A DNA stretch of 45,401 nt from Imperialibacter sp. EC-SDR9. Its GTDB lineage: Bacteria; Bacteroidota; Bacteroidia; Cytophagales; Cyclobacteriaceae. The stretch covers positions 1 through 45,401 of the forward strand of contig NZ_LR701614.1 of the NCBI RefSeq assembly GCF_902498805.1. The letters run 5' to 3'. The notes under the pieces were generated by a model, which saw only the letters and a list, made by a program, of their open reading frames with translations, was not told the DNA's origin and made no database searches. This document shows, one piece after another, positions 1-45,401 of the stretch. The number at the start of each line of letters is the position of its first letter. The first letter of the stretch is position 1. A program made the translations under genes and the position numbers.

Positions 1-113
1 TCTACCCCTATACAAACCCAAAATAGTTGACCAGGGGGGCTTGTTCCCCAATTGGAACCCAAATTCACCATAGAACTCTCTATGACAACTTATTTATCCT
101 AACTTCATATCGT
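1..113. other. Unassigned edge segment rich in short dyads, downstream of truncated sprA
   Basis: No frame here continues SprA and no other protein was recognised. Three hairpin-capable dyads follow one another: a GGGG/CCCC pair at about 34-49, CATAGA/TCTATG at 69-84 with a 4-base loop, and TCCTAA/TTAGGA at 97-119, which reaches into the last SprA codons. On the minus strand an open frame without a start runs off the left edge. This could be the end of a mobile element inserted in sprA, a rearranged intergenic region or an assembly junction. The sequence alone does not decide between them. Confidence 0.4.
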
Positions 114-3100
114 TTAGGACGCTATTGCCCTGGCATCTCTGTCTTCCAGGTTATCGACACAAACCTGAATCGATTGTTCATTGTTCTCACGCTGAATAAC
201 GGTGGTGTTGTCTCTGTCACGATTGATTCCTGGAGGCAAAGTGTAGGGCGACTTTCCCTCGCTGGCTTTGCTATTTTCCTCAATGCTCACTACCGAAATC
301 GTAAAATCTGAAGAGTACTGCTCGGGAACCTCATTATAGCTTCTGTCATAAAGGCTCTCGGTGAACTTCCGCCACTGGCTTCCTACCAGCTGAAATTTGG
401 ACATTCTCAGTACGACAGGCTGCCGCCAGCCCGTCAAATACATCCTCATGTATTTGATACTTTTAAACCCTGAGATATCGCCCTGGATTCTACTAGGGTT
501 CCGAACAGGAATCCTGAAAAGATACCAGGTGCGTTCGCCACCTTCACCCCCCACTACCCTATCAACAATATATCCTTTGCCTACTTCGAGCTGTCCCTTT
601 TTAAGTGGGATTTTGTATTCGTAATACTCCTCCAACTCATTGATAGTGTTGTCCTTGTTCAAGTCCTCATTCTCTGGAAGGTTGCTACCTAAAGGGGTAA
701 AGTTCTCACCACTGGCAGTCTGAATAGGCGTGTTACCATCCATGCCATTGTAGTTTTTGTAACGTTCCAGAATCTTTGCGTCACGGGCATCCTGCCCGGC
801 ACCTAAGTAGTACTGAAAATTATCACCTGAAGGGTCTTCAAGAATCTTATTTCTTGCAGTACCCGAAACTTGTAGTTGGCTTAAAAAGCGGTCGTTAAAA
901 AAACTGGCTTCTTCGCTATTTTTAAGGCCATCAAGACCAACATCCTGGTTAGGTCTTGCGTATGCCTCGTTGTCGAAATAGTCAGTGAGATACTGTTGCT
1001 GTGTTACTTTTCCCCATTCTGTAGTCGTCACCTTGTTGACTCCGCCATCGGCAGGCAGCCCATTCTCAAACCCATGCAAACCATCTTTGATTATGTCTTC
1101 TGAGACACTACCTAAGTTGAAGATCAATTCGCCGCCGGTAGTGTTAGCCTGGTTGAACAAGCCGTCGAGCACCTTACCTCGTCCGTCATTGTCGTCGATA
1201 AATGGATCCAGCATCCAGAATTCAATATATTCGACGTTAGTCTTATCAAAGTCAACGTCTGACGTAATCGCCCTGGTAATGCCTCCCCAGTTTGATTCCG
1301 GGTTTTTAAGCAAGCCATCGGTATCCAGATCGGGGTTGTAATTGTATTGTCCTCTTTCCGAAGGGAAATAGGCGATGTCAAATATCGGCTCATTGGTGTT
1401 AACTATATTCCGACTTCTCTGAGAGTAGATTTCCTGAGGGATAATGCCGGCAACGTAGTGGTTGTCCTTGTCTTTCTCTGTAATGTTAGGGGGAGAGTTC
1501 GGCCCTCCGTTTCGATAAAAAACGTTGTCTATAACGTACCACGCAATTTTTGCTCTTTTGAAAGCGGAGCCAAGCTTGTCAGCCGTTTGGTTACTTAAGT
1601 CAAACCGGTTCCCGGGTGTTTGCGGAGTGGCCCCAAGCTTCCAGGCTTGAAAATTGCCCATGTTGTAGGGTGTTACCGCCGACTCAAAGTCGTCGATGTA
1701 AGATGTGCCCTCGCCTCCTACCTCATTCGATGTGCCTGGATTGATTTGAGCGACCTCGCCAGTGAAGGTAATTCGGGAGGGTTCCTTTGTATCTACGAAA
1801 GGGAGTGCATCGACCATTTTGGTCAGGAACCTCGACTCCTTGCTCCAGTTCAAATCGAAGCCGTACAGCGAGTTTTTTGTCGGCTCGTTGCCCACACTGT
1901 ACCTTGTAATGCCTCCGGGGCGTTCGTTCAGGTGGAGCCACGTAGCGCCAAGGTTTAGATTCTCAGTGAGTTTATAATCAAAGCGTGTTCCTGTAAGCCA
2001 CCTGGTTTGAAAGTTAAAAACATCGGCTTTTTCGTATGAAATATTGATCTGCTTCCCGGAGTTCAGGATCCCTTCGTTAATGATTCTTACCCTTCCCAGG
2101 TTATAGTCAACCGTGTAGTCCAGGCCTTCGGTCAACAGCGTGTTGCCAGCAGTGACGACCACAGAATTGGGTGAAATACTGATGCCCGGCAACACGATTT
2201 CATTGGATGCCCCTGCCTGAAACTTACCCAAAATGAAAAATTTGTTCTTGGACGACACCTGCTCAGCATCAGCTTTTGTTGTTCGGTAAAGGGTGTCGTA
2301 AGCATACTTCTGGATGAGGTTTTGCTCGTTGTCCTTGTCGAAGTAAGTTTTTAGGGTTTTTCCAAATGGCTCAAGCACAGGAAAGATAATGGTTCCGTTC
2401 CTCGAGTCGATGGTAACTCCTTCGATGTAGTCGAAGTTGCCGTCCCGTTGCGGATCGTTGTTGGGGTTGAGCTGGTCAAGCTTGAGAAGGTGGATAAGCG
2501 GCTGGTCTTTCGTAAGGGCCCCCTCATGCAAACTTGGGTTGTCGATGCCCGTCAAGTCATCACGATAATGGATTCTCAGCGTAAATCCCTCCCTATCGAC
2601 CTGGCTGGCGTTCAGGTTGTAGATGTTTTTCATCATCAAGTCCCAGGTTGGAGTCGATGTGTTGATCTTATTCGGGCGGAGCATTTTCAATAGCAACAGC
2701 TCACTTTCCGACAAGTTCTGATAGTCTTCCATCAACTCACCTACCTTAAAGGTTCGACCGTTGTAGGTATATTCATAGGCTACTGCCAGCACTTCGTCAT
2801 TTGTCAGCTTTCTTAGGAGGGAGATGTAACCAAGCTGTTTGTTCAGTACAAATTCTTTCTCATCAAGTCTTCTGGCCGAGGTAATTTTCACATAGTCAAC
2901 AGAGTTCTGGAAGTTGTATCCTGACTCCAGAATACCGTCTACTTGATTGGCATCCCTTATTGAGGGGTCTTTTTTTAGAGATTCAAATAGTCCATTGGCG
3001 TCGTTACTTGCTGGGTAACCTGCACGTGGAGTACCAATCAATGGGTTGTCTTTCCTGTAGACCTTATCACTCTCACCAAGATCCTGAAAGGCCAGCAAAC

Positions 3101-4226
3101 TCCTCAAAGTTTGGGTGTCTCCGTTTCTTTTCAGTACATAAATTTCAACCCTGGTCACATTTACTCCCGATATTACCTGAGGCAAGCTGCCAAGCCATTT
3201 TTCATAGTTGTCTCTAAAAAAATGGCCTAGAAAAAAGTGCCTGTTATCATCATAGTCTGAACCTCGTACCTCAAATTCCCGTCCTTGAAATCCACTCTCA
3301 AGGGTGATCACATCATTACGACCTTGCTGGCGGGAAACAACACTTGTTACAAACAGCTTCCCAAACTGCAACTGCGTCTTCACACCGAATAAGCTTTGCC
3401 CGCCGGAAATAAGGCTGTTGCTGATGGGCATGCTTACGTTTCCCACCTCAATCTTTTTGATGATATCCTCTTCATAACCCGTATACTCCATCTTAAGGTT
3501 ATTCTGGAAATCAAAAGAGTTGTTGTTGTCAAAGTTGGCTGTGATAGCGAGCTTGTCGCCAACTTTACCGACCAGGTTAAGGCTTATCTGCTGATTAAAT
3601 TCAAAGCCACCGTTTCTTTGCTGTCTGATTGGTATTTGCGGATTATCTATCCTCTGCCACCTGCCCCCAAAATCCAACGTTACGAACCCATTAGGCTGAA
3701 TGTCGACATAGCTGCCACCAAAAATCCGGTCAATCAGAGGGCTGGTATACAGCTTAGGTATAAGCCTCCTGCCGCTCACAGCACTTTCGCCATCGAGACC
3801 CCTTGATCGGCTCCTCCAATACTCCCGCAGCATTTCTTCTTCCTTCCATTTGCTGAACTCCTCGAAGGTCATGGTGGTGGTTGGTCGATAATTCACATCA
3901 CCTATCCTTTCATAGATGGTGTAATTCATCGACGTATCAATTTCCGCATCGAGTGTGAGGCTTGCAGGATTTTTTAGCTGGAGAGGGGAAGGACTTATTC
4001 TGTTGGAAAAAGGGTCTCCAAATCTGTCAACAGGTTCGAACGTAGGAGCCTTTGAGGGTTGGTAGGGGCCTTTGAGTGAGTCTGGTATGGTATCCTGCTT
4101 GAAGAGAAAATACTCATCGGCATCCTCCAATATAAAAAAAGAGCGCTCAGCATTAGCAAGTAAAGCGCTGAGCACAAGCGAAATACACAAGAGTACTAGA
4201 GTAGTATTTAAAAATCTCCTCCTCAA
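114..4226 (-). CDS. sprA: SprA (T9SS outer-membrane translocon), N-terminal half, truncated
   Basis: SprA (Sov) is the very large outer-membrane barrel through which type IX secretion cargo leaves the cell; it is needed for gliding and surface protein export. The 1370-residue product opens with a signal peptide (about residues 1-26, ending near LLANA). It carries typical SprA features: a GRWQRIDNPQIP-like segment, FEFNQQISLNLVGKVGDKL near residue 210, and a long acidic middle region with EYYEYKIPLKKGQLEVG near residue 1200. Family members are usually about 2300-2500 residues, so the C-terminal half is missing. The frame ends just after NLEDRDARAI, where homologues continue with more barrel sequence. 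The start is TTG at 4226; an in-frame stop lies just upstream and no ATG is available. It lies 18 bp after ruvA, an arrangement common in this group. Identity is very secure. Whether the gene is broken in the cell or only at a sequence junction is open. Confidence 0.93.
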   Translation of the reverse strand: MRRRFLNTTLVLLCISLVLSALLANAERSFFILEDADEYFLFKQDTIPDSLKGPYQPSKAPTFEPVDRFGDPFSNRISPSPLQLKNPASLTLDAEIDTSMNYTIYERIGDVNYRPTTTMTFEEFSKWKEEEMLREYWRSRSRGLDGESAVSGRRLIPKLYTSPLIDRIFGGSYVDIQPNGFVTLDFGGRWQRIDNPQIPIRQQRNGGFEFNQQISLNLVGKVGDKLAITANFDNNNSFDFQNNLKMEYTGYEEDIIKKIEVGNVSMPISNSLISGGQSLFGVKTQLQFGKLFVTSVVSRQQGRNDVITLESGFQGREFEVRGSDYDDNRHFFLGHFFRDNYEKWLGSLPQVISGVNVTRVEIYVLKRNGDTQTLRSLLAFQDLGESDKVYRKDNPLIGTPRAGYPASNDANGLFESLKKDPSIRDANQVDGILESGYNFQNSVDYVKITSARRLDEKEFVLNKQLGYISLLRKLTNDEVLAVAYEYTYNGRTFKVGELMEDYQNLSESELLLLKMLRPNKINTSTPTWDLMMKNIYNLNASQVDREGFTLRIHYRDDLTGIDNPSLHEGALTKDQPLIHLLKLDQLNPNNDPQRDGNFDYIEGVTIDSRNGTIIFPVLEPFGKTLKTYFDKDNEQNLIQKYAYDTLYRTTKADAEQVSSKNKFFILGKFQAGASNEIVLPGISISPNSVVVTAGNTLLTEGLDYTVDYNLGRVRIINEGILNSGKQINISYEKADVFNFQTRWLTGTRFDYKLTENLNLGATWLHLNERPGGITRYSVGNEPTKNSLYGFDLNWSKESRFLTKMVDALPFVDTKEPSRITFTGEVAQINPGTSNEVGGEGTSYIDDFESAVTPYNMGNFQAWKLGATPQTPGNRFDLSNQTADKLGSAFKRAKIAWYVIDNVFYRNGGPNSPPNITEKDKDNHYVAGIIPQEIYSQRSRNIVNTNEPIFDIAYFPSERGQYNYNPDLDTDGLLKNPESNWGGITRAITSDVDFDKTNVEYIEFWMLDPFIDDNDGRGKVLDGLFNQANTTGGELIFNLGSVSEDIIKDGLHGFENGLPADGGVNKVTTTEWGKVTQQQYLTDYFDNEAYARPNQDVGLDGLKNSEEASFFNDRFLSQLQVSGTARNKILEDPSGDNFQYYLGAGQDARDAKILERYKNYNGMDGNTPIQTASGENFTPLGSNLPENEDLNKDNTINELEEYYEYKIPLKKGQLEVGKGYIVDRVVGGEGGERTWYLFRIPVRNPSRIQGDISGFKSIKYMRMYLTGWRQPVVLRMSKFQLVGSQWRKFTESLYDRSYNEVPEQYSSDFTISVVSIEENSKASEGKSPYTLPPGINRDRDNTTVIQRENNEQSIQVCVDNLEDRDARAIAS

Positions 4227-4244
4227 ACGGTAAAATGGTAAAAC

Positions 4245-4841
4245 CTATCTGGAATTTTTTAAGGCCAATCTGATCAACTCCTCTAAAGTAACTCCTCCTC
4301 CCTTTTCTTTGATGATCAGATCGATATTTTTCTCCGCCTGCGCTTTAGGAAATCCTAAAACCAGCAAAGCTGATAACGCTTCATTTCGCAAACTATTGCT
4401 TCGTACACCCGTGCCGGATGGAGATTTTTCAAAGACGTCCTCCTTCTTAAGTTTATCTTTCAGTTCCAGGATTATACGTTGTGCAGTTTTGGCCCCAACA
4501 CCCTTCACTCTCTGGATCAAATTCACGTCCTCACTCACAATCGCCTCGTGAATTTCGGACGGAGTAAGGGAGGACAGAATCATTAAAGCCGTGCCTGGCC
4601 CCACGCCGTTGATAGAGATCAAATCCAGAAACCGTTGCTTTTCCTGCATTTCGGCGAACCCAAAGAGAATGTGGGCGTCTTCCTTCACCTGGAGATGGGT
4701 TTGTAAGATGCCGCTCTCCAGGTTCTTGATCTGGCTGAAGGTGTTCAATGAGATTCTTACTTCATAACCAATGCCGTTCACCTCCATCACAGTGTGATTC
4801 GGCTCCTTTTCGATGTACTTGCCTTTAAGGTATGTAATCAT
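4245..4841 (-). CDS. ruvA: Holliday junction branch migration protein RuvA
   Basis: RuvA binds four-way DNA junctions as a tetramer and loads the RuvB motor for branch migration in recombinational repair. The 198-residue protein begins MITYLKGK, the usual OB-fold start. It has the YEVRIS strand near residue 30 and LFGF near 60. Two helix-hairpin-helix motifs follow (INGVGPGTALMIL near 80 and VKGVGAKTAQRIILEL near 115). A C-terminal three-helix domain contains ALSALLVLGF, the RuvB-contacting part. Length is normal for the family. ATG at 4841 is preferred over an upstream in-frame codon because it matches the conserved N terminus and lies one base after the maeB stop. The spacing suggests co-transcription with maeB upstream and sprA downstream. 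Confidence 0.97.
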   Translation of the reverse strand: MITYLKGKYIEKEPNHTVMEVNGIGYEVRISLNTFSQIKNLESGILQTHLQVKEDAHILFGFAEMQEKQRFLDLISINGVGPGTALMILSSLTPSEIHEAIVSEDVNLIQRVKGVGAKTAQRIILELKDKLKKEDVFEKSPSGTGVRSNSLRNEALSALLVLGFPKAQAEKNIDLIIKEKGGGVTLEELIRLALKNSR

Positions 4842-4842
4842 C

Positions 4843-7122
4843 CTATTGTTGGGCTTTTGCGCTTTGCGACTGGGCATCTATGACGGCAATAGCCACCATA
4901 TTAAATATCTCTCTGATAGAGCTACCCACCTGCAATACATGGACGGCTTTGTTCATTCCTACCAGAATCGGCCCTATTGCCTCTGCTCCACCCAACTCCA
5001 TCAACAGTTTATAGGCAATATTACCTGATGCCAGGTCGGGGAAAATAAGTGTGTTTGCCGAGTGCCCATTCAGAGAAGAGAATGGATACACCTCGCTGAG
5101 TAACTCTGCATTCAACGCCACATTGGCCTGAAGCTCCCCATCGATGATAAGATCCGGGTATTTTTTCTTCGCCAACTCAACTGCCTTCCTGGTTTTTTCA
5201 GGCACACCACCTCTCGAAGATCCGAAATTAGAATATGAAAGAACGGCCACCTTGGGCTCGTAGTCAAAATACTTCACAGCCCTCGCTGCCAGACCAACGA
5301 TTTCAACCAATTCCTCGGCCGTAGGGTTAAGATTCACTGTGGTGTCAGCAAAGAAATAGGTGCCCTTGGCATTGCTGATAATGTACATGCCCGCCACCCG
5401 GTTAATGCCCTCCTCAACGCCCAGGATGTGAAGCGCCGGAAGAATGGTCTTCGGATAATCGTTCGTAAGGCCAGAGATAAGTGCATCCGCAGCACCGGTT
5501 TCAACCATCATAGCGCCGTAGTAATTCCGGTCGTACATCAGCTGCCTGGCATTGACCATGGTAATGCCCTTGCGCTTTCTTTTCTCAAAAAGCATGGCTG
5601 CATACTCGTGCCTTGTATCCGCTTCATGATAAGGATCAATGATTGGCGTGTCACGAAGATCAAGCTTGTTCTCGACCACCAAAGCTTCTATTCTTGCTTT
5701 GTTACCCAGCAAAATTGGGTAGCCTATTCCCTCATCAATCACCATTTGAGCAGCTTTCAATATCTTGGGATGATCGGCCTCGGCAAACACGACCCGCTTG
5801 GGAGCCCTCCTCGCCCTGGCGATCACTCTCGCCATCAAACGGTTGTCAATGCCTATGCGGCTCTGTAGCTCCACCTTATAAGCTTCCCAGTCGTCAATCT
5901 TCACTCTCGCTACGCCTGAGTCCATGGCAGCCTTCGCCACAGCCGGAGAAATCGTAGTGATGAGCCTTGGATCCAACGGTTTCGGAATCAGGTAGTCGCT
6001 GCCAAAGGTGATTGGCTTATTGCCATAAGCTTTGATGACCATTTCAGGCACGGCTTCTTTGGTGAGCTCCGCCAATGCCTTCACGGCTGCCAGTTTCATT
6101 TCCTCATTAATGGCTGTTGCCCTTACATCAAGTGCTCCCCTAAAAATATAGGGAAAGCCCAACACATTGTTGACCTGGTTCGGATGGTCGGAACGGCCCG
6201 TGGCCATCACAACATCATCCCTGGTGTCCATGGCAAGTTGGTAAGGAATCTCCGGATCGGGGTTAGCCAAAGCGAAAACAATAGGCTTATCAGCCATTTT
6301 CCTCAACATGTCTGGCGTAAATACATCGGCTGTGGAAAGACCCAAAAACATGTCAGCCCCAACAATCGCTTCATCCAAGGTGTCTATTTTCTTGTCAGTA
6401 GCGTACCTGGCTTTCATTGACTCTGGGTCGATTTTATCCTTCCTGAGCACACCCTTGCTGTCGAGCATCACTATATTTTTCTTACTCGCCCCCAGCCCAA
6501 CATATAGATCTGTGCAGGCCATAGCGGCTCCACCCGCTCCGTTGACAACTATTTTTAGATCCTCAATCTTTTTACCCACCACAAGCAGCGCATTCAGCAA
6601 GGCTGCACTTGAGATAATGGCTGTGCCATGCTGATCATCGTGCATCACAGGAATTTTCATTTGTTCCCGCAGTACCCTCTCAATTTTGAAGCTTTCAGGG
6701 GCCTTTATGTCTTCAAGGTTGATGCCGCCAAAAGTCGGCTCCAGCGCCTTCACAATTTGAATAAACTTGTCAGGGTCTTCTTCGTCCACTTCAATATCAA
6801 AAACATCAATGCCCGCAAATTTCTTGAACAACACCCCTTTGCCCTCCATCACTGGCTTTGAAGCCTCCGGGCCAATATTGCCGAGTCCAAGCACAGCCGT
6901 TCCGTTGGAGATAACCCCTACGAGGTTGCCTTTGGCGGTGTACTTATACACATCCTCTTTGTTTTTCGCTATCTCTTTGCAGGGTTCTGCCACTCCTGGA
7001 GAGTAGGCCAAAGCCAGGTCAACCTGGCTGCTCATCATCTTTGTTGGACGTATTTCAATTTTTCCGGCGGGGCTGGAAGAATGGTATTCAAGGGCGTCTT
7101 CCTTGCGAATTTTAATTGCCAT
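4843..7122 (-). CDS. maeB: NADP-dependent malic enzyme with C-terminal phosphotransacetylase-like domain
   Basis: MaeB-type malic enzyme decarboxylates malate to pyruvate with reduction of NAD(P), feeding pyruvate and NADPH supply. The 759-residue length is that of the two-domain form. Residues about 1-420 are the malic enzyme proper, with [10 protein letters not shown] near residue 38, [12 protein letters not shown] near 160 and the nucleotide-binding [10 protein letters not shown] near 195. Residues about 430-755 resemble phosphate acetyltransferase ([18 protein letters not shown], and [15 protein letters not shown] near 555); in known homologues this part is regulatory rather than catalytic. 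ATG at 7122 gives the normal N terminus ([14 protein letters not shown]). Its own promoter candidate lies at 7155-7185. ruvA follows one base after its stop, so a maeB-ruvA-sprA transcript is likely. Confidence 0.97.
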
Positions 7123-7154
7123 AAAAGTTTGGTGTCAGGTTAATGGGTAAAAAG

Positions 7155-7185
7155 CAAAGCTAATAGGGGCTATCTACATAAACAA
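7155..7185 (-). promoter_or_regulatory. Bacteroidota-type promoter candidate for maeB
   Basis: On the minus strand TAGCTTTG (7155-7162) fits the -7 consensus TAnnTTTG exactly. TTGT (7182-7185) is a one-mismatch -33 box at a spacing of 19 bp. Transcription would start near 7148, leaving a leader of about 26 bases before the maeB ATG. It lies between the stop of the DUF4837 gene and maeB, so it would give maeB-ruvA-sprA independent expression. Confidence 0.5.
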
Positions 7186-8283
7186 TTAACGACCAGCAGC
7201 AGGTGCCTCTGATTGGGCAGGTTGAAAAGACTGCAATATCGCCTGAAATTCATTGATATAGTCCCTTTTTCTATCCTTGGAAGGTGCATATACATACCCT
7301 TCGATATAATAGAGCCTATTCAGTACCTCATCCACGAACGTATAGCTGATAAAAGGTCCTCCATTGGTTGAATCGCTTGTCTTCCAGAGGCCTCTGGTCT
7401 CCACGGCGTAGCTACCTTTAAAATTGATGTCCTTGGTAATAAATGGGAGCACATCCTGATAGGTAATATAGATATCGTCTTTCTCAATGTCACGCAAATA
7501 CTTTTCAGTAATTCTCGATCTTAACGCAGTAATATCTTTGAACACTTCCTGATTAGTGTAAGGCTCATAGTAAACGAAGATCGTCTTGTCCACTTCTAAA
7601 TCCAGCGCCCTCAGCCAAACGAAGTTTCCCTTATCTTGCGCTAGCTCGTAACCATAAGGGATTTTGAGTTTAAAGTTATGGCGATCATAAAGCACGTCTG
7701 CCAAATCCTTCTCCTGAATCTTGAAAAGGTCGGCTTGCAGCCTTTTATTCTCTACCTCCTCAAAGTACTGCCTCAAAATGTCGCCATTTTCCCTAAGCTT
7801 GCGGATCAACGATTCATCGTCTTTTCCGAACAGGTAGAGTATTTCCTGGCCCCGGGCATAATTGTCTTTCCTCGTAAAATAGAACAGGTTCGGATCCTCG
7901 TTTATTTTCGACAGCGATTCAGCAGTGTAATAACCCTTCATGATCTTTCCTGCCCTCGTATTATTATTAAGCGTGGTGACAAAAATCATGTTCTTAGCGC
8001 TCTTTAGCACCCCATTTAGCGATTTTGGCGCTACCTGCTTTAGATCAAAAAGTGGTTCCTCTCTATTCAACCCCGGAATAATCAACTCAAAGGTTCGCCT
8101 CATCTCCGTTCCCAGAGGCCCGTTCCACTGGGCACTATCCATCACCAGAATGATTTCCGCAGCATCGCCACGAGCTACCTGTAGAAGAGAGTTGCCGTTA
8201 TCTGATTTGTCCTTTGAGCCACAGGAAGACAGCAGCACAGAAAACATGAAACAAGCGAATATAAATTGAACTATTCGAGTCAT
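7186..8283 (-). CDS. DUF4837 family lipoprotein
   Basis: This is a 365-residue lipoprotein of the DUF4837 family, found in Bacteroidota and of unknown function. A signal peptide ends in a lipobox (LLSSC, Cys about residue 21), so the mature protein should be membrane-anchored in the periplasm or at the surface. The body is soluble and acidic, with ILVMDSAQWNGPLG near residue 46, a DNYARGQEILYLFG segment near 143, and a C-terminal half rich in beta strands (FKLKIPYGYELAQDKGNFVWLR near 203). No catalytic motif is evident. It sits between the LysM transglycosylase gene (78 bp upstream) and maeB. That block also encodes Tat and murein-hydrolase functions, so an envelope role is plausible but unproven. 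Confidence 0.85.
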   Translation of the reverse strand: MTRIVQFIFACFMFSVLLSSCGSKDKSDNGNSLLQVARGDAAEIILVMDSAQWNGPLGTEMRRTFELIIPGLNREEPLFDLKQVAPKSLNGVLKSAKNMIFVTTLNNNTRAGKIMKGYYTAESLSKINEDPNLFYFTRKDNYARGQEILYLFGKDDESLIRKLRENGDILRQYFEEVENKRLQADLFKIQEKDLADVLYDRHNFKLKIPYGYELAQDKGNFVWLRALDLEVDKTIFVYYEPYTNQEVFKDITALRSRITEKYLRDIEKDDIYITYQDVLPFITKDINFKGSYAVETRGLWKTSDSTNGGPFISYTFVDEVLNRLYYIEGYVYAPSKDRKRDYINEFQAILQSFQPAQSEAPAAGR

Positions 8284-8361
8284 GAGATATTCTATTAAAA
8301 TTCGTAAGGGCCTTGCGGCCCTCTAAATTAACAATTATAAACTTTTCGTCGCTACCCTGGG

Positions 8362-9798
8362 CTACTCAATCAGTAGTTTTTGCCCAACATGTATTTTACT
8401 AGAACTCAAATTATTGAGCTGTTTAATTTTTTCAATAGACACGTTACCATACTTCTTTGAAATATCCCACAAGGTATCGCCCGATTGCACCATGTGGTAC
8501 TTTGACCCGTCAGCACCGACCGATGCCGATATAACTGTCGATTGCGTAGGCACTTTGGCGATTGTAGAAGATGGCGTATACAGGTTGGGCTTCGATTGAT
8601 AATTGGGTAGCACCCAAATATTGAGGGTTTGCCCTACCCTGATCATATTCCCTGAAATCCTGTTCCACTCCCTCAAGTCAGAAACTCTAACGTGGTAACG
8701 CTGTGCAATAGTACCCAACACGTCACCAGATTGCACACGGTACCTGACATTTTCTCTTCCATAAGTGCTGCCAGGCATATTCTGCGCCAGTTTTTCCAAG
8801 TGCTCTTTTCCAACTTTACCGGCCGAATCGAGCAGGAAGTCCATGTTTTCATAGACAAAATCCATTTTATCGGATGGGACTCTCAACGGATAGTTGCTGA
8901 CCGTCTCTGGAATAACTCCCCTGATCAAATGTGGATTCAGTTTAAGAATATCATCGGTGCACAAACCTGTGAGGTTAGCAAAAGTTTCAATGTGCAAATA
9001 CTGGTTGATCATGACAGTGTCATAAGCCATCATGTATTCCTTTTCATCCGGATACAGGTTATGAAACTCATTGAAGTTCATTGTGTAGAGAATGGCGACG
9101 AACTGAGGCACATACGAACGTGTTTCTCTTGGCAGATAGCGGTACACCTCCCAAAACGTCTTCTTGTAGCCCGATCTTCTGATGGCCTTTCTTACGTTTC
9201 CGGGACCCGAATTGTAGGCAGCAAGTGCCAAATCCCAATCCCCAAACATCCCATACAACTGCTTCAAGTACTTACAAGCCGCCTCTGTGGCTTTCTCTGG
9301 ATCCATTCGTTCGTCGATGTACCAGTCCTGGTGCAGTTTGTAAAAACGCCCCGTAGCTGGCATAAATTGCCACAAGCCACCAGCACCCACCCTGGAAATG
9401 GCGTTGGTTCGCAGTCCAGATTCTACTATAGAAAGGTATTTAAGCTCTTCTGGCAGGTCGTATTCCTTCAGGTATTTCTCAAAAATGGGGAAATATACTT
9501 CCGCCCTTTGCTGCACCGATCTGATGTAATCACGGTTGCGAACAGTGAAATAATCGATGAACGAAAAAACTCTTTCATTCAACTGAATTGGCACTCCTGA
9601 ATTTAGACCAGCAAGCCTTTCTTCCACCATTTCGTAGGTGAAGTCAGGAGAATAGTCGTAGGGAAGAATAGTTCTTGTGTCGACCACATCCAGAGACAGT
9701 GTATCTGCCTCAACTACTCCAAATTCGACATCCCCCTGCCGGGCGAAGCCCAACAGACTGATAGAAAGTGCACAAACAATGGTCAATAGCTTTTTCAT
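8362..9798 (-). CDS. MltD-like lytic transglycosylase with two LysM domains
   Basis: The product should cleave peptidoglycan glycan strands non-hydrolytically in the periplasm. The 478-residue protein has a signal peptide (MKKLLTIVCALSISLLGFA). A transglycosylase SLT domain spans about residues 105-230, with the catalytic Glu126 in SIVESGL, GAGGLWQFMPATG near 140 and ALAAYNSGPGNV near 190. Two LysM peptidoglycan-binding modules follow, at about 355-400 (YRVQSGDVLGTIAQRYHV) and 433-478 (MVQSGDTLWDISKKYG). ATG at 9798 is chosen because it starts a normal signal peptide; an upstream in-frame ATG at 9828 would overlap gatA and add charged residues in front. It lies 10 bp after the gatA stop, so it is probably in the same operon. 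Confidence 0.93.
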   Translation of the reverse strand: MKKLLTIVCALSISLLGFARQGDVEFGVVEADTLSLDVVDTRTILPYDYSPDFTYEMVEERLAGLNSGVPIQLNERVFSFIDYFTVRNRDYIRSVQQRAEVYFPIFEKYLKEYDLPEELKYLSIVESGLRTNAISRVGAGGLWQFMPATGRFYKLHQDWYIDERMDPEKATEAACKYLKQLYGMFGDWDLALAAYNSGPGNVRKAIRRSGYKKTFWEVYRYLPRETRSYVPQFVAILYTMNFNEFHNLYPDEKEYMMAYDTVMINQYLHIETFANLTGLCTDDILKLNPHLIRGVIPETVSNYPLRVPSDKMDFVYENMDFLLDSAGKVGKEHLEKLAQNMPGSTYGRENVRYRVQSGDVLGTIAQRYHVRVSDLREWNRISGNMIRVGQTLNIWVLPNYQSKPNLYTPSSTIAKVPTQSTVISASVGADGSKYHMVQSGDTLWDISKKYGNVSIEKIKQLNNLSSSKIHVGQKLLIE

Positions 9799-9808
9799 AC
9801 AAATTTTT

Positions 9809-11242
9809 TTATCCCTTTTTCCTGGCATTAAGAATGTGCCGGGAAAACGCCAAAAGCTTTTCTTCTTGAAAAGCGTCAGCGATCAGTTGCAAGCCAATGG
9901 GCATTCCCTCATTGTCTTCACCATACGGAATTGAAATAGCCGGCACTCCAGCTACCGATGCCTGCACAGTGAAGAGGTCGGCGAGGTACATTTCCAAAGG
10001 ATTTTTGGTATGCTCACCCAATTTGAATGCAACAGTCGGGGATGTAGGTAAAATAATAAAATCGTACTCCTTAAGTATATCTCTAGTTGCTTGTTGAATC
10101 AATTTTCGTGCCTTCAACGCTTTGGTATAAAAGGCATCGTAATAACTGGCGCTTAGTACAAAGGTACCTAATAAAATTCTTCGCTGTACTTCTTTGCCAA
10201 AAGCCTCTGACCTCGACTTCTTGTACATCGTTTCGAGGTTCACATGCGATTTGCTCCGATAGCCATATTTTACGCCGTCGTACCTGGAAAGGTTGGAGCT
10301 TGCCTCGGCCGTGGTAAGGATGTAATAAGTAGGTAACACATAGTCGAGATAATTGAATTCGACAGGCTCAACTGTGTGACCATCGTTCTTCAGCCAGGTG
10401 ATAGCGTCCTCCACGGCACCTTTTACCGGTGCACTTATTTCCGGCGAAGCCAGTGGCTCTTTTAAATAGGCTATTTTGTATTTTTTGTTGTTGGAAAGCA
10501 GCGTGGAATAGGGCAATACCGGTTCATGTGAGACTGTACTGTCATAGTCATCATGACCAGCCATTATTTCCAGCGTAAGTGCTGTATCTTCAATGGTATG
10601 GGCAAAAGTACCTATGGTATCAAAAGAACTGGCATATGCCAAAAGTCCATACCTGGAAATTCTGGAATAGGTGGGCTTGTAGCCGACAATGCCACAAAAC
10701 GACGCAGGCTGCCTAACCGAGCCCCCTGTATCGGTGCCAAGGGAAAGCAGACACATGTCGGACTGCACAGAAACAGCCGAACCTCCCGAAGAACCTCCAG
10801 GCACCCGCTTTTCGCCGGCAGCATTCACAACCGGGCCATATGCGGAGTTTTCCGAGGAAGAACCCATAGCAAACTCATCACAGTTGGTTCTGCCGATGAC
10901 AATGGCATCTTCATCGAGCAACCGCTGCACAGCCGTGCCGGTAAACTGCGAAACAAACCCTTCAAGGATACGGCTACCTGCCTGGAGCCTATGCCCCTTA
11001 TAACAAAGCACGTCCTTGAGGCTGATAACCATACCTGCCAGGCGCCCCTGCCTTCCGGCACGGATTTTTTCATCAACGACATCTGCTTTGGCTATTGCTT
11101 CTTCAGCAAAAACTTCAAGAAAGACGTTGAGGTGACTTTTTTCGTTGATTACCTGCAAGTACTGCTCTACCAGCTGCTTGCAGGTGATGTTTCCAGATGC
11201 TATCGCCTTCTGAATTTCGGCTAGCGATCTATATGTTTTCAA
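9809..11242 (-). CDS. gatA: Asp-tRNA(Asn)/Glu-tRNA(Gln) amidotransferase subunit A
   Basis: GatA releases ammonia from glutamine for the GatCAB enzyme, which converts misacylated Glu-tRNA(Gln) or Asp-tRNA(Asn) to the amide form. The 477-residue protein has the full amidase-signature triad: Lys76 in SLKDVL, cis-Ser151 in PGGSSGGSA, and nucleophile Ser175 in [16 protein letters not shown]. The tRNA amidotransferase-type C terminus [16 protein letters not shown] is present. gatB and gatC are not in the window, which is common in this phylum. The start is TTG at 11242, inside a TTGA overlap with the tatA stop, which implies translational coupling. No ATG start fits the conserved N terminus ([11 protein letters not shown]). 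Confidence 0.95.
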
Positions 11243-11451
11243 GACTTAGGCTTATCTTCCTTTACTTCCTTTACTCCTTCTTGAATCTCATCTTTGATCT
11301 CCTTTGTCGCATCTTTAAATTCACGAATTCCCTTTCCAAGGCCTCTCGCAAGTTCAGGAATCTTCTTAGCTCCGAAGAAAATCAGGACGATGAACACTAT
11401 AACTATCAACTCCCAGCCACCAGGCATCCCAAAGGCAAAAATTGTGTTCAT
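11239..11451 (-). CDS. tatA: Sec-independent translocase TatA/E-type subunit
   Basis: TatA forms the variable-size pore of the twin-arginine pathway, which exports folded proteins. The 70-residue product is typical: a periplasmic GGWELIVI start, one membrane segment (about residues 12-27), the hinge [22 protein letters not shown], and a charged amphipathic and tail region rich in K and E. The gene overlaps gatA by four bases (TTGA). It is a single-gene Tat component here; tatC is not in the window. Upstream, 95 bp separates it from the envC-like gene. Confidence 0.95.
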
Positions 11452-11546
11452 AATATTATTTTTTAGTGTATTGTAATAACGTAAAGTTAAAGAGAATAAT
11501 TTGGGATCAAGGGTTCATACTGGAAATATTTAAAGAACCCCATCCC

Positions 11547-12740
11547 TCATTTCTTGGTCATGAGCCATTTTTCGGGGTCTAGCTTCTGGTTGTTCTTCCA
11601 AACCTGAAATTGTATCTCGGAGATCCCATCGGTATCGGTGAACACCTCCCCGACTATGTCACCAATTTTTACTTCTTGTCCTTTTTTGACGTTTACTTTT
11701 TTCAGCCGGGCATACAAGGTATAGTAATCTCCGTGCTTGATGATCACCACACTGTTCATTCCAGGAACAAAAGCCACGGTAGCTACAGTTCCATCAAAAA
11801 CCGATTTTACGATTTCGTCCTGGCCGGTTTGGATGTCAATACCCTGGTTATCAACCTCTACACCTTTAAGTACCGGGTGTGGATGTCTCCCAAATCTGGA
11901 AGAAACAAAACCAGAAGACACCGGCCAAGGTAATTTCGTCTTGCTACCCTCAAAGTTTGAGGAAATCAGCGGCGAAGTAACCGGACTTTTGGCTACCCGC
12001 TCCTTTTCCAGCTCCGCTTTGATGAGTTCCGCAATAAGGTTATCCAGTTTGTCGATGGCCTGTTTCCTCTGCGCCAACTCGTTTTTTAGCTGCTTTTCCC
12101 GGCTGCTCAAATCTTTGATAACCGAACTTTGCTTGGTCTTCAAAGACAACAAGTTTTTGTTTTCTGCAACCTGACTTGCAAGCAGTTTCTGTTGTTCGGT
12201 GCGTTTGGCTTCAAACTCGTTCTTCTGCCCATTCAAGGCCTCTGTTACCTTTTTGATCTGAACCGCTTGCGTTTTTCGAGCTTCAGCGTATTGAGAGAGA
12301 TAGCTTAGCCTACGCAAAAACTGGCTGAAAGTCTGCGCTGAAAAGAGGAACGTTAGGCGGTCGAAACCATGCCTCGACTTCGAGGCGGCGTAAATCATGG
12401 AGGCATATTCTTGCTTGAGTGCCTTCAGGTCGCCATCCAACGATTTCACAACCTGACTCAGTTCATCTATGTCGGTGCCCAGCAAGTCGACCTCCTCACT
12501 GATGGATTTGATCAGCATTTCCCTGGCTTCAATTTGCCTTGAAATAGCACTCAATTGGCCTAAAGTGCTCTTTTTCTGGGTTTCTGTTTCCTGTAGAATG
12601 GAGTGAGCTTCTTCAATTCGCCGAAGGTTTTCCTGCTTCTCTTTTTCTAACTGGCTCTTCGATTTTTGGGAAAAAGAGACCTGCACTGAGAAAATCAGCG
12701 CCAGGAGCAACAGGATTGACAAGCGACTACTTCCGCTCAT
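11547..12740 (-). CDS. EnvC-like murein hydrolase activator (degenerate M23/LytM domain)
   Basis: The product is a periplasmic coiled-coil protein that probably activates an N-acetylmuramoyl-L-alanine amidase at the division site, as EnvC does. It has 397 residues: a signal peptide (about 1-24), a long coiled coil (about 28-255, rich in K, E, Q and L), and a C-terminal M23/LytM fold (about 275-395; SSRFGRHPHPVLKGVEVDNQGIDI, VVIIKHGDYYTLYARL). Zinc ligands of active M23 peptidases look lost: the HxGID His is Asn (DNQGID), the YAHL His is Arg (YARL), and the HFEVW-type His is Gln (IQFQVW). That pattern fits an activator rather than an enzyme. The start overlaps the end of the DUF4292 gene by 14 bp, so the two are co-transcribed. 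Confidence 0.9.
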   Translation of the reverse strand: MSGSSRLSILLLLALIFSVQVSFSQKSKSQLEKEKQENLRRIEEAHSILQETETQKKSTLGQLSAISRQIEAREMLIKSISEEVDLLGTDIDELSQVVKSLDGDLKALKQEYASMIYAASKSRHGFDRLTFLFSAQTFSQFLRRLSYLSQYAEARKTQAVQIKKVTEALNGQKNEFEAKRTEQQKLLASQVAENKNLLSLKTKQSSVIKDLSSREKQLKNELAQRKQAIDKLDNLIAELIKAELEKERVAKSPVTSPLISSNFEGSKTKLPWPVSSGFVSSRFGRHPHPVLKGVEVDNQGIDIQTGQDEIVKSVFDGTVATVAFVPGMNSVVIIKHGDYYTLYARLKKVNVKKGQEVKIGDIVGEVFTDTDGISEIQFQVWKNNQKLDPEKWLMTKK

Positions 12741-13494
12741 ACTTTTGGGGAATATTAAACGGAAACTTCATTTTTTTGCCGTCTTCAACCTCAGCTTTGT
12801 TGTGCTCAATTTCTATTTGCGTATTGAAAGCCTCGGCTGTACCTGGCTTATTATACACCAGTGAAATCAACGATTGGAACGGAAAAATATGAAATTCATC
12901 AACTACTTGAAAATCAGAGTAAGTAATATTCAGCGTATTGGTGGTTGGCAGGTCCACAATTGACAGCTTCTCCAGCTTGGAGGTTTTGGTGGAAATGTAG
13001 TTATTAAACGTAACCTCTCCTTCCTTTTGCTCTACCATCGCATAGTCGGTTTCTCTTACCACTCTTTCATTTTCTTTGATATTCCTAGGTGGGTTACCCA
13101 AAAAAATTGCTTCAAGAAGTTGGTAGTCGATATTAAAATTATATTTCTCGCTCAGCGAAGCATAAGTATAAACAAAATAAACTTTGTTAAGCCGATCGAC
13201 GACCACAAGTGAATCTTTGGTGATAATGCCCCGGGCAGCTTCTATCCCCAGTGCCGGAGTAAGTGAAAACCAAATAATGCTGTCCTTTCTTATCCTGATA
13301 TTAGCGCTGGCGTTAATTTTATTGTCACCCTCCGTGTAGTTGATCTTAGTTTTCGTGGAGAAGTAGTCAAAGTTTATTTCTTGAACATCCAGCTTGTTCC
13401 TCTCCAAAAAATCGAAGTAGGCCAGCTTTTTATTGCAGGAAACGAAAAGGATCAGGGCAATTAAACCTGCTTGGGGCAGCAGTCTATTCTTCAT
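12727..13494 (-). CDS. DUF4292 family lipoprotein
   Basis: This 255-residue putative lipoprotein belongs to DUF4292, a Bacteroidota family related in fold to outer-membrane lipoprotein carriers such as LolA/LolB; its function is not established. It has a short hydrophobic signal with the lipobox LFVSC (Cys about residue 20). Beta-strand-rich sequence follows, with NINASANIRIRKDSIIWFSLTP near 60 and ALGIEAARGIITKDSLVVVDRLNKVYF near 80. ATG at 13494 is chosen because it starts the lipoprotein signal; the longer reading adds residues before it. It overlaps the TPR gene by 11 bp and the EnvC-like gene by 14 bp, forming a tight three-gene unit. LPS or lipoprotein handling at the outer membrane is a reasonable guess. 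Confidence 0.85.
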   Translation of the reverse strand: MKNRLLPQAGLIALILFVSCNKKLAYFDFLERNKLDVQEINFDYFSTKTKINYTEGDNKINASANIRIRKDSIIWFSLTPALGIEAARGIITKDSLVVVDRLNKVYFVYTYASLSEKYNFNIDYQLLEAIFLGNPPRNIKENERVVRETDYAMVEQKEGEVTFNNYISTKTSKLEKLSIVDLPTTNTLNITYSDFQVVDEFHIFPFQSLISLVYNKPGTAEAFNTQIEIEHNKAEVEDGKKMKFPFNIPQKYERK

Positions 13495-15247
13495 ATAGTT
13501 TCCTGTCGGCAATTTTCTTATCAATTAGTTTCGTGGTGTCCTTCATTGATTTTGCTTTTTTCCATTGCTCCACTGCGTCATCAATCTTACCCAATCGAAA
13601 AAGTACATCACCATAGTGTTCAACGATTGTGCCACTAACATTTTCAGCGTCAGCCAGGGCCTTTTCAAGGTAAAATTTCGACTCCTTGTAGTCACCTCTC
13701 ACATACAGTACCCAGGCATGAGTGTCAAGATAAGTCCCATTATCGGGATTCTTCTCTACCAAACGCTTCGACAGCTCAAGAGCCCTGTCCAATTTTTCCT
13801 TTCTCAAAGAGAGATAGTAGCTGTAGTTATTGAGGACATAGTCGTTGTCAGAATTGATTTTCAATGCTTCTTCATAGGCTGCGTCAGACTTGGGATAGTC
13901 TTCCAAACCATTGTAAGCATCACCAAGCTGCCCGATGATAAAGCCTGAAAGGTCAGGATCGGATGTCGCCAACTTTTTTCCTGCTTCAAGGTTATTAGCA
14001 GCCTTTCTATAATCCTTTTTTACAAGATAAGCTGTGCCTCCAAAATAATAAAGCAGTGCCTGATTGGGGAAAATTTCGATAGCCTGCTCAGCATGCTGGG
14101 CGGCGCCCTGATAGTCCTCCAGTTCCATTTCAATGGAAATCACATTTTGCCAAAGGTTGTAATTGTTGTTGTCGAGCTCCAGTGCTTTCACATAAAAGCT
14201 TCTGGCTTTCTCCTTATTTCCCAGCCTGAACTCCAGGTCACCGGAAATGGCCTGAGCATCCACATTGTCGGGGTGGGCCTCAATCAAATCTACAGCGAGC
14301 TCCTTAGCGGCAGTTTCAAGTTCGGGGTTGGGAAGCTGAGCGATGTAACCGGCCAGTAGCTGCACCTTTGCATTTACATTAAGCGACGGATTAGAAAAAG
14401 CGTTGTGAAGCGATTCCATGGCCTTCTCAGTTTGCCCGTTCTTTCTATAAATTTCAGATAACCGAACACTGGCCTGCGCATTGGACGGGTTGTCTCTCAG
14501 CACTGCTTCCAGGTAAGGGATTGCCTCTTTCTCCTTTTGATTCGAGATAAGCACCTCAGCAAGTGTGAGCTTGTAGTCCGACTCGTCGGGGTAGGTATCA
14601 ATCAGCTTTTGACCTTCTGCGATGGCCAAATCTATCTTTCCCTGTTGAATAAAAATTTGCTGCTTTTGATAAGTGATCTCTTCTAATACGCCGAAGAAAT
14701 CTTCCGCCCTGTTATACACATCGAGGGCCTTGTCAAGCTTGTCCTGATAGATATACAATGCCGCCAAATCGAAAAGATACGACTCGTTGTTTGGTAGCGT
14801 GCTTATCATTCTTTCATAGAGGCTGGCTGCCTCCTGAAAGTTGGACATGTTGGTGTAAATCTCGGCAGTTAGCAGGAAGTAGTATTTGTTATCACTGTCG
14901 AGCTTTATCGCTTCATTGGCATGGGTAAGTGCTTTTTCGAAGTCACCAGACTCAGCCAGAATTTGCGCCATCTTGTAGTGAACACCCGAGCTTTTCGGGT
15001 CAATGTCGTTGGAGAGACTGAACAGCTCATACGCTTTGGCATAGTCCTCCAGCATAAAAAACTTCTCCCCCTCTACGAAGTAATACTCAGCCTGAAACCT
15101 GTCGTTTTCAGAAATCTCATTGGGCACACCGTCTCTGGACTTTTTCTTTTTTCCCTGGGCCTGCAAATCAAAGGAAAGCGCTACCAAAAGAAGCGCAAGG
15201 GCTCCTGTGGCTATAACTCTTTTAACGATGTGATCTGCATTTACCAT
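13484..15247 (-). CDS. Secreted tetratricopeptide-repeat protein
   Basis: This 587-residue protein is made almost entirely of TPR helices after a signal peptide (about residues 1-31, ending in LQAQG). Repeats can be followed from residue 50 to the end; examples are AEYYFVEGEKFFMLEDYAKA, DFEKALTHANEAIKLDSDN and YGDVLFRLGKIDDAVEQWKKA. TPR superhelices act as binding scaffolds, so a periplasmic or outer-membrane assembly role is likely, but no partner is shown. It starts a unit with the DUF4292 and EnvC-like genes (both overlapping) and lies 92 bp after dut. A repeat-rich protein of this kind before EnvC-like genes is a familiar arrangement in Cytophagales. Confidence 0.88.
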   Translation of the reverse strand: MVNADHIVKRVIATGALALLLVALSFDLQAQGKKKKSRDGVPNEISENDRFQAEYYFVEGEKFFMLEDYAKAYELFSLSNDIDPKSSGVHYKMAQILAESGDFEKALTHANEAIKLDSDNKYYFLLTAEIYTNMSNFQEAASLYERMISTLPNNESYLFDLAALYIYQDKLDKALDVYNRAEDFFGVLEEITYQKQQIFIQQGKIDLAIAEGQKLIDTYPDESDYKLTLAEVLISNQKEKEAIPYLEAVLRDNPSNAQASVRLSEIYRKNGQTEKAMESLHNAFSNPSLNVNAKVQLLAGYIAQLPNPELETAAKELAVDLIEAHPDNVDAQAISGDLEFRLGNKEKARSFYVKALELDNNNYNLWQNVISIEMELEDYQGAAQHAEQAIEIFPNQALLYYFGGTAYLVKKDYRKAANNLEAGKKLATSDPDLSGFIIGQLGDAYNGLEDYPKSDAAYEEALKINSDNDYVLNNYSYYLSLRKEKLDRALELSKRLVEKNPDNGTYLDTHAWVLYVRGDYKESKFYLEKALADAENVSGTIVEHYGDVLFRLGKIDDAVEQWKKAKSMKDTTKLIDKKIADRKLYEE

Positions 15248-15339
15248 ATTCTTTCTTTCAAAACGGACGCCGGGAATCTGTAATACGTCTAAACTTGACC
15301 TTTGGGTATCTCAATCTTTATATTTTTCGCAGGCATCTA

Positions 15340-15774
15340 TTAGTTTTTACCCGTACTTCCGTATCCACCCTCGCCCCTTTTTGTCTCAGTTAAGGCTTCG
15401 CCTTCTACCCACTCTATTTTTTCGTGCTTTGCTATGACCATTTGAGCCACACGGTCGCCATGCTCAATCGTGACTTCCTGGTTGGACAAATTTACCAAAA
15501 GCACCTTTAACTCCCCCCTGTAATCTGCATCGATGGTGCCAGGCGAGTTGAGAACGGTAATTCCCTGCTTAAATGCCATGCCACTTCGGGGACGAATCTG
15601 CGCCTCAAACCCAGGTGGCAACTCTATATAAAGGCCAGTGGCCACCAATTTTCGTTCCAAAGGAGCAAGTCTGATGCCCTCTTCTAAAACAGCCCTCAAG
15701 TCAAGCCCTGCCGATAACTTGGTCTGATATTCAGGAAGTGAAAACGGCGATTTGTTAACTATTTTTACCTTCAT
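15340..15774 (-). CDS. dut: dUTP diphosphatase
   Basis: Dut hydrolyses dUTP to dUMP and pyrophosphate, keeping uracil out of DNA and supplying thymidylate synthesis. The 144-residue trimeric-type enzyme shows the five conserved motifs in order: AGLDLRA (about 22), [12 protein letters not shown] (about 61), [14 protein letters not shown] (about 75), RVAQMVI (about 107) and the C-terminal glycine-rich arm [11 protein letters not shown]. Length and spacing are normal. It lies 21 bp after the flippase gene and is probably co-transcribed with it. Confidence 0.97.
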
Positions 15775-15795
15775 AAGTAAAACAAGGCTGCAAAA

Positions 15796-17304
15796 TTAAG
15801 AAATAAAACGCTTAGGTCGAGGCAAATCCGCTCTTTCCTTGATCAGCACAATAACAATAAAGCACACAACGGCCAGATTGTTCACAAGCAGTTCCAGCAA
15901 AAATGAGCTGAAGTGCAGTTGGCTTGCACCGAAAACAAGTGTTGAAGAAAGAATTAGATAGAAAAGAGCATTGGGCACCTTGTAAGGAACCGGGTAATGC
16001 TTCTCCCCCAGGTAATAACTAACGACCGCCATTACTAGAAAAGTGAGGGCGGTTACCAATGCACTGCCCAAATACCCAATGAGAGGGATTAGTAACACAT
16101 TACCTACTACTGTAATTAATGCACCAAGCAACGCTATGTATGCGCCGTAGTATGTCTGATCTGTGAGTTTATACCACACCGAAAGGTTGTAATAAATGCC
16201 TAGAAACAAATAACCCATGAGCAAAAAGGGCACAATAAATAGCGCTTCACGGTATTCCGACTGGCGAAGAAGAAGCCCCAGCCAATTTAAATTGACAGAA
16301 ATACCCAAAAACACCAATGCCCCGAAAATAACAAACCACTTCATCACTTTACTGAACAGCTCGGGAGAGTTTTTATCGGCGGCACTTGAAAAGAAGAAGG
16401 GCTCAGCAGCGTACCGAAAGGCCTGGATACCCAGGTTCATAAACACACTCAGCTTAAAGCAGGCACCATACACGCCTGTTGCGTAGTCAGGGCCGACATG
16501 GCCGTAGAAACCCTCCGGTAAAAGGTACTTGATCATCAGCCGACCGAAGGTTTCATTGACTGTGCCCGCCAGGCCCATTACTCCCACCGGCAGGCTGTAA
16601 ACCAGTATCTGTTTGATCAATTTACCATTCCAGTTGAACCTGGCAGCCATAAGCTCCTTCGCCAATAGGGGCACCAGCAAGAAAGTGCCCAGGAAGTTGG
16701 CAATAAAAATGTATTCAATGCCAAGAGAGGCGTCGTACCATGGCGTTATCAACGGTTTTAAGAAAACGAGGTACTCACCAGCAATGGCTGCTGGAGCGAT
16801 CACGAGCAAAAAGATGTTTAGCAGTATAGTGACCAGGATGACGAGAATCTTAATACTGGCGAATTTGATTGGCCGGTTCTCCAGCCGAAGCTTGGCAAAG
16901 GGAATCGACATAACAGCCTCTACTGCCAGTATCGCCGCAAACCATCTTATCCATGACGAATGATCGGGGTATTCGATAAATGAAGCTATTGGCTGGGCAA
17001 AAGCCGAGAGCGCAACGGTAAAAACTAAGGTAGTCAGCACTATCATGGTCATTACCTGACCATATGTATGCTGTCCTTTAGCAAGGTCTTTGGTGGAAAA
17101 CCTAAAGAAGGTTGTTTCCAGGCCATAGGTATAAATAATAAGCAGGAATGCCGAATAACCGTAGAGTATGGTCATTTGGCCATACTCGCCTGGCTCAAAA
17201 ATACCTGTGTAAAATGGCGTCAGCAGCCAGTTAAGCAGGCGCCCCACAATGCTACTGACTCCGTATATCGCAGTTTGGCCTGCTAGTTTTTTTAGTTGGC
17301 CCAT
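15796..17304 (-). CDS. Oligosaccharide flippase family protein (Wzx/MATE-like)
   Basis: This 502-residue integral membrane protein has about 12-14 predicted helices and belongs to the polysaccharide biosynthesis/Wzx branch of the MOP superfamily. The N terminus LKKLAGQTAIYGVSSIVGRLLNWLLTPFYT is the family signature region, followed by GEYGQMTILYGYSAFL near residue 38. Such proteins move lipid-linked glycans, sometimes lipid II, from the inner to the outer leaflet. No glycosyltransferase cluster surrounds it, so the substrate cannot be named. It lies 18 bp after the enoyl-CoA hydratase gene and 21 bp before dut. Confidence 0.9.
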   Translation of the reverse strand: MGQLKKLAGQTAIYGVSSIVGRLLNWLLTPFYTGIFEPGEYGQMTILYGYSAFLLIIYTYGLETTFFRFSTKDLAKGQHTYGQVMTMIVLTTLVFTVALSAFAQPIASFIEYPDHSSWIRWFAAILAVEAVMSIPFAKLRLENRPIKFASIKILVILVTILLNIFLLVIAPAAIAGEYLVFLKPLITPWYDASLGIEYIFIANFLGTFLLVPLLAKELMAARFNWNGKLIKQILVYSLPVGVMGLAGTVNETFGRLMIKYLLPEGFYGHVGPDYATGVYGACFKLSVFMNLGIQAFRYAAEPFFFSSAADKNSPELFSKVMKWFVIFGALVFLGISVNLNWLGLLLRQSEYREALFIVPFLLMGYLFLGIYYNLSVWYKLTDQTYYGAYIALLGALITVVGNVLLIPLIGYLGSALVTALTFLVMAVVSYYLGEKHYPVPYKVPNALFYLILSSTLVFGASQLHFSSFLLELLVNNLAVVCFIVIVLIKERADLPRPKRFIS

Positions 17305-17322
17305 ATAAAGCCCGAAGTTACC

Positions 17323-18105
17323 TTATTCGCCCTTAAAAACAGGCTTGCGCTTTTCAAGAAAGGCAGTTGTTCCTTCAACGAAGTCTTCTGTGCCGCAGCA
17401 CCTGGCAAAAGAATTGGCCTCTGTCTGATATCCATCTTCGTCGGCATTATAAACTGCGTTGACGCAGTCTATCACCATTCCAACCGCCAGAGGCGCCTTT
17501 TCAAGGATTTTTGCCATCAGGCTGTTGGTCTTTTCCATCAGCTTGTCGGCAGGAACGACATAATTTACAAGGCCCAAAGTAAGCGCATCTGCCGCACAGA
17601 TCATTTCACCAGTTAGCATCAGCTCCGCTGCCTTTGCTTTACCTATTAGGTGAGTCAGCCTTTGGGTGCCTCCATAGCCCGGTATAATGCCGAGATTGAT
17701 CTCCGGTTGCCCAAACCTCGCATTCTCTGATGCTATCCGCATATGACACGCCATGGCCAGCTCGCAACCTCCTCCCAGGGCAAAGCCGTTCACCGCAGCG
17801 ATAACCGGAGCATGACAGTTTTGGATAAGGTTAAAAATCTCCTGCCCATTCTCGGCGAACTTGCGTCCATTAAGCTCGTTGATCTCGGAAAACTCCTTGA
17901 TGTCTGCACCTGCTACAAATGCCTTCTCTCCCGCACCTGTGACAATAACACCTCTCAAGTCTTTGGCGTCATTAATCTCCTGAAAAGCTTGTTTCAACTC
18001 TTCCATGGTTTGCTGATTAAGTGCATTCAGTTTGTCGGGCCTGTTAATTGTGATGGTCTTTACTGATCCGCTCTGCTCAACTAGTATGTTTTTATAACTA
18101 CTCAT
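17323..18105 (-). CDS. Enoyl-CoA hydratase/isomerase family protein (crotonase)
   Basis: The 260-residue crotonase-fold enzyme most likely hydrates 2-enoyl-CoA to 3-hydroxyacyl-CoA in fatty acid or butyrate-type metabolism. Both catalytic glutamates are present: Glu115 in GFALGGGCELAMAC and Glu135 in GQPEINLGIIPGYGGTQRL. The oxyanion-hole regions (AFVAGADIKEF near 63, VNGFALGGG near 105) are intact. This full set favours hydratase over the isomerase or hydrolase branches. The gene heads the leftward run into the flippase and dut genes; no separate beta-oxidation genes are nearby. Confidence 0.92.
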   Translation of the reverse strand: MSSYKNILVEQSGSVKTITINRPDKLNALNQQTMEELKQAFQEINDAKDLRGVIVTGAGEKAFVAGADIKEFSEINELNGRKFAENGQEIFNLIQNCHAPVIAAVNGFALGGGCELAMACHMRIASENARFGQPEINLGIIPGYGGTQRLTHLIGKAKAAELMLTGEMICAADALTLGLVNYVVPADKLMEKTNSLMAKILEKAPLAVGMVIDCVNAVYNADEDGYQTEANSFARCCGTEDFVEGTTAFLEKRKPVFKGE

Positions 18106-18501
18106 AGGTTTCCATTTTAAGCTTCAAATTCTGAAGCATTTCCGGCTGTATCGGACATCAAATAATTTACTTTTTTGCCAAAGTTCAAAATCCGCTCCCT
18201 ATTCGACACTTATCCAGGTGTATGGCAGACGGTAAAAACGCCGTGTACCAAATACCCACTCCGTTTAAACAAAAAACTTATTTTTGTCCACTTTCAGTAG
18301 AAATCTTACATCAATCAAAGGGCTGCTAAATCCGGTGAGATACCTCTTTACGTATGTGAAATAGAGGATCGAAAAACAAGGCTTTCTACCAACTCTCCAA
18401 AAAAGTCGACAAATAGGTGTTTTACCTCACATAAGAAATTTTCTGGTGTGAAAACAATGATTGACCTTTGTATTGTCCGAAAGGAAGAAGATTTATCAGA
18501 T
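18106..18501. other. Divergent intergenic region, no gene seen
   Basis: This 396-bp gap lies between the leftward enoyl-CoA hydratase gene and the rightward T9SS cargo gene. No convincing coding frame, RNA or strong dyad was found. Near its right end GACCTTTG (about 18469-18476) is a one-mismatch match to the TAnnTTTG box and could promote the cargo gene with a leader of about 20 bases. This is weak evidence. Confidence 0.3.
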
Positions 18502-19677
18502 ATGAAAAACACATTAAAAATCGTTTTAGTTTTAGTAATTGCAGCCTTGAACAACCAGTTTGCTGTAGGACAGAAAGTCACTAGAGCTCAGACTAAAACC
18601 AATGGTTTCTACCTTTGGTCCACCAATGCTAACTGGACAGATAATGTGGCTGTTCCGGTTTCTAATATTGGCGACACATACAACTCAGGTGGAAATGAGC
18701 AAATCAGAATTGAAAAATATATCACAAGAAACGGTTCTCTCTCCTTCCGCAACATTGGAGCTAACACCAAAGAAATAGTTATTAAGGATACTCTGGTGGT
18801 TTATGGCAATTTGACTTTTGCTGCAAACAGCTATAGCTTGAAACTTCTATCTGGAGCGGTATTAATTGTTTTTGGAGACTTCTCCGCTGCTAACAAAGTT
18901 ACTCTTGACAATGGAGGACTTTTGATAATCGACGGCAACATGTCTTTAACAGGCGGTAACCAAGAATATACTGACAATAATGGAGGTGTTGGCAATCTGG
19001 TAGTAACCGGGACAATCAGCGGAAACGGAGATACTGCGGCGGCTTCAGCCGACAATTCGTCGCTAAGCTCTAAGTCTCAGTCAATTCAAGATTTCGTTAA
19101 TGGCGGTGGCTCTACCCCACTCCCTATCGTACTTAGCTATTTCAAAGGCGTAAGCCTGAAAAATGCAGTTAAGCTTTCATGGGAAACAGTTTCAGAAGAA
19201 AATTTTGATCATTTCGAAATCCAAAGATCATTTGACGGAAAAGACTTTGACGTGATCGCCACTGAAAAAGGAAACGGCTTTACATCTGAGAAACACCAGT
19301 ATTCATTTACTGACACGAATCCTGAAAGGGGCATCAATTATTACCGCTTGAATGCCATTGACTTTGACGGTTCTTCAGAAATATTCGAAACAATCGCTGT
19401 AGAAGTTGTCCCTGACTTCAGCAGTGTGGCTATGTACCCGAACCCAAACAACGGAACAGCATTGCAGCTCAACATCCCTGAAGAGCTTCTTTACACAGCT
19501 TATAGTGTGACTATGACTGTATCAGATCTTCAGGGCAGAGTAGTGACAACAAGTGAAATCACTTCGGCTCATGTTTCTACCACCTTCGACCAAACCTTGT
19601 CCACCGGGATTTATTTGGTAACCATCCAGGCCGGGAAGTATTCTTCTACCTATAGGCTAATGGTTAATCAAGGATAA
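18502..19677 (+). CDS. Secreted protein with T9SS type A sorting domain
   Basis: This 391-residue putative cell-surface protein has a signal peptide (MKNTLKIVLVLVIAALNNQFAVGQ). Residues about 30-190 look like a beta-helix or repeat-type region with parallel strands (LVVYGNLTFAANSYSLKLLSGAVLIVFGDFSA). A fibronectin-III-like segment follows at about 215-300 (VKLSWETVSEENFDHFEIQRSFDGKDF). The C-terminal sorting domain occupies about 310-391 (MYPNPNNGTALQLNIP, SDLQGRVV, TGIYLVTIQAG). The CTD targets it to the type IX system, of which SprA is a part. ATG at 18502 is chosen because it starts the signal peptide; an upstream GTG at 18448 is less likely. The 3' end overlaps the convergent tdh gene by 14 bp. 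The adhesive or structural role is inferred only. Confidence 0.88.
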   Translation: MKNTLKIVLVLVIAALNNQFAVGQKVTRAQTKTNGFYLWSTNANWTDNVAVPVSNIGDTYNSGGNEQIRIEKYITRNGSLSFRNIGANTKEIVIKDTLVVYGNLTFAANSYSLKLLSGAVLIVFGDFSAANKVTLDNGGLLIIDGNMSLTGGNQEYTDNNGGVGNLVVTGTISGNGDTAAASADNSSLSSKSQSIQDFVNGGGSTPLPIVLSYFKGVSLKNAVKLSWETVSEENFDHFEIQRSFDGKDFDVIATEKGNGFTSEKHQYSFTDTNPERGINYYRLNAIDFDGSSEIFETIAVEVVPDFSSVAMYPNPNNGTALQLNIPEELLYTAYSVTMTVSDLQGRVVTTSEITSAHVSTTFDQTLSTGIYLVTIQAGKYSSTYRLMVNQG

Positions 19678-20602
19678 GATTAGCCAGAATTTCAGTTGTC
19701 ATTCTTTTCAGATCATATTTCGGCTCCCATCCCCAGTCGGCCCTTGCATGACTATCATCAATGCTGTTGGGCCAGGAGTCGGCAATTTTCTGCCTGAAAT
19801 CCGGTTCGTACGAAATGTTGAATCCAGGCACTTCTGATTTTATAGCTTCGTAGATGTCTTTTGGTGCGAAGCTCATGGCGTGCAGGTTGTAGCTGGATCT
19901 GATTTTGATCTTTGAGGACTCCTCCTCCATTAGCTGAATGGTGCCATCCACAGCGTCCGTCATGTACATCATCGGCAGCAACGTGTCCTCCCGCAAAAAG
20001 CAATTGAAGTCTTTGCCTTCCTTGGCCTTGTAGTAAATGTCAACCGCATAGTCGGTAGTGCCACCGCCCGGCTTGGCCTTGTAGCCAATAAGACCAGGAT
20101 AACGAATACTTCTAACGTCGACCCCATATTTTAAAAAGTAGTACTCGCACCACCTTTCGCCCGCCAACTTGCTGATACCATAAACCGTATTCGGGTTCAT
20201 GATGGTGTTCTGGGGTGTATGATTAATGGGAGAATTGGGGCCAAAAACGGCTATCGAGCTTGGCCAATATACACGCTCCAGCTTTCGTTCTTTCGCTATT
20301 TCCAACACCGTGAGCAGGCTGGTCATATTGAGGTTCCAGGCAAACATGGGATCGGCTTCACCTTTTGCCGACAACACCGCCGCCAGGTGATAAATCTGGT
20401 CAACCCTGTATTTCGCTATCAGCTCCGCAAGCCTTTTGCCGTCCATGGCGTCCAGGTATTCAAACGGCCCCGATAGCAGGCTTTCCTTTGGTGCCGAAAC
20501 ATCGGTTGCAATGACCTTGTCGTTTCCATGCCGGGCTCTCAGCGATTCGGTCAGCTCCGTGCCCAGCTGGCCGCAGGCACCTATAATAAGGATCGTACTC
20601 AT
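19664..20602 (-). CDS. tdh: NAD-dependent L-threonine 3-dehydrogenase (SDR/epimerase type)
   Basis: The enzyme oxidises L-threonine to 2-amino-3-ketobutyrate with NAD. The 312-residue extended SDR protein has an N-terminal Rossmann motif IGACGQLGTEL (about residues 6-16), the catalytic YGISK (Tyr and Lys) near 140, and GLIGYKAKPGGGTTDYAV near 180, which is characteristic of the threonine dehydrogenase branch rather than sugar epimerases. Its pathway partner kbl lies divergently about 430 bp away, which supports the assignment. ATG at 20602 is used; a longer frame exists, but its start would lie upstream of a well-formed promoter at 20635-20663. The 3' end overlaps the T9SS cargo gene by 14 bp on the other strand. 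Confidence 0.92.
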   Translation of the reverse strand: MSTILIIGACGQLGTELTESLRARHGNDKVIATDVSAPKESLLSGPFEYLDAMDGKRLAELIAKYRVDQIYHLAAVLSAKGEADPMFAWNLNMTSLLTVLEIAKERKLERVYWPSSIAVFGPNSPINHTPQNTIMNPNTVYGISKLAGERWCEYYFLKYGVDVRSIRYPGLIGYKAKPGGGTTDYAVDIYYKAKEGKDFNCFLREDTLLPMMYMTDAVDGTIQLMEEESSKIKIRSSYNLHAMSFAPKDIYEAIKSEVPGFNISYEPDFRQKIADSWPNSIDDSHARADWGWEPKYDLKRMTTEILANLILD

Positions 20603-20634
20603 TCGTAAATTTTGAAGGGTTAATGTTGTGTCGG

Positions 20635-20663
20635 CAAAATTAGTAATATTGAGTACAAGCAAA
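20635..20663 (-). promoter_or_regulatory. Bacteroidota-type promoter for tdh
   Basis: On the minus strand TTTG (20660-20663), a 17-bp spacer and TAATTTTG (20635-20642) match both boxes of the Bacteroidota consensus exactly. Transcription would begin near 20628, about 26 bases before the tdh ATG. This supports the shorter tdh start. Confidence 0.6.
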
Positions 20664-20721
20664 AGCGCTTTCAGCAAACACATTTAACCACTGTCAATTA
20701 CCAGCTGCCTTTGCTGAAAAG

Positions 20722-20752
20722 TTTCCGTAGCCGCCGAAAGCACTTATATTTG
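20722..20752 (+). promoter_or_regulatory. Bacteroidota-type promoter candidate for the kbl operon
   Basis: TATATTTG (20745-20752) is an exact -7 box and TTTC (20722-20725) a one-mismatch -33 box, with a 19-bp spacer. The start site would fall near 20758, about 10 bases before the ATG of the small gene. It is divergent from the tdh promoter about 60 bp away, so a shared operator could control both halves of the pathway. Confidence 0.5.
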
Positions 20753-20767
20753 CCCAAAGGAAAAACC

Positions 20768-21028
20768 ATGACTTTCAAAGAGTACCTGACTTCAAAAAAA
20801 ATAGATGCCAAGGGATTCGCTCTGGGCGAACAGGAGCGTTTCATGGAACTCAAGAATATTTTTGATCAGGTTCACCCGGATAGCTTTACTGCACAAAAAA
20901 TATTTCTGATCAATGGAATAAGAAGAAAATACCCCATTGTGGAAACGGCTGAGGAAGCAAAGAAAGAAGTGCCCAAAGCAAAAATGATGAGGCCTAAACT
21001 TAGCATTACCCCAAAAAATAAGGAATAA
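20768..21028 (+). CDS. Small basic protein of unknown function, upstream of kbl
   Basis: This 86-residue soluble protein was not assigned to a family with confidence. It has an N-terminal helical region (TFKEYLTSKKIDAKGFALGEQERF), a middle IFDQVHPDSFTAQKIFLINGIRRKYP, and a lysine-rich tail (KKEVPKAKMMRPKLSITPKNKE). No signal peptide, membrane segment or metal motif is seen. ATG at 20768 is chosen over an upstream in-frame codon at 20711 because a promoter -7 box lies at 20745-20752. Its stop is 6 bp before the kbl start, so the two are almost certainly co-transcribed. The reading frame and spacing argue for a real gene. Confidence 0.75.
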   Translation: MTFKEYLTSKKIDAKGFALGEQERFMELKNIFDQVHPDSFTAQKIFLINGIRRKYPIVETAEEAKKEVPKAKMMRPKLSITPKNKE

Positions 21029-21034
21029 GAAACT

Positions 21035-22225
21035 ATGTACGATTCATTAAAGGAAAAACTGACCGCCGAACTTGAAGAGATCAAAAAGGCAGGTCTTTAC
21101 AAAACAGAAAGAATCATCACCACTCCTCAGGGAGCCGATATCAAAACACAAGACGGCCGGGAGGTGATCAACTTTTGCGCCAACAACTACCTGGGGCTGT
21201 CGGCTCACCCAAAAGTACTGGAAGCTGCCAAAAAAAGCATCGACTCGCATGGCTTTGGCATGTCTTCAGTCAGATTTATCTGCGGCACACAAGACATCCA
21301 CAAAACGCTGGAGAAAAAGATATCGGAATTCCTGGGCACTGAAGACACGATCCTATATGCCGCAGCTTTCGATGCCAATGGTGGCGTTTTCGAGCCCCTG
21401 TTTGGGCCGGAAGATGCCATTATATCTGACGAGTTGAACCATGCCTCTATTATTGACGGCGTAAGGCTGTGCAAAGCACAAAGGTTTCGCTATAAGAACA
21501 GTGACATGGCCGATCTTGAAGAGCAATTGAAAGCCGCTGCTGGCTGTAAAAACAAGATCATCGTTACCGATGGTGTTTTCTCAATGGACGGCACTATTGC
21601 CAAATTGGATGAAATATGCGACCTGGCCGATAGGTACGGGGCCACCACTATGATCGACGAATGCCACTCAACCGGCTTCATGGGAAGAACCGGCCGTGGT
21701 ACGCACGAGTTCAGAGGCGTAATGGGCCGAATCGAAATTATCACCGGCACTTTAGGCAAAGCTCTTGGCGGAGCATCGGGCGGCTTCACAAGTGGGAAAA
21801 AAGAGATTATTGAGCTACTGAGACAACGCTCCAGGCCCTACCTTTTCTCCAACACATTGGCACCAAGCATCACTGGTGCCTCCATTGCTGTTATCGACTT
21901 GCTTTCTGAAACCACCCAGCTAAGAGACAAGCTGGAGGCCAACACCAAATACTTCCGTGAGAAAATGACCACTGTCGGTTTTGACATCAAGCCTGGCGAG
22001 CACCCCATTGTGCCCATTATGCTTTATGACGCTGTGCTTTCACAACAATTTGCGCAAAAGCTGCTCGAAAAGGGCATTTATGTTATTGGTTTCTATTTTC
22101 CCGTGGTGCCCAAAGGGAAGGCAAGAATTCGGGTGCAAATTTCGGCGGTACACGATAAACATCACCTCGATAAAGCTATTGCTGCCTTCACTGAAGTTGG
22201 AAAAGAACTGGGCGTTTTGAAGTAG
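21035..22225 (+). CDS. kbl: Glycine C-acetyltransferase (2-amino-3-ketobutyrate CoA ligase)
   Basis: Kbl cleaves 2-amino-3-ketobutyrate with CoA to glycine and acetyl-CoA, the second step of threonine breakdown after Tdh. This 396-residue fold-type I PLP enzyme shows [14 protein letters not shown] near residue 45, [13 protein letters not shown] near 78, [15 protein letters not shown] near 208 and the PLP-binding Lys242 in [14 protein letters not shown]. Length is that of the family, and the Kbl-type sequence together with the tdh neighbour separates it from related 2-oxoamine synthases (BioF, HemA, serine palmitoyltransferase). It ends 23 bp before a strong terminator hairpin. Confidence 0.96.
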
Positions 22226-22247
22226 AGCCCTTTTTTGTTCACCTCAT

Positions 22248-22289
22248 AATTAAGAAAGCCGATCATTTCAATGATCGGCTTTCTTAATT
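22248..22289 (+). terminator. Bidirectional terminator between kbl and the Usp gene
   Basis: A perfect 19-bp stem (22248-22266 with 22271-22289) encloses a TTCA loop and is AT-rich at its base, giving U-rich tails in both directions. It lies between convergent genes and can end both transcripts. Confidence 0.85.
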
Positions 22290-22303
22290 TTACCCTGCGT
22301 CAC

Positions 22304-23149
22304 CTATTTTTTCTTTATGGCCTTGGTCCAGACCGGAATCTGTGTGTGGTTAATCACATTTTTGGAGATCATTCCTCCAAGTAGCACCCCAAGTCCTTTT
22401 CTGGGGTGGGTAGCCATGGCAATCAAATCAGCATTGTTTTGACCGGCAAATAGCAGAATACCTTCCGCTTCATCCGGATCATGAAACGTGTTAACTGTGT
22501 AATTCTCAAGTTTATAATAATCCGCAAACTTCTGAATTCGCTCCTTTACTTCCTGGTCGTTGACCCAAACAGGCTCAAACACCTTTAATATATGAAGTTT
22601 TGCTCCGTACAGCTTCTGCAACGCTTTCAGGTCATTCATGATGATGCCCTGCTCTTCCCGCAAATCTGACGCATAAACAATGTTCTTGATATTTACCAAG
22701 TCCCGTCTGGCCTTCACGGTTATCACGGGCACGCTCGAAAACCTGCTCAATTTCTCCGCATTTGAACCGACAAAGACCTCGTCGAGACCGGAAGAACCTG
22801 AGGAACCCATCACTACCAAATCAGGATTCAGGCGCTCGATCACCTCAAATATCTTGTCAAAAGTCTTCCCAATTTTAACCTCGAAGCTCATAGAAACCCC
22901 GGCATAGGCAGGGTCGGCCACCAGTGCCTTCAAACGTTCTTCGGTTTTCCTTATTAACTGAACAATATAGATGTTTTCCTCAGGGGAGTACCCCGCAATA
23001 CCCATTGTGTTAAAACTATAGTCATGCGGATCTTCTATCACATTGACCAAGACTATCTCAGCACCTTTTTTTTGTGCCAAGGGATAGGCCGACTCTAAGG
23101 CAAAGGTTGCTTCTTTAGAAAAATCAGTTGGGACGAGTATCTTTTTCAT
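22304..23149 (-). CDS. Universal stress protein, tandem UspA domains
   Basis: This 281-residue cytoplasmic protein has two Usp folds. The first (about residues 1-148) starts KKILVPTDFSKEA and has the ATP-binding pattern G-2x-G-9x-G-S in MGSSGSSGLDEVFVGSNAE. The second (about 155-278) begins with NIVYASDLREEQ and has ATHPRKGLGVLLGG, in which the motif is weaker. Such proteins help survival under starvation, redox or antibiotic stress, often by binding nucleotides. It is single and is divergently transcribed from the DsrE-like gene, with 134 bp between them. Confidence 0.93.
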   Translation of the reverse strand: MKKILVPTDFSKEATFALESAYPLAQKKGAEIVLVNVIEDPHDYSFNTMGIAGYSPEENIYIVQLIRKTEERLKALVADPAYAGVSMSFEVKIGKTFDKIFEVIERLNPDLVVMGSSGSSGLDEVFVGSNAEKLSRFSSVPVITVKARRDLVNIKNIVYASDLREEQGIIMNDLKALQKLYGAKLHILKVFEPVWVNDQEVKERIQKFADYYKLENYTVNTFHDPDEAEGILLFAGQNNADLIAMATHPRKGLGVLLGGMISKNVINHTQIPVWTKAIKKK

Positions 23150-23249
23150 GATAGTGTCAATTATTGCAAAGCATAAAGCTAAATAACGTAATATTTTGCA
23201 TTTATGACATTCACCCGGCTGACCTTCTGAACTTTATCATTTAATCGGG

Positions 23250-23279
23250 GTTGAAAATATCATAAGATAGTTATTTTTG
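23250..23279 (+). promoter_or_regulatory. Promoter candidate for the DsrE-like operon
   Basis: TATTTTTG (23272-23279) is an exact -7 box and GTTG (23250-23253) a one-mismatch -33 box, 18 bp apart. The ATG at 23284 is only 4 bases beyond the box, so the transcript would be leaderless or nearly so. Confidence 0.45.
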
Positions 23280-23283
23280 GCAA

Positions 23284-23844
23284 ATGAAGAATTTTGTAAA
23301 AAGCTATTACCTGGAATCTTTTGTTTGCTTTTTAATTGCCAATCTACTGTCTATTGCCGCCTATGCTCAAGAAGCGCACTACCCCATTGTAACAGGTCAC
23401 GGCGGAATCTTTGACATTCAGGAAGCAACAGAGTTTCCCGACCCTACTCTGCAATACAAAATTGTTGTGGATATCAAAGAGGGAGCCGGAGGCCATAAAT
23501 CGATCAACGCATCGCTGAACAACCTGGCCAGAATTGCCAACCTGCATGGCATGGGGGGAGTGCCGAAAGAGAACATTGATATAGTAGCTGTGATCCACGG
23601 GGAAGCAACCATCTCCATTCTGTCCGATATTTCACACGAAAACAGATACGGAACGCCCAATCCAAACACCGACCTTATCCGATCTCTTTTAGAAGGAGGA
23701 ATAAAGCTATACGTATGCGGGCAGTCGCTGAAGGCAAGAAAAATTGATGCCAGAGAGCTAACCCCCGGCATTGCCATCAGCCTGTCGGCGGTTACTTTGG
23801 TGACAACTTATCAGCTGAAAGGCTACGCCGTGCTTAGTTATTAG
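23284..23844 (+). CDS. Exported DsrE-like family protein
   Basis: This 186-residue protein has an N-terminal signal peptide (about residues 1-28, ending in AAYAQ) and a DsrE/DsrF-type fold (about 55-186). YKIVVDIKEG near 60, NIDIVAVIHGEAT near 100, and LYVCGQSLKARKIDARELTPGI near 145 show the single conserved-position cysteine. Classical DsrE proteins relay sulfur in the cytoplasm; this exported branch is common in Bacteroidota and its function is not established. The ORF ends 3 bp before the glutaminyl cyclase gene, so the two are in one operon. The start is secure from the signal peptide. Confidence 0.82.
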   Translation: MKNFVKSYYLESFVCFLIANLLSIAAYAQEAHYPIVTGHGGIFDIQEATEFPDPTLQYKIVVDIKEGAGGHKSINASLNNLARIANLHGMGGVPKENIDIVAVIHGEATISILSDISHENRYGTPNPNTDLIRSLLEGGIKLYVCGQSLKARKIDARELTPGIAISLSAVTLVTTYQLKGYAVLSY

Positions 23845-23847
23845 CCT

Positions 23848-24939
23848 ATGCGGAAGCTCTTTTTAACCACTACGCTGATTCTCGCACTGGTAACAATTTT
23901 GGGATCATGTGGCTCTGAGAATTCCAGCAAGGAATCAGCGAGTCAACCAGCCGCCCCTAAGCCAACCCCTCTCACTTCTATCTCTACTTCGCCGGGGGCA
24001 TTAACACCCCAAAGCACCCTTGAAATTTCCGTGTCAATTGAGGGTGACTCCGTTCGAGTTGACTCTATGGTCATTTTCTTTGAATCCGTCCGTCTTGCCT
24101 CTTCGCAAGCTACGAGCCTGTCTGCGTCGTTGGCACCGCTTCCTTTGGGTAAACAAACGCTAACAGCGAAGCTGTTTCTGAACAATGGCGGAACAGAACA
24201 GCACGCCCTGCCCCTGATCTTGCTTGCAGAAACGCCTCCCCAAAAATTTGATTTCAGAAAGATTGAAACTTACACACACGACCCCGATGCTTATACTCAA
24301 GGTCTCCTTTATCATGGCGGCTTCCTGTATGAAAGCACAGGAACAAGGGGCGAAAGCACGCTTCGAAAAGTCGACATTTCAACGGGCAAAGTGCTACAGC
24401 AAACACCGCTGGACAGCAGGTACTTTGGCGAAGGCCTTGCTTTTTGGGACAACAGCCTGATCCAGCTTACCTGGACATCAAAAATTGGTTTTGTGTACGA
24501 TTTGGAATCGTTTGAACAAAAGAGAACCTTCAATTATTCTACAGAAGGCTGGGGGCTCGCATCAACTGACACGGAGCTCGTGATGAGCGATGGCACGGAG
24601 TACCTCTACTTTCTTGATCCGGTAACGCTGGCAGAAACAAGGCGGATTCAGGTGTACAATCACCAGGAAAAGATATTGTACCTGAATGAGCTTGAAGTAG
24701 TAGGTGGCCTGATTTACGCCAATGTGTACCAGACAGATGTGATCGTGATGATTGACCCGCTCAGCGGTGCGGTGGTAGGCGATGTTTCGCTCGAAGGAAT
24801 CTTCAATAAGCAAGGGTACAGCAGAAGACTCGACGTGCTGAACGGAATTGCCTGGGATGAAAAAGAGAAAAGACTCTTTGTTACCGGCAAATGGTGGCCC
24901 AAATTGTATCAAATAGAACTATTTAAAATTCAATCCTAA
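23848..24939 (+). CDS. Glutaminyl-peptide cyclotransferase-type beta-propeller lipoprotein
   Basis: The product probably converts N-terminal glutamine of exported proteins to pyroglutamate. It has 363 residues. A lipobox TILGSCG places the acylated Cys near residue 21. A Thr/Ser/Pro-rich linker and small beta domain run to about residue 130. The glutamine cyclotransferase five-bladed propeller follows, with HDPDAYTQGLLYHGGFLYESTG near 148, EGLAFWDNSLIQLTW near 195, LNELEVVGGLIYANVYQTD near 275 and LNGIAWDEKEKRLFVTGKWWPKLY near the end. These match the bacterial and plant-type (papaya) cyclase family. In Bacteroidota many Sec-exported proteins have glutamine after the signal peptide, which makes such an enzyme useful. 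It is operonic with the DsrE-like gene. Confidence 0.9.
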   Translation: MRKLFLTTTLILALVTILGSCGSENSSKESASQPAAPKPTPLTSISTSPGALTPQSTLEISVSIEGDSVRVDSMVIFFESVRLASSQATSLSASLAPLPLGKQTLTAKLFLNNGGTEQHALPLILLAETPPQKFDFRKIETYTHDPDAYTQGLLYHGGFLYESTGTRGESTLRKVDISTGKVLQQTPLDSRYFGEGLAFWDNSLIQLTWTSKIGFVYDLESFEQKRTFNYSTEGWGLASTDTELVMSDGTEYLYFLDPVTLAETRRIQVYNHQEKILYLNELEVVGGLIYANVYQTDVIVMIDPLSGAVVGDVSLEGIFNKQGYSRRLDVLNGIAWDEKEKRLFVTGKWWPKLYQIELFKIQS

Positions 24940-24951
24940 ATCAATTAAATT

Positions 24952-25248
24952 ATGAGTCTGGACATAGCAACCGGCAGAGTGGTAGAAATGGCAAAAGAAA
25001 ACGGGGGAACCATTGGTAGCTCAGTGAAATTTGTTTTTCAGGAGGGGGTTATTCTTTTGGACGATACCGTAACCCCAACAAAGGTTTCAAATGACGACAC
25101 GACTGCACAGTGTACCATTAAAATGGAACTTAAGGACTTTGTGAAGCTACTTGACGGAGACCTGGATCCCATGAGCGCATTTATGGGAGGTATGATGAAA
25201 ATTGAAGGCGATATGACCATTGCCATGAAACTGACCTCCCTTTTTTAA
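24952..25248 (+). CDS. SCP2 sterol-binding domain protein
   Basis: This 98-residue soluble protein is a single SCP2-like domain: GSSVKFVFQEGVILLDD near residue 22, TIKMELKDFVKLLDGDLDPMSAFMGGMMKIEGDMTIAMKL at about 52-95. Such domains have a hydrophobic tunnel that binds lipids or acyl chains. No enzyme domain is attached. It lies 12 bp after the cyclotransferase gene, probably in the same operon; the functional link is not obvious. Confidence 0.85.
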   Translation: MSLDIATGRVVEMAKENGGTIGSSVKFVFQEGVILLDDTVTPTKVSNDDTTAQCTIKMELKDFVKLLDGDLDPMSAFMGGMMKIEGDMTIAMKLTSLF

Positions 25249-25334
25249 TAGTTGGCCGAAACGTTTCCCCGAAAGTTTTCGGCACAAAGTAAGCGAGACA
25301 TTGTATTTTGAGGAATAACCAACCCAATAGTTAG

Positions 25335-26108
25335 ATGAGACAATTAGTCAAGAAGAAAGGAGAACCGATGTATGGTGTTTTCACGGCAAGAGGTCGTGAT
25401 GCCTCCCGACTGGAGCAGCTAAGCGACTGCGTGTTTGCCCTGGCTATTACTATGTCTCTTTTGTCTACCCAGGCTCCCCGAAATTTCGATGAGTTGACCT
25501 TGTTTATTTCAGATGTAATTCCTTTTGCCTTAAGTATGGGGGCGGTTATGTGGATTTGGCATGGCCATTACCAGTTCTTTATGCGTTATGGACTGAGAGA
25601 CATGAGAATCATTGTGCTCAATACCTTTATGATGCTCATCGTACTATTCTTTATATACCCACTCAAATTCCTCAGCACCTGGCTGGTCTCCTATTTCACC
25701 CTTCTCGCCAAGGCGTTGCTGATAAGCAATGAATACTTCAGGGAGTTGAACCAAATGGGCACGCAGATGATCCCCTGGAACGATATGCCAGAGCTGATGA
25801 TCATCTATGACTGCGGCTTTCTGTCGATATATATAACGTTCGTTCTAATGTATCGGCACGCTATCAAAAACAGTGAATCACTAAACATGAGTGAACCGGA
25901 GCTCCACGCTACCAAATCCATTGTGGCTCACTACACCGGCATAGTTGCTATCGGCCTCATTTCATTGTTCATTGCCTTACTTGGCTTCCTGATCGACTGG
26001 GAGTTCTCCGGACTTTTTGCCGGGGTTATCTACGCTTTGATTGGGCCTGTCTCCTATTTCATAGGACGTAAATTTGATAAGCCCCCTTCAGGCGCCACCA
26101 GTAACTAG
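25335..26108 (+). CDS. TMEM175/DUF1211 family membrane protein, putative potassium channel
   Basis: This 257-residue membrane protein has about six helices. The first helix carries the family hallmark in the form RLEQLSDCVFALAITM (about residues 25-40), close to the canonical F-S-D motif but with Leu-Ser-Asp. Bacterial TMEM175 homologues form potassium-conducting channels as tetramers of a six-helix unit. A charged ISNEYFRELNQMG loop and later helices (IVAIGLISLFIALLGFLIDW) complete it. It is followed after 18 bp by an RDD gene, so the two are probably co-transcribed. Channel function is inferred from the family. Confidence 0.82.
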   Translation: MRQLVKKKGEPMYGVFTARGRDASRLEQLSDCVFALAITMSLLSTQAPRNFDELTLFISDVIPFALSMGAVMWIWHGHYQFFMRYGLRDMRIIVLNTFMMLIVLFFIYPLKFLSTWLVSYFTLLAKALLISNEYFRELNQMGTQMIPWNDMPELMIIYDCGFLSIYITFVLMYRHAIKNSESLNMSEPELHATKSIVAHYTGIVAIGLISLFIALLGFLIDWEFSGLFAGVIYALIGPVSYFIGRKFDKPPSGATSN

Positions 26109-26126
26109 GCGTGGTTACCTCTCACT

Positions 26127-26519
26127 ATGTCTATTGTCCCCGCCACATTTGACCAAAGGCTACTTGCTCAGTCCATCGATATCACCTTCCTGTTGCCGTT
26201 TCTATTCATACTCGACGGGCTATGGGAAACGGACTCTAACTGGTTTTGGGCAGTTTGTATTTTATTGTACCATGGCTATGCTGTGGGAATGGAGGCATCG
26301 GCACTCAAAGCCACTGTAGGCAAAAAAATGGCGGGATTAAGCATCCGAATGGACAACGGAAGACCTGTTAGTTTTAAAAATGCTGTTGTGAGAAATTTGT
26401 GCAAATGGGTTTCGCTATTGCCCATTTCAGCTGGCTTTTTTATGATCTACCTACGGCGTGATGCCAGGTCATTTCACGACATCGTCTCCAAAAGCAAAGT
26501 GGTGTCGAGTTCCGAATAA
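26127..26519 (+). CDS. RDD family membrane protein
   Basis: This 130-residue protein has about three helices. The Arg-Asp-Asp-type signature appears in modified form at the start (FDQRLLAQSIDI near residue 9). The family's GMEASALKATVGKKMAGLSIRM segment (about 51-72) and the terminal RDARSFHDIVSKSKVV (about 111-126) are typical. RDD proteins are poorly characterised; some are implicated in ion exchange. Its position after the TMEM175-like gene suggests a linked membrane role. Confidence 0.85.
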   Translation: MSIVPATFDQRLLAQSIDITFLLPFLFILDGLWETDSNWFWAVCILLYHGYAVGMEASALKATVGKKMAGLSIRMDNGRPVSFKNAVVRNLCKWVSLLPISAGFFMIYLRRDARSFHDIVSKSKVVSSSE

Positions 26520-26556
26520 CCGCCCAAACAGCTAAATCAAAAAGTAAAATAATTAG

Positions 26557-26588
26557 TTGGATAAATTTAATAAAACAACGTAGTTTCG
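26557..26588 (+). promoter_or_regulatory. Promoter candidate for the YqhA-like gene
   Basis: TTGG (26557-26560), a 20-bp spacer and TAGTTTCG (26581-26588) each differ by one base from the Bacteroidota consensus. The leader would be about 40 bases. Confidence 0.3.
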
Positions 26589-26635
26589 TTGTGGTTTAAA
26601 CGACCCACCTAATATAAGGAATAAATCTATTCACC

Positions 26636-27199
26636 ATGGCGAGATCAGGCGTTAAGCAATTTGAAGAGTTTTTTGAAAAGATCATTTTCTGGGGGCGCTG
26701 GGTGCAAGCTCCTATGTATCTGGGGCTTATCTTCGGTTCTTTCATGTACCTATATAAGTTCTTCGAAGAACTCTATCACCTCTACGACGGGGTGGTTAGC
26801 TATACAGAGGCTCAGGTGATGCTTGGCATTTTAGGTTTAGTAGACATAAGCATGGTAATGAACCTAATTGTGATGGTCATTGTCGGTGGCTACTCCATTT
26901 TTACGAGTAAAATTGATGTTGATCACCACGAAGATAAGCCTCAATGGCTTGAAGACCTTGATGCTGGCAAGTTGAAAATTAAGCTGGCTTCTTCGTTGGC
27001 ATCGATTTCAGGTGTTCACCTGCTCAAAACATTTATTGATGTTAGAGGTGCGAGAGACATGGAAGGCAATGAAGGTATCATAGTCGAAATTGCCATCCAC
27101 CTAACTTTCATCATTTCCGCTTTGCTTTTAGCCTACACTGAGAAAATCCAGCACTCATACCACGGTCATGGCGCTGCTGAGGGCGATGACAGCCACTAA
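26636..27199 (+). CDS. UPF0114/YqhA family membrane protein
   Basis: This 187-residue protein has about four helices and matches UPF0114: FFEKIIFWGRWVQAPMYLGLIFG near residue 14, EAQVMLGILGLVDISMVMNLIVMVIVGGYSIF near 58, and a conserved cytosolic PQWLEDLDAGKLKIKLASSLASISGVHLL near 100. The C terminus is His-rich (HSYHGHGAAEGDDSH), which could bind metal. Function is unknown; homology to YqhA only indicates an inner-membrane protein. A strong terminator follows at 27225. Confidence 0.9.
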   Translation: MARSGVKQFEEFFEKIIFWGRWVQAPMYLGLIFGSFMYLYKFFEELYHLYDGVVSYTEAQVMLGILGLVDISMVMNLIVMVIVGGYSIFTSKIDVDHHEDKPQWLEDLDAGKLKIKLASSLASISGVHLLKTFIDVRGARDMEGNEGIIVEIAIHLTFIISALLLAYTEKIQHSYHGHGAAEGDDSH

Positions 27200-27224
27200 T
27201 AAGAAACCATTTAAAATATTTATC

Positions 27225-27260
27225 AGGGCGCTGAATTCTTCAGCGCCCTTTCTTTTTCAC
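27225..27260 (+). terminator. Terminator of the YqhA-like gene
   Basis: A 10-bp perfect GC-rich stem (27225-27234 with 27240-27249) and a 5-base loop are followed by a T-rich tail, giving a standard rho-independent terminator for the rightward transcript. Confidence 0.85.
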
Positions 27261-27284
27261 AAAAAAAGCCACCTTTCGGTGGCT
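27261..27284 (-). terminator. Terminator of the BNR-repeat gene
   Basis: On the minus strand a 7-bp stem (27267-27273 with 27278-27284) with a GAAA loop precedes seven T residues. It would end the leftward transcript of the 27399-30521 gene, 115 bp past its stop. The two terminators stand back to back. Confidence 0.75.
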
Positions 27285-27398
27285 CCCATTTAGATTAGGT
27301 TGGTTAAATACCTATTCAATTTAGATAAATTATTGAATATCCGAAACAACCTAACTCGTTTTCCTCTTGAGTCATTACTCAACCCTGAGGCGGTATCT

Positions 27399-30300
27399 TC
27401 ATTCGATTAGCTGAATCTGCTCCTCCTTTACCTTTTCTTTATAGGCTTCCCAGTCGGTCTGCACAAACTTACTAATGTTGGCTATCGGCGATTTCACGGC
27501 CTCTTCGGCCTGGCTCAAAATCGTCTCCTGCGTCGGGGTGGCAATCATATAGGTATCTCCAAGGTGATTGGCTGCCAGGTTGATGATCGCCTCCACAGTT
27601 GTAGGATCTCTATAGATTCCCTGCATGTCCTCCTTGCCAAAAATAGGCTCCCTTAGTGCTTTCACCTTTGCTTTGATGTCTTTCCCGGCACTTTTAAGCA
27701 CCTTAGAAGCTTCGTCTTCTCTATCCGCCAGCAGCTTATCAACTCTTTCAACGGCAGCCAACGCCTCCCTGAGGTTATCCACGGCAATTGTTAGCTGGGT
27801 CACGGAAGCCTCCCACCGCTTGATCATAGCCAGCTTTCTCTCTCGTTCCTGAGGAGTTATTGGTGTTACTCTTGGGTCGCTAAGAACTTTTACCTCTGTT
27901 GTCGCTATGTCTTCACCATGAACAACTTTCACAGTATAAGTGCCGGGCACGGCTGTAAAGCCACCACCATCGGCAGTTCCCGGCTTTGGCTTTGATGTGT
28001 CCGGTTCTCTCACCTCTTTGTACCGAAGATCCCACGAGGTTCGGTTGAATCCTTTTTTGGCATCGGCATACAGCGTACGAACAACCTGCCCCTCCTGGAG
28101 GATTTCTATCTTGACACTATCTCTTTTTCCGGCCACCTCTTTCAAATAAAAGGAAATCAGCGCTCCGTAAGGTCTGTTCTCACCAGCAAAGAGCCCGTCA
28201 CCAGTGGCGCTGTATCCTTTGGCTCCTCTGGTTGTGCTCGCCGCATAGGCATCGGGGACATCAAACAACGCTATTGACTTGTCCAACAATTGCTTTCCCT
28301 GGCTGGCTAGCGCTCTCATCGGACGAATATCGTCGAGCACGTACACTGAACGCCCGTACGTGCCAATAACCAGGTCATGATCCCTCGGATGAATGACCAA
28401 ATCCATTGTCGATACTGTTGGGTAGCCATTTTCCCACTTTACCCAACTGGCAGCCCCATCAACCGTCATATACAGCCCAAATTCAGTTCCGACGAACATA
28501 AGCCTGGGCTCAATAGGGTCCTGCACAAAAGAATGAACAAACCCTGTTACGGAGTTTTCATTTACCAGGCGCTTCCAGGTCTTTCCAAAGTCTTTCGTTT
28601 GAAACACCCATGGCGTCCAATCGTTTCTCCGGTAGTTGTTAATCACCACGAAAGCTTCTCCTTCATTGTAGCTGGATGCGTGCACCTGATTGACCCAGGA
28701 ACCAGCAGGAACTCCTTTAATGTTCGTCGCAACGTTAGTCCAGGTTTTTCCCTTGTCTCTCGTTAGCTGAACATTGCCGTCGTCGGTTCCCACCCATATT
28801 ATGTCCTTGCTGAGGCTACTTGGCGACACCGCCAAAATCGTTGTGTGATTTTCTGCGCCTGTCACGTCATAGGTGATGCCACCACTTTCGAGTTGCTTTT
28901 GCTTTGCAGGATCATTGGTGGTGAGGTCTGGCGAGATAATCTCCCAGGTCTTCCCCTTATCTGGCGAATAATGCAGAAACTGACTTCCCATATAAATGCC
29001 ATTGGCGTTGTGCGGATCCCTTGCTACACCGGCATTCCAGTTAAACCTGAGAAAGGTGCCTTCAGGATGCACAGGCTGCCTATACTCAGAGTCGCCTGTT
29101 ACCTTATCATAGAGCTGAATATTTCCTTTTTGCGATTGAGCAAATCCGTACCGTGAGTTTTCCAGGTCCGGAATAACATCAAAACCGTCGCCTCCGCCTA
29201 TGCGGGTCCACTCAGAGTTATATATGAGGTTATTATTGTCGCCCCTCCCTCTGACATACACACTGCTTGGCCCCGTCCACGATCCATTGTCCTGCAAACC
29301 ACCATATATATTGAACGGAATGTCGTTATCCACGCTGATGTGATAAAACTGCCCTAAAGGCAGATTCTCAGGATAATACCAGGTTACACCTTTGTCTCTG
29401 GTCACACCCATTCCACCGTCATTTCCGATAAGCATGAAGCTTGGGTCGTCGGGATGAATCCAAAAGGCGTGATTATCGCCATGGAGCCGGCCCACATTTG
29501 TGAATGTTTTGAAAGTCTTTCCGCCGTCTTCGCTTACAGTGGTGCCACTAAAAATATTGTAGATTCTGTTCTCATTCGATGGGTCTACATAAATCTCCGC
29601 ATAATAAAACGGCCTGTCCCCGATATTTTTAGTAGTCACCAACGTCCAGGTAAAACCGCCGTCTTCCGACTTGTAGAACCCATTCTTTTTTGCCTCAACA
29701 ATAGCGTAAACAACCTGCGGCTTTCCCGGTGCTATTGCCAGTCCCATTTTACCCAGTTCGCCTTCAGGTAGTCCATCCTCACTCGTAATCTTTTTCCAGG
29801 TTGTTCCTGCATCCATGGTCACATACATTCCTGAGCCCGCACCACCAGACTTAAAGAACCAGGGCCACCTGCGAAACTCCCACATATTGGCAATGAATTT
29901 ATTGGGGTTGGTTGGATCACGTACCATCTCACCTATTCCTACTCTTTCGTTTACGTACAAAATCTTACTCCAAGTCTTGCCCCCATCCGTCGTCTTGTAC
30001 ACACCTCTGTCGGGTGTGTCTTGCCAGGCAGACCCCTGCACGCCGACAACCACCACATCAGGATTGAAAGGATCAACAAAAATCCGGTGAATATTGCGGG
30101 TATTTTCCAACCCCATGTGCTTCCAGGTGGTACCCCCATCGTTTGACATGTAAACTCCATTTCCAGAATTGTGGCTATTTCTGGGATTGCCCTCGCCTGT
30201 GCCAACCCAAATAATATTTGGATTTCGCTGATAGATACTAATTGCACCGATGCTGGTTACCGGCTGATCATCGAAGATTGGCATCCATTTATAGCCTCCG

Positions 30301-30521
30301 TTCTCTGATTTCCACAGGCCGCCAGAAGCTGACCCAACATATATAATGTCTGGGTTGGATAAGTCCACATCGAAAGACGTTACCCTCCCACTCATTCCAG
30401 AAGGGCCGATGCTTCGTGCCGATAAACCCTGGAACATTTCACTGTTAATGACCTGAGCACTGATTAACCCTGGCAAAAAGAGTAAAATCAGACTTAACTT
30501 ATATAAAATTCCATACCGCAT
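27399..30521 (-). CDS. Large secreted BNR/sortilin-type beta-propeller protein
   Basis: This 1040-residue protein has a signal peptide (about residues 1-22, ending LISAQ). Many BNR/Asp-box repeats (S/N-x-D-x-G-x-T-W) run from about residue 35 to 730, for example SENGGYKWMP, SNDGGTTWKH, TTDGGKTWSK and SEDGGFTWT, building one or two VPS10/sortilin-like propellers. A beta-sandwich region follows at about 800-890 (GTYTVKVVHGEDIATTEVKV). The C-terminal part (about 895-1035) is helical and charged. Such proteins are often labelled glycosyl hydrolase, but no sialidase Arg triad or Asp/Glu pair was identified here. No T9SS sorting domain is present, so ordinary export is expected. It has its own terminator. 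Confidence 0.88.
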   Translation of the reverse strand: MRYGILYKLSLILLFLPGLISAQVINSEMFQGLSARSIGPSGMSGRVTSFDVDLSNPDIIYVGSASGGLWKSENGGYKWMPIFDDQPVTSIGAISIYQRNPNIIWVGTGEGNPRNSHNSGNGVYMSNDGGTTWKHMGLENTRNIHRIFVDPFNPDVVVVGVQGSAWQDTPDRGVYKTTDGGKTWSKILYVNERVGIGEMVRDPTNPNKFIANMWEFRRWPWFFKSGGAGSGMYVTMDAGTTWKKITSEDGLPEGELGKMGLAIAPGKPQVVYAIVEAKKNGFYKSEDGGFTWTLVTTKNIGDRPFYYAEIYVDPSNENRIYNIFSGTTVSEDGGKTFKTFTNVGRLHGDNHAFWIHPDDPSFMLIGNDGGMGVTRDKGVTWYYPENLPLGQFYHISVDNDIPFNIYGGLQDNGSWTGPSSVYVRGRGDNNNLIYNSEWTRIGGGDGFDVIPDLENSRYGFAQSQKGNIQLYDKVTGDSEYRQPVHPEGTFLRFNWNAGVARDPHNANGIYMGSQFLHYSPDKGKTWEIISPDLTTNDPAKQKQLESGGITYDVTGAENHTTILAVSPSSLSKDIIWVGTDDGNVQLTRDKGKTWTNVATNIKGVPAGSWVNQVHASSYNEGEAFVVINNYRRNDWTPWVFQTKDFGKTWKRLVNENSVTGFVHSFVQDPIEPRLMFVGTEFGLYMTVDGAASWVKWENGYPTVSTMDLVIHPRDHDLVIGTYGRSVYVLDDIRPMRALASQGKQLLDKSIALFDVPDAYAASTTRGAKGYSATGDGLFAGENRPYGALISFYLKEVAGKRDSVKIEILQEGQVVRTLYADAKKGFNRTSWDLRYKEVREPDTSKPKPGTADGGGFTAVPGTYTVKVVHGEDIATTEVKVLSDPRVTPITPQERERKLAMIKRWEASVTQLTIAVDNLREALAAVERVDKLLADREDEASKVLKSAGKDIKAKVKALREPIFGKEDMQGIYRDPTTVEAIINLAANHLGDTYMIATPTQETILSQAEEAVKSPIANISKFVQTDWEAYKEKVKEEQIQLIE

Positions 30522-31227
30522 AATATTAATTGAGTTAGTTGATATGCGGCCAAGTAAATACCAATCCCCTGCCTATAAAAAAAGTATTTATACGAGTGGT
30601 GAGTCGGGCGTCCTATCGCCGCACACTGTATTTTTCTGTTCGCCAGTCACTTACAGCGAGGAGCGCTTATTGAAAATTTAAACATTCGAAGAAAGAACCT
30701 CATAGCCAGCGTTCAGGGAGTTGCCTAATCACGAAGAATATAATTTTGCAGCGTTGTTAAGAATGCCTGAATTCTACTATCCAGGCAAGGAAATGCCAAC
30801 AAAACGCAGAAACATATTCTGAATCAGGTCACAGCGAGGAAGAAGCCCTCTACAATAACCAGGAATGGTTACTATCTAAAAAATTGTATTTTTCATATTA
30901 TATCGTTCAACAAACAGAAGATAGAAATTTGCTCTCATAGCCAACAAACCAGAGCATTCATTGTTGCCAGTTTTAATTAATTATCTGGATTAGTATCAAA
31001 AAATCAATAGAACGTTACGATTATTAGACAATACATAAAACACGCTTCACAACAAACGTTTTCGTTTTGAAGTCTTCAAAAATGACTGAAATAATACTTT
31101 TCTTATATGCAATTTGCCGTCAATATTTTTTATTTAAGATTTGGTTAACGATATTTGTAGCTGACTTAACGACAAAATTTGATTTTGTCTACTAGTTTTT
31201 GATGTTCAACTGTAAACTATAAGCTTT
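30522..31227. other. Long AT-rich divergent intergenic region
   Basis: This 706-bp gap lies between the BNR gene (leftward) and a small secreted-protein gene (rightward). It is markedly AT-rich in its right half. No coding frame of note, tRNA or recognised riboswitch was found. The last 60 bases before 31228 carry loose matches to the TAnnTTTG box, including TAGTTTTT near 31193, so the promoter of that gene is probably there. The gap is long enough for a small RNA, but none could be defined. Confidence 0.35.
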
Positions 31228-31707
31228 ATGAAAAAAGGATTACTTCTTGCCGCCATGTTCGTTGGACTGTCTCTTGTGGGATACTCGCAGGAGTCGGATG
31301 TATTCTCTTTCAATTTTGTAGAAGACAAGCTGGATGACAGCAATGTAAATATGGCAGCTGTTGGTGGACACTATCTTGGGTCGGACATCGCAGTGAAGCT
31401 GGAACTTCTTAAAGATTCTTACACATGGAAAGAAGAAGGCACACCAAATAGCCCAACTACCAAAACTGTTGTTGAAAAGCCAGCGATATACTACTCCCTT
31501 AAGAAACTTGATAAGTACTACAAAAAAGCGATTAAGAAGGGTGATGTAACTGAAGAAGCAGCGAGAGACGAATTCGTTAAAGCTCTTGATATTGCCTTGT
31601 TCATCAGATATCAGGAAACTGCCGCTTTCGAAGACAAGCTTAGAGAACTAAAAGAAGAATCAGATATTGCTCTACTTTACACCAAGAAGGTTAAATTAGA
31701 GTTCTAA
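31228..31707 (+). CDS. Small exported protein of unknown function
   Basis: This 159-residue product was not assigned to a family. A clean signal peptide (MKKGLLLAAMFVGLSLVGYSQ) is followed by a mature part of about 138 residues. It begins with an acidic FSFNFVEDKLDDSNVNM stretch and continues with a lysine-rich helical half (LKKLDKYYKKAIKKGDVTEEAARDEFVKAL). There are no cysteines or catalytic motifs. It stands alone, with 706 bp of AT-rich sequence upstream and a hairpin terminator downstream. Composition and signal peptide support a real gene. Confidence 0.75.
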   Translation: MKKGLLLAAMFVGLSLVGYSQESDVFSFNFVEDKLDDSNVNMAAVGGHYLGSDIAVKLELLKDSYTWKEEGTPNSPTTKTVVEKPAIYYSLKKLDKYYKKAIKKGDVTEEAARDEFVKALDIALFIRYQETAAFEDKLRELKEESDIALLYTKKVKLEF

Positions 31708-31759
31708 AGCATTTAAGATAACCTGTAAGAGGGTTTTACTACTGTCGATCAATCGTAGA

Positions 31760-31781
31760 CAAAGGGGTGAATGCCCCTTTG
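31760..31781. terminator. Terminator hairpin between convergent genes
   Basis: CAAAGGGG (31760-31767) and CCCCTTTG (31774-31781) form an 8-bp stem with a 6-base loop, 52 bp after the 31228 gene and 5 bp before the stop of the gene at 31787. The T-run on the plus side is interrupted, so strength is moderate. Confidence 0.55.
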
Positions 31782-31786
31782 TTCAT

Positions 31787-32206
31787 TTACAGCCGTTTAG
31801 CGTCTGTTAGGATGAAGCTAAGCTGATACACATCATCATCGTTTAGCTTGAGCGTGCCTTCAAAAGTTAGTTCATCATCCATTTTTAGCCCTTCCAACTT
31901 CTCGGTTGGAAATATCATCATCACCGACTCAGGCCCTGCTTCGCCACAAAAAAAACAGGTTGCCATAGGGTATCTTGACAGTACAATTCCCTTAGGTGAA
32001 AGATCAATGGGAAGGTAATAGCCTTTGATAATATATTTCTTCCCGTCCATTTGAAGCAGCCCATCATCAAATTGGGGGATATAGAACGACGCTTTCTCTT
32101 CATCTATATACTTACTTTCAAATCTCACCCCTTCGAAGACTTTCCAGAGGCTTGGACTCTGAAGCGGCGACACAAAAAGGGCAAAGCCCAAAACTAGCTG
32201 CAACAT
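31787..32206 (-). CDS. DUF3299-like exported protein
   Basis: This 139-residue protein has a short hydrophobic N terminus (probable signal, about residues 1-17). Its core resembles DUF3299: GYYLPIDLSPKGIVLSRYPMATCFFCGEAGPESVMMIF (split here as GYYLPIDLSP and CFFCGEAGPESV, about 62-97) followed by FEGTLKLNDDDVYQLSF. The CxxC pair could be redox-active or bind metal. In other bacteria such proteins are found near ABC export genes, and here the ABC ATPase gene is just upstream, but a terminator at 32275 separates them. Family assignment is fairly good; function is unknown. Confidence 0.72.
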   Translation of the reverse strand: MLQLVLGFALFVSPLQSPSLWKVFEGVRFESKYIDEEKASFYIPQFDDGLLQMDGKKYIIKGYYLPIDLSPKGIVLSRYPMATCFFCGEAGPESVMMIFPTEKLEGLKMDDELTFEGTLKLNDDDVYQLSFILTDAKRL

Positions 32207-32274
32207 ATGAGTAATATAGTTCCTCCGACAAAGATAGGCACTAACTCCGTGGTGCTCGCCCCACTAAAATAAAA

Positions 32275-32302
32275 AGGCAGGAAGGTAAAAACCATCCTGC
32301 CT
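32275..32302 (-). terminator. Terminator of the hlyD-ABC transcript
   Basis: AGGCAGGA (32275-32282) and TCCTGCCT (32295-32302) form the stem, with three further inner pairs and an AAAA/TTTT loop. On the minus strand it is followed by TTTTTATTTT. It lies 27 bp past the stop of the ABC ATPase gene. Confidence 0.8.
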
Positions 32303-32329
32303 AGTACGTATTAGCCCTTTAATTTTGAT

Positions 32330-33043
32330 TTATACCATTGCTTTGTCCTTGGCATTGATGTTTTCAGAAACGATCTGGCCGTCGAACAAGTGGATGATTC
32401 TGTGTGCATATTCTGCGTCGATAGGAGAGTGAGTCACCATAATCACTGTAGTTCCTCCCTCGTTCAAGTCGCTCAGCAAGTTCATAACTTCCTGGCCATT
32501 GGCAGAGTCAAGGTTACCAGTAGGCTCATCCGCAAGAATCAGCTTAGGCTTGGCCACCACCGCTCTCGAAATCGCCACACGCTGCTGCTGACCACCCGAA
32601 AGTTGCTGTGGGAAGTGGTTCTTTCTGTGCATGATCTTCATCGACTCCATTACCTCCTCTACCCTCTTCTTGCGCTCAGCCGCAGAATACTTCAAGTAGA
32701 TAAGTGGAAGTTCAATGTTTTCATACACTGTGAGTTCGTCAATCAGGTTAAAGCTCTGGAATACAAATCCAATATTAGCTTTTCTCAAATCCGCTCTCTG
32801 GCGTTCCGAGTGTTTCGAAATTTCCTGGCCCATGAAGTGGAAATCGCCTTCAGACGGGTTGTCAAGCAGGCCGATGATATTAAGCAAAGTTGACTTGCCG
32901 CAACCAGACGGCCCCATGATAGCTACAAATTCGCTCTCACGCACTTCAAGATTAACTCCAGCTAAGGCAGTTGTTTCAATCTCATCTGTGTAGTAGAACT
33001 TCTTCAGTCCTACTGTTTTAATGACAGTTTTAGCATTTTCCAT
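32330..33043 (-). CDS. ABC transporter ATP-binding protein (MacB/LolD type)
   Basis: This 237-residue ATPase is of the MacB/LolD/FtsE branch, which powers extrusion of lipoproteins, peptides or toxins rather than classical import. Motifs: Walker A GPSGCGKST near residue 45, Q-loop FQSFNL near 93, signature LSGGQQQR near 142, Walker B LILADEPTGNLD near 160, and H-loop MVTHSPIDA near 205. It is 26 bp downstream of the HlyD-type gene and is probably translated from the same mRNA. No MacB-like permease is in the window, so the partner must be encoded elsewhere. Confidence 0.93.
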   Translation of the reverse strand: MENAKTVIKTVGLKKFYYTDEIETTALAGVNLEVRESEFVAIMGPSGCGKSTLLNIIGLLDNPSEGDFHFMGQEISKHSERQRADLRKANIGFVFQSFNLIDELTVYENIELPLIYLKYSAAERKKRVEEVMESMKIMHRKNHFPQQLSGGQQQRVAISRAVVAKPKLILADEPTGNLDSANGQEVMNLLSDLNEGGTTVIMVTHSPIDAEYAHRIIHLFDGQIVSENINAKDKAMV

Positions 33044-33069
33044 ATGTATATGGTTAGATATTGGTTTAT

Positions 33070-34320
33070 TTATTTAAAAACTAATCGATCCTTATCCTGA
33101 TAACCCTCGTAGGAAGAGACAACAACTTTCTCTCCTGGTTGCAGCCCTTCTAACACTTCATAAAACCGTGGGTTCTGACGTCCCAATCTAATGTTCCTGC
33201 GTGTCGCAAAATCGCCGCTCGCATCCACTACAAATATCCAATTGCCACCTGTAGTCTGATAAAAGCTTCCCCTTGGAATCTGTATCGCCTGAATATTCTC
33301 GCTCAACTGGAGACGTATCTGAAGCGTTTGACCTCTTCTGATTCCATCCGGAACGTCTCCCTCAAAATACATGTCCACCTCAAACAGGCCATTTCGTACT
33401 TCTCCGTAGTTCTTCATGATTGTGAGCTCATAAGTCCCTCCCGCAAAGTCGAATGTACCCTTCAACCCTTCGTATATTCTGGCCAGGTAGTGCTCATCAA
33501 TTTGCGCTCTCACCTTAAACCCATTCGTATCATCAATCTGGCCAATGTTTTGACCGGGAGAAATCGACTCACCCACTTCGCCGTTCACAGTCGACAAACG
33601 CCCCGAAATAGGAGCCCTTATGTACAAATTCTCCAGGTTCTGGCGAATCATGTTAAGGTTGTTGTTTGTTCTCTGTAGCAATGCCTGAGAGTTGTTGATA
33701 GTGTTTTCAGCATTCAAAGAGTCTACCTTTTGAGACTTTACTTCAACAACCCTTGTTTTAATCAGCCTTTCATAGTCAAGCTTAGCTCTCAAAAACTCTT
33801 GTTCAGAAATTACCTTCTCCTTGAAAAGCTGCTCGCTTCTCTCGTAAAGATCCTTCGCCTGAGCAATCTGGTAGTCGAGCGTAATCAGCGTGCGCTGTAG
33901 CTGGAACAAACTCTGCTGCATCTGCAACCTCGTGTTTTGAAGCTGGTTCATCAAGATGAACGCCTGGGTTTCCTCCCTTATGAAGCTTTGCAACAAATTA
34001 TTGTTAGTGAGCTTTAAAATAGTGTCCCCTTTTTCTACCTGAATACCACCCTCGTAGAATTTCTTCTCAATAATACCGCCTTCTATCGCATCCAATCGGA
34101 TAGTCTTGATAGGCATGACCTGTCCATCGACAGGGATAAACTCCCTGAATTCACCATTTTGTACTTCAGCTACATTGATTTTATCAACAGACACATTGAG
34201 CTTGGAGCTTCGGTCTGCAAAAACAAAACTGTATATAACAAAAAGTACAAATGCGCCACTAAGCCCATAAATGGCGACTTTCTTGAGAGTAAATGTTTTC
34301 TTTTTAATTACACGATCCAT
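33070..34320 (-). CDS. HlyD/MacA-family periplasmic adaptor protein
   Basis: This 416-residue adaptor has one N-terminal membrane anchor (about residues 12-34, KVAIYGLSGAFVLFVIYSFVF). A biotinyl-lipoyl part follows (GIIEKKFYEGGIQVEKGDTILKL near 81-103), then a long coiled coil (about 110-225; LQMQQSLFQLQRTLITLDYQIAQ). The second lipoyl half (LYIRAPISGRLSTVNGEVGESISPGQNIGQI near 236) and beta-barrel regions come after. Adaptors of this type link an inner-membrane ABC transporter to an outer-membrane channel. It heads the unit with the ABC ATPase. A sigma-54-like site stands 33 bp before its ATG. Confidence 0.92.
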   Translation of the reverse strand: MDRVIKKKTFTLKKVAIYGLSGAFVLFVIYSFVFADRSSKLNVSVDKINVAEVQNGEFREFIPVDGQVMPIKTIRLDAIEGGIIEKKFYEGGIQVEKGDTILKLTNNNLLQSFIREETQAFILMNQLQNTRLQMQQSLFQLQRTLITLDYQIAQAKDLYERSEQLFKEKVISEQEFLRAKLDYERLIKTRVVEVKSQKVDSLNAENTINNSQALLQRTNNNLNMIRQNLENLYIRAPISGRLSTVNGEVGESISPGQNIGQIDDTNGFKVRAQIDEHYLARIYEGLKGTFDFAGGTYELTIMKNYGEVRNGLFEVDMYFEGDVPDGIRRGQTLQIRLQLSENIQAIQIPRGSFYQTTGGNWIFVVDASGDFATRRNIRLGRQNPRFYEVLEGLQPGEKVVVSSYEGYQDKDRLVFK

Positions 34321-34352
34321 TTGCTAAGATATTTCAAGTCCGTGCCAGTATC

Positions 34353-34368
34353 TCCAACAAAAATGCCA
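34353..34368 (-). promoter_or_regulatory. Possible sigma-54 promoter for the hlyD-ABC unit
   Basis: On the minus strand TGGCAT, five bases, then TTGGA resembles the -24/-12 form TGGCAC-N5-TTGCW. The -24 GG is kept, but the -12 GC is GG, so the match is imperfect. Initiation would fall near 34342, 22 bases before the ATG. A second TGGCAC at about 34342-34347 has no -12 element in register. Confidence 0.35.
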
Positions 34369-34502
34369 CAAATTACAAATCGCTGATTATTAATCAATTA
34401 CGGTTTGATTGGTTTTGCGAAATAGTTCGATTATGTACACTTAGGAGCGGTTGGTGTTCGCTATTGAGCAAAAGGAAAGACCTGAAGAACAGGCAAAAAA
34501 AA

Positions 34503-34526
34503 AGATTCAGGCATTCGCCTGAATCT
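34503..34526. promoter_or_regulatory. Perfect 10-4-10 dyad between divergent genes
   Basis: AGATTCAGGC (34503-34512), loop ATTC, and GCCTGAATCT (34517-34526) form a perfect dyad. On the minus strand it is followed by nine T residues, like an intrinsic terminator, yet no leftward gene ends here: the nearest, the FKBP gene, already has a terminator at 35336-35359. It may be an enhancer site for an NtrC-type activator serving sigma-54 promoters on both sides, or the end of an unannotated small RNA. Confidence 0.5.
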
Positions 34527-34833
34527 CAAGGTCAAAAACTCAAAATAAAAAGGACTAATCAAATCTTAATCCACAACAACACACGAATATAAAACAATCG
34601 GCTCTAAAATAAAATTCCTTCCCTCTAAATTTTGAATTTTTAGTCGTGTGGCTTTTGGTCATTTCCCATATAGCCTTTGCGCCACAAATAACGGTAGGGC
34701 TGGCCAGGCATTGGCAAGAGGCCTCTAGACAAGGTGTGCAAGTGCAAACATTTCTTCAAAAAAGCTTCCAAATAATCGCTCAGAGGTCCTTACGTTAAAA
34801 AAAGGTGCGAAAACTGAGGGTTGTTGAGGATAC

Positions 34834-34849
34834 TGGCAGTATTTTTGCC
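34834..34849 (+). promoter_or_regulatory. Sigma-54 (-24/-12) promoter
   Basis: TGGCAG, five bases (TATTT), then TTGCC match the consensus TGGCAC-N5-TTGCW, with both invariant pairs (GG at -24, GC at -12) in the correct register. The start site would be near 34860, 18 bases before the ATG at 34878. A sigma-54 activator gene lies 1.2 kb downstream on the same strand. Confidence 0.7.
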
Positions 34850-34877
34850 ACTGTATTGCGAAAGCACACTACTTTAT

Positions 34878-35330
34878 ATGAAACTACGGATATCAAAACG
34901 ATTCATTTTACTACTGGGATTTGTCCTGGCACTACTGGCTATTTATTCAGGTGGCCTGGTGACGGCCCAACCAATGCAGGATCAAAATGGTGCCGCTAGT
35001 TTAGACTCTGGTCGGGTTTCTAATAAAGTTCGTTCGCAAATTGTGGAGCAGGCCATCAACCATAAGGGGCTGATTACAGATTCAAGGCTTGACTTTTCGC
35101 TAACCCCTACCGGCAGAAGTGAATTCGAATTGGCCTTCGAAAACCCCTATAAATACCCGGTTAAGATCAAGATTTATAATATCATAGGCAATCTAATAGC
35201 TGAAGAAGAAGCAAAACCAGGCGCTTCGTTTACCAAGAAGTACAACTTTTCTGACGAGAAAATGAGGCTATTTGTTGTTGAGGTGGGCAACCAGAAGCAC
35301 AACCTTACCAAGAAGGTGACTACTATATAA
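34878..35330 (+). CDS. Small exported protein resembling a stand-alone T9SS-type C-terminal domain
   Basis: This 150-residue product has a signal peptide (MKLRISKRFILLLGFVLALLAIYS, cleavage probably near VTAQ). A short linker follows, then a C-terminal beta domain (about residues 72-150). The order of strands in FELAFENPYKYPVKIKIYNIIGNLIAEE, YNFSDEKMRLFVVEVG and LTKKVTTI matches type A T9SS sorting domains (IYNxxGxxV ... G-Y-x-V-x-V ... KxKxxV). The NPxxG and GxY residues are replaced, and no cargo domain is attached. ATG at 34878 is chosen because the sigma-54 promoter at 34834 ends before it. It may be a regulated envelope protein or a decoy-like sorting domain; function is unknown. Confidence 0.72.
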   Translation: MKLRISKRFILLLGFVLALLAIYSGGLVTAQPMQDQNGAASLDSGRVSNKVRSQIVEQAINHKGLITDSRLDFSLTPTGRSEFELAFENPYKYPVKIKIYNIIGNLIAEEEAKPGASFTKKYNFSDEKMRLFVVEVGNQKHNLTKKVTTI

Positions 35331-35335
35331 AAAAC

Positions 35336-35359
35336 AAGCCCCGCATTTCTACAGGGCTT
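35336..35359 (-). terminator. Terminator between convergent genes
   Basis: AAGCCC (35336-35341) and GGGCTT (35354-35359) form a stem with a 12-base loop. On the minus strand it is followed by a T-rich run (TTGTTTTTT), so it best fits the end of the FKBP gene transcript. It lies just past the stop of the gene at 34878-35330. Confidence 0.55.
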
Positions 35360-35393
35360 TCATAGATATTAACAATTCAAGTTAAACGGCCAC

Positions 35394-35819
35394 TCAGCCT
35401 ATCTCGACCAATTCTATTTGAAAAGTAAGGTCTTTTCCAGCCAAAGGGTGGTTAGCATCCAACACTATCTTGTCTGGCTCAACAGCAGTAACAACCACAG
35501 GCCGTGATTTGTCTCCATCGTTGATGGCGAGTTGCATTCCAATTTCCGGGTTTATGTCGGCGGGCACCTGGGCTATTGGAACTTCCACCAAAAGCTCGTC
35601 GCTCCTTTCACCATAGGCTTCTTTGCTGGGGATGTTTGCTTCCCTTACTTCACCAAGAGCCATTCCGAGCACGGCTTGTTCAAAACCTGGTATCATTTGC
35701 CCCTGTCCTAAAGTGAAGGCAAGAGGATCACGACCTTCCGAAGAGTCGAACACAGACCCGTCATCCAACTTTCCTGTATAATGTACTTTTACCGGATGTC
35801 CATTTTTTGCTACTGACAT
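35394..35819 (-). CDS. FKBP-type (SlyD-like) peptidyl-prolyl isomerase
   Basis: This 141-residue cytoplasmic protein has an FKBP domain interrupted by an IF (chaperone) insert, as in SlyD: KVHYTGKLDDGSVFDSSEGRDPLAFTLGQGQMIPGFEQAVLGM (about residues 11-53), an insert near 70-120, and a closing NHPLAGKDLTFQIELVEI. It should assist folding around proline. The His-rich metal tail of E. coli SlyD is absent. It is monocistronic, convergent with the 34878 gene and divergent from the NtrC-like gene. Confidence 0.94.
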   Translation of the reverse strand: MSVAKNGHPVKVHYTGKLDDGSVFDSSEGRDPLAFTLGQGQMIPGFEQAVLGMALGEVREANIPSKEAYGERSDELLVEVPIAQVPADINPEIGMQLAINDGDKSRPVVVTAVEPDKIVLDANHPLAGKDLTFQIELVEIG

Positions 35820-36042
35820 GTCTTCCTTTTTTCTGTTTGCTAATTCTTTATGATTTAATTCAAAGGTATGGAAATATGGTTTTGATGAAAATCTATGCCG
35901 GGTAATGTTATGATTATGGACAGAAAATGTTCATATTCGTACATAAAAATCTCAATAAACCTTCATAACATTTTAATAATCAGCGCCTTTACCTTTGGCA
36001 CAGTACTGGTGATGTATTTAACAGAGCGGATAACTACAACTT

Positions 36043-37428
36043 ATGGAATCAGATAAAGAACTTGGAAAGATATTAATCATTGATGACGACGAAGATGTGC
36101 TGCTTGCAGCCAAAATGCTGCTCAGGAAGCATGCGGAGAATGTGATCATAGAAAAAAACCCAAAGAAAATACCGTTTCTGCTCAACAACGACACCTACGA
36201 CGTGATCCTTCTGGATATGAATTTCAGCAAGGACATAACCAGTGGAAAAGAAGGCTTTTATTGGCTGGAACAAATACTTGAACGGGAACCAACGGCGGTG
36301 GTCATTCTTATCACTGCTTTTGGAGACGTAGAAATGGCTGTGAAGGCGCTCAAAGAAGGGGCAACTGATTTTGTATTGAAGCCATGGCAAAATGAGAAAT
36401 TAATTGCTACACTTTCTTCAGCAGCCAAACTGAAAAAATCTAGAAATGAAGTTACACAGCTAAAGCAGGCCAAGCAGGCGCTCGAAGAAGGAATAAATCA
36501 GCCTTTCAAGGACATTATCGGCGAAAGCGATGCCATCAAGCAGGTATTCAATATCATCGACAAAGTAGCCCAAACTGATGCCAATGTGTTGATTTTAGGA
36601 GAAAACGGCACAGGCAAAGAACTTATCGCCCGGGCACTCCACCAAAAGTCGCTGAGAAAAGACAAGGTGTTTATCGGGGTTGACATGGGCGCCATTACGG
36701 AAACGCTGTTTGAGAGTGAGCTTTTTGGTCACAAAAAAGGTGCTTTCACCGATGCCAAAGACGACAGAGCCGGGAGGTTTGAGGCTGCCAATGGGGGCTC
36801 TCTGTTCCTGGATGAAATTGGAAACCTCAGCATGCAACTTCAGAGCAAGTTGCTCACTGTGTTGCAAAAAAGAGAAGTGGTAAGGCTGGGAACCAACAAA
36901 TCTGTCCCTGTGGACATCCGCCTGATCAGTGCCACAAATATGCCAATCTACGAAATGGTGGAAGAAAGTACCTTTCGCCAAGACTTGCTTTATCGGATCA
37001 ATACTGTTGAAATACACCTCCCGTCGCTGAGAGAAAGAATGGACGATATTCCGCTGCTTTGCGACCACTTTATCAAGATGTATTGCGGCAAGTATAGGAA
37101 GCCCATCAAAAAAATGTCGCCCATCGCACTCAAGAAGCTACAGAAATATCAGTGGCCCGGTAATATCAGGGAGCTGCAACATGCACTGGAAAGGGCCATT
37201 ATCATGAGCGATTCCAATATGCTGTCGCCAGACGACTTTTTCTTTTTGAATCAGAAAGCTGAGAGCAAAGCAGAAGCTGAGCCTGAAACCTTCAATTTGG
37301 ATGATGTAGAAAAGTCGGTGATTCAAAAGGCCATTAACCGGCACGGGGGTAATATTTCCAAGGCGGCCAAAGAACTTGGATTAACGAGGGCTTCCCTTTA
37401 CAGAAGAATGGAGAAGCATGGCCTTTAA
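36043..37428 (+). CDS. NtrC-family sigma-54-dependent response regulator
   Basis: This 461-residue transcription activator acts with RNA polymerase carrying sigma-54. The receiver (about residues 8-125) has acidic Asp14-16, phosphoacceptor Asp58 in VILLDMNF and Lys113 in LKPW. The AAA+ domain (about 157-385) has Walker A GENGTGKE (186-193), Walker B LFLDEIGN, and the sigma-54-contact loop as GAFTDA (233-238) instead of the usual GAFTGA. The C-terminal Fis-type helix-turn-helix (about 420-461) reads NISKAAKELGLTRASLYRRMEKHGL (split: NISKAAKELGL, ASLYRRMEKHG). The histidine kinase gene overlaps its end by 11 bp. Likely targets are the sigma-54 promoters at 34834 and perhaps 34353. Confidence 0.95.
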   Translation: MESDKELGKILIIDDDEDVLLAAKMLLRKHAENVIIEKNPKKIPFLLNNDTYDVILLDMNFSKDITSGKEGFYWLEQILEREPTAVVILITAFGDVEMAVKALKEGATDFVLKPWQNEKLIATLSSAAKLKKSRNEVTQLKQAKQALEEGINQPFKDIIGESDAIKQVFNIIDKVAQTDANVLILGENGTGKELIARALHQKSLRKDKVFIGVDMGAITETLFESELFGHKKGAFTDAKDDRAGRFEAANGGSLFLDEIGNLSMQLQSKLLTVLQKREVVRLGTNKSVPVDIRLISATNMPIYEMVEESTFRQDLLYRINTVEIHLPSLRERMDDIPLLCDHFIKMYCGKYRKPIKKMSPIALKKLQKYQWPGNIRELQHALERAIIMSDSNMLSPDDFFFLNQKAESKAEAEPETFNLDDVEKSVIQKAINRHGGNISKAAKELGLTRASLYRRMEKHGL

Positions 37429-38788
37429 AAGCTTCAAAGCTGCTTTGATTATTAGGGTTGTGCTGCTGATTGGCTCAATCTTCCTGCTTACACACTTGTA
37501 TTACAACGATTCCTATGACCTAACGAAAGCGTTGGTGATCGGAATGATTGGCTATCAGGTATATGCCCTTTTCCACTATCTGGATAAGTCAAACAGGGAG
37601 ATTGCCAACTTTCTCAGTTCCATCCAATACGACGACTTCTCCAACACCTATACATACAGAAACACTGGTGGATCCATTGACTTGCTTTATGAGCAATTCA
37701 ATAATGTTATGAAGAAGTTCAGGGACATCAGAGCCGAAAAGGAAGCGCAGTATACTTATTACAAAACCATTGTCCAGCACGTGGGCATTGGCATCATCAC
37801 GTTTGACAAACATGGCGAAATTCAAATGCTCAATACCGCCGCCAAAAACCTGCTACAGATCGGGCAAATTAAAAACATTTCGAACCTGAAAAGCATCAGC
37901 CAGGTACTTGTTGACGGGTTTTTTATGTTAAAAACAGGTGGCAGAGACCTGATAAAAATCGAGCGCAATGGGGAGGAAGTACAGTTGGCAATTTATGCCA
38001 TAGAGCTAACCATGCGGGGAGAGGAGTTCAAGCTTATTTCTCTTCAGAACATCAAAAGTGAGTTGGAAGAAAAGGAAATGGAGGCGTGGCAGAACCTGAT
38101 TAGGGTGCTGACGCACGAAATAATGAACAGCGTGACACCTATTTCCTCACTGGCAGGCACCGTAGAGTCGGAGCTTGGCCTACAGTTAAAAAATGGTGCC
38201 GAGGTCAATAAAATTACCAATGAAGAAATTCAGGACTTGTACCTGGCTGTGCAAACCATTCACCGGAGAAGTGACAGCCTGATCAAGTTTGTCTCTGATT
38301 TCAGAAACCTGACGAGGCTCACCATGCCCAAGCTGGCCCAAACCAAGGTGCGTGACCTACTCGACCATGTTCTCATGCTTTTAAAATATGAAATAGAGCG
38401 GGGAGAAATTAAGCTCACTTACAAGGTAGAACCCAAGAACCTTGAAGTGCTGGTGGACAAAGAACAAATTGAGCAGGTATTGATCAACCTGGTGAAAAAT
38501 GCTATTCAAGCGCTGGAGGAAAACGATGAAATGGACAAGGAAAAACTTTTGATCATTTCGGCCAACGGACTTGAAAACAACAGCGTGTCAATTTCCATTA
38601 CCGATAATGGCCCCGGCATCGAAGAAGATGCGCTCAAAAAGATTTTTATCCCCTTCTTTACTACCAAGAAAAGTGGTTCCGGCATTGGTTTAAGCTTGTC
38701 AAAACAGATCATGAGGCAGCACAAGGGGTCGATCTCAGTGAAGTCCGTCATCAACCAGGGCACTGAGTTTGTGCTGAGGTTTAGCTAA
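37418..38788 (+). CDS. Sensor histidine kinase (NtrB/AtoS-like)
   Basis: This 456-residue kinase pairs with the upstream regulator. Two N-terminal membrane helices (about residues 9-28 and 34-50) are joined by a short loop, so there is no sizeable periplasmic sensor. A PAS-like region follows (about 115-215; VGIGIITFDKHGEIQMLN). The H box has His233 in LTHEIMNSVTP; N box QVLINLVKNAIQAL near 358; G1 DNGPGIEEDA near 397; G2 GSGIGLSLSKQ near 425. The stimulus is probably membrane or cytoplasmic. The start overlaps the regulator gene by 11 bp, indicating translational coupling. Confidence 0.94.
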   Translation: MAFKSFKAALIIRVVLLIGSIFLLTHLYYNDSYDLTKALVIGMIGYQVYALFHYLDKSNREIANFLSSIQYDDFSNTYTYRNTGGSIDLLYEQFNNVMKKFRDIRAEKEAQYTYYKTIVQHVGIGIITFDKHGEIQMLNTAAKNLLQIGQIKNISNLKSISQVLVDGFFMLKTGGRDLIKIERNGEEVQLAIYAIELTMRGEEFKLISLQNIKSELEEKEMEAWQNLIRVLTHEIMNSVTPISSLAGTVESELGLQLKNGAEVNKITNEEIQDLYLAVQTIHRRSDSLIKFVSDFRNLTRLTMPKLAQTKVRDLLDHVLMLLKYEIERGEIKLTYKVEPKNLEVLVDKEQIEQVLINLVKNAIQALEENDEMDKEKLLIISANGLENNSVSISITDNGPGIEEDALKKIFIPFFTTKKSGSGIGLSLSKQIMRQHKGSISVKSVINQGTEFVLRFS

Positions 38789-38857
38789 TCCAAAAATCTC
38801 ATTTTCAGTTTCGTTTTTGCTTCATAATGGATAGATTTACTATTCACCCTAATTGAA

Positions 38858-39118
38858 ATGGGAAGCACACTGGAGACCGTACGTTCTATTTTAGCTGACA
38901 AGCTGGCCTGCCCGTTGTCGAAAGTAACGCCTGATGCATCTTTCTATAAAGACCTTGGGATTGACTCGCTGGACTATGCGGAGCTGGTAATGGAACTGGA
39001 AAGAGAGTTTGATATTACCATTCCCAGTTCAGAAGCCTCAAGAATCACCACCGTTAGCCAGGTAATTGACTACATCAATCGCCGGATCAAGGCCTGCAAA
39101 GGGCTCTCAAATTATTGA
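38858..39118 (+). CDS. Acyl carrier protein
   Basis: This 86-residue ACP-fold protein carries the phosphopantetheine attachment Ser37 in DLGIDSLDYAELVMELE; acidic residues cluster in the following helix as usual. The primary fatty-acid ACP is normally encoded beside fabF, which is not here, so this looks like a specialised ACP. It precedes an LpxH-like phosphoesterase and a glycosyltransferase, suggesting a dedicated acylated product. ATG at 38858 gives the normal N terminus. Confidence 0.92.
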   Translation: MGSTLETVRSILADKLACPLSKVTPDASFYKDLGIDSLDYAELVMELEREFDITIPSSEASRITTVSQVIDYINRRIKACKGLSNY

Positions 39119-39159
39119 TTTGATAAAGTGCACATAAAGGTGCAGTAATTGCCCAATCC

Positions 39160-39167
39160 TACCTTTG
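39160..39167 (+). promoter_or_regulatory. -7 box (TACCTTTG) before the phosphoesterase gene
   Basis: TACCTTTG is an exact match to TAnnTTTG and lies 15 bases before GTG 39183. No clear -33 TTTG is found at the right spacing, so support is partial. It matters because it covers the TTG at 39165, which makes that start unlikely. Confidence 0.35.
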
Positions 39168-39182
39168 AGGAAAGGTGGGAGT

Positions 39183-40013
39183 GTGAAGGATTATTATAAA
39201 ACCATTGTTCTGTCTGATATTCACCTGGGGCGCAGAGGCTCCAGACACAAAGATGTGATCAGTTTTTTGAAACAGAGCATTTGTGAGAACCTGATTTTAA
39301 ACGGCGACATTGTAGACCGCTTCAGCTATAATAAACCAGAGCTTTGGAAAAAAAGGCACTGGAGGCTTATAAAAGCACTTTCTCAAAAGGTAGCCGAGCA
39401 TAACACCGCCATCACATTTATTAAAGGCAATAGCGACGAGTTGCCGAACGACCTGCTCCCACTCGAAATGGGAGCTTTGAAACTGGTCGATAGAGTGGAG
39501 TACGAGTCAAATGGCAGGAAATTTCTTGTCGTTCACGGTGACATTTTCGACACCTATAAGGGACAATTCAGGTGGCTTGCCAGCCTTGGCAAAAAAGTCC
39601 ATGGCCTGCTCTTTTGGTTTCACCATCAGGTGCACAAGCTAAGAGTTGCGGTTGGTGTAAGGAACATGCCCTTCTCTGAAAAGGTGAATAGCAGATTGCC
39701 AATAGCGAGTCGGTTTATTGAAATTTACGAGCAATCGCTTTGTCAGCTCGCAAAAAACGGCGGCTACGACGGTATTATTTGTGGGCATTTGCATATACCC
39801 GCTATTAAGACGATAGATGGGATGGTTTACATGAATTCAGGCGACTGGCTTTCATCTGGATCTGCCCTGGTTGAATATCCCAACGGTGAATGGAAACATG
39901 TGTTCTACACCGAATCTCAAAGAGCTTTGTATGAAGAACTGGAAAATGAACAAAAAGGCTTGAATTACTTAAACATTTATCCTTCTTTGAGGAGTGGATT
40001 TCTGAATCTGTAA
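39183..40013 (+). CDS. LpxH-like metallophosphoesterase
   Basis: This 276-residue calcineurin-type phosphoesterase is most like UDP-2,3-diacylglucosamine hydrolases. Metal-binding motifs run in order: SDIHLG (about residue 11), NGDIVDRF near 40, GNSDE near 81, VHGDIFD near 115 and CGHLH near 203. The GNSD motif has Ser where E. coli LpxH has Arg and general phosphoesterases have His. Lipid A synthesis or a related nucleotide-lipid cleavage is plausible. GTG at 39183 is chosen since the TTG at 39165 lies in a promoter box; an ATG start is absent. The next gene begins 18 bp on. Confidence 0.85.
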   Translation: MKDYYKTIVLSDIHLGRRGSRHKDVISFLKQSICENLILNGDIVDRFSYNKPELWKKRHWRLIKALSQKVAEHNTAITFIKGNSDELPNDLLPLEMGALKLVDRVEYESNGRKFLVVHGDIFDTYKGQFRWLASLGKKVHGLLFWFHHQVHKLRVAVGVRNMPFSEKVNSRLPIASRFIEIYEQSLCQLAKNGGYDGIICGHLHIPAIKTIDGMVYMNSGDWLSSGSALVEYPNGEWKHVFYTESQRALYEELENEQKGLNYLNIYPSLRSGFLNL

Positions 40014-40031
40014 TTTTAGGTCACTTCCTGA

Positions 40032-41123
40032 ATGCCAACCAGTCCAAAAAGGTTTCTTTTTATTGTCCAGGGTGAAGGGCGTGGTCATATGACGCAGGCT
40101 ATTTCACTGTTTGAAATGCTAACATCAGCAGGGCAGGAAGTGGTGCATGTAGTAGTTGGGAGAAGCTCCCGGCGAGAAATGCCCTCTTTTTTTCAAAACA
40201 GAATTACCTGCCCGCTCACCGGTATCTCCAGCCCAAATTTTGTGGCCGACAAAAACAACAAATCGGTAAAAATAGGCCCAACCATTACTCATAACCTGGT
40301 TCATTTTTCCAACTATGTGCAGAGCCTAAAAATGCTCAACAACATAGTTAAAGAGACAAAGCCAGACGTAATTATAAACTTTTACGATTTCCTTGGTGGC
40401 CTGTATAATGGACTCTACAAGCCAAAGGCCGAATACATATGCATTGGCCATCAGTATCTGGCCTACCATAATCACTTTCCGTTTCCAAATAAACAGGGCT
40501 TTAACAAAAACTTGTTGCTTAACAACAACAAGCTGACCGCCTGGGGAGCTAAAAAGCTGCTGGCTTTGTCATTTGCCGCCTACCCTGAAGACAAAAAAAG
40601 TGGTGTTGTGGTAGTTCCGCCTTTGCTCAGGAAAGAAGTGATGAAGCTTGAACCAACGGAAGGCGATTTCATTCTGACCTATATGGTAAATGACGGCTAT
40701 AGCAAAGAAATAGAGTCATGGCACAGTGACAACCCATCGGTAAAGGTTCAGTCGTTTTGGGACAAAAAAGGAATGCCAAATCCTCATCGTGTCGACGACA
40801 CACTCACTTTTCATCAGCTCAGCGACACCATGTTTCTCCAGCTTATGAGCCAGTGCAAAGCATACGTGAGCACAGCGGGTTTCGAGTCTATTTGTGAAGC
40901 CATGTACCTTGGTAAGCCCGTGATGATGGTGCCTGTGCAGGGCCATTATGAACAGGCCTGCAATGCCCTGGATGCGGTTCAGGCGGGAGCTGGCGTCAGC
41001 TCCGAGTCGTTTAACCTGACAAAGGTCATTGACTATCTACCAAGTCATAGGCCGATAGTAACCGAGTTCAGAGAATGGACAGACCGTTGCGAAGAACTGA
41101 TTTTGAAAGAGCTACTGAATTAA
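40032..41123 (+). CDS. MurG/GT28-like glycosyltransferase
   Basis: This 363-residue GT-B glycosyltransferase has an N-terminal GEGRGHMTQAISLFEML (about residues 14-30) similar to the acceptor-side loop of MurG-type enzymes. A C-terminal donor-binding half has YVSTAGFESICEAMYLGKPVMMVPVQGHYEQACNA (about residues 276-310), with the usual Glu and Gln. It could add a sugar to a lipid or surface molecule. It lies 18 bp after the LpxH-like gene. It is not MurG itself, which is encoded in the dcw cluster. The donor and acceptor are unknown. Confidence 0.85.
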   Translation: MPTSPKRFLFIVQGEGRGHMTQAISLFEMLTSAGQEVVHVVVGRSSRREMPSFFQNRITCPLTGISSPNFVADKNNKSVKIGPTITHNLVHFSNYVQSLKMLNNIVKETKPDVIINFYDFLGGLYNGLYKPKAEYICIGHQYLAYHNHFPFPNKQGFNKNLLLNNNKLTAWGAKKLLALSFAAYPEDKKSGVVVVPPLLRKEVMKLEPTEGDFILTYMVNDGYSKEIESWHSDNPSVKVQSFWDKKGMPNPHRVDDTLTFHQLSDTMFLQLMSQCKAYVSTAGFESICEAMYLGKPVMMVPVQGHYEQACNALDAVQAGAGVSSESFNLTKVIDYLPSHRPIVTEFREWTDRCEELILKELLN

Positions 41124-41130
41124 AATTTCT

Positions 41131-41724
41131 CTACAGGTAAATTAACCCCTCTTCGTGCTCACCAACCACCGAATGCTCTCCCTTATTGAACCGTTGTGCT
41201 GTGACCAGTGCAAGAAGGGCATCTAGCTCGTGCCATGACTCAGGTTCCCGATGCAGGGTTATTGCTGTTTCAGACAAAATTACTTCAGTACATTTTTGAA
41301 TGTGCTCAACTCCACTTTTGTAGCCGAAATCAGGTAGCCCTAGACGATGTGCATGCCATTTTGGATAAGTTTCCAACACCTGAGTTTGGTTTGTAAGAAG
41401 CATCCGTGTCAGTCTCATTGCTCTGGCGGTAAGCCCACCCAGAAACATAGGAGACATAGCACTCAATTGCCTGTCACAAGCCCGGTAAAAGTAGTCCTTA
41501 TGTTCAGCACTATGATCACGATAGACGCCAGGAAGTGACAATGGAGCATCAAGGAAAATAAGCTGTGGATTGTGGTGCTGGCCGAACTTCAGAATCATTT
41601 GATCGGCGTCCTGTCCTTTTCGGCTGGATAAAAAGTGAATCTCCCCACCTAATTGGAAACAAATGCTGGTAGTACCAGCAAGCTTACTTCCATAATCGAT
41701 TCCGACAAGCAAAACAGGGTTCAA
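41131..41724 (-). CDS. DUF429 family protein (RNase H-fold, putative nuclease)
   Basis: This 197-residue protein has the DUF429 pattern: LVGIDYGSKLAG (about residue 6), IFLDAPLSLPG near 56, LETYPKWHAHRLGL near 117, and ESWHELDALLALVTAQR near 162. The order of acidic residues fits an RNase H-like fold with metal-dependent catalysis, but no activity is known for most members. The start is TTG at 41724, sharing TTGA with the stop of the PRTase gene, so the two are translationally coupled. It is the last gene of the Lrp operon. Confidence 0.85.
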   Translation of the reverse strand: MNPVLLVGIDYGSKLAGTTSICFQLGGEIHFLSSRKGQDADQMILKFGQHHNPQLIFLDAPLSLPGVYRDHSAEHKDYFYRACDRQLSAMSPMFLGGLTARAMRLTRMLLTNQTQVLETYPKWHAHRLGLPDFGYKSGVEHIQKCTEVILSETAITLHREPESWHELDALLALVTAQRFNKGEHSVVGEHEEGLIYL

Positions 41725-42242
41725 TAAAGGTAGACACCCATCCCCTTGCCTAACACCACCTCTACATGCTCGTCGATGGTGGTGGAGAGCTCGAAGCCTT
41801 TGTAATTGGCACTAATGGGAAATCGCTTGTGGCTACGATCAACCAAAGTGGCAGTCTCAAGCCTTTTGATATCCGCACTAAGTAAAACGCTCATACCGTA
41901 AGCCATGGTACGTCCACTGTTGAGCACATCGTCCACCAGGACAACGCATTTATTTCTGAGGCTCTCAGGCGGGCAGGTGAGTTTTATCTCGTCTGCGGAA
42001 GGATCGTCCTTATTAATATCAAGCCTGACCAGGCTTAGCTTCATTTTTGCGATGCCCTCCATTTCCACAAGCAATTCTTTGGCGATCTCAAAGCCTTTGT
42101 CATAGATGCCGACCAGCACTATTTCTTTTTCGCCGAGATTAAACTCAACAATCTCAAAAGCCATTCTTCGAAGCTTTTGGAGCACTTGAGGCTTGTCCAA
42201 TATCATGTTACGGCGGGTGGCCGTCTGCTGAACCTTAGGCAT
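41721..42242 (-). CDS. PyrR-like phosphoribosyltransferase
   Basis: This 173-residue type I phosphoribosyltransferase has its PRPP-binding motif in VVLVDDVLNSGRTM (about residues 98-111) and resembles PyrR, which binds pyrimidine mRNA and has uracil PRTase activity. The N-terminal NMILDKPQVLQKLRRMAFEI and the middle LVRLDINKDDPSADEI fit. ATG at 42242 is used; an in-frame ATG at 42206 is an alternative. It lies 2 bp after the lrp-like gene and overlaps the DUF429 gene. No pyr biosynthesis genes are beside it. Confidence 0.88.
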   Translation of the reverse strand: MPKVQQTATRRNMILDKPQVLQKLRRMAFEIVEFNLGEKEIVLVGIYDKGFEIAKELLVEMEGIAKMKLSLVRLDINKDDPSADEIKLTCPPESLRNKCVVLVDDVLNSGRTMAYGMSVLLSADIKRLETATLVDRSHKRFPISANYKGFELSTTIDEHVEVVLGKGMGVYLY

Positions 42243-42244
42243 TT

Positions 42245-42727
42245 TTACTGAGGAATTGGTAGAACTTTACTGTCCTTAAAGGTAGCAAGAATTACCATAG
42301 ACTGGAGGCTGTCGACTACTTCAATTTCGCTTACCTTCTCAAGCATAAGCTTTTGATAGGAGGCGATGTCTTTGGCAATTACTTTCAAAATAAAGTCACC
42401 ACTACCAGTAATGTGATGGCACTCAATCACATCTTCGATTCGATTAATTTCATCGAGAAACTTATCTATGTTTCTCTTGTTGTGGCCCTTTAAAGTTACT
42501 TGCACAAACGTGCTAACCCCTAACCCAATTTTTTCTGTGTCAAGCTTTGCGTGATAGCTTTTGATAAGCCCGGAAGTCTCCAGCTTTTTTACTCTTTCGA
42601 GTGTGGGGGCCGGAGAAAGTCCAATTTCTTTGGAGAGTTGGGCGTTGGTAATTTTGGCATTAGACTGAAGAATTTCCAAAATCTTTCGATCAGTCTTATC
42701 CAGTTTAACGTTCAGGTTATTCATCAT
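42245..42727 (-). CDS. Lrp/AsnC family transcriptional regulator
   Basis: This 160-residue regulator has an N-terminal winged helix-turn-helix (about residues 8-60; ILEILQSNAKITNAQLSKEIGLSPAPTLERVKKLE). The C-terminal RAM ligand-binding domain (about 70-150) includes IIECHHITGSGDFILKVIAKD-like sequence. Lrp/AsnC proteins sense amino acids and bind palindromes. ATG at 42727 is chosen; the frame extends to a TTG at 42739, but the promoter and homologue length favour the ATG (or ATG 42724). It is the first gene of the operon with the PRTase and DUF429 genes. An operator-like palindrome lies 33 bp upstream. Confidence 0.93.
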   Translation of the reverse strand: MMNNLNVKLDKTDRKILEILQSNAKITNAQLSKEIGLSPAPTLERVKKLETSGLIKSYHAKLDTEKIGLGVSTFVQVTLKGHNKRNIDKFLDEINRIEDVIECHHITGSGDFILKVIAKDIASYQKLMLEKVSEIEVVDSLQSMVILATFKDSKVLPIPQ

Positions 42728-42752
42728 ATGGGTCGCCAAATAAAATTTGCTA

Positions 42753-42783
42753 CAAAGCTAAGTATAATATACTTTATTCTAAA
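42753..42783 (-). promoter_or_regulatory. Promoter and palindromic operator of the lrp-like operon
   Basis: On the minus strand TTTA (42780-42783), 19 bp and TAGCTTTG (42753-42760, exact -7 box) form a promoter. A palindrome, AAGTATA-A-TATACTT (42760-42774), fills the spacer up to the -7 box. Autorepression by the Lrp-like protein is the simplest reading. Confidence 0.5.
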
Positions 42784-42960
42784 ATTTTCTTGATATCTGT
42801 CATTTTCCAGTAATTTATTAAAGGAATTTGGCATTGCGTATAAAATTTTGCAATAAATTGTCACCAAAAGGAACTTCTGTCAATTTGACCTATTCCAAAT
42901 AATATTCCTTAAACTGCTGAAAGGGTGAATACCACTATGGAAGGAAAGAGAATCTGTGCT

Positions 42961-45401
42961 TTACCTTTTCACAATTCTCCTGACTGCTTCGTTTCCCTTG
43001 CTTTGCACTCTAAGTAAGTAGATTCCCTTGTTAAAGTGAGCCATTTGAAGTGACAACAACGTTAGGCCGGCCTTAAGAGCATAATACTTTTCGGAAAACA
43101 TCGGCTGACCCGTCATGCTTAACACGGTAACTTCGGCATCACCTGCTTCTGGGAGAATCAGCTCAAATGTAAGACGGTCATCCACGGGGTTAGGGTATGG
43201 GTTGTTCACAAGAAACCCTTCAGTAAATGAAAGGCAATTTGAATTGTCCTGAGGTGAAAATTCAAACTCTCCGTCCTTTAGAATGGGCACAAGCTTAATA
43301 CATACCTTTTCCACAGGGTTGTTGGCAATCACCAACTCAAATTGTAAAGAATGAGAAACTGACTTGCCCGGCGCTACAGTTCCGTTGTACTTTTCTGAAA
43401 TGGTGACCCGGTCATCAACTACTATTTCGATGGGAAAGTTCGTCTGCGCTATACTGCCTCGATTGGCAATATTCAGAATAAATCTAAGCTTCCCTTCTGT
43501 GTCGGTGTAGTTAACCGACCGAAGTTGCAGGTCTACTTTTGGAAGAGCAACAGTGACAACAGTGCTGGTTGTGTCGGAGCAACCAAACTCATTATAGGCG
43601 ACGAGGCTTACCAAATAGTCTCCCTCTTTATCAAACACCCGACTGATGTCCTGCTCGTTGCTAACAGAGGCGACACCGTCACCGACGAACCAGGAATAAG
43701 CCGTCGCTCCATTTGATTCATTTGTAAAATTAACTGTCACCGGTAGCTGACCTACAGACAATGAATGACTGAAGGCTGCCACAGGTGAGTTATTAATTGT
43801 CACATTCTTGCTGATGGATATTTCACACCCTTTCTCAGTCTTTAGGAACAAGCTCACGTTATAGTTCCCTGCTTGTTTGAACTGATAGTAGGCCTTGGGG
43901 CCGTTTGCAGATGCCTGGCCAGCGAAATCCCATTTCCTGCTGATAATGGGGTCATCAGGACTGGTGCTTAAGTCGTTGAACTCCGTTAGTTCGTTGACAC
44001 AAGCAGAAGTGAATCCGAAATCAATTGATGGCAATTCATTGACCTGCACGGTCTTTGTTAATGAAATGGTGCACAGGTTTTTCGTGGTTATCTGTAGCGT
44101 AACGTCGTAGCTTCCGGGATTTTCGAAAACCTCATTGACGGTTGGGGCGCTATAGAACTGATTATTGATACTCCACAAGCGGTCAACAATTGGATTGTCG
44201 GCGTCGCTGGAAGACTGGTCAACAAATGTTGTGGCCTGTCCCTCGCAACCAGTGTTGACTAAAAATGCGACCGTTGGTGATGGCAGCACATCAATTTCTC
44301 TGGTAAGTATTTTGGAACACCCGTAGTTCGAGCTAACAGACAGCGTAACAGTATATTTTCCCGCAGCTGGGAATTCAAAGATCGGATTCCGTTCATTGGA
44401 CGTACCAAGACCCGCAAAATCCCAGCTCCATTCCGTGATATTGGCATTTTCGGCAGTGCTTTGATCAGTGAACTGCACCGCTGCTCCGCTACAAGCCAAG
44501 TCATGTTTGAAGTCAGGCGTAGGTATCGCACTAATCGCTACTTTCTCTGTAAGTGTGGTTTCGCAGCCTAAATCATTGTTTACTGTGAGGCTCACCTGAT
44601 ACTCGCCGATGGTTTCAAAAAAAGTTTCGGGGTCTTTTACTATGCTGGTATATCCGTTGCCAAAATCCCACGAATATCCAGTGATTCCTTCTCCAGTAGT
44701 TGTGTTATTGAATTGCGTGGTAGGGCTGATGCAATTGCTGCCCACGGTAAATCCCACTACCGGCCCCTCCAATAGGTTTATTGTTTTGCTCACAGAAGCT
44801 TCGCAACCCGGTATGCCAACGGTTAGTGTAATGATTTTTTCTCCAGCGTTAACAAATGCATAGGTGGTGTCTTTTCCCAGAATGGTGGCCTCACCATTGA
44901 AGTCCCACGTCCAGGTGACGAGGCTGTCGGGTGGGAGATTGGGAGTCAGGTCTTTGAAAGAAAGTGTGTTATTGCTACACAGACCCCCTTTGTAGGTAAA
45001 GCTAAAATCAGGCTCGCTGATGTCGTAAATGCCGATGGTTTGCCGTGATGTGTTGGAGCAGCCTCCATCGTTTTGCACTGTCAGAGTAACTTCGTAGTCC
45101 CCCGCTGAAGAATATTGAAAGGTTGGGTTAGGATCGGCCGAGTCTTCAAGCCCGTCGCCGTCGAAGTCCCAGGAATAAGTGGCGATGTCGCCGGATAGGT
45201 TGGTGGAGGTGAAGGTGGTGAGCGCACCCACACATTGATTGATTGTACTAAAATCAATATCAGGAGCCTGTGAACTCTGAACTGTTACTTCCTGCGAGGC
45301 ATAGTCCGTATTCCCATTAGAGGAGCTTGCCAATAGCTCTACTACATAGCTCCCAGATTCAGTGTAAGTCACACCTTCAGGTTCAAAGGCCGTGGAACTA
45401 T
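42961..45401 (-). CDS. PKD-repeat surface protein with T9SS sorting domain (5' end outside window)
   Basis: The open frame runs off the right edge; at least 812 residues are visible. It holds a partial PKD domain at the edge, seven complete PKD domains of about 80 residues each (signature WDF-x-G and a closing G-x-Y-x-V-x-L-x-V), and a CARDB-like beta domain (about 130 residues after the last PKD). A terminal sorting domain follows (YPNPVDDRLTFELILP, LSMTGQPMFSEKY, KGIYLLRVQSKG), ending RRIVKR. Most PKD units have a conserved Cys pair, suggesting disulfide-stabilised modules. It is probably an exported adhesin or surface-layer-type protein delivered by the type IX system. The true start and any signal peptide are not in the window. 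Confidence 0.93.
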   Translation of the reverse strand, partial: SSTAFEPEGVTYTESGSYVVELLASSSNGNTDYASQEVTVQSSQAPDIDFSTINQCVGALTTFTSTNLSGDIATYSWDFDGDGLEDSADPNPTFQYSSAGDYEVTLTVQNDGGCSNTSRQTIGIYDISEPDFSFTYKGGLCSNNTLSFKDLTPNLPPDSLVTWTWDFNGEATILGKDTTYAFVNAGEKIITLTVGIPGCEASVSKTINLLEGPVVGFTVGSNCISPTTQFNNTTTGEGITGYSWDFGNGYTSIVKDPETFFETIGEYQVSLTVNNDLGCETTLTEKVAISAIPTPDFKHDLACSGAAVQFTDQSTAENANITEWSWDFAGLGTSNERNPIFEFPAAGKYTVTLSVSSNYGCSKILTREIDVLPSPTVAFLVNTGCEGQATTFVDQSSSDADNPIVDRLWSINNQFYSAPTVNEVFENPGSYDVTLQITTKNLCTISLTKTVQVNELPSIDFGFTSACVNELTEFNDLSTSPDDPIISRKWDFAGQASANGPKAYYQFKQAGNYNVSLFLKTEKGCEISISKNVTINNSPVAAFSHSLSVGQLPVTVNFTNESNGATAYSWFVGDGVASVSNEQDISRVFDKEGDYLVSLVAYNEFGCSDTTSTVVTVALPKVDLQLRSVNYTDTEGKLRFILNIANRGSIAQTNFPIEIVVDDRVTISEKYNGTVAPGKSVSHSLQFELVIANNPVEKVCIKLVPILKDGEFEFSPQDNSNCLSFTEGFLVNNPYPNPVDDRLTFELILPEAGDAEVTVLSMTGQPMFSEKYYALKAGLTLLSLQMAHFNKGIYLLRVQSKGNEAVRRIVKR

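Follow-up and report, generated by a model that had tools for sequence, protein, structure and literature searches.

A probable autoregulated sigma-54 two-component system with an HlyD-ATPase operon and scattered exporter genes as candidate targets in Imperialibacter

Gene content of the locus

Examination of the window (the whole stretch of 45,401 nucleotides from Imperialibacter sp. EC-SDR9 analysed here) with Pfam and NCBIfam upheld the gene calls of the original prediction, namely an HlyD-type adaptor, its ABC ATPase, an NtrC-type regulator and a sensor histidine kinase (Table 1). Both -24/-12-like sites that it had proposed, ahead of HlyD and of a small exported protein, were also found, and their ranking had to be inverted: the HlyD site, held to be the weaker, is well supported, and the near-consensus site at 34834 is unproven. 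A third candidate promoter, absent from that prediction, lies directly ahead of the regulator gene.

Table 1. Genes and candidate control elements of the locus, in window coordinates.
Feature	Position	Strand	Basis or remark
MacB/LolD-type ABC ATPase	32330..33043	-	Pfam/NCBIfam; no adjoining permease
HlyD/MacA-type periplasmic adaptor	33070..34320	-	TIGR01730 above cut-off; DarC under cut-off
-24/-12-like element of HlyD, sigma-54-like, TGGCATTTTTGTTGG	34354..34368	-	-12 reads TTGG, not TTGC
IHF-like element AATCAGCGATTTG	34376..34388	-	between TGTACA and the -24 element
Candidate UAS half-site TGTACA	34434..34439	-	71 nt upstream of TGGCA
Candidate UAS half-site GCGAACAC	34454..34461	-	sequence comparison
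Near-consensus -24/-12-like site TGGCAGTATTTTTGC	34834..34848	+	holds TATTTTTG (34840-34847), possible primary-sigma -7 box
Small exported protein	34878..35330	+	ATG at 34878; N-terminal hydrophobic helix and stand-alone beta-sandwich, DUF3244 / T9SS C-terminal domain-like
FKBP-type peptidyl-prolyl isomerase	35394..35819	-	family match; between small-protein and regulator genes
Candidate UAS dyad TGTTCATATTCGTACA of regulator promoter	35928..35943	+	exact dyad form recurs among relatives
IHF-like element AATCAGCGCCTTT	35978..35990	+	one mismatch to the IHF consensus
-24/-12-like element of regulator operon, TGGCACAGTACTGGT	35996..36010	+	overlaps TACCTTTG box (35990-35997)
NtrC-type response regulator	36043..37428	+	REC, sigma-54 AAA+ with GAFTDA loop, Fis HTH
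Sensor histidine kinase	37418..38788	+	two N-terminal hydrophobic segments, short linker; weak PAS match
Acyl carrier protein	38858..39118	+	frequent neighbour downstream of kinase

The regulator has the full domain set of an NtrC-type activator, including a Walker motif and GAFTDA as a variant of the GAFTGA-like loop, and its gene overlaps that of the kinase by 11 nt. Two N-terminal hydrophobic windows pass the threshold in 78 of 79 kinase sequences, and in all 79 the gap between the best two is only 1-15 residues; by hydropathy alone, the protein thus has the two helices and short extracytoplasmic linker of intramembrane-sensing kinases. PAS matches are weak and under cut-off. Such a short linker fits sensing within the membrane, so that the topology is compatible with the membrane-state sensing suggested in the original prediction. 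The same genome encodes three sibling regulator-kinase pairs. Among the neighbours, the isomerase gene has its intermediate position in only part of the family (14 of 20 loci chosen by synteny), and 49 of 78 loci have an acyl carrier protein gene no more than 500 nt downstream of the kinase. HlyD falls in the fetched kinase flank at only 14 of 57 loci, which speaks against the circuit proposed below.

Of a MacAB-type exporter, the adaptor and the ATPase were identified; neither a permease nor TolC adjoins the pair in the window. Of 14 fetched loci, 13 have an ATPase downstream of HlyD with 81-90% identity, and the remaining one (L111), which is cut by the locus end, has 72%. In this genome, dozens of FtsX/MacB-type permeases stand against few ATPases that match them: the fetched stretches contain 89 permease ORFs, and 8 ATPases are related to that of the window at E 1e-30.

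Candidate promoters of the regulator and HlyD genes

The original prediction considered sigma-54 promoters uncommon in Bacteroidota; gene content gives no support to this view, rpoN being present in 294 of 296 Bacteroidota genomes and once in the present genome. Matches to the -24/-12 pattern are common. The window holds 71 matches to TGGCN7TTGC with at most one mismatch, where shuffled sequences average 45.05 (sd 6.45, largest 66), an excess in which most matches nevertheless need no explanation, and the genome has 100 exact matches to TGGCAN6TTGC against 12 to the reversed pattern. Since a match alone proves little, match counting was dropped as evidence and conservation was taken as decisive.

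Comparison among relatives establishes a conserved architecture ahead of HlyD. After removal of 10 duplicates, 34 distinct loci remained, the window among them, and 32 of these have TGGCA-N6-T(T/G)G directly upstream of the gene, the exceptions being L120 and L135. The alignment was anchored on TGGCA, which makes that column 100% by construction, and 32/34 is the fair figure, also for GG at -24 in the TGGCA context. At -12, with N10 spacing, the consensus GC occurs in none of these 32 loci and G alone in all of them; the promoter is therefore termed sigma-54-like with a variant -12. An IHF-like element (compared with the IHF consensus) is exact in 8 of the 32 loci and within one mismatch in 21 (shuffle means 0.18 and 2.89). 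Further upstream, TGTACA stands at -70/-71 from TGGCA in 24 of 32 loci, and the stretch of the second half-site reads GAACA in 17 and GNACA in 23. Marinoscillum-type loci have a further -24 in tandem (TGGCATAAGGTGAGCA in L038), which was set aside, as it is not kept across relatives.

For the regulator promoter, upstream regions were retained from homologues with more than 60% identity, a match starting close to residue 1 and 150 nt of flanking sequence, leaving 69, window included, from 80 loci plus the window. The exact dyad occurs in 56 of the 69 (shuffle mean 0.21, maximum 2), and TGGCA lies 20-80 nt ahead of the gene in 63, in which the first base of the -12 is G in 31 and GC is complete in 5; the window itself reads GT there. 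Among the 20 loci chosen by synteny, one of which (L338) repeats another (L070), the dyad is present in 14, TGGCA lies within 80 nt in all 20, and the -12 has G in 17 and GC in 9. The overlapping TACCTTTG box implies that the regulator gene may have two start sites.

Candidate upstream activator sites are thus present at both promoters. The half-sites GAACA, TGTTC and TGTACA are common to the two upstream regions and precede conserved -24 elements in each, from which we infer probable control of the pump core, HlyD and its ATPase, by the two-component system.

The small exported protein and its upstream site

The fold of the small protein resembles T9SS-bound tails (TMt up to 0.73), with the best E-value for the DUF3244 structure 4g5a; a PDB sequence search with the family returned a single match (E 0.38). 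Its Pfam Por_Secre_tail score of 21.2 bits is under the cut-off of 27 and the domain stands alone without cargo, features that set it apart from T9SS type A C-terminal domains. In 32 of 43 genomes, the present one included, the gene is a conserved neighbour on the upstream side of the kinase. No dyad of the regulator type was found ahead of it, whether within 300 nt in the window or over about 500 nt in each of 20 relatives whose fetched stretch lacks HlyD. What ties the gene to the system is its conserved position rather than a shared control site. Of the original proposal that the two-component system switches on both an export pump and a surface protein, the pump part is retained as probable on account of the shared half-sites, and the surface-protein part is not, given the missing dyad (20/20). 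Likewise, the expected promoter conservation was found for the HlyD site and is less clear for the 34834 site.

There is close to an even chance that this site is an ordinary primary-sigma promoter with an accidental -24/-12 likeness, in which case only function or position would connect the protein with the system. The site holds TATTTTTG, of the form TAnnTTTG, which we take to be a primary-sigma -7 box and which is kept in both congeners; in one congener's counterpart the -12 GC reads GT, with loss of the C. The retained box, the recurrence of TAnnTTTG in 9 of 44 distinct upstream regions (from 51 merged) and the absent dyad argue for a primary-sigma promoter. The box, the lost C, the absent dyad and a TACTTTTG box found instead in L018, L290 and L291 argue against the site as part of a true divergon. 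Yet GG-N10-G(C/T) occurs in 28 of the 44 regions (shuffle mean 2.8, maximum 8), mostly in those without TAnnTTTG, and a clear -33 TTG at the usual spacing was not seen by eye. The conserved pairs at this spacing, the near-consensus sequence itself and the gene's maintained position are what would be expected of a direct member of the sigma-54 unit, with the HlyD half-site array acting in both directions in this genus and driving the 34834 site, a reading that we consider doubtful. The half-sites (34434-34461) lie some 370-400 bp upstream, presumably within the usual enhancer range, and the same divergent layout is found in one relative (L024/L032, genome G042), so a local divergon in this genus and G042 is possible. 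The small protein is best described as a conserved companion of the system.

Candidate regulon, proposed circuit and known systems

Genome scans with the promoter signature were made in genomes picked for holding an HlyD relative, and the counts come from relatives that are not independent. In 15 related genomes the strict signature gave 13 matches, distributed over 8 genomes, and the reversed pattern none. These matches precede genes for five small membrane peptides, two HlyD proteins, the same FtsX-type permease in two congeners, a 131-aa exported protein (twice), one ATPase and one 413-aa protein. A TGTACA-based pattern gave 43 against 4 in 22 genomes, and a looser dyad pattern 50 against 16 reversed in 8 genomes, adding seven permease genes, one of them in a congener. 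No convincing Pfam match was obtained for the peptides; in one relative (L216) a PspC gene follows one of them.

In the present genome the candidate targets are the regulator, HlyD, two peptides (C12:56212 and C27:161276) and a permease (C46:113091). There, the loose dyad pattern shows no enrichment (4 against 5 reversed), and four of the six TGTACA-pattern matches fall inside reading frames (on C28, C44 and C57, and in a 133-aa frame on C14). Only 2 of the 89 fetched permease ORFs have this dyad upstream, the one on C46 and one on C2 (L260), the latter with an IHF-like AATCAG and without a well-spaced -24/-12. A regulon comprising all permeases was therefore rejected, and most of those in this genome lie outside it.

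The dyad at the regulator's own promoter and the strict signature (13 against 0) together make it probable that the pair controls its own genes along with a scattered exporter regulon. Judging from these alignments, we regard it as likely that kinase and regulator form an autoregulated sigma-54 two-component system with the HlyD-ATPase operon and this regulon as targets. Once phosphorylated, the regulator would bind arrays of TGTNC-N6-GNACA half-sites at 35928-35943 and 34434-34461, and a DNA bend at the IHF-like element, made by IHF or HU, would bring it to sigma-54 polymerase at a TGGCA -24 with a loose -12. It would thereby activate (i) its own operon, (ii) the HlyD-ATPase operon and (iii) scattered FtsX/MacB permeases and one-helix membrane peptides of about 70-93 aa, joined in some relatives by small exported proteins, a second ATPase and the PspC gene. 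For the separately encoded permeases, the HlyD-ATPase pair would act as common adaptor and motor. Almost nothing of the kinase is periplasmic, and its probable input is a membrane state or a membrane partner.

Two other explanations bear on this circuit. The dyads could belong to another regulator, a repressor or an NtrC-type sibling, the adjacent pair being regulated rather than regulating; the three sibling pairs and the box overlapping the regulator promoter speak for it, but we judge it improbable, as the dyad lies upstream of the regulator itself in most loci and the sibling on C13, which has a permease array of its own alongside, carries another dyad (TTGTTCCAATGTGAAACAA). It is also conceivable, if rather unlikely, that HlyD and the ATPase form a plain MacAB-like or darobactin-type exporter whose dedicated permease is lost or distant. 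Their best NCBIfam names are indeed those of the darobactin exporter (DarC and DarD, both under cut-offs), and a TolC-like gene was seen by eye after the ATPase in L048; against this, that locus resembles the window in having no permease beside the pair, the ATPase is strongly conserved, and distant permeases carry the same promoter signature. A broader and more speculative version of the proposed circuit is a phage-shock-like envelope response of Cytophagales, in which the kinase would read membrane stress, the regulator would raise an adaptor-ATPase engine powering interchangeable, separately encoded FtsX-type permeases, and the one-helix peptides (with PspC in some species) and the DUF3244-like protein might feed back on the kinase.

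FtsX-like permeases (COG0577) have been predicted to be under sigma-54 control in Bacteroidia and other classes, and sigma-54 promoters have been reported ahead of NtrC-type regulator genes (COG2204) (PLoS One 2025, PMC12316311). The unit described here shares with that prediction the sigma factor, the phylum and the permease family; for this unit, the available portion of PMC12316311 names no regulator-kinase pair and mentions neither a dyad nor an IHF-like element nor small membrane peptides, and the main text has no match to HlyD or COG0845. The original description of a little-described unit hence does not extend to permease control, as far as that portion goes, and within the open-licence literature the regulator, the dyad site and the wiring look new. 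With a defined regulator, a defined DNA site and a short list of targets, a statistical association of sigma-54 with permeases becomes a testable circuit, and there is a concrete map of a membrane-related circuit earlier predicted, in that portion, only in outline: a pair of the Cyclobacteriaceae group appears to control its own genes, a pump core, scattered permeases and tiny peptides through one conserved signature. The regulator, site and targets also suggest that several permeases may share a single adaptor-ATPase pair, and point to a family of putatively induced membrane peptides.

Among characterised systems, MacAB-TolC and the darobactin exporter DarCDE have adaptors and ATPases of the same families, and differ in that the present operon has no permease or TolC and scores under the DarC/DarD cut-offs. 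ZraSR and AtoSC are NCBIfam relatives of both regulator and kinase, but all scores are far under the equivalog cut-offs and the kinase lacks a periplasmic sensor domain. In systems of the BceRS-AB type, intramembrane-sensing kinases are encoded beside ABC exporters. The two helices, short linker and FtsX-type exporter targets are alike; unlike that type, the present system pairs an NtrC-type regulator with a kinase that gives a weak PAS match, and has no adjoining dedicated transporter. Finally, the Psp response of enterobacteria, reviewed in PMC11237479, also combines sigma-54, an NtrC-type activator and small membrane proteins, a likeness extended by the PspC gene behind a regulon peptide in one relative. 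Psp receives its input through PspF-PspA, whereas the input here would be a two-component system, with exporter genes among its main targets.

Gene content and sigma-54 machinery

The window, contig C36, belongs to a genome of 6.8 Mb (below, C-, G- and L-numbers denote contigs, genomes and fetched loci); among named records, the best relatives of its kinase carry labels such as Cyclobacteriaceae and Flammeovirgaceae. A single rpoN match was found in this genome, together with 11 matches to sigma-54 activator domains, seven of them full-length. The original prediction held sigma-54 promoters to be uncommon in Bacteroidota, but the sigma factor itself is not rare in the phylum, since rpoN is present in 294 of 296 genomes. 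The two predicted -24/-12-like sites, before the HlyD gene and at 34834 before the small exported protein gene, were both found in the sequence. Motif matches of such quality are common, with 71 at no more than one mismatch in the window (shuffle mean 45.05, largest 66) and 100 exact TGGCAN6TTGC genome-wide against 12 for the reversed motif; conservation was therefore tested.

The ATPase gene is followed by a gene for a 139-aa predicted exported protein, homologues of which lie near another ABC ATPase in L095, L096 and L105. In 49 of 78 loci an acyl carrier protein gene follows the kinase within 500 nt, which might connect the system to lipid or acyl metabolism.

Features of the window around the regulator and HlyD genes
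Feature	Position	Strand	Remark
Predicted exported protein, 139 aa	31787-32206	-	after ATPase gene
ABC ATPase	32330-33043	-	
HlyD/MacA-type adaptor	33070-34320	-	
Exported protein, 150 aa	34878-35330	+	
FKBP isomerase	35394-35819	-	small-protein and regulator genes on either side
Dyad TGTTCATATTCGTACA	35928-35943		upstream of regulator
IHF-like element AATCAGCGCCTTT	35978-35990		between dyad and -24/-12-like element of regulator
Box TACCTTTG	35990-35997		regulator promoter, overlapped by TGGCACAGTACTGG
-24/-12-like element TGGCACAGTACTGG	35996-36009		upstream of regulator
NtrC-type response regulator	36043-37428	+	
Histidine kinase	37418-38788	+	
Acyl carrier protein	38858-39118	+	

Conservation of the upstream regions

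HlyD loci drawn from two collections, less 10 duplicates, gave 34 distinct upstream regions, counting that of the window. TGGCA-N6-T(T/G)G lies shortly before the gene in 32 of them and is absent from L120 and L135. Alignment on this element places TGTACA at -70 or -71 in 24 of the 32, with GAACA farther upstream in 17. An IHF-like element at about -20 matches the IHF consensus WATCARNNNNTTR exactly in eight of the 32 (shuffle mean 0.18) and with no more than one mismatch in 21 (shuffle mean 2.89). This site had been ranked as the weaker promoter, yet its retention along with TGTACA and the IHF-like element identifies it as the conserved one. Its -12 element is unusual, being TTGG, TTGA or TTGT: all 32 keep the initial G of GC, and none has the full dinucleotide.

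Upstream of the regulator gene (68 relatives plus the window), the exact dyad (T/C)GTNC-N6-GNACA is present in 56 of 69 regions (shuffle mean 0.21, maximum 2), and 63 regions show TGGCA 20-80 nt ahead of the gene. The -12 GC begins with G in 31 of those 63 and is complete in five; the initial G is present in 84% of the 19 closest regions. A second set of 20 loci taken by synteny, one of which repeats a member of the first, showed the dyad in 14, TGGCA in 20, the -12 G in 17 and GC in nine. The half-sites are identical to those of HlyD, and the simplest reading of these sequences is that the regulator would control both its own gene and the HlyD-ATPase pair.

The 34834 site, a candidate promoter, reads TGGCAGTATTTTTGT in the congener and contains TATTTTTG in both congeners, which fits the primary-sigma -7 box of Bacteroidota. 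GG-N10-G(C/T) occurs 24-60 nt before the small-protein start in 28 of 44 distinct upstream regions (shuffle mean 2.8, maximum 8), and TAnnTTTG in nine of the 44. A dyad within 300 nt was seen in a single region, L024, where HlyD adjoins, and in none of 20 loci examined over about 500 nt.

Other candidate targets

In genomes selected for holding the HlyD relative, the strict dyad pattern matched 13 times against none reversed (15 genomes, seven without any match), the TGTACA-based pattern 43 times against four (22 genomes; four of the 43 belong to one congener repeat) and the loose dyad pattern 50 times against 16 (eight genomes), the last showing no excess in the Imperialibacter sp. EC-SDR9 genome (4 against 5). 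Of the strict matches, five precede small one-helix peptides (two being congener copies) and two precede HlyD; two more lie before the same FtsX/MacB permease, once in each congener, two before a 131-aa exported protein, and one each before an ATPase and a 413-aa protein. The loose pattern adds seven permease genes (L184, L189, L206, L209, L217, L220 and, in the congener, L218), an ATPase gene (L190), an exported 487-aa protein (L197) and a lipoprotein-like 470-aa protein (L208); its remaining matches concern seemingly unrelated genes or intragenic positions. The signature's candidate targets in the window's own genome are the regulator, HlyD, peptides at C12:56212 (70 or 77 aa) and C27:161276 (85 aa) and a permease at C46:113091, the four other TGTACA-pattern matches all lying within reading frames.

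A family of one-helix peptides of about 70-93 aa stands behind the putative regulon promoter in L216, L214, L306, L309-L311, L315 and L181. Eight aligned peptides, two of them congener copies, share four invariant columns in and near the membrane segment, and a PspC-domain gene (Pfam E 5e-23) lies directly downstream of the peptide frame in L216. In L190 and L318 (G170 and G148) the ABC ATPase gene behind the signature is other than the HlyD-linked one. The four matches of the congener repeat (G028:C1:4967991-4974618) are exactly 2181 bp apart, which makes it a long tandem repeat; it is located about 6-13 kb downstream of the kinase. The window's contig stops within the corresponding area, next to a gene that by eye looks PKD-repeat-like (42961-45372).

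Fetched stretches of the own genome contain 89 FtsX/MacB-type permease ORFs, many in tandem arrays, and two have the dyad upstream: that on C46 (L221), with a good -24/-12 element, and one on C2 (L260, about 460 kb). The latter, with dyad TGTACACTGTCGAACA and an AATCAG element and no well-spaced -24/-12, is possibly a weak or decayed regulon member. L143 and L244 have other dyads, accompanied by good sites. Three sibling NtrC-type regulator-kinase pairs were found (C13:31867, C26:341219 and C37:161788; L143, L144 and L146), those on C13 and C26 adjoining permease arrays; on C13 a dyad of its own, TTGTTCCAATGTGAAACAA, precedes the array. Eight ATPases of this genome, the window's included, are related at E 1e-30, and the window's may be shared among permeases.

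Kinase, small exported protein and known systems

Two hydrophobic windows exceed the threshold in 78 of 79 kinase sequences, the window's included, the two best being separated by 1-15 residues, and the HE(I/V)xN box is present in 79/79. Two hydrophobic segments with a short gap are the pattern of intramembrane-sensing kinases, which this kinase resembles; weak PAS matches remain.

The AlphaFold model of the small exported protein comprises a helix, a low-confidence linker and a confident seven-strand sandwich (mean pLDDT 81.2). The leading Foldseek hits are DUF3244 (4g5a, E 1.1e-4) and T9SS substrate tails (TMt 0.70-0.73), closely followed by general Ig/Fn3-like folds; the Pfam Por_Secre_tail match is below cut-off. 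Its gene occurs in 61 of 196 family genomes searched, 43 of which hold a kinase match at E 1e-110. In 32 of the 43, own genome counted, it shares the strand of the kinase and lies no more than 8 kb upstream of it (no more than 3 kb in 31); this placement is missing in 11. The FKBP gene between it and the regulator is kept in 14 of 20 loci read. The small exported protein is a conserved neighbour of the system, and one might guess that it modulates the kinase.

A paper on sigma-54 and the bacterial exterior reportedly offers a wider frame. No description of the regulator, dyad and wiring was found in the open-licence papers searched, and we infer control by the regulator from conserved sequence. 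Passages of a 2025 survey (PMC12316311) predict that sigma-54 controls FtsX-like permeases in Bacteroidia and call this first evidence, and parts of a Psp review (PMC11237479) set the system in a wider context.
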